Assembly (NCBI GenBank): GCA_030428835.1
Contig: JAUIEP010000042.1
Span: 1 to 32,180, forward strand
Source of the DNA: Gammaproteobacteria bacterium
Lineage (GTDB): Bacteria; Pseudomonadota; Gammaproteobacteria; Pseudomonadales; Halieaceae
Length of the DNA stretch: 32,180 nt
Reading direction: 5' to 3'
Part shown: in pieces, positions 1 to 32,180 of the stretch
Numbering within the stretch: the stretch's first letter is position 1
How the letters are laid out: every line of letters starts with the position of its first letter
Notes under the pieces: model-generated
Database searches by the model: none
Told to the model about the DNA's origin: nothing
What the model saw: the letters and a program-made list of their open reading frames with translations, nothing else
Program-made: the position numbers and the translations under genes

Positions 1-459
1 GCCATCGCCGGCTACTATCTCAAGGCCTTCGACGAATACGAAGCCGGCCCCAACCAGCCGACCCGGCAACACCTCGACGACCCGGCGATGGCGCCCACCC
101 AGGCGCGGGTGCTCAGCTCCGCGCGCTACCTCGCGGACAACCTCGCCCGCGTACCCGCCCTGCTCATACCCTGCACCGCGCGCCCGCCGGAGGGCACGCC
201 GTTGAATTTCCTGTCCGCCATCTACGGCTCGATCCTGCCCGCGGTGTGGAGCTTCATGCTCGCTGCACGGGAGCGCGGTATCGGCACCTGCTGGACCACC
301 CTGCACCTCGCGTTTGAACAGGAGATCGGCGCGCTGCTGGATATCCCGGCGGAGATTGCGCAGGTGGCGCTGATCCCGGTCGCCTACACGCAGGGCACGG
401 CGTTCAAGGTGGCGCCGCGCAAGGACCTCGACAACTTCCTGCACACCAACGGCTGGTAG
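1..459 (+). CDS. Nitroreductase family protein, C-terminal part (5' end outside window)
   Basis: The frame is open from the first base and ends at TAG 457-459, giving the last 152 residues of a protein whose start lies upstream; the internal Met at 88 is not a convincing start. The sequence resembles the C-terminal half of flavin-dependent nitroreductases: an 'IPCTARPP' strand, an 'AAVWSFMLAARERGIGTCWTT'-like helix and turn (here residues about 80-101 of the fragment, with the typical RGIGTCW), and a final 'IPVAYTQG' strand leading to a short tail. Members of this family are FMN enzymes that reduce nitro compounds, quinones or enones with NAD(P)H, normally in the cytoplasm. The substrate cannot be told from the fragment. 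A dienelactone hydrolase gene follows 46 bp downstream on the same strand, so the two may be co-transcribed. Confidence 0.8.
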   Translation, partial: AIAGYYLKAFDEYEAGPNQPTRQHLDDPAMAPTQARVLSSARYLADNLARVPALLIPCTARPPEGTPLNFLSAIYGSILPAVWSFMLAARERGIGTCWTTLHLAFEQEIGALLDIPAEIAQVALIPVAYTQGTAFKVAPRKDLDNFLHTNGW

Positions 460-505
460 CGGCATCACCGCCAGTGCATCCTGATCAACAGCGAGGGACA
501 TTCCC

Positions 506-1225
506 ATGAGCGACACAGGCACCACACTCGAGTACCGGGCCGGCGACACCACCTGCATCGGCGAGTACTACGCTCCCGCGAACGCCGGCGGCCCGCTGCC
601 GGTCATCGTCGTCGTGCATGCCTGGGACGGGCTGAATGACGAGGTGCGCGGCAAGTGCCGGCGCCTCGCGCAGGAGGGGTACATCGCGTTCGCCGCGGAC
701 ATTCACGGCAACGGCAAGGTGTTTACCGACTTCGCGGAGCTGCAGTCGGCGCTCGGGCCCTACTTCGCGGACCGCGCGATGCTGCTGGAACGGGTCGCGG
801 GCGCGGTCGAGGCAGCCAGGACCATCCCCGGGGTCGATGCCTCGCGCATCGGGGCCATGGGCTACTGTTTCGGCGGCATGACGGTACTGGACATCGTGCG
901 CGCGGGCGGCCTCGGCGTCGCCGGCGTGGTGTCGTTTCACGGCTCGCTAGACGGCCATAACCTGAACAAGCCCGCCGGCACGGATTGCAAGGTGCTCGTG
1001 CTGCACGGCGAGGACGACCCGCTGGTGCCGCCGGAGACAGTCGCCGCGTTCAAGGCGGAAATGAACGCGCTGCACGCGGACTGGCAGCTCCACGCCTACG
1101 GCGGCACGGTGCACGCCTTCACCCGCCCGGGGGCGAACAACCCGGATTTCGGCACGGTCTACAACGAGGCCGCCGACCGGCGCTCGTGGCAGGCCATGCG
1201 CAACTTCTTCGACGAAGTGTTGTAG
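506..1225 (+). CDS. Dienelactone hydrolase family protein
   Basis: A complete 239-residue protein of the usual size for the dienelactone hydrolase family (alpha/beta hydrolases with a Cys-Asp-His triad). The triad is visible: Cys121 in the nucleophile elbow GYCFGG, Asp171 in HGEDDPLV and His203 in GTVHAF. An oxyanion/strand segment VIVVVHAWDG lies near residues 33-42. The start at 506 is supported by a GAGGGA ribosome-binding site about seven bases upstream. There is no signal peptide, so it is cytoplasmic. Classical members open dienelactones in chlorocatechol breakdown, but many relatives act on unrelated esters or lactones, so the substrate is open. It follows the nitroreductase fragment and converges on the secreted-protein gene ending at 1257. 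Confidence 0.88.
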   Translation: MSDTGTTLEYRAGDTTCIGEYYAPANAGGPLPVIVVVHAWDGLNDEVRGKCRRLAQEGYIAFAADIHGNGKVFTDFAELQSALGPYFADRAMLLERVAGAVEAARTIPGVDASRIGAMGYCFGGMTVLDIVRAGGLGVAGVVSFHGSLDGHNLNKPAGTDCKVLVLHGEDDPLVPPETVAAFKAEMNALHADWQLHAYGGTVHAFTRPGANNPDFGTVYNEAADRRSWQAMRNFFDEVL

Positions 1226-1256
1226 CGCTCGGGCGCGGCCGCCGCGAGCCTGGCAA

Positions 1257-2087
1257 TCAGCGGCCGAAAATCCCCTTCAAAGCCTTGCTGATCTCGTCGG
1301 CCGGGGTCGGCGCGGGTTCCTGCTCGCGGCCGTCCGCCGGCGCGGCGGCAGCATCCGCTGTGCCGGCTGTATCGCCCTGGCCCGACTGCGACTGCTGGCG
1401 CGACATGGCACCGCTCAGGATGGCGCCGATGCCCGACAGGTCGGTGGGCGGCGCGGGCAACTCGAACCTGGCGGGGTCCACCGCGTTCATGTCCAGCGAG
1501 ACCACGGTCATCTCGTTGCCGTAGCGCAACACGCCCTTGTTCAGCGCCGTCAGTTCCCGCTGCATGTCGCTGCTCGGCGGCTGCTGGCGACTGCGCAGGT
1601 TGCGCGCCATCGCTTCCGCGAAGCGCAGCATCGCGTCGCGAAACTCCAGCGCGCGCTTGTCATCGGTGAGCACCAGTTCCGTCTCCCGTTCCTGGCCGTC
1701 GCCATCCCGGTAGCGCAGCAGGTACACCTCACCCGTAATGCCGGCGTGTGTTTCCTTCTTGCCGGTGGGCTTCAGCGAGAGCACCTCGTCGTCCGTCATC
1801 GACGGCGTGGCCGACGTGGCCATGGCGCCGAACATGCCCAGCGCCTGGCTGATATCCATGACCATCGTGTTGCCGTCCGACTCGTTGACCACGTAGACGC
1901 GGTCGTCGCGCATGACCATGTAGCCTTCCGCCCGGCCGCCGCCACCGATGCGCAGCATGTCGCCGTTGTACTCGAAGCGTGAAATATCGCCGTTCTGTGA
2001 GCGCACCTCGGTGGTGCCGGCAACAACCGAGCCGCTGCCGAGCAGCAGTGCCAGGGCGAAAGCCCCAATCAGTGTTTGTGCTTGCAT
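1257..2087 (-). CDS. Secreted protein of unknown function in kinase operon
   Basis: A 276-residue protein. The ATG at 2087 is preferred over an upstream in-frame TTG (2105) because AGAGG lies 10 bases before it and because it gives a clean signal peptide (MQAQTLIGAFALALLLGSGSVVAG). The mature N-terminal part is beta-rich (FEYNGDMLRIGGGG...GYMVMRDDRVYVVNESDGNTMVMD), which loosely recalls small secreted DUF4412-type proteins that sense or bind in the periplasm; that is only a resemblance. The C-terminal 60 residues are low-complexity and rich in Ala, Gln, Asp and Pro before a short conserved-looking tail (DEISKALKGIFGR). It is the last of three tightly spaced minus-strand genes after a Ser/Thr kinase and another secreted protein, so a shared envelope role is likely. 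Function unknown. Confidence 0.75.
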   Translation of the reverse strand: MQAQTLIGAFALALLLGSGSVVAGTTEVRSQNGDISRFEYNGDMLRIGGGGRAEGYMVMRDDRVYVVNESDGNTMVMDISQALGMFGAMATSATPSMTDDEVLSLKPTGKKETHAGITGEVYLLRYRDGDGQERETELVLTDDKRALEFRDAMLRFAEAMARNLRSRQQPPSSDMQRELTALNKGVLRYGNEMTVVSLDMNAVDPARFELPAPPTDLSGIGAILSGAMSRQQSQSGQGDTAGTADAAAAPADGREQEPAPTPADEISKALKGIFGR

Positions 2088-2111
2088 AGTTCCAATACCT
2101 CTCAACGCTAG

Positions 2112-2753
2112 TTAACGCAGCGCCAGCAGGGTTGCCGGCGTTATCGTGATGCTGCCGTCATCGTGCATGACCAGTTGCAGTTCGAAACGGCGGTCCCCAA
2201 CCTCCTCGCCGTCGAGCAGGACCTCGGTCCGCACCGGGTACACGCCCTGCGGCATGCCCTCCGGCAGCGTGAACTTGAACTCACCGCGCAGTTCGCCGCC
2301 GTCGCTGGCGCTGCGGCCGAGCGGCTTGGTCATCTCGGTCAGCATCGTGTCCGGGTCCACGTTGTCCCAGATACTCAGGCGCTCTTCCACCTGCACCCGC
2401 CGACCGCGGCGGCCCGGGATGATCTCGACAACGGAACGTATCACGACCTCCTGGCCGGGTCGCGCGGATCCCGAGGGCGTCATCCAGCACTGGTAGGAGG
2501 AGACAATCGTCTCCAGCGGCCGCGTCCCGGTTTCCGCGCGGTAGTCTTCCAATACCTCGTCGCCGGAGCGTGTCTGCTCCACCTGGTAGTCCACCGCCAT
2601 GGCGCGGATGAGATCCTCGGTCATGTCGGAGGCGACATCCTTGACCGTTCGCTTGGCGGTCTTCTCGATCGTATCGGCCAGGTCCTTGAAAAAATCAGCC
2701 TGCACGGGCGCCGCCAGCAGCAGGCCCAACAGACACACGTTTCGCAGTTTCAT
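2112..2753 (-). CDS. Secreted protein of unknown function in kinase operon
   Basis: A 213-residue protein. The ATG at 2753 has a GCGAGGA site directly upstream and begins a typical signal peptide (MKLRNVCLLGLLLAAPVQA, cleavage before DFF); the longer reading from 2780 would bury that signal. Just after the signal is an amphipathic Lys/Asp-rich helix (about residues 20-50), and the second half is beta-rich, with EVVIRSVVEIIPGRRGRRVQVEE and a repeated 'G.YPVRTEVLLDGEEVGDRRFELQL' pattern like an immunoglobulin-type strand set. I do not recognise a family. It lies 33 bp after the kinase gene and 24 bp before the next secreted-protein gene, so it is probably made with the kinase and acts in the periplasm on the same side as the kinase's repeat domain. 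Confidence 0.75.
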   Translation of the reverse strand: MKLRNVCLLGLLLAAPVQADFFKDLADTIEKTAKRTVKDVASDMTEDLIRAMAVDYQVEQTRSGDEVLEDYRAETGTRPLETIVSSYQCWMTPSGSARPGQEVVIRSVVEIIPGRRGRRVQVEERLSIWDNVDPDTMLTEMTKPLGRSASDGGELRGEFKFTLPEGMPQGVYPVRTEVLLDGEEVGDRRFELQLVMHDDGSITITPATLLALR

Positions 2754-2786
2754 TCCTCGCTCCCTCACGCAGCCGGCCATGTGCCG

Positions 2787-4730
2787 CTACCTGATCTTGA
2801 TGGATTTCTTAACACCGCCCTGGGCCTGCTGCGCCTGGCTCCTGAGCGACCTGGCGGCGGCCGACCCCGGCTCCATGTCCAGGGCCGAATCCGCCTTGGC
2901 AATGGCGCAACTGTAATCCCGCCGCTCGAAGCAGTCCCGTGCCTCACGCACGAGGCCCGCGACCAGTTCCGCATCGCGCGCCTGCTGCGCGCGCCGGGCG
3001 GAGACGGCCTCGTTAAGCGCAATCGCCCGCGCGTTGCCGGGGTCCCGGCCCAGTACATCGCCCGCCCGCTCGGCGGCGCAATCCAGGCGGCCGTCGTCGA
3101 GGCACGCCTGCCCCGCCGCCAACTCCGCCGCGATGGCACTCTGCCGCGCCTCGCGCTCCTGCGCCAGCTGCGCAGCGGTCTCGTCGACGCGCCTGCGCAC
3201 GGTGTACAACTCCGCCTCGGACACCCCGTCCGCGGCGGCCTCGGCCAAGACCTGCCGGGCACAGTCCACATCCGCGTCCGCAAGGCAGGCGTCCGCCCGG
3301 GTGACGTGGGCGGCCACGCGGGCCTCGCGCTCCGCGCGCCCGGCGCGGTCGAGCAGCACCGCGGCCTGCTCATTGCCGGGGTCGAGTGCCAGCACTTCAT
3401 CGACGCGCACCCGCACGCAGGCGTAATCACCCGCCTGCAGGCAGTCCTGCGCGGACTGCAGCAAGTCGTCCAGCCGCCCGGCCTGCTGTTCCTGTTGCTG
3501 CGCCTCCCGGGCCAGTTGCAGCAACTCGGTCGCCTCGGCGTTACCGGCGGACAGGCTGAGTACCACGCGGGCATTGTCGACCGCGCAGTCGTAGTCGCGG
3601 CGGATCATGCAGGCACGCGCGTCGCCCAGCCGCTGCGCCAGCAACTCCTCCTGCCCGGCGGCAGCCTGCCGCTGCTGGTAGGCGAGCCAGCCGCCCGCCG
3701 CGAGCACCACAACGATGACGGCCGCGATCGCCTTGAGGTTGAGGCTGCGCGCGGGCGGGGCGAACGCCTCGCGGAACTCCGCCACCGTGGCGAAGCGCTC
3801 CGATTTTTTCGTCGACAGCCCGCGCGCGAGCGCGGCCCATTCGCGATTGTCCAGCCCCTTCGGCCTGGCGGGTACAAGCCCCTGCTCCTGCGCCTCGGCG
3901 GCGCTCACGCCGTTGTACGGGTGTTTGCCCGTCAGCATGTAGTAGAACACACAGGCGAGGGCGTAGATGTCGTCGCTGAAACTGGGCGGCTCGCGTCGCA
4001 CCATTTCCACCGTGGCGTAGGCAGGGGTCAAGGCACCCAACTGGCCGGCGTCGAAGTCACTGCCCTGGCGGTCGGCATTGGCCGCGCGGGCGATGCCGAA
4101 GTCGAGGATCTTGACCTGGCCTCCGGTCGTGACAAATACGTTGCCGGGCTTGAAGTCGGAGTGGATCAGCTCGCGCTTGTGCGCGTATTCGAGACCGGCG
4201 CACATTTCGTTGAAGTAGCGCACCGAGACTTCCCGGCTGAACGGCGCCTCGAGTTTCAGCAGGTTGTCCAGGGGGTCGCCCTTGAGCAACTCCATGGTCA
4301 TGAAAATCGTGTTCCCCTCGCGGTCGAAATCGTGCACGGTGACCACGTTGGGGTGCGCCAGTTTCTGTGACTTCACCGCCTCCTGCTGCAACGCGACGAA
4401 GGCGTGGGGATGTTCCTTGAAACCCTGGCCGAGGACTTTCGTGGCGATATAGGGGTTGCGGTCGCCCGCCTCTACCTTGCGCAGGTCGCGGGCCTTGTAC
4501 ACGACGCCCATGCCGCCGCGACCCAGTTCGTCCTCGAGCACGAAGCGCTTCTTGAGCAGGCGACCGCTCTCGGCGCTGGCCTTTTCGGCCAGCGAGCGCG
4601 CCTCGTCGAAGCCCGTGGAGGTACTCGCCGCGGCGCCCTCGTACTCTGTGTACTGCCCCGTGGAGCGGCTGGGCTCCGTGGCTTCCCCGTCACTCAGCTC
4701 GGTCGCATCGGGGTCTTTCGGATCCGTCAT
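2787..4730 (-). CDS. Membrane-anchored Ser/Thr protein kinase with five CX7C TPR-like repeats
   Basis: A 647-residue Hanks-type kinase. Residues 1-60 are an acidic, Ser/Thr-rich tail. The kinase domain (about 63-325) has the glycine loop GRGGMGVVYKA (70-80), Lys98 in IATKVL, the catalytic loop HSDFKPGN (190-197), DFG (210-212) and the SDDIYAL segment (252-258). The catalytic loop is HSD and not HRD, so activation may not depend on the usual Arg. A single hydrophobic helix at about 333-351 anchors the protein, placing the C-terminal part outside the cytoplasm. That part holds five TPR-like units, each with two cysteines eight positions apart: 374/382, 430/438, 482/490, 543/551 and 600/608. These fit intra-repeat disulfides in the periplasm (inference). 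No phosphatase or substrate gene is adjacent; two secreted proteins follow in the same operon. Targets are unknown. Confidence 0.92.
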   Translation of the reverse strand: MTDPKDPDATELSDGEATEPSRSTGQYTEYEGAAASTSTGFDEARSLAEKASAESGRLLKKRFVLEDELGRGGMGVVYKARDLRKVEAGDRNPYIATKVLGQGFKEHPHAFVALQQEAVKSQKLAHPNVVTVHDFDREGNTIFMTMELLKGDPLDNLLKLEAPFSREVSVRYFNEMCAGLEYAHKRELIHSDFKPGNVFVTTGGQVKILDFGIARAANADRQGSDFDAGQLGALTPAYATVEMVRREPPSFSDDIYALACVFYYMLTGKHPYNGVSAAEAQEQGLVPARPKGLDNREWAALARGLSTKKSERFATVAEFREAFAPPARSLNLKAIAAVIVVVLAAGGWLAYQQRQAAAGQEELLAQRLGDARACMIRRDYDCAVDNARVVLSLSAGNAEATELLQLAREAQQQEQQAGRLDDLLQSAQDCLQAGDYACVRVRVDEVLALDPGNEQAAVLLDRAGRAEREARVAAHVTRADACLADADVDCARQVLAEAAADGVSEAELYTVRRRVDETAAQLAQEREARQSAIAAELAAGQACLDDGRLDCAAERAGDVLGRDPGNARAIALNEAVSARRAQQARDAELVAGLVREARDCFERRDYSCAIAKADSALDMEPGSAAARSLRSQAQQAQGGVKKSIKIR

Positions 4731-4757
4731 CCGCCAAACTCCCAGTAGCCTGAAGCG

Positions 4758-4772
4758 GTAAACACTGTTTAC
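4758..4772. promoter_or_regulatory. Perfect 15-bp palindrome upstream of the kinase operon
   Basis: GTAAACA-C-TGTTTAC is a perfect inverted repeat with a single central base. It lies 28-42 bp before the kinase ATG (4730, minus strand), between that start and the end of the upstream HAD gene. Position and symmetry suit an operator for a dimeric regulator. The half-site TGTTTAC recurs in the TetR/carotenoid oxygenase intergenic region (9314-9320). Which regulator binds is not known. Confidence 0.5.
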
Positions 4773-4818
4773 ACACTAACCCGACAGTCTAACAGGCCTA
4801 TACGCACCAACTGCAAGA

Positions 4819-5469
4819 TCAGACCTGCAGCAGGTCGTCCAGTTCAGCGATCACCCGGGCCAGGTCCGTATCCACCAGGATGGCGTGCATGCCCAGCGAC
4901 CGGGCGGCCTCGACGTTGGCCGGGTAGTCATCGAGGAAAACCGTGCGCTGTGCGGGGACGCCGTCGAGCTGCGCCATCGCCAGCTCGAAAATACGCGGGT
5001 CGGGCTTGCGTACGCCCACGCTCGAGGAGTCGATGACGAAGTGGAACAACTCGTCGACCGGAATAAGGCCGCGCCAGCCGTCACCGAACTCCGCGACATT
5101 GTTGGTGATGATACCGGTGGCGTAACCGTCGTCACGCAGGCCGCGCACGCGCTCCACCAGGGGCTGGCGACTGTCGGCGCCGGCGTTATTGCCGGCCATG
5201 CGCATGAACAGGTCGTAGATGTCGATCTCCAGGCCCTGTTCCCGGCCGATCGCGAGGACCAGGTCGCGCGTCTTTTCCAGCGAGATCTCCCCGCGCTCGA
5301 GCTGGTGCCAGGGATGGTCGCCGTCGTGCTCGTAGGAACCGAAGACCACACCGGTGACCTGCGCCGGGCTCACTCCCAGTTCCTCGCCGTAGGCCTCCAC
5401 CGCGTGGAAGGGTGAATCGGTGAATACACCGCCGAAGTCGAAGAGTACGGCGTCGATGTGGGTCGTCAT
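4819..5469 (-). CDS. HAD-superfamily hydrolase (subfamily IA, YihX/epoxide-hydrolase-N type)
   Basis: A 216-residue cytoplasmic protein with the HAD motifs in order: motif I VLFDFGGVF with nucleophile Asp11, motif II as GIITNN, motif III Lys in GVRKPDPRIF, and motif IV VFLDDYPANV with the acidic pair. Motif I reads DFG where most phosphatases have DxD, as in the YihX-like and epoxide-hydrolase N-terminal branch, so phosphatase activity is likely but not certain. A cap domain occupies roughly residues 20-95. The ATG at 5469 has only a weak ribosome-binding site (GAG four bases away). It is divergent from the 2-hydroxyacid dehydrogenase gene, with about 145 bp between the starts. Substrate unknown; sugar phosphates are the common substrates of near relatives. 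Confidence 0.85.
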   Translation of the reverse strand: MTTHIDAVLFDFGGVFTDSPFHAVEAYGEELGVSPAQVTGVVFGSYEHDGDHPWHQLERGEISLEKTRDLVLAIGREQGLEIDIYDLFMRMAGNNAGADSRQPLVERVRGLRDDGYATGIITNNVAEFGDGWRGLIPVDELFHFVIDSSSVGVRKPDPRIFELAMAQLDGVPAQRTVFLDDYPANVEAARSLGMHAILVDTDLARVIAELDDLLQV

Positions 5470-5614
5470 TTACTCGGGTCCTTTACGCGCTTGTTGGGCC
5501 TTGCAGTACAGCGGCAGCACAGGCTCGCTCCGCATCGCCACTGGCCGGGCGTTGCCGGGGACGGCAGTATATCATTGGGTCCTCACTCGCGAGGAAGACC
5601 GGAGGTTCAGCAGG

Positions 5615-6766
5615 ATGATCAGCAGCGACTTTTTGGCAAGCGTCACGCCATATTGCATGGCACTGTGCCTGACCCTGGGCGCAGTGGCCGCGCAGGGTGC
5701 GGACTTCGACCCCGGGCCGATCGTCGAGGAACTCGGCCTGCGGGAGGGCAACACACCCATGGCGAAGAAACCGGGCTGGGCGCCGAAGAAGATCGTCGCG
5801 TTCCTCCTGCCGGGATCGGAGCAGGTGCAGGCCACGTACCGCGACGCCCTGGCGGGCGCCGCCGGGGAGGCGGAGCTGGTGATTGCCGCGCGCGGCGGCG
5901 ACGCCCTGTCGGCGGAGAGCCTGGCCGATGTCGATGCCGTGATCGGCATGTGCACACCGGTGCTGCTGAAGAACGCGGGACCCGACCTGCGCTGGATTCA
6001 CAACTACAGCGTCGGACTGGACTACTGCAAGGGCGCGACCCAAACGCAGCTCGACACCCTCACGGTCACGAACAACAAGCGCCTGTCCGGCCCGGCCATC
6101 GCGGAGCACAGCATCGCCATGCTGCTGTCGCTGACCCGCAACCTGCCCGCCTACCAGGCGGCCCAGGCGGAGGGCCGCTGGAGTCGCAGCTACGGCGCCG
6201 GGGTGACCTTCGGCGAGTTGCGCGGCAAGACCATGCTCGTGGTCGGTCTCGGCGGCATCGGCACGGAGATCGCGCGTCGCGCGCACGGCCTCGGGATGCG
6301 CGTGATCGCCACGCGCAATTCCTCGCGCAACGGGCCGGACTTCGTGGAATACGTGGGCCTGGCGGACGAGTTGCACAAGCTGGCGGGCGAGGCGGACGTC
6401 ATCGCGAATGCGCTCCCTCTCACCCCCGGTACCACCGGCCTGTTCGACAAGGCCTTCTTCGCGGCGGCGAAGCCGGGCGCGCTCTTCATCAGCGTGGGGC
6501 GCGGCAAGAGCACCGTCACCGCGGACCTCGTGGCTGCGCTCGAAGCGGGCCGGCTCTGGGGCGCGGCGCTCGATGTGACGGACCCGGAACCGCTGCCGTC
6601 GGAGCACCCGTTGTGGCGGATGGAGCGGGTGCTGATCACACCGCACGTATCGGCCGCGGGCGCGGACAGCACGCATCGCAGCGCCGTGATCGCTGCGGAG
6701 AACCTGCGGCGCTACGTGGCCGGGGAAAAACTGTTGAACGAGGTGGATCTGCGCAAAGGCTATTAA
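5615..6766 (+). CDS. D-2-hydroxyacid dehydrogenase family protein with N-terminal signal peptide
   Basis: A 383-residue NAD(P)-dependent dehydrogenase. The nucleotide-binding turn is GLGGIG (211-216), and the catalytic residues of the family are Arg296 (SVGRGK), Glu325 (DPEPLP) and His344 (TPHVSA). The ATG at 5615 has GGAGG nine bases upstream and opens a signal-like peptide (hydrophobic about 12-26, ending VAAQGAD). That is unusual, because these enzymes need soluble NAD(P)H and are normally cytoplasmic. A second in-frame ATG at 5759 has its own GGAGG 11 bases upstream and would give a 335-residue enzyme of ordinary family length without the signal. The true start, and so the location, is undecided. 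Members reduce 2-ketoacids or glyoxylate-like substrates; the substrate here is unknown. An SDR follows after a short gap that holds a palindromic repeat. Confidence 0.85.
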   Translation: MISSDFLASVTPYCMALCLTLGAVAAQGADFDPGPIVEELGLREGNTPMAKKPGWAPKKIVAFLLPGSEQVQATYRDALAGAAGEAELVIAARGGDALSAESLADVDAVIGMCTPVLLKNAGPDLRWIHNYSVGLDYCKGATQTQLDTLTVTNNKRLSGPAIAEHSIAMLLSLTRNLPAYQAAQAEGRWSRSYGAGVTFGELRGKTMLVVGLGGIGTEIARRAHGLGMRVIATRNSSRNGPDFVEYVGLADELHKLAGEADVIANALPLTPGTTGLFDKAFFAAAKPGALFISVGRGKSTVTADLVAALEAGRLWGAALDVTDPEPLPSEHPLWRMERVLITPHVSAAGADSTHRSAVIAAENLRRYVAGEKLLNEVDLRKGY

Positions 6767-6794
6767 CACCGCGCGGGCCGGCCTACCCGCCCCC

Positions 6795-6816
6795 GTGGGG
6801 TCGAATTCATTCGACC
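6795..6816 (+). repeat. Dispersed palindromic repeat, copy 1
   Basis: A 22-base element whose core is an inverted repeat, GGTCGAAT-TC-ATTCGACC (6799-6816). It matches the reverse complement of 24166-24187 at 21 of 22 positions, the only difference being at the palindrome centre. It sits in the 176-bp gap between the 2-hydroxyacid dehydrogenase and an SDR. The form is that of a short REP-like or RAYT-type intergenic repeat, though no transposase is in the window. The rest of the gap holds no recognisable promoter or gene. Confidence 0.6.
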
Positions 6817-6942
6817 AGACGGCGAGCACGCGGTGCACGTAACGCATTGCAACGGCCGCGCGCAATGTGTGTTTTTCGCGTTTCGCCACACCAACCCCTG
6901 TGCTATTAATGGGGCGCTGTCACCCTGCGCCGGACAACCGCC

Positions 6943-7743
6943 ATGTACGACAATCCCGAGACCGTTCTCATCACCGGCGCATCCAGCGGTATCGGCGCGG
7001 CGCTCGCCAGGCATTATGCCGCCGCCGGGCGCACCCTCTTCCTCGGCGGCCGCGACCAGGAGCGCCTGGACGCCGTGGCCCAGGACTGCCGCAACCGCGG
7101 CGCCAGCGTCTCGACGTGGGTCGGTGACGTCACCGACGAGGCGGGCATCCGCGACTGGATCATGAGCTGCGACGACGACAGGCCCCTGAATCTCGTCATC
7201 GCTAACGCCGGCGTCGCCCCCGGCGCAACCGCTGTCGGTGGCCTGCACCGGGCGGCGGTCGACGCCTTCGCCGTCAACGTGAACGGTGTGTTCAATACCA
7301 TTCACCCCGCGTTGGAGGCCATGACCAAACGCCGGCCCTACCCGGTGCGCGACGCCCAGGTGGCCGTGATGAGTTCGGTGATGGGGTATGTCGGCACGGC
7401 GCGTTCACCCGCCTACTCCGCCTCCAAGGCCGCGGTGAAGCACTACGGCCAGGCACTGCGCGGCGCGTTCCGCGGGACGGGCATCGGGGTGAGCGTGATC
7501 TGCCCCGGCTACGTCGGCAGTGCGCTCACGGCGCAAAACGCCTCCTACATGCCCTTTCTCATGGACCCGGAAAAGGCCGCGGCGACCATCGCGCAAGGGC
7601 TTGCGCGCAACAAGCCGCGCATCACCTTCCCGTGGCAGATGGTCATCCTCGCCCGGCTGGCGATCAACTTGCCCGGCTTTTTGGTCGACAGGCTCAACAA
7701 ACCCTGGGGCGTGGCGCGACTCGAGGATCAGCCGGACACCTGA
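6943..7743 (+). CDS. Short-chain dehydrogenase/reductase
   Basis: A 266-residue classical SDR. The cofactor motif TGASSGIG is at 11-18, NAG at 88-90, and the catalytic set is Ser145, Tyr158 and Lys162 (YSASK), followed by the usual VICPGYVGS segment. The C-terminal 30 residues (WQMVILARLAINLPGFLVDRLNKPW) are hydrophobic and may make a peripheral membrane contact, as in SDRs acting on lipids; this is inference. The ATG at 6943 has no strong ribosome-binding site, but the SDR fold begins within eight residues, so no other start fits. It converges on the carotenoid oxygenase gene (86 bp between stops). Substrate unknown. Confidence 0.85.
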   Translation: MYDNPETVLITGASSGIGAALARHYAAAGRTLFLGGRDQERLDAVAQDCRNRGASVSTWVGDVTDEAGIRDWIMSCDDDRPLNLVIANAGVAPGATAVGGLHRAAVDAFAVNVNGVFNTIHPALEAMTKRRPYPVRDAQVAVMSSVMGYVGTARSPAYSASKAAVKHYGQALRGAFRGTGIGVSVICPGYVGSALTAQNASYMPFLMDPEKAAATIAQGLARNKPRITFPWQMVILARLAINLPGFLVDRLNKPWGVARLEDQPDT

Positions 7744-7829
7744 CCGGCCACCGCGCCCGCCATCGTCATCGCGAAGAGCGCGCGGGGCCGCCGCCGTTCA
7801 CACCCGGACGGCGACACATACCTGCCCGA

Positions 7830-9257
7830 TCAACCGGGGCGCCAGCCACCGTGGAAGCCGGCGGGCACGCGGTGCGACAGGTGCACTTTGGCGACCGGTC
7901 CCGCACTGACGTCGAGTGCGTTGAAGATGAACAGGCTGCTGGTGCGCGTCTCGAAACTGGTGACCACTGCCAGCACGTGACCCTCGCCCTCCGCGGCAGT
8001 ATCCGATGCCGGCACGAAGATCGGCTCGGACACCAGGCTCTGCCCGCAGGAGTAGCGGTCTTCCCTCTTCGTCTCGTGGTCGTAGTGGCCGATCACGTTG
8101 TAGAAGTTGTCGTTCTCCGACAGCGGGCTCTTCAGTTGGCCGTCGGGCGAGGCGTACCAGCCGTGGCGGTAGGCGCGACCGGTATGGCGCGGGTCGCACT
8201 GCGGGAACTCGGACTCGAATTCGTCGATCCGGGCGAAGCTGCCCGTCGGCGTGGCCGCATTCATGTCGATCGTCCAGCGATTCAGGAAGGGCGCCACCTT
8301 GCCCGTGGGCTCACCGTTCGCCGTGGGAAACAGCGGCGCGGCCTTGAACTGGCAGGCATCCACACTGATGACGCCGTCCCGGTCGAACGCATTCATGAAA
8401 TGGAATACGAAACACAGCGGCATCTCGACCCACCGCACGTCATCGGTAGTGCCGCCGTGGCGCGGCAGCACGGCGACGTGGACGCCCTTGTCGGGTTCCC
8501 ACGCAAAGGGCGGTCCGCCCTCCATCGCGCGCTCGAGGCTTCCGGTGATCGGCATGATCGGGATCACGATGTAGTTCTCGGTGATCACGAAGTCGTGCAC
8601 CATCGACGAATAGGGTGTGGGTATGAAAGTGCTCTCGGTGAGAATGCCCTGCGCGTTGACCTTGTGCAGCATCACGTCCGCTGAAAACGGGGCGCTGGCC
8701 ATGTACGCGAAGAACACCATCTCACCCGTCGCCGGGTCGATCTTGGGGTGCGCCGTCATGGCGGTGTTGAGCTTGCCGCGAAAATCCCAGCTACCGACGG
8801 ACTCCAGGGTCTGCGGGTCCAGTTCGAAGGGGCGGTGCCCCTCCTCCATCACCAGCAGGCGGCCGCCGTGCCACACGATGGCGGTGTTGGCGAGGCCATC
8901 CCTGTCGGTCAGCACGAAGTCGCTGTACTCGGGCTCGCAGTCGAAGGGATTCATGGCATTGAGTACGTTGCGCCCCTCCCTGTCCTCCAGCTTCCATTTC
9001 GCGGTGCGCACCCAGCGGTTGTTGTAGTCCGCCTTGCCATCCTGCAGGTGGAAGGCGTGCACCATGCCGTCGCCGGCGAAGAAGTGGTAGTCCCCGCGCG
9101 GCGCGAAGCGCGGGTTGGGCCCCGCGCGGTACAGCGTGCCGTTCAGTGCCGCCGGGATTTCACCCTCTACGATCAGGTCCTTCGCATCGCACTCCATCTG
9201 GATGGCGCCGTACGGGAAATTCAGGAACGGATTGGTCTGGGACATCGGCTGGGACAT
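7830..9257 (-). CDS. Carotenoid oxygenase (RPE65/CCD superfamily)
   Basis: A 475-residue non-haem iron dioxygenase of normal family length. The four iron-binding histidines are evident: His170 (MTAHPKID), His221 (MVHDFVIT), His286 (FHFMNAFD) and His469 (AGFHGGW). Other family blocks are present, such as LNGTLYRAGPNPRF near residue 38 and DGDGMVHAFHL-like AGDGMVHAFHL near 61. The ATG at 9257 has GAGGG seven bases upstream. There is no signal peptide. The superfamily cleaves carotenoids, apocarotenoids or stilbenes such as lignostilbene, and sequence reading cannot separate these. Its gene is divergent from a TetR regulator with 125 bp between starts, so that regulator probably controls it. Cleavage products (aldehydes, ketones) would suit the neighbouring SDRs and alcohol dehydrogenase. 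Confidence 0.93.
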   Translation of the reverse strand: MSQPMSQTNPFLNFPYGAIQMECDAKDLIVEGEIPAALNGTLYRAGPNPRFAPRGDYHFFAGDGMVHAFHLQDGKADYNNRWVRTAKWKLEDREGRNVLNAMNPFDCEPEYSDFVLTDRDGLANTAIVWHGGRLLVMEEGHRPFELDPQTLESVGSWDFRGKLNTAMTAHPKIDPATGEMVFFAYMASAPFSADVMLHKVNAQGILTESTFIPTPYSSMVHDFVITENYIVIPIMPITGSLERAMEGGPPFAWEPDKGVHVAVLPRHGGTTDDVRWVEMPLCFVFHFMNAFDRDGVISVDACQFKAAPLFPTANGEPTGKVAPFLNRWTIDMNAATPTGSFARIDEFESEFPQCDPRHTGRAYRHGWYASPDGQLKSPLSENDNFYNVIGHYDHETKREDRYSCGQSLVSEPIFVPASDTAAEGEGHVLAVVTSFETRTSSLFIFNALDVSAGPVAKVHLSHRVPAGFHGGWRPG

Positions 9258-9281
9258 GCAAAACCCTCGGAAGTGTTATTG

Positions 9282-9330
9282 GTTTACAGTGGTAACATAG
9301 CACCGCCCCTCCATGTTTACAACATAAACA
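9282..9330. promoter_or_regulatory. Operator-like inverted repeats between carotenoid oxygenase and TetR genes
   Basis: Two imperfect inverted repeats lie in the divergent intergenic region: GTTTAC-agtg-GTAAC (9282-9295) and TGTTTA-caaca-TAAACA (9314-9330). Both use the half-site (T)GTTTAC. Autoregulation by the adjacent TetR protein and control of the oxygenase is the simplest reading, but the sites have not been tested. Confidence 0.5.
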
Positions 9331-9382
9331 CCGGACGCGTTATTTGTTAGCATGAGGGCCGGTTCCACACGGGAGGCGAGCC

Positions 9383-10006
9383 ATGACGGCGGCCAAGGCG
9401 AAGTATCACCACGGCGACCTGCGCACCGCACTGCTGGACGCGGCGCTCGACGTGATCGGGGAAATCGGCCCCCAGGGCCTGACGATACGCGAGGTGGCGC
9501 GCCGCGCTGGCGTGTCGCACGCCGCGCCCTACCGGCATTTCACCGACAAGGACGAACTGATCCTGGCCGTGGTCGAACGCGGCTTCGCGCTGCTGCAGCG
9601 CACCATGCGGGAGCGCAAGGACGCCGCCCCGCCCGACGCCATGCACCAGTTCGCCGCGAGCGGCATGGCCTACGTGGACTTCGCGCTGAACCACCCGGCC
9701 TACTACCGGGTGATGTTCTCCGGCGACCTTTTGTCCAGTACCGGCCATGTCAGCCTGCAGCACACCAGCAGCGAGGCGCTCCAGGACATGGTGGCCGACA
9801 TCACGCGCTGCCAGGAGCTGGGCATGGTCAGAAAGGGCGACCCGGTGCCCCAGGCCCTCGCCATCCTCTCCACCATCCACGGTTTCGTGTCGCTGGTGAA
9901 CGACAACCGTATCCAGCACCTGCTGGAGAACCCCTACACGCTCGACCAGATGCGCGACATGGTTGTGACGTCCATTTTCGAGGGTATCGGCGCCCGCACT
10001 GCCTGA
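9383..10006 (+). CDS. TetR/AcrR family transcriptional regulator
   Basis: A 207-residue regulator. The N-terminal helix-turn-helix is typical: ALLDAALDVIGEIGPQGLTIREVARRAGVSHAAPYRHFTDKDEL, roughly residues 15-59. The C-terminal ligand domain has the 'HPAYYRVMFSGDL' segment seen in the WHG/TetR_C_13-type group. The ATG at 9383 has GGGAGGCG seven to eight bases upstream. It is transcribed away from the carotenoid oxygenase gene and towards the TonB receptor operon, and inverted repeats lie in its own promoter. It most likely represses itself and the oxygenase until a lipophilic ligand binds. A role at the downstream receptor promoter (10029) is possible but that site looks different. Confidence 0.92.
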   Translation: MTAAKAKYHHGDLRTALLDAALDVIGEIGPQGLTIREVARRAGVSHAAPYRHFTDKDELILAVVERGFALLQRTMRERKDAAPPDAMHQFAASGMAYVDFALNHPAYYRVMFSGDLLSSTGHVSLQHTSSEALQDMVADITRCQELGMVRKGDPVPQALAILSTIHGFVSLVNDNRIQHLLENPYTLDQMRDMVVTSIFEGIGARTA

Positions 10007-10028
10007 GCAGCGCCGCGCCATAAAAAAT

Positions 10029-10070
10029 CAGTCAATTCTGTTTGTTTTTAAACAGGCCTTTTGGTACTGT
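10029..10070 (+). promoter_or_regulatory. Promoter of the TonB receptor operon with shared upstream element
   Basis: The element CAGTCAAWTCTGWTTG (here W = T, T) starts at 10029 and runs into a -35-like TTGTTT (10042-10047). Seventeen bases later is a -10-like TACTGT (10065-10070), leaving about 90 bp to the receptor ATG at 10162. The same element with identical spacing is at 15790-15831 before the SDR-ThuA-ACAD operon: 19 of the first 22 bases match. This is a good case for co-regulation by one DNA-binding protein. Confidence 0.6.
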
Positions 10071-10161
10071 TCTCACTGCCGTAGCGACCCGCCCGGGCGG
10101 ACCCCGGAGCGCGCCGTCGCGCCCCGGAAAAGCGCAATAACATAATATTCGCGGTGACCCC

Positions 10162-12555
10162 ATGTTCAGACGTGCCCTCCTTCCCGGACTCCCCCTGCTG
10201 ACGCTGTGCATCACCGTCCCGGCGCTGGCCCAGCCGGGCGAGAAACCCCTGCGGCAACGCTCCGCCCTCGCGCTGGAGGAGATCGTCGTCACGGCCAACC
10301 GGCGGGAGCAGAGCCTGCAGGAAGTGCCCATGTCGGTGTCGGCTTTCACGGGCGACTTCTTCAAGGACGCCGGTGTGCGCGACCTCGCCGGTTTGGAGCA
10401 GTACACCCCGAGCCTCAAGATCACGACCGGCACCGACTCCCGCTCCACGTCCATCCGCATCCGCGGCATCGGTTCGGTGGGCACCAATGTCGGCATCGAC
10501 CCGAGCGTCGGCATGTTCATCGACGGCGTCTACCAGGGGCGCGCGGGCATGAGCGTGGCGGACCTGATCGACATCGAGCGCGTGGAGGTCCTGCGCGGGC
10601 CGCAGGGCACGCTGTACGGCAAGAACACCGCGGCGGGGGCGATCAGCATCATCACGCGCAAACCCTCCGCCGAGCTGGAGAGCGAACTGGAGGCAACCTA
10701 CAACTCCGACGAGCGCCTGGAACTGCGCGGCATGGTCAACGTGCCGCTGGGTGACGGGCCGCACGCCACCCGCCTCACCGGCTTCCTTATCAACGGCGAC
10801 CACCTCTACGAGAACGAGGTGGACGGCCGCGGCCTCAACGACGCCGACAAGTGGGGATTCAAATCGCGCTCGCTGTTCGACGGCAGCGACAGCCTCGGCG
10901 AGTTCCTGCTGACGATTGACTACTCGAAGGAAGACACCGACTGCTGCGCCGTGGGCGTCATCGACTACAACGGCTATTCCACACTCAACGCGCCGGGCAC
11001 CAACCGTGACACACAGGCACTGGCGGACCAGCTCGGCAACAACGCCCAGGGCAACCCGATACTGGTGTACGAATCCTTCGAGGACTCCTCGGGATTCGCG
11101 CCGCCGGCGGCGGACCCCTTCGACGACAGCGAATGGGTGGACGCCGACATCTTCAACAAGATCGAGGTGGGCGGCGTCGCGCTGGAGTGGAACCGCGATG
11201 TGCTGCAGGACCACGTCGTCACCTTTATCAACGCCTGGCGCCACTACGAGGCGGAGTCTGCGTACGACGGCGACTTCATGGCCTACGACGCCGTGACCGG
11301 CTACCAGGACATCGAACTGGACCAGTACTCCTCGGAGCTGCGCCTGACCTCCCCCGGCGGCGAGAAGATCGACTACCAGGCTGGCCTGTACTTCTACCAC
11401 TCCGACCTCGACTCCATCGGCACCTTCGTGCAGTCCCAGGAGCTGGTGCAGAACATGAATATCGACGCGTTCTTCCCCGAGGGCACGCTGAATATCGACA
11501 CCAACAACTACAAGACCACGAGCTACGCGGCGTTCGGGCAGGTGGTCTGGAATGTTACCGACGAGTTCAGCGCCACCCTCGGCCTGCGCTTCACCTCGGA
11601 GACCAAGGAGCGCGTCGGCTCGCAGGTCACGCTGCCGGATTCAATACTGGACATCCCGCCGGTCGCGGGACCGAATATCTTCTACGACGAGGAGCGCCAG
11701 GACGACGACTTCTCGCCCTCCTTCAACCTGCGCTACTTCTTCACGCCCGAGATCATGGGTTACGCCAGTGTCAGCCGCGGCTTCAAGTCCGGTGGCTACA
11801 ACCAGCGCCGCGAACTCGAGGGCACCAGCGCCGAGTTCGACGAGGAGATCGCCACCAGCTACGAGATCGGCTGGAAGGGGTCCACCGAGGATCGCCGCCT
11901 GCAGCTCAACGGCACGTTCTACTTCGTCGACTACGAAGACTTCCAGTCACAGACCTTCAACGGCACCACGCTCGAGGTCACCAACGCGGGCTCCATGGAG
12001 AGCTACGGCACCGAGATCGAACTGGTCTGGGTACCCGCGGTCGACCTCACCATCAGCAGTGCACTGGGGTACAACAAGGCGGAGTACAAGGAGTTCGACC
12101 TCGGCCAGTGCACGATCGACGAGACGGTGCTCAACTACTACGTGCGCGACGGCGCCCAGGGCAGCAACCCGACCTTCGGCGGCGGCTGCGTCAAGGACCT
12201 CGCGGGCGAGGCCATCGACAATGCGCCGGAATGGACACTCAGTTCCTTCGCCCAGTACGACATGCAACTGGGCGACAACATGGTCGGCGTGGCGCGCCTG
12301 GAATACAACTTCGTGGACGAGTACTTCCTCGACCAGGACCTCGACCCGAAGCTGAAGAACGACGCCGTGCACCTGGTCAACCTGCGCTACACCGTTACCG
12401 ACCCGGAAAACACCTGGGAGGCCGCGATCTGGGGGCGCAACATCCTCGACGAGGAGTATTTCGTGTTCGGGATCGACGTTCCCGTCCTCGGGGGTTATGC
12501 GGGTGTGGCGGCCCCCGGCGCGGTATACGGTGTAACCCTGCGTTATATACACTAG
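10162..12555 (+). CDS. TonB-dependent outer-membrane receptor
   Basis: A 797-residue receptor. A signal peptide covers about residues 1-23 (cleavage after ALA), followed by a TonB box EEIVVTA (39-45). The plug domain (about 50-175) carries family signatures, including IRIRGIGSVG, SVGMFIDGVYQGR and IERVEVLRGPQGTLYGKN. The remaining 600 residues have the alternating aromatic pattern of a 22-strand barrel, with RYFFTPEIMGYASVSRGFKSGGYN in the middle, and end GVTLRYIH. The family imports iron complexes, vitamins and, in aquatic gammaproteobacteria, many carbon sources. This subtype, set beside catabolic genes and with no siderophore genes, more likely takes up an organic substrate (inference). 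It heads an apparent operon with the next three genes; the next start is 27 bp away. Confidence 0.95.
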   Translation: MFRRALLPGLPLLTLCITVPALAQPGEKPLRQRSALALEEIVVTANRREQSLQEVPMSVSAFTGDFFKDAGVRDLAGLEQYTPSLKITTGTDSRSTSIRIRGIGSVGTNVGIDPSVGMFIDGVYQGRAGMSVADLIDIERVEVLRGPQGTLYGKNTAAGAISIITRKPSAELESELEATYNSDERLELRGMVNVPLGDGPHATRLTGFLINGDHLYENEVDGRGLNDADKWGFKSRSLFDGSDSLGEFLLTIDYSKEDTDCCAVGVIDYNGYSTLNAPGTNRDTQALADQLGNNAQGNPILVYESFEDSSGFAPPAADPFDDSEWVDADIFNKIEVGGVALEWNRDVLQDHVVTFINAWRHYEAESAYDGDFMAYDAVTGYQDIELDQYSSELRLTSPGGEKIDYQAGLYFYHSDLDSIGTFVQSQELVQNMNIDAFFPEGTLNIDTNNYKTTSYAAFGQVVWNVTDEFSATLGLRFTSETKERVGSQVTLPDSILDIPPVAGPNIFYDEERQDDDFSPSFNLRYFFTPEIMGYASVSRGFKSGGYNQRRELEGTSAEFDEEIATSYEIGWKGSTEDRRLQLNGTFYFVDYEDFQSQTFNGTTLEVTNAGSMESYGTEIELVWVPAVDLTISSALGYNKAEYKEFDLGQCTIDETVLNYYVRDGAQGSNPTFGGGCVKDLAGEAIDNAPEWTLSSFAQYDMQLGDNMVGVARLEYNFVDEYFLDQDLDPKLKNDAVHLVNLRYTVTDPENTWEAAIWGRNILDEEYFVFGIDVPVLGGYAGVAAPGAVYGVTLRYIH

Positions 12556-12582
12556 TGGCGGACGCCGCCAGGAGGACAGGCC

Positions 12583-13386
12583 ATGACCGACGCTTCCATT
12601 ATTTCCACCGACCGGCGCAGCGGCCGCGTACCCGGGGTGCAGAAGGCGGGCATCTACGCGAACTGGGGGCCGCAGGCCTGGATCGACATGTGGATGTCGA
12701 ACTCCATGCTGGTCAAGAAGGCCATGCCCATCGTCAGCCACACCTTCGTGCCCATACTGCGCCTGTCCGGCGACCCGCAACAGGTGGACCGCGACTACGA
12801 GGCGATCAAGTCGCGGCGCGAGGTCCTCAACTGGTACGACTCACCGCGTGAAAAATGGCGCAAGCGCTACGGCAACTTCGTGCGCGAGGTGGAGTGGGCG
12901 CTGCTGGAGTTGCGCAAGTACTACAGCCAGGAGCAGTTCTACGACATCGTGGTGGGCACCTCCGTCAAGCTCTCCTACGAGACCTCGGCCGACTTCCTCA
13001 AGATGATGAACAGCATGTCGGACAAGAACAAAAAGAAGAAGCCCCCGAAGCCCGGTGCGGACTCGAAAAAGCCCTCGCGCTGGAGCACTTTCATGTTCGA
13101 GACCTTCAACCCGGCGCACTGGCTGACGGGCCCGGCGACCATCACCGAGTTCGACCCGGCCAACGGCGTTACGGTCATGGAGATTCCCGACTGCGCGTGG
13201 CATACCTGCGGTGCGGCCGAGAGCCTGCCGAATCCGAACGCCCTGCCCGAGGAAGGCTGCCTGCACATCTGCAAGGGCCCGTTCGAGGAACTGTTCAAGG
13301 GTGAAGGCGGCGGCCTGAAGATGGAGTTCGACCCGCACCTGCCGGAAACTTCCTGCACAGTGCGGATGACCTGGCAGACCAGTTGA
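12583..13386 (+). CDS. Unknown protein with C-terminal cysteine cluster (possible ATC-hydrolase/V4R-like)
   Basis: A 267-residue cytoplasmic protein with a strong AGGAGG ribosome-binding site seven to eight bases before the ATG. The N-terminal two thirds are mainly helical. A Lys/Pro-rich linker lies at about 148-165. The C-terminal part has DCAWHTC (203-209), CLHIC (226-230) and Cys258. This end loosely resembles the C-terminal block of L-2-amino-thiazoline-4-carboxylate hydrolase-like or 4-vinyl-reductase-like proteins, but I would not assign an activity. The five cysteines and two histidines (207, 228) could bind a metal. It is 27 bp after the TonB receptor gene, and its stop overlaps the start of the next small gene, so all three are probably expressed together. 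Confidence 0.8.
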   Translation: MTDASIISTDRRSGRVPGVQKAGIYANWGPQAWIDMWMSNSMLVKKAMPIVSHTFVPILRLSGDPQQVDRDYEAIKSRREVLNWYDSPREKWRKRYGNFVREVEWALLELRKYYSQEQFYDIVVGTSVKLSYETSADFLKMMNSMSDKNKKKKPPKPGADSKKPSRWSTFMFETFNPAHWLTGPATITEFDPANGVTVMEIPDCAWHTCGAAESLPNPNALPEEGCLHICKGPFEELFKGEGGGLKMEFDPHLPETSCTVRMTWQTS

Positions 13387-13598
13387 TCCGGAAACTCGCG
13401 AATTTCCTCGACACGCAGAAGAGCCTGCTCGCGCTGTCGCGGGAGGTGCAGGCACTGCGCCGGGAAAACGAGAAGCTGCAGGCGCAGAACGACAGCATGC
13501 GCGCGGGGATGCGCCGCTGCGTGACCTGCGAGTACCGCCTGGATGTCAAGGAGCGCCAGGGCAAGGCGCCGGTGCTCGACACGCACGACAAACGCTAA
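13383..13598 (+). CDS. Small coiled-coil protein with CXXC motif
   Basis: A 71-residue protein starting at TTG 13383, which overlaps the TGA of the upstream gene by four bases, a pattern that fits translational coupling. No better start exists: the next Met codons (residues 39 and 43) fall after the helix. Residues about 12-42 form a strongly heptad-like, charged helix (LALSREVQALRRENEKLQAQN), as in a coiled coil, followed by CVTC (46-49) in a CEYRLDVKERQG context. It has no signal peptide or membrane segment. It may be a partner or adaptor of the protein encoded upstream, dimerising through the coil and possibly binding metal with the paired cysteines (inference). No family recognised. Coding is supported by the tight overlap and by the GC-rich third positions matching its neighbours. 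Confidence 0.65.
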   Translation: MIRKLANFLDTQKSLLALSREVQALRRENEKLQAQNDSMRAGMRRCVTCEYRLDVKERQGKAPVLDTHDKR

Positions 13599-13633
13599 CC
13601 ACCCACCCAACTTCAACGATCGCGAGGTAGATC

Positions 13634-14500
13634 ATGTCAGTTATTCTCGTCACCGGCTGCAGCACCGGCATCGGGCAGGAAACCGCCCTGCACCTGGCGC
13701 GTGCGGGTCACGATGTCTACGCCGCCGTACGCACGCCCGGGAACGCCGACGAACTGAAGGAGAAAATCGCGGCCGAGAACCTGCCCGTGAGCATCGTCGC
13801 CCTGGACCTGACCAAACCGGAGACCATCGACGCGGCGGTGGCCGAGGTCGTGACCAAAGGCGGGCGCATCGATGTTCTGGTCGCCAACGCGGGCATCGGC
13901 GCCGGTTCATCGGTCGAGGAGACACCGCTGGAAACAGTGCGTGAAATATTCGAGACGAACTATTTCGGCAACGTCAGCCTGTTCCGCGCCGTAACGCCCC
14001 ACCTGCGCCGGCAGCGCTCGGGCAACATCGTGGTGGTCGGCTCGCTCGCCGGGCGTTACGTCGCCGGCTGCCACGCGCACTATTCCGCGTCCAAGTGGGC
14101 GATCGAGGGCCTGTGCGAGGCCATGGCCCAGGAGATGGCCGAGTTCGGCGCGCACGTTTCCATCATCGAGCCGGGCTGCGTGGCCACACCCATGTGGACC
14201 AAGGTCTCCCCCTCGGACGCACCACCACTGTACCCGAACAACGTCGCGCGCCTGATGCGCTTCTTTGAGTTCGGGCTGCGCGCGCCCGCCATGCCGTCCG
14301 ATGTCGCCGTCGTCATCGAGGAGGCCATCACCGCCGAGCGCCCGAAGTTCCGCTACCCGGTGGGCACGGATGCAGTGCAGGTCACCAGCGCGCGCGAAAG
14401 CGTGAGCGAAAACGAGTGGATGGAATTTCTCTGCATGCAGGGCGACGACTTCTTCGACAGGTGGGTCGAACTCGTGGGCGTGGACTACTACCGGGACTGA
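13634..14500 (+). CDS. Short-chain dehydrogenase/reductase
   Basis: A 288-residue classical SDR. TGCSTGIG is at 7-14, NAG at 85-87, and the catalytic Ser137, Tyr150 and Lys154 (YSASK) are all present. The post-catalytic EPGCVATPMW loop and a longer C-terminal extension of about 60 residues resemble the 17-beta-hydroxysteroid/retinol dehydrogenase-like branch; that is a general resemblance, not proof of a steroid substrate. The start at 13634 has GCGAGG about seven bases upstream. It lies 35 bp after the small coiled-coil gene and is the last gene of the TonB receptor operon. It probably oxidises or reduces an intermediate of the imported compound. Confidence 0.88.
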   Translation: MSVILVTGCSTGIGQETALHLARAGHDVYAAVRTPGNADELKEKIAAENLPVSIVALDLTKPETIDAAVAEVVTKGGRIDVLVANAGIGAGSSVEETPLETVREIFETNYFGNVSLFRAVTPHLRRQRSGNIVVVGSLAGRYVAGCHAHYSASKWAIEGLCEAMAQEMAEFGAHVSIIEPGCVATPMWTKVSPSDAPPLYPNNVARLMRFFEFGLRAPAMPSDVAVVIEEAITAERPKFRYPVGTDAVQVTSARESVSENEWMEFLCMQGDDFFDRWVELVGVDYYRD

Positions 14501-14537
14501 TGTGCGTTGCCGCGCGACGCCATTGGCGTTGCGGTGA

Positions 14538-14556
14538 CCGCGCGGTTAACGCGCGG
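14538..14556. terminator. GC hairpin between convergent genes, possible terminator
   Basis: A seven-base-pair all-GC stem (CCGCGCG / CGCGCGG) with a five-base loop lies in the 111-bp gap between the SDR stop (14500) and the Zn-ADH stop (14612). No T-run follows on either strand, so it is at best a weak or factor-assisted terminator. Confidence 0.3.
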
Positions 14557-14611
14557 GACACCCCTGCCAGCGGTGACGATGCACACGACACCGCGGGTCG
14601 CTGCACCACCA

Positions 14612-15643
14612 CTACATCTGTGTGAGCACCTTGCATTGACTGCTGGGTGTGCGCAACGCCTCGAACGCATCGGGCAGTTCGTCCAGGCTCACGACGTCCG
14701 TGATCATCGGGCGGATATCGATACGCCCCTCCGCGAGCATCGCGACGCAGGTCTCGAAGTCGTCCCGGTTGTAGGCGATCGCGAACTGGATGTTCAGTTC
14801 CTTCACGAGGCCGAAGAAGGGCATGATCGCATCGGGCTGCTCGCACACCCCGACCGGTATGATTTTGGCGCCATGCGGCGCCATCTCGATACACTGCTGT
14901 AATAGGCCCGGGGCACCCACGCATTCGAAGATGATGTCCGGCGGCCCGCCGGCGACGTCGATGTACTGCTCGAGCAAACCCTCGGCCCCGGTTGCCAGGT
15001 CGGGCTGCACGACATGCGTGGCGCCCATCTGCTGCGCCAGCGCCGCGCGCGCCTGCGCCAGTTCGCTCACCACGACCTCGCGAGCGCCGAAGAAGCGGCA
15101 CCACAACGCGACGGTGAGGCCGACCGGGCCGGCGCCGATGACCATGACGCGGCTGCCGGCTTTCACGTCGGCAACCCGCACCGCGTGGATACCCACGGCC
15201 AGGGGCTCGATCATGGCGGCCGTCTGCAGCTCGAGCGAGTCGGGCAGGCGGAAGGTCTCGCGCGAACCCGTCGTGACGAACTCGGCGAAGCCGCCCTGGT
15301 CATCCACGCCCGACACCTTCTTGTTCTGGCACTCGAAGAAGCGCCCTGTGGCGCAGGCCGCGCACCTGCCGCAGGCGATGAAGGGCATGGCGCACACACG
15401 GTCCCCCACCTGCCAGTCGCCCTCGGTGTCCCTGCCCACCTCGACAATTTCGCCGACGTACTCGTGGCCGAGAATCTGGCCGCACTCGGCGGTGGTCAAT
15501 CCTTCCCGCGTCGCGTGCAGGTCGGTGCCGCAGATACCGCAGTAACAGACTTTCATCACCAGTTCGGTGGACTCGGGGGTCGGGTCCGCGACGGTCTCCA
15601 CTTGCAGGGGCTTGCCCACTTCCTTGAACACGGCGGCTTTCAT
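14612..15643 (-). CDS. Zinc-dependent alcohol dehydrogenase (threonine/sorbitol dehydrogenase-like MDR)
   Basis: A 343-residue medium-chain dehydrogenase. The ATG at 15643 is chosen because AGAGG precedes it by eight bases and the family N-terminus (MKAAVFKEVGKPL) starts there; the longer frame to 15691 adds 16 unlikely residues. Catalytic zinc ligands are Cys35 (CGICGTD) with His60-Glu61 (GHE), and the structural zinc site is Cys91, 94, 97 and 105. The nucleotide-binding turn is GAGPVG (170-175). It should oxidise a secondary alcohol or polyol with NAD(P)+ in the cytoplasm. It is divergent from the SDR-ThuA-ACAD operon, sharing a 300-bp control region, which suggests a joint pathway. Confidence 0.92.
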   Translation of the reverse strand: MKAAVFKEVGKPLQVETVADPTPESTELVMKVCYCGICGTDLHATREGLTTAECGQILGHEYVGEIVEVGRDTEGDWQVGDRVCAMPFIACGRCAACATGRFFECQNKKVSGVDDQGGFAEFVTTGSRETFRLPDSLELQTAAMIEPLAVGIHAVRVADVKAGSRVMVIGAGPVGLTVALWCRFFGAREVVVSELAQARAALAQQMGATHVVQPDLATGAEGLLEQYIDVAGGPPDIIFECVGAPGLLQQCIEMAPHGAKIIPVGVCEQPDAIMPFFGLVKELNIQFAIAYNRDDFETCVAMLAEGRIDIRPMITDVVSLDELPDAFEALRTPSSQCKVLTQM

Positions 15644-15789
15644 ATCTGGACCTCTAGTACACGCCTGGCGGCAGGCGACAACACATATCAATTATTTTTA
15701 GTATCAGTCAGTTACGGCAGATTCCTGAGCTCGTTTGCAGGTGCTGCAGGCGTTGCCGGACCGACTCACACTAGCGAAAGAAAAATAAA

Positions 15790-15831
15790 CAGTCAAATCT
15801 GATTGTTTTTTTAAAATCGATTTGCTAACTT
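15790..15831 (+). promoter_or_regulatory. Promoter of the SDR-ThuA-ACAD operon with shared upstream element
   Basis: CAGTCAAATCTGATTG begins at 15790 and overlaps a -35-like TTGTTT (15803-15808). After exactly 17 bases comes a -10-like TAACTT (15826-15831). The arrangement duplicates the one at 10029-10070. The surrounding 15644-15944 region is a divergent promoter area that is AT-rich around 15690-15700 and 15781-15825. It also holds ATCAGTCAGTT (15703-15713), a possible partial copy of the element on the Zn-ADH side. No small gene is evident in it. Confidence 0.6.
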
Positions 15832-15944
15832 GCCGGGCGTACGAAAAATAGTGGGTGGGAACGCCGTTTCCACGGGCCGCCACAGGTCCCGACACCCTCT
15901 TCCCCCAACCCGGTCATTGCGCAATAACATCTCAGGAGTCAAGC

Positions 15945-16706
15945 ATGGATCTCGGACTTTCCGGCAAGAAAGCAGTCATCACCGGTTCCACCCGCGGCAT
16001 CGGTCGCGCCATTGCCAACCTGCTCGCGGACGAGGGCTGCGACCTCGCCATCTGCGCCCGCAACCAGGCGCAGGTCGACAGCGCGGTAGCGGACTTGTCG
16101 GCAAAGGGCGTGAAGGTCACGGGCGCCGTGGTCGACGTGGCTGACAAGGAGGCCTACCAGGGCTGGATCACCAGCGTGGGCGAGGAACTCGGCGGCATCG
16201 ACATCTTCGTACCGAACGTGAGCGCCGGCGGGGGCAGCGTGGACGAAGAGGGCTGGGTCAAGAACTTCAACGTCGACCTGCTGGGCACCACACGCGGTAT
16301 CGAGGCGGCCATGCCGTTCCTGCAGAAGTCCGACGCGGCCGCCATCGTCGTGATCGGCACCACCGCGGCCGTCGAGGAGTTCGCCGCACCGCAGACCTAC
16401 AACGCGATCAAGGCGGCGATCATCGTCCACGCCGAGCAACTGGCGCTGGCGGTGGGCGCAAGCGGCATCCGCGTGAACTGTGTCTCCCCCGGCCCGGTAT
16501 TCATCGAGGGCGGCGACTGGGACTTCATCAAGAACAACATGCCCGATTTCTATGCCGCGACCGAGGCGAAGTTCCTGCGCGGCAAGCTGGGCACGGCAGA
16601 GGAAGTCGCCAACGCGGTAGCGTTCCTGGCCAGCCCGGCGGCGAGCCTCATTACCGGCGTCAACCTGGTCGTCGACGGCGGCATCACCAAGCGCGTACAG
16701 CTCTAG
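15945..16706 (+). CDS. Short-chain dehydrogenase/reductase (atypical active site)
   Basis: A 253-residue SDR. The ATG at 15945 has AGGAG seven bases upstream and fits the fold start (MDLGLSGKKAVITG); the frame can be read from 15855, but those residues look non-coding. TGSTRGIG is at 13-20. The active-site Tyr152 and Lys156 are present (TYNAIK), while the usual Ser is Thr139 and the NAG motif is NVS (91-93). The C-terminus (FLASPAASLITGVNLVVDGG) is standard for FabG-like SDRs. Thr can replace Ser in some SDRs, so activity is plausible. First gene of an operon with a ThuA protein (two bases between stop and start) and an acyl-CoA dehydrogenase. Confidence 0.88.
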   Translation: MDLGLSGKKAVITGSTRGIGRAIANLLADEGCDLAICARNQAQVDSAVADLSAKGVKVTGAVVDVADKEAYQGWITSVGEELGGIDIFVPNVSAGGGSVDEEGWVKNFNVDLLGTTRGIEAAMPFLQKSDAAAIVVIGTTAAVEEFAAPQTYNAIKAAIIVHAEQLALAVGASGIRVNCVSPGPVFIEGGDWDFIKNNMPDFYAATEAKFLRGKLGTAEEVANAVAFLASPAASLITGVNLVVDGGITKRVQL

Positions 16707-16708
16707 TC

Positions 16709-17488
16709 GTGGTAGAGGTCGTGGGCAAGTCAGACCGCGTCGACGTCTACCTGGTCGCCGGCGGCAAATACCACAACATCGACTTCGCGCGGCTTGAGAT
16801 CCTCAAGCTGCTCGCGGAGCAACCGCGCATCAAGGTACAGGTCGGCGCGGACTACTCCGACATCGACGCGATCTGCGCGTGCGACTTCCTCATCAGTTAC
16901 ACCTGCGACGTCGTGCCGACCGCACAGGAGACACAGCGCCTGGTCGACTATATCCGCGGCGGCAGGAAGTGGTTCGCACTGCACGGCACCAATTCCATCC
17001 TGCGCTTTCTCGAGCCGGCCGCCGACGGCGGCCTGCGTGTCGACTGCCCCGAGGAGAACGTGCCGTTCATGGAGATCCTCGGCAGCCAGTTCATGTCGCA
17101 CCCACCGATCCAGCCCTACGAGGTTTACGTGACGGAGCCCGACCACGAACTGGTGAAGGACATTCCCACGTTCACCGTGGACGACGAACTGTACCTGTGC
17201 AAGATGCACGGCGAGCACCGGACACTCATGCACTGCCTGTGGGACGGCGAGGTGGAAGGGTTCGTGCGCGACGACTGGAAGAAAGGCACCGATGTGCAGC
17301 CTGTGCTGTACATCCACCCGTACGGTGCAGGCCAGGTGCTGTACTTCACCCTCGGCCACTGCCGCGGCAAGTACGACATGCAGCCGCTCATCGAGGAGTA
17401 TCCGGAACCCGAGGAAGGCGCGTGGAAGACGGAAGAATACTACGAGGTCCTGCGGCGCGGCATCCGCTGGGCCATGGACCCGGTGTAA
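16709..17488 (+). CDS. ThuA domain-containing protein (cytoplasmic)
   Basis: A 259-residue ThuA-like protein, a class I glutamine-amidotransferase-like fold. Family blocks visible are the N-terminal VDVYLVAGGKYHNID strand, GRKWFALHGTNS (about 85-96), a GSQFMSHPP segment and a late GAGQVLYFTLGH block. The start is GTG at 16709, two bases after the upstream SDR stop; GTG 16721 is an alternative. No signal peptide. ThuA proteins are linked to trehalose and related sugar use with Gfo/Idh/MocA partners, but their reaction is poorly defined, and here the context is an SDR and an acyl-CoA dehydrogenase, which argues for another small polyhydroxylated or cyclic substrate. It is one of three ThuA homologues in the window, and the only one without an export signal. 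Confidence 0.85.
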   Translation: MVEVVGKSDRVDVYLVAGGKYHNIDFARLEILKLLAEQPRIKVQVGADYSDIDAICACDFLISYTCDVVPTAQETQRLVDYIRGGRKWFALHGTNSILRFLEPAADGGLRVDCPEENVPFMEILGSQFMSHPPIQPYEVYVTEPDHELVKDIPTFTVDDELYLCKMHGEHRTLMHCLWDGEVEGFVRDDWKKGTDVQPVLYIHPYGAGQVLYFTLGHCRGKYDMQPLIEEYPEPEEGAWKTEEYYEVLRRGIRWAMDPV

Positions 17489-17527
17489 GGCGCCGCAATC
17501 GCGCAATATGAGCAACAGGCTGTACAC

Positions 17528-18715
17528 ATGAACCTGGACTTCACCGCAGACGAACTCGCCTTCCAGCAGGAGGTGCGGCAGTTCCTGCGCGACAACCTGC
17601 CCGAGCACATCATCGAGGCGACCGCGAACAACGCGAGCGTGTTTGTCGAGAAGGACGTGGCCCTCGAATGGCAGGCCATCCTGGTGGAAAAAGGCTGGGC
17701 CGTACCGGCCTGGCCCGTGGAGCACGGCGGCACCGACTGGACGCCCACGCAGAAATACATCTTCAGTCGCGAGTGCTACCACGCGGGCGCTCCCATGCTC
17801 ATCCCGCTCGGCCTGCTGATGCTCGCCCCCGTGATCATGGCGTTCGGCACGGAAGAACAGAAGCAGGAGTACCTGCCGAAGATACTCTCCGGCGAGCACT
17901 ACTGGTGCCAGGGGTATTCCGAGCCCGGCTCCGGCTCGGACCTCGCCAGCCTCAAACTGAAGGCCGAACCCGACGGCGACGACTACATCGTCAACGGCTC
18001 CAAGATCTGGACCACCCACGCCCACCTCGCGGACCATATTTTCTGCCTGGTGCGCACGGACAACAGCGGCAAACCGCAACAGGGCATCAGCTTCCTGCTC
18101 ATCGACATGGACACCCCCGGGGTGAGCGTGGAGCCGATCATCACCATGGCGGGCGACCACGAGGTCAACCAGGTGTTCTTCGACAACGTGCGCGTGCCCA
18201 TGGCAAACCGCATCGGGGAGGAAAACAAGGGCTGGAGCTACGCCAAGTACCTGCTCGAGTTCGAACGCGGGGGCGGCTTCAGCGCCCACCGCATCCGCCA
18301 CGAAATCGGCAGCCTCAAGGGCCTCATCGCCGACGAACAGACCGCCAACCCCGACTTCGACGCGGACGGCGACATCGAGCGCCGCGTGGCGCGCATCGAG
18401 ATCGACCTCACGGCGCTGGAGATCACGGAGTTGCGCATCCTCTCGGACGTGTCCGGCGGCGGCAACCCCGGGCCGGAGTCGTCGGTGCTGAAACTGGCCA
18501 GCGTGGCCCTGGAGCAGAAGGTGAACGAACTGATGGTGGAGGTGCTCGGCTACAGGGGCTTCGCGATGAACCCCATTCCCGGCGGCTACCCGGTCCGCGA
18601 GGACTATGTCAGCTCGGTGGTGCCGCGCTACCTGAACAACCGTGCCGCATCGATCTTCGGCGGCTCGCAGGAAGTGCAGCGCAATATCATCGCCAAGATG
18701 GTCCTGGGCCTGTAG
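17528..18715 (+). CDS. Acyl-CoA dehydrogenase
   Basis: A 395-residue flavoprotein of normal length. Domain order is standard: an N-terminal helical domain, a middle beta domain with CQGYSEPGSGSDLASL (127-142) and KIWTTHAHLADH (159-170), and a C-terminal helical domain ending in NNRAASIFGGSQEVQRNIIAKMVLGL-type sequence. The position of the usual catalytic Glu (IYEGT) is Gly378. Glu246 in the LEFERGG segment may be the base, as in the isovaleryl-CoA dehydrogenase arrangement (inference). The ribosome-binding site is weak. It is 39 bp after the ThuA gene in the same operon. It probably desaturates a branched or ring-bearing acyl-CoA; the exact substrate is unknown. Confidence 0.93.
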   Translation: MNLDFTADELAFQQEVRQFLRDNLPEHIIEATANNASVFVEKDVALEWQAILVEKGWAVPAWPVEHGGTDWTPTQKYIFSRECYHAGAPMLIPLGLLMLAPVIMAFGTEEQKQEYLPKILSGEHYWCQGYSEPGSGSDLASLKLKAEPDGDDYIVNGSKIWTTHAHLADHIFCLVRTDNSGKPQQGISFLLIDMDTPGVSVEPIITMAGDHEVNQVFFDNVRVPMANRIGEENKGWSYAKYLLEFERGGGFSAHRIRHEIGSLKGLIADEQTANPDFDADGDIERRVARIEIDLTALEITELRILSDVSGGGNPGPESSVLKLASVALEQKVNELMVEVLGYRGFAMNPIPGGYPVREDYVSSVVPRYLNNRAASIFGGSQEVQRNIIAKMVLGL

Positions 18716-18805
18716 CGGCCGCGCACCCACGGGATTGCCCACGGGCCGCCCGTCCCTTAGTATCGCATCCCTACCCGCAGTGTTTTACAAACGAGTGATA
18801 CCCAG

Positions 18806-19924
18806 ATGACAACGATAAGACAGGACCTCACGACAAGGTCGCCCCTGCGCATGCTTGCACTGGCCGCCGGCCTGCTCGTCCTCACCGCCTGCTCCAACGG
18901 CAACAGCCACAACGACAAGCCGAAGAATTTCGAGGAGATCATCGCGCAGGGCATTGCCCGCTACCTCGGGCTCTACACGCCGATGATGACCGAGACCACG
19001 AACGGCATCACGCGGTACACGTTCGGCGCCGGCGACGGCCCGCTCTGCCAGAACGGCAGCGAGTACCACATGGAGACCTTCGACCAGGGCTCGGAGAACC
19101 TCGTGATTTTCATGGAGGGCGGCGGCGCCTGCTGGTCGACCCTGTGCTCCTCCGCGGAGAGCGCGCAATCACTCCAGCAGGTCGGCATCCTCGACCCCAA
19201 CCGCGCCGATAACCCGGTGCGCGACTGGAACCAGGTCTACGTGCCGTACTGCGACGGTGGGCTGCATGCGAGCGACGCCGACAACGACTACGACAACGAC
19301 GGCATCGCGGAGCGACCCCAGCGCGGCCTGCACAACCTGTCCGCTGCCCTGGACGTCGCCGTCACGAACTTCCCCAACCCCCGGCGCATCCTGCTCACGG
19401 GGCAGAGTGGCGGCGGCTACGGCACCACGTTTGCGCTGCCGCTGGTGCGCCACCTCTACCCGGGCGTTCCCATCGAACTCGTGAACGATTCCGGCGTCGG
19501 TATCGGCAAGCCCGGCAATCCTGACTTCATCCGCATGCTGCAGGAAGACTGGAACCAGTCCGCGTTTATTCCGGAGAGCTGCCCGGACTGCATCGGCCCC
19601 GACGGCCACCTCACCAACTACCTCATCTGGCAGATGGACCAGGACCGCAACCTGCGCCGCAGCATGCTGAGCTCGAAGGGCGACGTCGTGATCGCCACCG
19701 CCTTCCTGCAGATCGGCGCCGCGGCGCACGAAACCGCGCTGCTGGAGGAGCTGGCCCAGATGGAAGAGGCCCACCCCGACCGGTTCCGCTACTGGGTGAC
19801 CGACGGCACCGACCACACGTACATCCAGCGCAATCCCGACCAGACCGCCGGCGGCGTGCGGGCCATCGACTTCATCTCGGCCCAGATCGACGGTACGGAC
19901 GACTGGAACTCCACCGTGGACTGA
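18806..19924 (+). CDS. Pectinacetylesterase-family lipoprotein
   Basis: A 372-residue serine esterase of the pectinacetylesterase/Notum family. The N-terminus has a lipoprotein signal with lipobox LTAC, lipidated Cys29. Family marks are FMEGGGACW (102-110), the nucleophile elbow GQSGGGYG with Ser201, NDSGVG (227-232) and a likely catalytic His337 (DGTDHTY). Cysteines are spaced for disulfides (81, 109, 114, 149, 259, 262). A DxDxDG loop at 161-166 could bind calcium. Members remove acetyl or other acyl groups from glycans or lipidated substrates, but there are no pectin genes nearby, so the substrate is open. The start at 18806 lacks a clear ribosome-binding site. A strong terminator follows at once, so it is transcribed alone or as the end of the ACAD operon (90-bp gap). 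Confidence 0.88.
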   Translation: MTTIRQDLTTRSPLRMLALAAGLLVLTACSNGNSHNDKPKNFEEIIAQGIARYLGLYTPMMTETTNGITRYTFGAGDGPLCQNGSEYHMETFDQGSENLVIFMEGGGACWSTLCSSAESAQSLQQVGILDPNRADNPVRDWNQVYVPYCDGGLHASDADNDYDNDGIAERPQRGLHNLSAALDVAVTNFPNPRRILLTGQSGGGYGTTFALPLVRHLYPGVPIELVNDSGVGIGKPGNPDFIRMLQEDWNQSAFIPESCPDCIGPDGHLTNYLIWQMDQDRNLRRSMLSSKGDVVIATAFLQIGAAAHETALLEELAQMEEAHPDRFRYWVTDGTDHTYIQRNPDQTAGGVRAIDFISAQIDGTDDWNSTVD

Positions 19925-19949
19925 GCGGCAACCCTCCCGGAACAGCGCA

Positions 19950-19976
19950 AGGGCACGCGTAGCGTGCCCTTTTTTT
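19950..19976 (+). terminator. Rho-independent terminator after the esterase gene
   Basis: An eight-base-pair perfect stem GGGCACGC / GCGTGCCC with loop GTA (19951-19969) is followed by a run of seven Ts. The TAA of the convergent SDR gene lies inside the T-run. On the other strand the As preceding the stem do not form a second T-run, so it acts mainly for the plus strand. Confidence 0.9.
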
Positions 19977-20802
19977 ATCCCGCCTCCGTGCGGCCGGCGT
20001 GCAGCATCGTGGTCGCGGCCTGCTCGTAGAAAGGGGGTCGCTCGCCGCTGCCCGAGGTCGTGACGCCCGCATCCACCACGAGCGTATGGCCGGTCACCTG
20101 GCGCGCGTCGTCACTCAACAGGTAGAGAATGCCCCTGGCGATGTCCTCGGGCTCGCAGGAAATCCCCAGCGGTGAATTCGAGGCGATGAACGCGGCGGTG
20201 CTCTCCACATCGCCGGCGCCGAGCGCCCGCGTCATCGGCGTGACGGTGCCTCCGGGGGCGATCGCGTTGACGCGGATACCCAGCGGCGCCAGTTCCGCGG
20301 CGGCGGATTTGGTAATGCCCACCACGCCGTGCTTGGCCATGGTGTACACGTGCGGGCCGAGCCCGCCCATCACACCCGCGGTGCTGGACAGGGACACGAT
20401 GCAACCGCGGCGGTGGGGCCGCATGGCACGCGCGGCGTGCTTGATGCCCAGAAACACACCCCGCGACAGTATCGCCATGGTCCTGTCAAACGCGTCCGCG
20501 CTGGTCTGCATGATGGAGCCGACCGCCCCCACCACGCCGGCGTTGTTCACCATGCCGGTGAGCGGCCCCAGTTTCTTCTGCGCCGCCGCCACCGCGCCGG
20601 CGATATCGTCCTCCACGGTGACGTCGGTCCGGCAGAACAGCGCCGACTGCCCGAGCTCCTGCGCCAGGGCGCGGCCAGCCTCCTCCTGCAGGTCGGCGAT
20701 GACCACCCGACCGCCCTCGGCCACCAGCGCCCGCGCCGTGGCCGCGCCTATGCCGCTGGCACCGCCGGTAACAACCACGCAATGATCCCTGAACCTGTCC
20801 AT
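19975..20802 (-). CDS. Short-chain dehydrogenase/reductase
   Basis: A 275-residue classical SDR with TGGASGIG (12-19), NNAG (86-89) and catalytic Ser140, Tyr153 and Lys157 (YTMAK). Asp37 after the second strand (VVIADLQ) suggests NAD+ preference by the usual rule. The C-terminus carries about 30 residues beyond the standard VVDAGVT end. The ATG at 20802 has AGGAG six bases upstream. Its stop lies in the T-tract of the convergent esterase terminator. It is divergent from an acyltransferase gene over 134 bp in which I see no clear operator. Substrate unknown; the sequence style is that of alcohol-oxidising SDRs in degradation clusters. Confidence 0.9.
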   Translation of the reverse strand: MDRFRDHCVVVTGGASGIGAATARALVAEGGRVVIADLQEEAGRALAQELGQSALFCRTDVTVEDDIAGAVAAAQKKLGPLTGMVNNAGVVGAVGSIMQTSADAFDRTMAILSRGVFLGIKHAARAMRPHRRGCIVSLSSTAGVMGGLGPHVYTMAKHGVVGITKSAAAELAPLGIRVNAIAPGGTVTPMTRALGAGDVESTAAFIASNSPLGISCEPEDIARGILYLLSDDARQVTGHTLVVDAGVTTSGSGERPPFYEQAATTMLHAGRTEAG

Positions 20803-20936
20803 GCCGCGCTCCTGTCGTATTTGTTATTGGCCGGTAAGGCTGCCCAGCTTGCCAGATGCGCCGCGCTTGTCCAGCGCTCTGGACAACGTTGCGCCGCTGT
20901 GTAAATGTACCGCCGCACCCCCCTGGAACCCATACA

Positions 20937-21512
20937 ATGAAACAACGCCTGGCGAGCGGGCTGCTGCGCCTACTTGGCTGGCGACTGGAGGGTGCCCGCC
21001 CACAGTTGGATCGCTATGTCCTCATAGCGGCGCCACACACGTCGAACTGGGATTTTCCCCTGATGCTGCTCTTCGCCGCCGCCTACGACATCAAGGTGAC
21101 GTGGATGGCCAAGCACAGCCTGTTCCGGCCACCCATGGGCTGGGTGATGAAATCCCTCGGCGGCATGCCGATCGTGCGCCATGAAAAGCGCAACGTCGTC
21201 GACAGCATGGTCGAGGCCTTCCAGCGCACCAGCAGGCTGGTCCTGGTGGTGCCGACGGAGGGCACCCGCACGCGCGCGCAGCACTGGAAATCCGGCTTCT
21301 ACCACATCGCGCGACAGGCGGGCGTGCCCATCGTCCCCTCCTTCCTCGACTTCGGCAGCAAGCGCGGCGGTTTCGGGCCGCCGCTGGAACTGTCGGGGGA
21401 TGTGCGCCTGGACATGCAGTACTTCCGCGATTTCTATCTCGGGATGCGCGGTTTACATAGCGAAAACTTCGGCCCGATCAGGTTGCCGGAAGAGAACGGG
21501 GAGTCGTCCTAG
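20937..21512 (+). CDS. 1-acyl-sn-glycerol-3-phosphate acyltransferase-like (LPLAT) protein
   Basis: A 191-residue acyltransferase. The catalytic HX4D motif is HTSNWD (about residues 34-39), and the acceptor-binding block is PTEGTRTR (about 105-112). Length is short for PlsC but normal for the compact LPLAT branch that lacks an N-terminal membrane helix pair. The ATG at 20937 is the only good start; the frame extends to 20856, but the extra 27 residues look non-coding. It probably transfers an acyl chain to a lysophospholipid or related acceptor at the inner membrane. Its TAG overlaps the stop of the convergent AraC-type gene in the sequence CTAG. Confidence 0.88.
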   Translation: MKQRLASGLLRLLGWRLEGARPQLDRYVLIAAPHTSNWDFPLMLLFAAAYDIKVTWMAKHSLFRPPMGWVMKSLGGMPIVRHEKRNVVDSMVEAFQRTSRLVLVVPTEGTRTRAQHWKSGFYHIARQAGVPIVPSFLDFGSKRGGFGPPLELSGDVRLDMQYFRDFYLGMRGLHSENFGPIRLPEENGESS

Positions 21513-22588
21513 CCGAGCGACTGCATGCGCTCGCGATAGCCGTTGGGCGTCATACCCGTCCAGCTCTTGAAGGAGCGTACAAATGAACTCGGCTCGGTGA
21601 AGCCGAGGTGCTCCGCCACGTCCGCCACCTTGGCGTCCTGGTTGAGCAACTGGTCGATCGCGACCTCGCAGCGGACCTCGTCCTTCAGCGCCTGGTAGCT
21701 GGTCTCTTCCTTCTGCAGCCTGCGGCGCAGGCTCGATTCCGACATGTGCAGCGTCTTCGCCACCGCCGCGAAAGACGGCAGGCCGCTCGCCAGGTCTATG
21801 CTGACCAGCGACTTGATCGCGGCGCTGGTACTCGCCGGCTGGCTGTCCACCGCGATCAGGTGATAGACGCTGGCGCCGAGAAACTCCTTGAGGGACTCGC
21901 CGGTGTGCACGATACGGCGCTCCAGCACCTTGCGATCAAAACTCAACGTGTTCTCGGCGGCATCGAACTCGATATCGCAGTGGAACACGCGCGCCAGCCG
22001 CGCCTCGTAGGCGTCGCCGATACCGGGCGCCGCGATGCACACCCGGCGACAGTCCAGCCGCTGGCCCGTCAGCCAGCCGCAGAAAGCGCACCACACGATG
22101 AGCCCCGAGGCGCGGGCCAGGGTTTCGCGCGTGTCCGCGCGATCCCAACTGGACGGGGCCATCACGCTGTCGTCACCCTCCAGCTTGACGCGGTAGCTGA
22201 GCCGGGCGAAGGGTTCGCCCGGCTCGTCCAGCAGGCGCACGTTATAGCCCAGCAGCGGGTACAGGAGCCTGTCAAAGCGCTCGGCGACAGCCAGCGCCTC
22301 GCCCAGGGTCCGCGCGGAAATAATGCAACGACACATGAGCTCGAAAGCCTCCGAGCCGAGTCCCGCCGCCCAGGGGATAGGCCGACCCAGGGTCTGCATC
22401 TCACGCACCGCTTCCTGGTAGAGGCGGCTGTAATGTCGCGCGGGAAGCCGCTCGTCACTGTTGAGCGCAAGAATCTTCTGCGGCACCAGGTGGACGCGCG
22501 CGGCGATCGCATCGGTATCGAGACCGATCTTGTCGAGGTAGTCCAGCAGGCGGGCAAACTTGCCCGCCGCGACTGTCAGTTCACTCAT
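21509..22588 (-). CDS. AraC family transcriptional regulator (arabinose_bd/OruR-type N-domain)
   Basis: A 359-residue regulator. The N-terminal ligand domain (about 15-215) is of the type found in OruR/ArgR-like AraC proteins (LPARHYSRLYQEAVREMQ..., then LGEALAVAERFDRLLYPLLG). The C-terminal double helix-turn-helix runs from about 255 to 355, with LPSFAAVAKTLHMSESSLRRRLQKEETSYQALKDEVR and VADVAEHLGFTEPSSFVRSFKSWTGMTPNGYR. Start at 22588 is MSELTVAAGKFARLL. Members usually activate catabolic or lipid genes on binding a small effector. A tandem 20-bp direct repeat 43-82 bp before its start is the likely binding site, placed so that it could control both this gene and the SRPBCC gene at 22790. 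Confidence 0.93.
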   Translation of the reverse strand: MSELTVAAGKFARLLDYLDKIGLDTDAIAARVHLVPQKILALNSDERLPARHYSRLYQEAVREMQTLGRPIPWAAGLGSEAFELMCRCIISARTLGEALAVAERFDRLLYPLLGYNVRLLDEPGEPFARLSYRVKLEGDDSVMAPSSWDRADTRETLARASGLIVWCAFCGWLTGQRLDCRRVCIAAPGIGDAYEARLARVFHCDIEFDAAENTLSFDRKVLERRIVHTGESLKEFLGASVYHLIAVDSQPASTSAAIKSLVSIDLASGLPSFAAVAKTLHMSESSLRRRLQKEETSYQALKDEVRCEVAIDQLLNQDAKVADVAEHLGFTEPSSFVRSFKSWTGMTPNGYRERMQSLG

Positions 22589-22630
22589 AACCTGTCTTGC
22601 GGCCCCGGCCTTCGACTGCCATGGATCTTA

Positions 22631-22670
22631 TTCTGGCGTTCGCAATTGTGTTCTGGCGTGTGCAATTGTG
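22631..22670. promoter_or_regulatory. Tandem 20-bp direct repeat, likely AraC-type operator
   Basis: Two adjacent copies of TTCTGGCGTKYGCAATTGTG (22631-22650 and 22651-22670) match at 18 of 20 positions. AraC-family dimers typically bind direct repeats about two helical turns apart, and the site sits in the 201-bp region between the AraC-type gene and the divergent SRPBCC gene. This is position and pattern evidence only. Confidence 0.65.
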
Positions 22671-22709
22671 GTGGTTGAAAACCGGCGACGAGGCCCGATG
22701 CCCCGCTGG

Positions 22710-22738
22710 TTTTCTCTCGCACGCCCTGCCGCTATGCT
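22710..22738 (+). promoter_or_regulatory. Candidate promoter for the SRPBCC gene
   Basis: TTTTCT (22710-22715) and TATGCT (22733-22738) are separated by 17 bases and lie 40 bp downstream of the tandem repeat and about 50 bp before the SRPBCC start. The match to consensus is moderate, as expected for an activator-dependent promoter. Confidence 0.35.
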
Positions 22739-22789
22739 ACGCATCTCGCCACGCGAAGAAAAGTCACCGGCCCAGGACGCGAGGAACCC

Positions 22790-23293
22790 ATGCCACAGGA
22801 AGCCACCGCCGAGATTATTATCGACCTGCCCCGCGCCGAAGCCTGGGAGAAACTCCGGGACATCTCGCTGGCGCACAATTATGTGCCCGGTATCATCAGG
22901 ACCGAGATCGTCACCGAGCAGCGCGAAGGCGTCGGCGCCAGCCGCTACGTCTACCGCAGTGCGACATCCTACATTCAGGAAACCGTGACCGAGTGGCGCG
23001 AGGGCGAGGGCTTTCGCATCAGGCTGCACCGGGGCGACAAGCCCGCCCCGCCCTTTCGCGAGGCGTTTTTCAACTACCAGTTCGACGACGCCGGAAGCGG
23101 CCGCACCCGCTTCACTGCGACGCTGGGCTACCAGATGCCCTGGGGCGGGTTCGGGGAGTGGCTGGGCAGGCGCATGCTGGGTTTCGTGCAGTCCACGGTA
23201 CAGGACGTCGCCACGGCCATGAAGCTTTACTATGAAACCGGCGAACCCACGACACCCGCCGCACTGAAGGCCTACAAGGCCGCCACGCGTTAA
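22790..23293 (+). CDS. SRPBCC (START-like) family protein
   Basis: A 167-residue single-domain protein of the polyketide cyclase/START-like type, whose helix-grip fold encloses a hydrophobic cavity. It shows the expected opening strand and helix (TAEIIIDLPRAEAWEKLRDISLAHNYVPGI), the mid-barrel alternation (ETVTEWREGEGFRIRLHRG) and the long C-terminal helix (about 115-145). The ATG at 22790 has GAGGA five bases upstream. There is no signal peptide. Such proteins bind or act on lipids, aromatic rings or terpenoids; no catalytic residues can be named. It is divergent from the AraC-type gene with an operator-like repeat between, so expression is probably under that regulator. Its TAA overlaps the stop of the convergent enoyl-CoA hydratase gene (TTAA, 23290-23293). 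Confidence 0.85.
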   Translation: MPQEATAEIIIDLPRAEAWEKLRDISLAHNYVPGIIRTEIVTEQREGVGASRYVYRSATSYIQETVTEWREGEGFRIRLHRGDKPAPPFREAFFNYQFDDAGSGRTRFTATLGYQMPWGGFGEWLGRRMLGFVQSTVQDVATAMKLYYETGEPTTPAALKAYKAATR

Positions 23294-24087
23294 CGCGCCT
23301 GCCAGACAGGCTTCCTTTTCTGCACGAAGGCATTCAGGCCCTCTCGGGTGTCTTCGCTGCGCATCATGTCGTCCAGCACTGGAAACGCGCCGCCCAGTTG
23401 CGCCGCCATGGCCTCCTCCGCGCTCGCGTACCGCAGCCCCTGCAGGGCGCAGTGCTTGGTGGCCCGCACGGCCAGCGGCGCGCACTTGAGGATGCGCCGC
23501 GCGTAATCGCGCGCCACGGCCAACACGTCTTCCGCGGGCACCACCTCGTTGACCAGGCCCAGCGCCAGCGCCTTCTGGGCATCGATGAACTCCGCGGTGA
23601 GCAGGATGGCCATCGCGGGTTTCAGGCCGATGTCGCGCACCAGCCGGTGCATGCCGCTGGCCACCGCGGCCACACCGATCTTCGGCTCGGGCAGGCCGAA
23701 CACGGCGCCCTCCGAGGCGATCACGATGTCACAGGACAGCGCTAACTCGAAACCGCCGCCCACCGCGAGGCCGTTGACGGCCGCGATGATGGGCTTGTCA
23801 CAGCTGAAGCGGTTGGTGAGCCCGCCGTAGCCGGACGGCGGCACCACGTAGTCGTCTTCCGTTTTGGCGCTCGCCATCGCCGCGATATCACCCCCGGCGC
23901 AGAACGCCGCGTCACCGGCGCCCGTGAGAATCGCAATCCACAGCTCGTCGTCGGCCTCGAACTCGTCGAACGCCCGCGCCATCTCGGCGTGGGTCGCCGG
24001 GTTGAGGGCGTTCATGACGTCGGGGCGGTTGATGGTGATCGTGCAGACGCGCTCGTCGCGTTCCACGTTGATATGTGCGTAGTTCAT
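23290..24087 (-). CDS. Enoyl-CoA hydratase/isomerase family protein
   Basis: A 265-residue crotonase-fold enzyme from the ATG at 24087. A longer reading from 24120 adds 11 residues; neither start has a clear ribosome-binding site, but the family normally begins close to MNYAHINVERDERV. Oxyanion-hole segments AFCAGGDI (61-68) and AVNGLAVGGG (103-112) are present. Both hydratase glutamates are in place: Glu114 in GGGFELALSCD and Glu134 in GLPEPKIG. It is therefore likely to hydrate a 2-enoyl-CoA, which would follow the acyl-CoA dehydrogenase step encoded at 17528. It stands alone on the minus strand, converging on the SRPBCC gene with overlapping stops. Confidence 0.9.
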   Translation of the reverse strand: MNYAHINVERDERVCTITINRPDVMNALNPATHAEMARAFDEFEADDELWIAILTGAGDAAFCAGGDIAAMASAKTEDDYVVPPSGYGGLTNRFSCDKPIIAAVNGLAVGGGFELALSCDIVIASEGAVFGLPEPKIGVAAVASGMHRLVRDIGLKPAMAILLTAEFIDAQKALALGLVNEVVPAEDVLAVARDYARRILKCAPLAVRATKHCALQGLRYASAEEAMAAQLGGAFPVLDDMMRSEDTREGLNAFVQKRKPVWQAR

Positions 24088-24165
24088 TGTCCGGTCCAGT
24101 CCGCGCGCGGGAGGCGTCATTGTAGGACCGAAAGCGCCCCTTCAGAAACCCGATTCACCGGACCG

Positions 24166-24187
24166 GGTCGAATAAATTCGACCCCAC
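24166..24187 (-). repeat. Dispersed palindromic repeat, copy 2 (inverted)
   Basis: The reverse complement matches 6795-6816 at 21 of 22 positions. Here the palindrome is slightly longer: GGGTCGAAT-AA-ATTCGACCC (24165-24184), nine-base arms. It sits between the enoyl-CoA hydratase start and the terminator of the second TonB receptor gene. Confidence 0.6.
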
Positions 24188-24219
24188 AGGGTTATTTCGT
24201 CGGGCGACTTTGCGCGGGC

Positions 24220-24244
24220 AAAAAAAACCGGGCCATGGGCCCGG
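24220..24244 (-). terminator. Rho-independent terminator of the second TonB receptor gene
   Basis: Read on the minus strand, a seven-base-pair perfect stem CCGGGCC / GGCCCGG with a three-base loop is followed by eight Ts, starting 23 bp after the receptor stop at 24267. Confidence 0.92.
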
Positions 24245-24266
24245 TTGTGCGCAACCCTAACTCCGC

Positions 24267-26600
24267 CTAGAAGCGATAGCTTGCGGTTACGCCGATGGTG
24301 CGTGGCGGCGTGACCAGCAGTGAGTTATACCCGCCGATACGGGAGCGCCGGGTGATGACACCGTCTTCATCGAACACATTCTTCACATACAACTGCGCCG
24401 TCCATTCTTCACTACGCAGGCCGGTGAACAGGTCTAGTGTGGAATAATCATCCGTGTCCAGTCGACCTTCGACGTCACCCGGGGATTCCGTATCGCCCTT
24501 GTAACTCCAAAGACCGCTCAGGTAAGCCTCGCCACCCGCCACTTCCCCGATTGCATAATCGGCACGCAGGGTGCCCGTCCACTCAGGCTGCGTCGACGCG
24601 GTCTCGCCATCTGCATCACAGATGTTATAGCGGTTGTTGGGGCCGACTTCGGGCTGGTTCGGATCGGTGCACGGTACGACTCCGTCTGTGAATTCCACGT
24701 TGGCGTAGGTCAAACCGGCATGCAGCAACAGGTCATCGGTCGCCTGCATGCTGAATTCCACCTCGAAGCCACGCTGCACCGCCTCGTCCACGTTGACCCA
24801 CGGTGCATTGCTGGCGATTTCGGCCATTTCCGTTGCGACGTTGTACGCCGTGAGGCCCACCGCCTGCGTCTGGTAATCCTCGTAGACGCTGTAGAAAATC
24901 GCGGCGCCATAACGAGCACGGCCGTCGAACAAGTCGCCCTTCGCGCCGAATTCGATGCTGTCCACCGACTCGCCGTCGTAGAACGTCAGATCCGGGGCGA
25001 ATACACCTGTCGTATCGAAGTTGGGAGCGCCCGGGCGGAAGCCGCGATCCAGCGTGACGTAACCGATCAACTCTTCACTGAAAAAATGCGACAGCTTGAT
25101 GGTCCCCGTCCACTCTTCCCAACCGAAATCACCGGCCCCGACGAAACACGGGGGCACGCCCTCGCCGCCGGTGGCTGCACAGGTAGGCACCTGGTTGATG
25201 GCGGGAAACACATCCTCGAAAATCAGGAGTGGCGGCGGGAACGTGCCGCCGGGCTGTAAGGCAGTGCCGATGTTAAAGTCGCCGGTGAGGACAGTGCCGT
25301 CGCTCTGGTCAAACTCATTGTAGCGCACACCAATGGTCAATTCGGTGTTCTCTGACAGCGCGATGGTGTTGTGCGTGAACAGCGCCTTGGTTTCACTTTC
25401 CAGCGGAATATCGATGATGATATTGAAGACCCCGCCACTGGCCGGCACGTCCGCAAAGGTGTTGACGTCCGTCTGCGATTTAGCCTCCGCGTAGTAGGCG
25501 CCCACAATCCAGTCCCAATTGTCGAAGGCGGTACCCGAAACGCGCAGCTCGTGCTGAAAGGCGTCCCCATCGTCGCCGTAGTGAGAAGCATTTTCCAGCG
25601 TCGACGCGGGAATATCGGTACGGTCGTTGTCCTGGTAATCCAGTGAGTCGGATTCCAGCACGCCGTAGAAGTACTTCACGTCAATGTCGCCAATACTGTA
25701 ATCCACGTGTGCGGAGAAGAACGTTTCGTCGCGCTTGCGCAGCTCCATCGGTGCATCGGCGATCGCCTCACGATCATCGGCCTCGATTCCCTGGAACGCG
25801 GCGGTCGGGTCAAACCCAGGCTGGCCGGCCTTGATAGTCTCTACGGGTCGATAGATATCGGAGGGGTCGTCCACCTCCGTGCGGGTAAAGCCCAGCTTTA
25901 CTTGCAGATCCGTCGTGGGCTGCCACAGCAGCTTTGCGCGCAAGCCGCTACGATTGCGTTCCTCGTCCACGCGGTTGACGGGATTGACATTTTCCAGGCC
26001 GGTTTCGCGATCATCCGTCAGCCCGGCCAGGCGCAGCGCGAGTTGGTCATCAATCAGCGGAATATTCACCGCGCCCTGGAGGTTGAATCCCTCGGGGTCG
26101 TACTGGTAGCTGCCCTGGACATGGCCGTTGATGCCGTCGAAATTCGGATCTTGCGTGTGCAGGATCAGCGCACCCGTCGGCGAGGGCTGGCCGTACAGCG
26201 TGCCCTGCGGACCGCGCAATACCTGCACGCTCTTCATGTCGAACATGCTCCCCAGGGCGAAGGCTGCCTGCGAGGACATATAGTAGTCATCCATGTACAC
26301 ACCGACGCGGGACGGCGCGCTCTGCTGCTGGAAGGTACCCACACCGCGCAGGCCGACGCCCACCTGGCTGTCACCCTCGAAACGGATCTCGGTACCGGTG
26401 AGCACCTTGTTCAACTCGTCCGCCTGGAAAATAGACAGGTCCTCGATCTGCTCCGCGCCGACATAGCTCACGGCGACGGGCGCCTCATTCAGGGTCTCTT
26501 CCTTTTTCTGGGCGGTTACGACAACCTCTTCCAACACGGCATTGGCCATGCCGGGCGCAAGGGCGAGTGCAGTGGCCAGGGCCAGGGGCGAGCGCTTCAT
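24267..26600 (-). CDS. TonB-dependent outer-membrane receptor
   Basis: A 777-residue receptor. The ATG at 26600 has AGGAGA eight bases upstream and starts a signal peptide (MKRSPLALATALALAPGMANA); a frame extending to 26699 is unlikely to be used. The TonB box is EEVVVTA (24-30), the plug contains VGVGLRGVGTFQQQ, DDYYMSSQAAF and VQVLRGPQGTLYGQPSPTGA, and the barrel ends ...TIGVTASYRF with the typical C-terminal Phe. Two sampled 60-base lines inside it (25261 and 25381) are 58% and 50% GC, against 72% in a matching sample of the first receptor (10741), so it may have a different history. It is a single-gene unit with its own terminator. The ligand is unknown; it may feed the adjacent ThuA/Gfo-Idh cluster. 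Confidence 0.95.
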   Translation of the reverse strand: MKRSPLALATALALAPGMANAVLEEVVVTAQKKEETLNEAPVAVSYVGAEQIEDLSIFQADELNKVLTGTEIRFEGDSQVGVGLRGVGTFQQQSAPSRVGVYMDDYYMSSQAAFALGSMFDMKSVQVLRGPQGTLYGQPSPTGALILHTQDPNFDGINGHVQGSYQYDPEGFNLQGAVNIPLIDDQLALRLAGLTDDRETGLENVNPVNRVDEERNRSGLRAKLLWQPTTDLQVKLGFTRTEVDDPSDIYRPVETIKAGQPGFDPTAAFQGIEADDREAIADAPMELRKRDETFFSAHVDYSIGDIDVKYFYGVLESDSLDYQDNDRTDIPASTLENASHYGDDGDAFQHELRVSGTAFDNWDWIVGAYYAEAKSQTDVNTFADVPASGGVFNIIIDIPLESETKALFTHNTIALSENTELTIGVRYNEFDQSDGTVLTGDFNIGTALQPGGTFPPPLLIFEDVFPAINQVPTCAATGGEGVPPCFVGAGDFGWEEWTGTIKLSHFFSEELIGYVTLDRGFRPGAPNFDTTGVFAPDLTFYDGESVDSIEFGAKGDLFDGRARYGAAIFYSVYEDYQTQAVGLTAYNVATEMAEIASNAPWVNVDEAVQRGFEVEFSMQATDDLLLHAGLTYANVEFTDGVVPCTDPNQPEVGPNNRYNICDADGETASTQPEWTGTLRADYAIGEVAGGEAYLSGLWSYKGDTESPGDVEGRLDTDDYSTLDLFTGLRSEEWTAQLYVKNVFDEDGVITRRSRIGGYNSLLVTPPRTIGVTASYRF

Positions 26601-26708
26601 CTTATAGTCTCCTGAGTTAACCGGATGATTTTCTGGGTCAAGATTGCACAACTGTGACTGCCACATGCTAGGCAATAGCGCGCGCGGCCCACAGCACATA
26701 ATCCGCCA

Positions 26709-26760
26709 GATTCAGTTAACGATTCAGTTCACCCGGGCGGCACCCGGGTACGCCCGGTGA
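26709..26760. repeat. Tandem 12-bp repeat and GC-rich hairpin upstream of the second receptor
   Basis: GATTCAGTTAAC (26709-26720) is followed directly by GATTCAGTTCAC (26721-26732), 11 of 12 identical. This leads into a structured GC-rich stretch (26730-26760) in which CACC(C)GGGCG pairs with CGCCCGGTG around an ACCCGGGT palindrome. The pair lies about 110-160 bp before the receptor start and just beyond the 3' end of the ThuA lipoprotein gene, so it could be an operator or part of a transcript end. The rest of 26601-26816 shows no gene. Confidence 0.35.
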
Positions 26761-26816
26761 CAGCGCATTAGGTAAAAAGGTTTTTTATTTCCGGCCGGTG
26801 AGGCCGGCGCTCGCGG

Positions 26817-27662
26817 TCAGGGGCCGCCGGCGACCCACTCGATAGCGTTCAGCACGAGGTTGCGCGCGTTGTCGTCGTCCCAGTTGTGGTGGAAGTGCCC
26901 GCCGGTATAGCCGAAGCCCCGTCCGCCGCCGGGCCGCTCGTAGGCCCAGGCGACCACCTGCGGCACCCCGCGCGCGACCAGTTCACGCACGGCGTCATTG
27001 CCGCTGTGGGGCCCGTTGCCCCGCTCCATGGTGTGCCCGGGAGCCACCGCGCTCAGCAGGGGTGTCACCCCCGCGGGCTGGAAGCGCATGTTGAAGTACC
27101 ACTCGTCGAGCATGCTGAAGGGCGCGATACCCCGCGTGACCGGGTGCTCGGGCAGCGCGGTGAAGTCCGCCTCCCAGTGCGGGTTGACCGACCAGTGGGT
27201 CTCGAAATAACCGCCGATGGCGCGTAGCATCGCCGCCGCCTCCACCCCCTGCGGCGGCACCTCCACGCAGTAATGCAGCGCCGCCACGCCCACGCCCGCA
27301 TCGAGCAGGCGCTCGAACTGCGCGATATGCGGGTTCACCGGGTGACCCCTGCCGCCGTCGCAGTACATCACCAGGGCGTCGATATCCCGCAGCAGGGCCG
27401 CGTCCTCGGGCCAACCGCCGTAAACCGCCGTTATCTCGATGTCGGGTCGCCGCGCGCGCAGTTCCTCGATCAGGAGCCGCGTCCCCGCCTCGTGCTCGTG
27501 CGCCCGCGGGCCGTGGCTGTCCCTGCCCGCCATGAACAGCACCCGCGCGCCGGGTTCCCCCGCGGCGGCATGGTGCTCCACCGACGGCTTGCCGGAGAAG
27601 CAGCCGCCGGCTCCGGCGAGAACGAGCAGTGCGAGGCAGGTCTGTCGGGCGCGTTGCAGCAT
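26817..27662 (-). CDS. ThuA domain-containing lipoprotein
   Basis: A 281-residue exported ThuA-like protein. The ATG at 27662 is preferred because AGGA lies about six bases upstream; the ATG at 27674 is an alternative. A lipoprotein signal ends at AGGC with lipidated Cys21, and there is no Asp at +2, so the outer membrane is the likely site. ThuA blocks include ARVLFMAGRDSHG, a DALVMYCDGGRGHPV segment, GVAALHYCVE, GGYFETHWSVNPHW and GRGFGYTGGHFHHNW near the C-terminus. It is divergent from the SUMF1-fold/oxidoreductase/ThuA genes, about 100 bp apart. Together they form a set of exported proteins, which points to periplasmic or surface sugar chemistry (inference). The reaction of ThuA-like lipoproteins is not established. 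Confidence 0.88.
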   Translation of the reverse strand: MLQRARQTCLALLVLAGAGGCFSGKPSVEHHAAAGEPGARVLFMAGRDSHGPRAHEHEAGTRLLIEELRARRPDIEITAVYGGWPEDAALLRDIDALVMYCDGGRGHPVNPHIAQFERLLDAGVGVAALHYCVEVPPQGVEAAAMLRAIGGYFETHWSVNPHWEADFTALPEHPVTRGIAPFSMLDEWYFNMRFQPAGVTPLLSAVAPGHTMERGNGPHSGNDAVRELVARGVPQVVAWAYERPGGGRGFGYTGGHFHHNWDDDNARNLVLNAIEWVAGGP

Positions 27663-27765
27663 GGTGTTCCTCATTGGTGGCCGCGCCCGCGGGCACGATT
27701 AAGCCTGATTTTAAGGAGCCGCCATACAGTGCACAATGAGCCCTGACCTGCTGGAGTAAACCGCC

Positions 27766-28746
27766 ATTCGCTCCCCGACCGGATTTTTCACGACCCTCCT
27801 GTTGTGGCTCTCCTGCCAGGCATCCGCGGCGGCCGACTTCGCGCCGTTCAGCGTGCGGTTGCCGGCCGCTGCGCCCGCCATCGAGATGCTGCCGGTCAGC
27901 GGCGGCCGCTTCCTCATGGGCAGTCCCGAAAGCGAGGTGGGGCGCGACGCCTCGGAGTCGCCGCAACACGAGGTCAGCGTCGGCGATTTCTGGATGAGTC
28001 GCTTCGAGATCGACTGGCAGCAGTACGAACTCTTCGTGTACCGCGACGCCGCCGAGTTCGGCAGGCGGGCGCCTGCGGCCACGCTGGAGGCGCTCGCGAT
28101 CGACGCCGTTACCGGCGCTACCGCTCCCTACGCCGATATGAGTTTCGGCATGGGCAAGGCGGGCTACCCGGCCATCAACATCACCCGCCACGCCGCACAG
28201 GCCTACGCGCGCTGGCTGAGCGCCCGCACGGGCCGCTTCTTCCGCCTGCCGACCGAGGCCGAGTGGGAATACGCCTGCCGGGGCGGCACGACGACGCCCT
28301 GGTCGTTCGGCGCCGCCGCCGATGCCGCCGGCGAACACGCGGTCCACGCGGGCAACAGCGGCGGTCAGTACGCGCGCACGGGCACCCGAGCCGCCAATCC
28401 ACTGGGCCTGCACGACATGCACGGCAACGTGGCGGAGTGGACGCTCGACCAGTTCGCCGCATACCCGGACGCGGCGGTGCAGGATCCCTACAACCCGCCC
28501 ACGGACCTCTACCCCGGCGTCGTGCGCGGCGGCTCGTGGATGGACGAACCCGCGGCGTTGCGCTGCGCCGCGCGCCGCCCATCCGCACCCGAGTGGAAGG
28601 AGCGCGATCCACAGTTGCCCAAGAGCCTGTGGTGGCACACCAATGCGCCCTTCGTCGGCTTTCGCCTCGTGGCGCCGCGGGTGCAACCGCCGCCGGAAGA
28701 ACTGCGGCGCTACTGGCTCGAGCCGATGGAAGACTACGGCATCTGA
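27766..28746 (+). CDS. Secreted SUMF1/FGE-fold protein lacking the FGE cysteines, probable ATT start
   Basis: A 326-residue protein of the formylglycine-generating-enzyme fold. Fold signatures are VSGGRFLMGSPESE, RLPTEAEWEYACRGG, LHDMHGNVAEWT, VVRGGSWMDEP and the closing FVGFRLV. Both catalytic, copper-binding cysteines that true FGE carries just after GGS are absent; the one nearby Cys is in LRCAARR. So it is probably not a sulfatase activator, and no sulfatase gene is present. No ATG, GTG or well-placed TTG gives the full product. An ATT at 27766 has GGAG nine bases upstream and produces a complete signal peptide (residues 1-23, ending ASAAA). TTG 27802 would cut the signal in half and has no ribosome-binding site. 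It is followed 21 bp later by the Gfo/Idh/MocA gene. Confidence 0.8.
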   Translation: MRSPTGFFTTLLLWLSCQASAAADFAPFSVRLPAAAPAIEMLPVSGGRFLMGSPESEVGRDASESPQHEVSVGDFWMSRFEIDWQQYELFVYRDAAEFGRRAPAATLEALAIDAVTGATAPYADMSFGMGKAGYPAINITRHAAQAYARWLSARTGRFFRLPTEAEWEYACRGGTTTPWSFGAAADAAGEHAVHAGNSGGQYARTGTRAANPLGLHDMHGNVAEWTLDQFAAYPDAAVQDPYNPPTDLYPGVVRGGSWMDEPAALRCAARRPSAPEWKERDPQLPKSLWWHTNAPFVGFRLVAPRVQPPPEELRRYWLEPMEDYGI

Positions 28747-28767
28747 TGCAAGCAAAGGAGCACGACC

Positions 28768-30093
28768 ATGAGCGAAAACAAGAACGATAAACACACGCTG
28801 AACCGGCGCGATTTTACGCGGCGCACCACCCTGCTCGCCGGTGCCACGCTACTGGGGAACATCGCCACGACCGCCCACGCCGCGGGTTCCGACACCCTCA
28901 AGGTCGCGGTGGTCGGCTGCGGCGGCCGCGGCACCGGCGCGGCGCGCCAGGCCCTGAAAGCCGACCAGGGTGTCGAGGTCGTGGCGCTGGCCGATGCGTT
29001 CGCCGACCGGGCCGCGAAGTGTGCCAAGGTGTTGCGCCGCGTCGGCGGCAAGCGGGCCACGGTCCCGCAGGAACATATCTTCGTCGGCTTCAATGCCTTC
29101 CGCGAGGCCATAGACCTCGCCGATGTGGTGATCCTCGCCACACCGCCGGGGTTCCGCCCCGAGCACTTCGAGTACGCCGTGTCCCGCGGGCGCCATATCT
29201 TCATGGAGAAACCGGTCGCCACCGACGCCTACGGCGTACGCCGGGTGCTCGACGCCGCGCGCAGGGCCCGGGAGCAGAAGCTGAACGTGGTCGTCGGCCT
29301 GCAGCGGCACTACCAGCCCTGCTACCTCGAGGCCCTGGAGCGCTATCGCTCGGGCGCCATCGGCGAGATCGTGGCCGGACAGGTGTACTGGAACTCCAGC
29401 GGCGTGTGGGTGCGTCCGCGGGAGCCCGGCCAGACGGAGATGGCCTACCAGATGCGCAACTGGTACTACTTCAACTGGCTGTGCGGCGACCACATCCTTG
29501 AGCAGCACATCCACAACATCGACGTGGCGAACTGGTTCCTCGGCGAGCTGCCTTCGAGCGCGCAGGGCATGGGCGGCCGCCAGGTGCGCAACGGGCCCGA
29601 CCACGGCGAAATCTTCGACCACCATTTCGTCGAGTTCACCTACCCCTCGGCCGCCGTCATCAGCAGCCAGTGCCGGCACCAGCCCGGCTGTGCGGAGATG
29701 GTGGAGGAGCGCTTCCAGGCCACCGGCGGCAGCCTGTACACCAACGGCGGCAACAAGGCCGTACTGCAGAATCGCGCGGGAGACACCCTGTACAAGCACA
29801 ACGGGTTGTTCGACACCTCACCCTACCAGGTCGAGCACGATGAGCTGTTCGCGAGTATTCGCGCGGGCGGGCACATCGACAATGCCGACTACGGCGCGCA
29901 TGCGACACTCACCGCGATCATGGGGCGCATGGCAACCTACACCGGCCAGCGCATCGGTTGGGACGAGGCGCTGCAGGCGAATCAGCGCCTGGTGCCGGAC
30001 TCGGCGGACCTCGACTGGGACGTCGCGCCGCCGACCCGGCCGGACGCCGACGGCCGCTACCCGGTGCCGGTGCCCGGCAGGACGAGCACCTGA
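28768..30093 (+). CDS. Tat-exported Gfo/Idh/MocA family oxidoreductase
   Basis: A 441-residue NAD(P)-dependent sugar-type oxidoreductase. The N-terminus has a twin-arginine signal (NRRDFTRR at 12-19, then a mild hydrophobic stretch ending AHAAG), so it is exported folded with cofactor bound, as in periplasmic glucose-fructose oxidoreductase. The nucleotide-binding motif is VVGCGGRGTG (48-57), the catalytic Lys lies in EKPVA (147-151), and a conserved CGDHILEQHIHNID block (239-252) supplies the active-site histidines. The ATG at 28768 has AAGGAG eight bases upstream. It lies between a SUMF1-fold gene and a secreted ThuA gene. The nearest described pairing is ThuA with ThuB, which oxidises disaccharides at C3; an exported version of that chemistry is a reasonable hypothesis. 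Confidence 0.92.
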   Translation: MSENKNDKHTLNRRDFTRRTTLLAGATLLGNIATTAHAAGSDTLKVAVVGCGGRGTGAARQALKADQGVEVVALADAFADRAAKCAKVLRRVGGKRATVPQEHIFVGFNAFREAIDLADVVILATPPGFRPEHFEYAVSRGRHIFMEKPVATDAYGVRRVLDAARRAREQKLNVVVGLQRHYQPCYLEALERYRSGAIGEIVAGQVYWNSSGVWVRPREPGQTEMAYQMRNWYYFNWLCGDHILEQHIHNIDVANWFLGELPSSAQGMGGRQVRNGPDHGEIFDHHFVEFTYPSAAVISSQCRHQPGCAEMVEERFQATGGSLYTNGGNKAVLQNRAGDTLYKHNGLFDTSPYQVEHDELFASIRAGGHIDNADYGAHATLTAIMGRMATYTGQRIGWDEALQANQRLVPDSADLDWDVAPPTRPDADGRYPVPVPGRTST

Positions 30094-30107
30094 CGGAGGA
30101 CTGCACC

Positions 30108-30911
30108 ATGGCGAAACGGCTGCTACTGCTCTTGATGCTCAGCACGGCCACCCTGGCCCATGCCGGGCCGCGCGTGCTGTACATCACCCATGAACCGGGC
30201 CGCTGGCACGACTACAGCGCGCAACTGGCCACGTTCCGCGCCGTCGCGGCCGACGCACAGTGGGATCTCAGCGTCGCGACCGGCGACGTGGACGCCCTCC
30301 TGGCCTTCCTGCAAAGCCCGGACTACGCCGCGGGCCAGGACGTGCTGGTGTACAACTTCTGCCTCGCGGACTCGCGTGATATCGCCGCCATGTCGAACCT
30401 GGTTGCGCAGACCGAGGTGGCGGGCGTCCCCGCCCTGCTCATTCACTGCGCGATGCACAGCTGGTGGGACACGTTCAAGAAAGGCAGGAAGATCCCCGGC
30501 AATGACGGGGAGGCCCGCGCCAACCGCAAGTTGCTGAAGCAGTGGCTGAAGGACAACCCCGACACGCCGCTCCCGGCGTGGGGCGACTTCACCGGCGTGG
30601 CCAGCACCAGGCACGGGCCGAAAGAGCCGATTGCGCTGCGGGTGAGCGGCGCGCATCCCGCCACGGGCAACCTGCCCGCCGGGTACAGCACGCAAGCCAC
30701 CGAGCTGTACAACAATCATTACGTCATGGAGGGCGTTGAGCCGCTGCTCTACGGCAAGCAGGGCGATGACGAGGCCATCGTGATGTGGACGGTCGCGCGC
30801 GGCGCGGGCCGCATCGTCGGACTGACGCTGGGTCACGCGCAACCGGAGTGGTCGGACGCGGTGTTCCTGCGGTTACTGACCGACAGCGTGAACTGGCTGG
30901 CGGAAGACTAG
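30108..30911 (+). CDS. Secreted ThuA-like protein
   Basis: A 267-residue protein with a signal peptide (MAKRLLLLLMLSTATLAHAG). The ATG at 30108 has an ACGGAGGA site seven bases upstream; the open frame continues back to 29958 but only inside the preceding gene. ThuA features are RVLYITHEPGRWHDY at the mature N-terminus, DVLVYNFCLAD, PALLIHCAMHSWW (about 115-127), TELYNNHYVMEGVEPLLYG and GRIVGLTLGHAQPEW near the end. It differs clearly from the lipoprotein ThuA at 26817 and so is not a recent duplicate. Third gene of the SUMF1-fold/Gfo-Idh/ThuA operon, 14 bp after the oxidoreductase stop. Its TAG overlaps the stop of the convergent desaturase (CTAG 30908-30911). Probably periplasmic. Confidence 0.88.
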   Translation: MAKRLLLLLMLSTATLAHAGPRVLYITHEPGRWHDYSAQLATFRAVAADAQWDLSVATGDVDALLAFLQSPDYAAGQDVLVYNFCLADSRDIAAMSNLVAQTEVAGVPALLIHCAMHSWWDTFKKGRKIPGNDGEARANRKLLKQWLKDNPDTPLPAWGDFTGVASTRHGPKEPIALRVSGAHPATGNLPAGYSTQATELYNNHYVMEGVEPLLYGKQGDDEAIVMWTVARGAGRIVGLTLGHAQPEWSDAVFLRLLTDSVNWLAED

Positions 30912-31813
30912 GCCGCGACGGCGTGGCGCAATAACGAGCCGTAGCCGCGAAACTCGGGCACACCCTCCAGGGCGCCCTTCTCGCGCAGGCGCCTGCGCAA
31001 CGCCTTCAGCCGGTAGCAGGGCACGCTCGCCATGAAATGGTGTTCCATGTGGTAGTTCACACCGAACGGCGCGAAGACAAGGCGCTGCCACCAGGGCGCG
31101 TCGATGGTGCGCGTATTCTTGCGCGGGTCGGGATCGTACAGGTCCGGCGTCGCCGCGTGCTCGGCAACCTGACGAATGCGCACGACGAGCATGAACGTGG
31201 TGAGGAACGAGGCGAACCACACGAGGTAGGTCCACCCGATGCCGCAGGCAAACAGCACGCCGAAGATCACCAGCTGCACAAACACTTCCTTCGCGAACGG
31301 CATGGCATACGCGCGGGTCTCCTTGCGAAATACACCCAGCGCGCTTTTCACAACATAGGACACGAGCTTAAACCCGGTCTGGCCGGTGAGGTCGCGGATT
31401 ACCTTACGGCGGAAGCTCTCTTTTGACACGGGGTAGGCCTGGTAGTTGGGCAGGTCCGGGTCCTCGTGCGTGCCGGCCAGGCGGTGATGGTTGAGGTGGC
31501 CCTTGGCGTAGGACGGCTGGTCATTGAGCACCGGCAGCGCGCAGAACCACTGGCCGATGATTTCGTTGGCGCGCCTGGAAGAGAAGTAGGTGTTGTGGCC
31601 GCAATCGTGCATTAGCACGGACAGGCCCAGCTGGCGCCCCGCGAAGAGCACGAGAGCCACCAGTATCGTCAACGGATTCGGGTAGGCTGCAAGCAGCGCG
31701 AATATCGCGGCGATGTAGATCCAGTTGAAGATTACCCAGCTCGCGGCAATCCAGTCGTTCTTGCTGGTGAAGTAGGCAACCTCTTCCCGGCTCAGGTAGT
31801 CGCTGACCTTCAT
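30908..31813 (-). CDS. Membrane fatty acid desaturase
   Basis: A 301-residue integral-membrane di-iron desaturase. The ATG at 31813 has GAGAGG five bases upstream; a GTG two codons earlier is a weaker choice. The three histidine boxes are HDCGH (69-73), HLNHH (106-110) and HMEHH (255-259). Hydrophobic segments at about 24-42, 48-66, 178-196 and 198-214 fit the usual four-helix topology. There is no fused cytochrome b5. The arrangement matches the acyl-lipid or carotenoid/ketolase-like FA_desaturase family (pfam FA_desaturase), so both a fatty-acyl and an isoprenoid substrate remain possible. It converges on the ThuA gene with overlapping stops, and is not in an operon with it. Confidence 0.92.
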   Translation of the reverse strand: MKVSDYLSREEVAYFTSKNDWIAASWVIFNWIYIAAIFALLAAYPNPLTILVALVLFAGRQLGLSVLMHDCGHNTYFSSRRANEIIGQWFCALPVLNDQPSYAKGHLNHHRLAGTHEDPDLPNYQAYPVSKESFRRKVIRDLTGQTGFKLVSYVVKSALGVFRKETRAYAMPFAKEVFVQLVIFGVLFACGIGWTYLVWFASFLTTFMLVVRIRQVAEHAATPDLYDPDPRKNTRTIDAPWWQRLVFAPFGVNYHMEHHFMASVPCYRLKALRRRLREKGALEGVPEFRGYGSLLRHAVAA

Positions 31814-31836
31814 AAGCACCTCTCGTACAGGCCCTT

Positions 31837-31866
31837 CTATCGGGTGCCTGTAGTATAACTCGATAG
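31837..31866 (-). promoter_or_regulatory. Desaturase upstream region: -10-like box inside an inverted repeat
   Basis: CTATCG (31837-31842) and CGATAG (31861-31866) form a six-base inverted repeat flanking a minus-strand TATACT (31852-31857), which resembles a -10 box about 40 bp before the desaturase ATG. A -35 is not clear in the AT-rich stretch behind it. Confidence 0.35.
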
Positions 31867-31893
31867 TCTAAAAGTTAGTTATTATTATCTTAA

Positions 31894-32110
31894 TGGGCGG
31901 AATTCTGGCACTTTTGAGGTCTGGATGCAAATCGCAGCGAGTGAGAGCGTTGGGCGGATAGTTGTTTGAGTGCTTGTCGGGTGCGGGATTTCGCTATCAC
32001 TTTGGGCGAAGAGTTGTTTGTGTGCTTAGCGGGCGCGGGGTTCTTTGTTTGCCGTTGCGTTGGGCGGAGAGTTGGTTGAGTACTTAGCGGACGAGGGGGT
32101 TCAGCGCTCG
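31894..32110. repeat. Degenerate tandem repeats, about 55 bp per unit
   Basis: The unit begins TGGGCGGAGAGTTGTTTGAG and continues with a GCTTAGCGGGCGCGGGGTT-like part. Units start at 31951, 32003 and 32061; a fourth, more worn copy starts at 31894. Spacings are 57, 52 and 58 bp. Units differ by several substitutions and small indels. No promoter, RNA gene or plausible protein is seen here; an open frame on the minus strand across it is merely the repeat read through. Confidence 0.6.
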
Positions 32111-32141
32111 CGAGAGTGGCACCCGGGCGCCGCGCCATCGT

Positions 32142-32178
32142 GAAACTTTTTGCGGGCGCAAGGCCCGAAAAAAGTTTC
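32142..32178. repeat. Long inverted repeat at the window end
   Basis: A 16-bp arm GAAACTTTTTGCGGGC (32142-32157) pairs with 32163-32178 with one mismatch around a five-base loop. T-runs lie on the loop-distal 5' side on both strands, the reverse of a standard terminator. It may be a repeat element or the base of a larger structure continuing outside the window. Confidence 0.55.
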
Positions 32179-32180
32179 CC

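Follow-up and report, generated by a model that had tools for sequence, protein, structure and literature searches.

The conserved core of the cluster described here is a pair of genes for a SUMF1-fold exported protein (SUMF) and a Gfo/Idh/MocA oxidoreductase (GFO), common in Bacteroidota and Planctomycetota, and not two ThuA proteins with helpers. The linkage of this pair to an ApbE flavin transferase, to a TIM-barrel isomerase and to NapC/NirT-type cytochrome fusions is new here. Taken as a whole, the cluster may be a transferred periplasmic sugar-oxidation module with SUMF as the relay for electrons from GFO-bound NADH, a reading to which we give an even chance.

Organization of the cluster

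The window, that is, the whole stretch of 32,180 nucleotides analyzed, contains the features listed in Table 1. Pfam confirmed all four domains, so the four-gene observation of an earlier note on this DNA was real. ThuA1 is divergent from the other three genes; the gaps are 21 bases between SUMF and GFO and 14 bases between GFO and ThuA2. The export signals of all four products were assigned by eye: a lipobox-like AGGC in ThuA1 (LAGC in the G079 copy and LAAC in the G013 copy), Sec-like signals on SUMF and ThuA2, and the twin-arginine signal NRRDF on GFO (RR codons at 28804-28809). The four genes have GC3 values of 0.88-0.90, matching the 0.88 of the neighboring enoyl-CoA hydratase gene, and thus give no sign of recent foreign DNA.

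Table 1. Features of the cluster and its TonB neighbor in the window
Feature	Position	Strand	Family and remarks
ThuA1	26817..27674	-	PF06283 (Pfam); putative lipoprotein
SUMF1-fold exported protein (SUMF)	27766..28746	+	FGE-sulfatase PF03781 (Pfam), 142.9 bits; GFO partner
Gfo/Idh/MocA oxidoreductase (GFO)	28768..30093	+	GFO_IDH_MocA PF01408 (Pfam); twin-arginine signal
ThuA2	30108..30911	+	PF06283 (Pfam), C-terminal part matched; Sec-type signal
TonB-dependent receptor	24267..26699	-	Pfam; neighbor outside the module
SUMF loop DAVTGAT	28102..28122	+	SUMF residues 113-119; exact D-x-x-[S/T]-G-A-[S/T]
Candidate FMN site Thr119 of SUMF	codon 28120-28122	+	Last residue of DAVTGAT

Occurrence and transfer

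The same four-gene order recurs in G013 and G079, and the three carriers hold it at three different sites with different flanking genes on both sides. G077 has a deletion scar. The TonB-dependent receptor, which the earlier note had named as a possible feeder of the module, was rejected as a member: its closest counterparts, in G014 (68%) and G004 (55%), belong to genomes without GFO, and the match in cassette-bearing G013 is only 36%.

Beyond these carriers, GFO has SUMF nearby in 32 of 43 Bacteroidota loci, one of which (L098) holds another SUMF-fold protein, and in 9 of 17 planctomycete loci. The pairs were counted by tblastn because the called ORFs kept antisense shadows in some high-GC loci (L179, L181, L190-L192 and L055); two short contigs (L023 and L025) were left out. 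Within the class of the window, such a GFO is rare and occurs in one of 369 sampled genomes, the window's own. In the GFO tree, built after the program dropped L110, the gammaproteobacterial copies form a clade with 100/100 support, nested in an otherwise Bacteroidota clade of 21 rows (100/99). This nesting supports transfer, which the earlier note had considered possible, and a Bacteroidota-like source is supported for both SUMF and GFO. In this gammaproteobacterial family the pair has been joined by ThuA2 and lies next to ThuA1. No relatives were found in viral contigs.

The two ThuA proteins behave differently: ThuA2 is tied to the SUMF-GFO pair and ThuA1 usually stands alone in relatives. 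Both exceed the PF06283 gathering score of 33.4, with 67 and 37.2 bits. ThuA1 is widespread in the genus without the rest of the set and had no adjoining SUMF or GFO in 12 of 12 further loci, which does not fit its proposed place as an obligate part. Full-length ThuA2 was found only together with SUMF-GFO among 140 family genomes, and gave no match at E<=1e-10 in the 149 sampled genomes of the window's phylum, the window's own aside. Neither protein could be retained in the transferred unit: home-made ThuA1 and ThuA2 profiles, which distant ThuAs could escape, detected none among the ORFs called in the Bacteroidota and planctomycete loci, and a search of 296 Bacteroidota genomes for ThuA2 at E<=1e-10, run without positive control, found it in none. 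The earlier interpretation is hence partly supported, its exported dehydrogenase and the transfer of SUMF and GFO finding support, and its receptor as feeder, an obligate ThuA1 and ThuA transfer finding none.

The oxidoreductase and its SUMF partner

GFO scores 51.1 bits with PF01408 and shows a Rossmann domain with GCGGRG and the EKP motif of the Gfo/Idh/MocA family. Its motif positions are kept in 59-62 of 62 homologues, the conserved residues being EKP 147-149, H249 and D252, and 60 of the 62 GFOs, counted with that of the window and without L110, have RR.[FLIM] near their start. Residues 1-39 of the structure model are unreliable. Pfam, phmmer and Foldseek matches bear out the exported sugar-type dehydrogenase of the earlier note; glucose-fructose and aldose-aldose oxidoreductase are both among the phmmer and Foldseek matches.

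The reading frame of SUMF begins either at ATT 27766, which has GGAG upstream, or at TTG 27802; started at ATT it gives 326 amino acids, as many as the G013 copy has from its GTG start. Having been called cysteine-less, the protein in fact holds three Cys, and what stands is that no conserved active-site Cys exists: of the positions that 93% or more of 43 homologues keep, none is a Cys or a His. It lacks the conserved catalytic cysteines of formylglycine-generating enzymes, and a C-terminal DPQ.P.S.W segment is conserved among the homologues (n=43; FGE proper outside the comparison).

The DAVTGAT loop matches the motif of ApbE substrates. The canonical form occurs in the window, L028, L055 and L021, plus L244, and none of these loci has ApbE nearby. 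Once L098 had been removed, GA stood at the motif position in 4 of 43 SUMF rows, window included. Against a flavin reading, the other 39 have RP, LP, TP, KP or RA where ApbE prefers GA, and some more distant homologues also lack the motif Asp. In the SUMF tree the gammaproteobacterial copies do not have L021 as their sister, and GA may therefore have more than one origin. In favor of a flavin reading, the 499 ORFs called in 40 ApbE-bearing loci contained no canonical D..[ST]GA[ST]; this set held only 28 SUMF and 33 ApbE ORFs, so that some genes were unseen. The SUMF structure prediction was poor (pLDDT 47.9).

Links to ApbE, cytochromes and an isomerase

Elsewhere the SUMF-GFO pair is often accompanied by ApbE and a TIM-barrel isomerase. 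Of 41 loci with SUMF, 25 had ApbE at most 4 kb from GFO, compared with 2 of the 19 that lack SUMF (Fisher p 2.5e-4; the loci are not independent), and with later samples added these counts became 40 of 68 and 8 of 32. Four planctomycete loci have SUMF-ApbE with no GFO within the stretch. Three Bacteroidota (L265, L290 and L291) have, next to GFO, a fusion of SUMF with a NapC/NirT-type cytochrome, and no ApbE nearby. The earlier note missed both the SUMF-GFO core and these links.

Several observations weigh against the flavin reading. ApbE was not found near 28 of the 68 SUMF-GFO loci, and apbE, present in the clusters of many relatives, is missing from that of the window. ApbE also lies near GFO without SUMF (4 of 10 loci in one later sample, 2 of 3 in another), which leaves room for a target other than SUMF; the six genomes with this arrangement hold SUMF-GFO at a second locus, which softens the objection without removing it. 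The two loci of G413 may be one, both contigs ending inside an ApbE match, and this ApbE may then have been counted twice. In favor of the flavin reading, the host genome (G000) has four ApbE genes. The fourth, present in three cassette carriers and in none of three non-carriers, was considered as a dedicated enzyme and set aside; in G013 it lies beside a DUF3570 gene.

Proposed function and alternatives

In the relay that we propose, GFO would oxidize a sugar or glycoside hydroxyl, probably at C3, using bound NAD. SUMF would act not as a formylglycine enzyme but as an electron relay, re-oxidizing NADH outside the cytoplasm and passing electrons towards cytochromes or quinone; in the window this may proceed via FMN that a host ApbE would place on Thr119. 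If ThuA/ThuB is a guide, the keto-sugar would be acted on by ThuA2, and perhaps by ThuA1 too, a part that in Bacteroidota would fall to the TIM-barrel isomerase.

The set could instead be a periplasmic 3-keto-sugar module, along the lines of the earlier note, in which GFO and the two ThuAs make and process a keto-sugar, SUMF is a sugar-binding or scaffold domain with no redox role, and ApbE serves unrelated proteins. In its favor, rhizobial thuAB is cited for 3-keto derivatives (PMC10433430), BT2158 is described as a periplasmic glycoside 3-dehydrogenase (PMC11300592), and the L021 cluster has domains of the 3-keto-disaccharide hydrolase and GH109 families. This reading, possible though clearly less probable than the relay, does not sit well with the ApbE linkage in two phyla and in different arrangements, the SUMF fusions to NapC-type cytochrome, or ThuA1 occurring mostly without the rest of the set.

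SUMF might also be a catalyst on the sugar itself, before or after GFO, either as a metal enzyme of the EgtB kind or as one resembling PvdO. Both belong to the SUMF folds, and PvdO is the best NCBIfam match (107.2 bits, cut-off 500). EgtB uses a His triad, which is unlikely in SUMF, whose 43 homologues share neither a His nor a Cys at the 93% level; we find a sugar catalyst improbable. A chance neighborhood of unrelated exported proteins would account for the different flanking genes in the three carriers; it is contradicted by the same order in three genomes at three sites and by the SUMF-GFO pair across two phyla, and seems very improbable.

Returning to the relay, we tentatively suggest a more general role, at odds as long as those of the non-redox module. 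The SUMF1-fold family may be an unrecognized class of ApbE-dependent covalent flavoproteins, or a cytochrome-fused relay, that re-oxidizes exported NAD-bound Gfo/Idh/MocA sugar dehydrogenases and couples sugar oxidation outside the cytoplasm to the respiratory chain; the gammaproteobacterial pair, without its own adjoining ApbE, carries the canonical motif, which should suit a house-keeping ApbE. NAD-dependent enzymes are not known to have a free NAD pool outside the cytoplasm, which raises the question of how exported ones are re-oxidized. That question becomes testable with few proteins, given a dedicated partner that is linked to ApbE in two phyla and that three genomes fuse to a quinol-linked type of cytochrome. 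If true, this would assign a function to a group of proteins that now bear SUMF1/EgtB/PvdO or formylglycine-generating enzyme family annotations, and to certain apbE genes without an adjoining canonical target.

Comparison with known systems

Glucose-fructose oxidoreductase is exported by the Tat pathway with bound cofactor. It shares its fold with GFO, as does aldose-aldose oxidoreductase, whereas GFO has only 15-17% identity to them in the listed fold alignments and is encoded with a dedicated partner protein. The BT2158-type glycoside 3-dehydrogenase, known from Bacteroidota, is like GFO an exported Gfo/Idh/MocA enzyme; yet GFO reaches only 44.7 bits with its model NF058561 (cut-off 750), and the window adds SUMF. 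The ThuA/ThuB system for trehalose utilization in rhizobia likewise places a ThuA domain beside a Gfo/Idh/MocA enzyme. The window set differs in its export signals and SUMF and, unlike the thuEFGKAB operon, has no ABC transporter among the eight scanned proteins (four genes and four flanking ORFs). With the ApbE-flavinylated proteins (FMN-bind, DUF2271, DUF3570, FMN_red and Flavodoxin_4) SUMF shares export, the D-x-x-[ST]-G-A-[ST] motif and, in its relatives, a nearby apbE, but it has the SUMF1 fold and most of its homologues carry a variant motif. The terms formylglycine and FGE are absent from PMC8238504, PMC11334425 and PMC12052999. FGE, PvdO and EgtB have the PF03781 domain in common with SUMF, which is set apart by the lack of a conserved cysteine, its linkage to GFO and its C-terminal segment.

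Gene content of the cassette

The window corresponds to contig C49 in the 5.23-Mb, 319-contig host genome (G000), and the genes of interest in it were assigned by Pfam.

Coordinates of the cassette genes and the neighbouring receptor gene in the window
Feature	Position	Strand	Basis
TonB receptor	24267-26699	-	Pfam
ThuA1	26817-27674	-	Pfam ThuA
SUMF (FGE-sulfatase, SUMF1 fold)	27766-28746	+	Pfam
GFO (Gfo/Idh/MocA)	28768-30093	+	Pfam
ThuA2	30108-30911	+	Pfam ThuA

When ThuA1, SUMF, GFO and ThuA2 were scanned against NCBIfam, all models fell under their cut-offs; SUMF came nearest to PvdO, and GFO to inositol 2-dehydrogenase and BT_2158. Export signals of the four products were called by eye, and RR.[FLIM] occurs close to the N-terminus in 60 of 62 GFOs, that of the window included. 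As read from the sequence, SUMF starts at ATT 27766, the probable start codon, with GGAG upstream, or at an alternative TTG 27802. The homologue in G013, a genome of the same genus, has a GTG start and 326 aa, the length of the window SUMF counted from ATT.

Conservation within the family

The earlier note had read these genes as a set, and the same order, ThuA1 divergent from SUMF-GFO-ThuA2, recurs in G013 and in G079 (different genus, same family), with 62-74% identity. The flanking genes differ among the three carriers. In G079 the whole cassette lies between a transporter-like and a Rieske-type gene (identified by eye); between the same two neighbours G077 has only C-terminal remnants of ThuA1 and ThuA2, meeting at one point, and G080 has at this site ThuA1 without the rest of the cassette. 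Two cassette contigs of about 19 kb in G013 (C18 and C46; loci L028 and L029) are >99.9% identical over most of their length, representing a duplication or an assembly artefact.

Counting the G077 remnant, 17 of 140 family genomes have ThuA1. ORF clustering detected neither SUMF nor GFO beside it in 12 of 12 further loci (ten genus members, G080 and G099), nine of which share one alternative site with the same overlapping neighbour. Full-length ThuA2 is restricted to the three carriers among the 140 genomes. In the 16 other genus members there is a distinct ThuA-like gene instead, with open frames of 334-459 aa and 36-47% identity across the N-terminal part; it has no match in G000 and G013, where the cassette may have taken its place. 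This gene adjoins a cytochrome P450-like gene, named by eye, at both of the loci inspected (L057:6906-7958 and L058).

Origin of SUMF and GFO

At E<=1e-40, GFO was present in only one of 369 sampled genomes of the class, the window's own; at E<=1e-60 it was present in 64 of 395 Bacteroidota and 49 of 149 Planctomycetota genomes. When 62 GFOs were placed in a maximum likelihood tree, the three from gammaproteobacteria grouped together (100/100), nested in a 21-row clade (100/99) whose remainder is all Bacteroidota, and the SUMF tree groups the gammaproteobacterial copies with Bacteroidota (98/95, with nine rows). The transfer that the earlier note considered possible is supported for SUMF and GFO by these genome counts and the GFO tree. 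Since the two trees disagree on the nearest neighbour of the gammaproteobacterial copies, acquisition of both genes from one donor is probable but unproven.

Association with ApbE in Bacteroidota and Planctomycetota

We compared 43 Bacteroidota loci (40 of the higher-ranking places in the GFO match list plus three earlier-found loci) and 17 planctomycete loci (the first 15 places plus two earlier-found). SUMF lies <=4 kb from GFO in 32/43 and 9/17 of them, respectively; among the 32, it is directly upstream on the same strand in 29, and L098 has another kind of SUMF-fold protein. The flavin transferase ApbE occurs <=4 kb from GFO in 17/32 Bacteroidota loci with SUMF versus 2/11 without, and in 8/9 versus 0/8 planctomycete loci (both phyla pooled, Fisher p 2.5e-4, the loci being phylogenetically non-independent, with L185 and L186 near-identical). 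A TIM-barrel isomerase (PF01261) lies within that distance in 20/43 Bacteroidota versus 0/17 planctomycete loci.

Two later Bacteroidota samples, each of 20 loci, gave ApbE in 8/10 loci with SUMF versus 4/10 without, and, in the sample chosen partly for second loci, in 7/17 versus 2/3; pooled over all GFO-locus samples, the counts are 40/68 versus 8/32. The six ApbE-positive loci lacking SUMF in these later samples come from six genomes, all of which have a second locus with a SUMF-GFO pair; G559 and G382 carry both halves contiguously, in the order SUMF-GFO-ApbE-GFO. Two Bacteroidota loci, L298 and L299, show SUMF-GFO-ApbE-GFO2 with a TIM barrel further on, an arrangement divided over two loci in related genomes (L278, L282, L288).

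A reverse search with SUMF matched 24 of 119 planctomycete genomes at 28 places, of which 20 were fetched, most of the remainder being already in the set. ApbE is nearby in 13 of the 18 loci whose SUMF has the loop described below, four of them (L238, L240, L241, L242) having SUMF beside ApbE in a stretch without a GFO match. Among the five misses, three (L239, L243, L244) have <1 kb of contig upstream and two (L245, L249) >=3 kb. No ApbE was seen near the two loop-less SUMFs of these 20 places. All 27 ApbE copies compared retain H280 and D308, as numbered in the nqr-linked ApbE of G000. The three cassette carriers have a fourth ApbE gene (G000:C204, G013:C3, G079:C1), missing from three non-carriers; that of G013 adjoins DUF3570.

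The SUMF loop as a candidate flavinylation motif

According to PMC12052999, published ApbE substrates carry D-x-x-[S/T]-G-A-[S/T] with FMN attached to the final residue; replacing Asp by Ala had a minor effect, and replacing Gly by Ala, or Ala by Val, cut flavinylation to about half. Residues 113-119 of the window SUMF read DAVTGAT. In an alignment of 43 SUMFs including that of the window, the initial Asp and the final Ser/Thr are invariant (43/43), and Ser/Thr occupies position 4 in 40/43. Four sequences (window, L028, L055, L021) have GA at positions 5-6, and the other 39 have RP, LP, TP, KP or RA; L244 is a fifth case with GA. In seven more distant homologues A or E replaces Asp, and the last Ser/Thr is retained in distant homologues wherever the loop was located.

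The canonical motif was absent from 499 called ORFs of 40 ApbE-bearing loci, the ORF caller having missed some genes. Allowing D or N first, it occurred in 2/661 ORFs of an earlier set: the SUMF of L021, and a GFO in whose signal region it lies. No ApbE was found within reach of the GA-motif loci, which is compatible with use of a house-keeping ApbE but also with a complete lack of flavinylation. In eight plasmid SUMF-fold genes with other neighbours the loop was not found (the anchor failed to place the segment in three), and no ApbE is annotated near them in the incomplete plasmid gene tables. A plasmid of Prosthecochloris aestuarii (L266:1179-4154) has a diversity-generating retroelement (Avd, reverse transcriptase) adjoining a formylglycine-family gene.

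In literature outside subscription journals, no paper among the matches listed combined SUMF1 with ApbE, or ApbE with Gfo or SUMF1, and the sole match for formylglycine-generating enzyme with Gfo Idh MocA, ThuA and ApbE concerns a sulfatase. The main texts of three ApbE papers (PMC8238504, PMC11334425, PMC12052999) lack 'formylglycine' and 'FGE', and two of them, searched for 'SUMF', lack that term as well.

A cytochrome fusion and the proposed mechanism

In Parabacteroides distasonis (NZ_OY725790, locus L265), the product of a gene at 4198-5775 is a fusion of a NapC/NirT-type cytochrome domain (PF03264, 79.1 bits; four CxxCH by eye) and a SUMF domain (142.9 bits), in the order fusion gene, GFO, TIM-barrel isomerase. 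A tblastn search with parts of L265 located similar fusions, again with four CxxCH, upstream of GFO in two more Bacteroidota genomes (L290, L291), and the loop of all three is DAISGPT. Since NapC/NirT cytochromes carry electrons between quinol and periplasmic partners, this fusion is our best clue that electrons from GFO are handled by the SUMF domain.

Co-inheritance, domain content, motif and fusion, all read from sequence, are the observed part of the mechanism. GFO would oxidise a sugar hydroxyl, and SUMF would receive the electrons of GFO-bound NADH and deliver them, through FMN or heme, into the respiratory chain. The GFO structure model (pLDDT 80.3) matches folds of Gfo/Idh/MocA sugar dehydrogenases, with no single substrate indicated. 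A Bacteroidota single-cell genome (L021:519-11320) has GH20, GH109-type and another Gfo/Idh/MocA, a 3-keto-disaccharide hydrolase, GH2, SUMF, TIM barrel and GFO. By analogy with thuAB, as described in PMC10433430, ThuA2 would process the keto-sugar. DUF1080 hydrolases, one of which is in the L021 cluster, have been proposed for keto-sugar processing of this kind (PMC9007349), and BT2158 is a known periplasmic Gfo/Idh/MocA enzyme whose mutant fails to grow on trehalose, leucrose or palatinose (PMC11300592).
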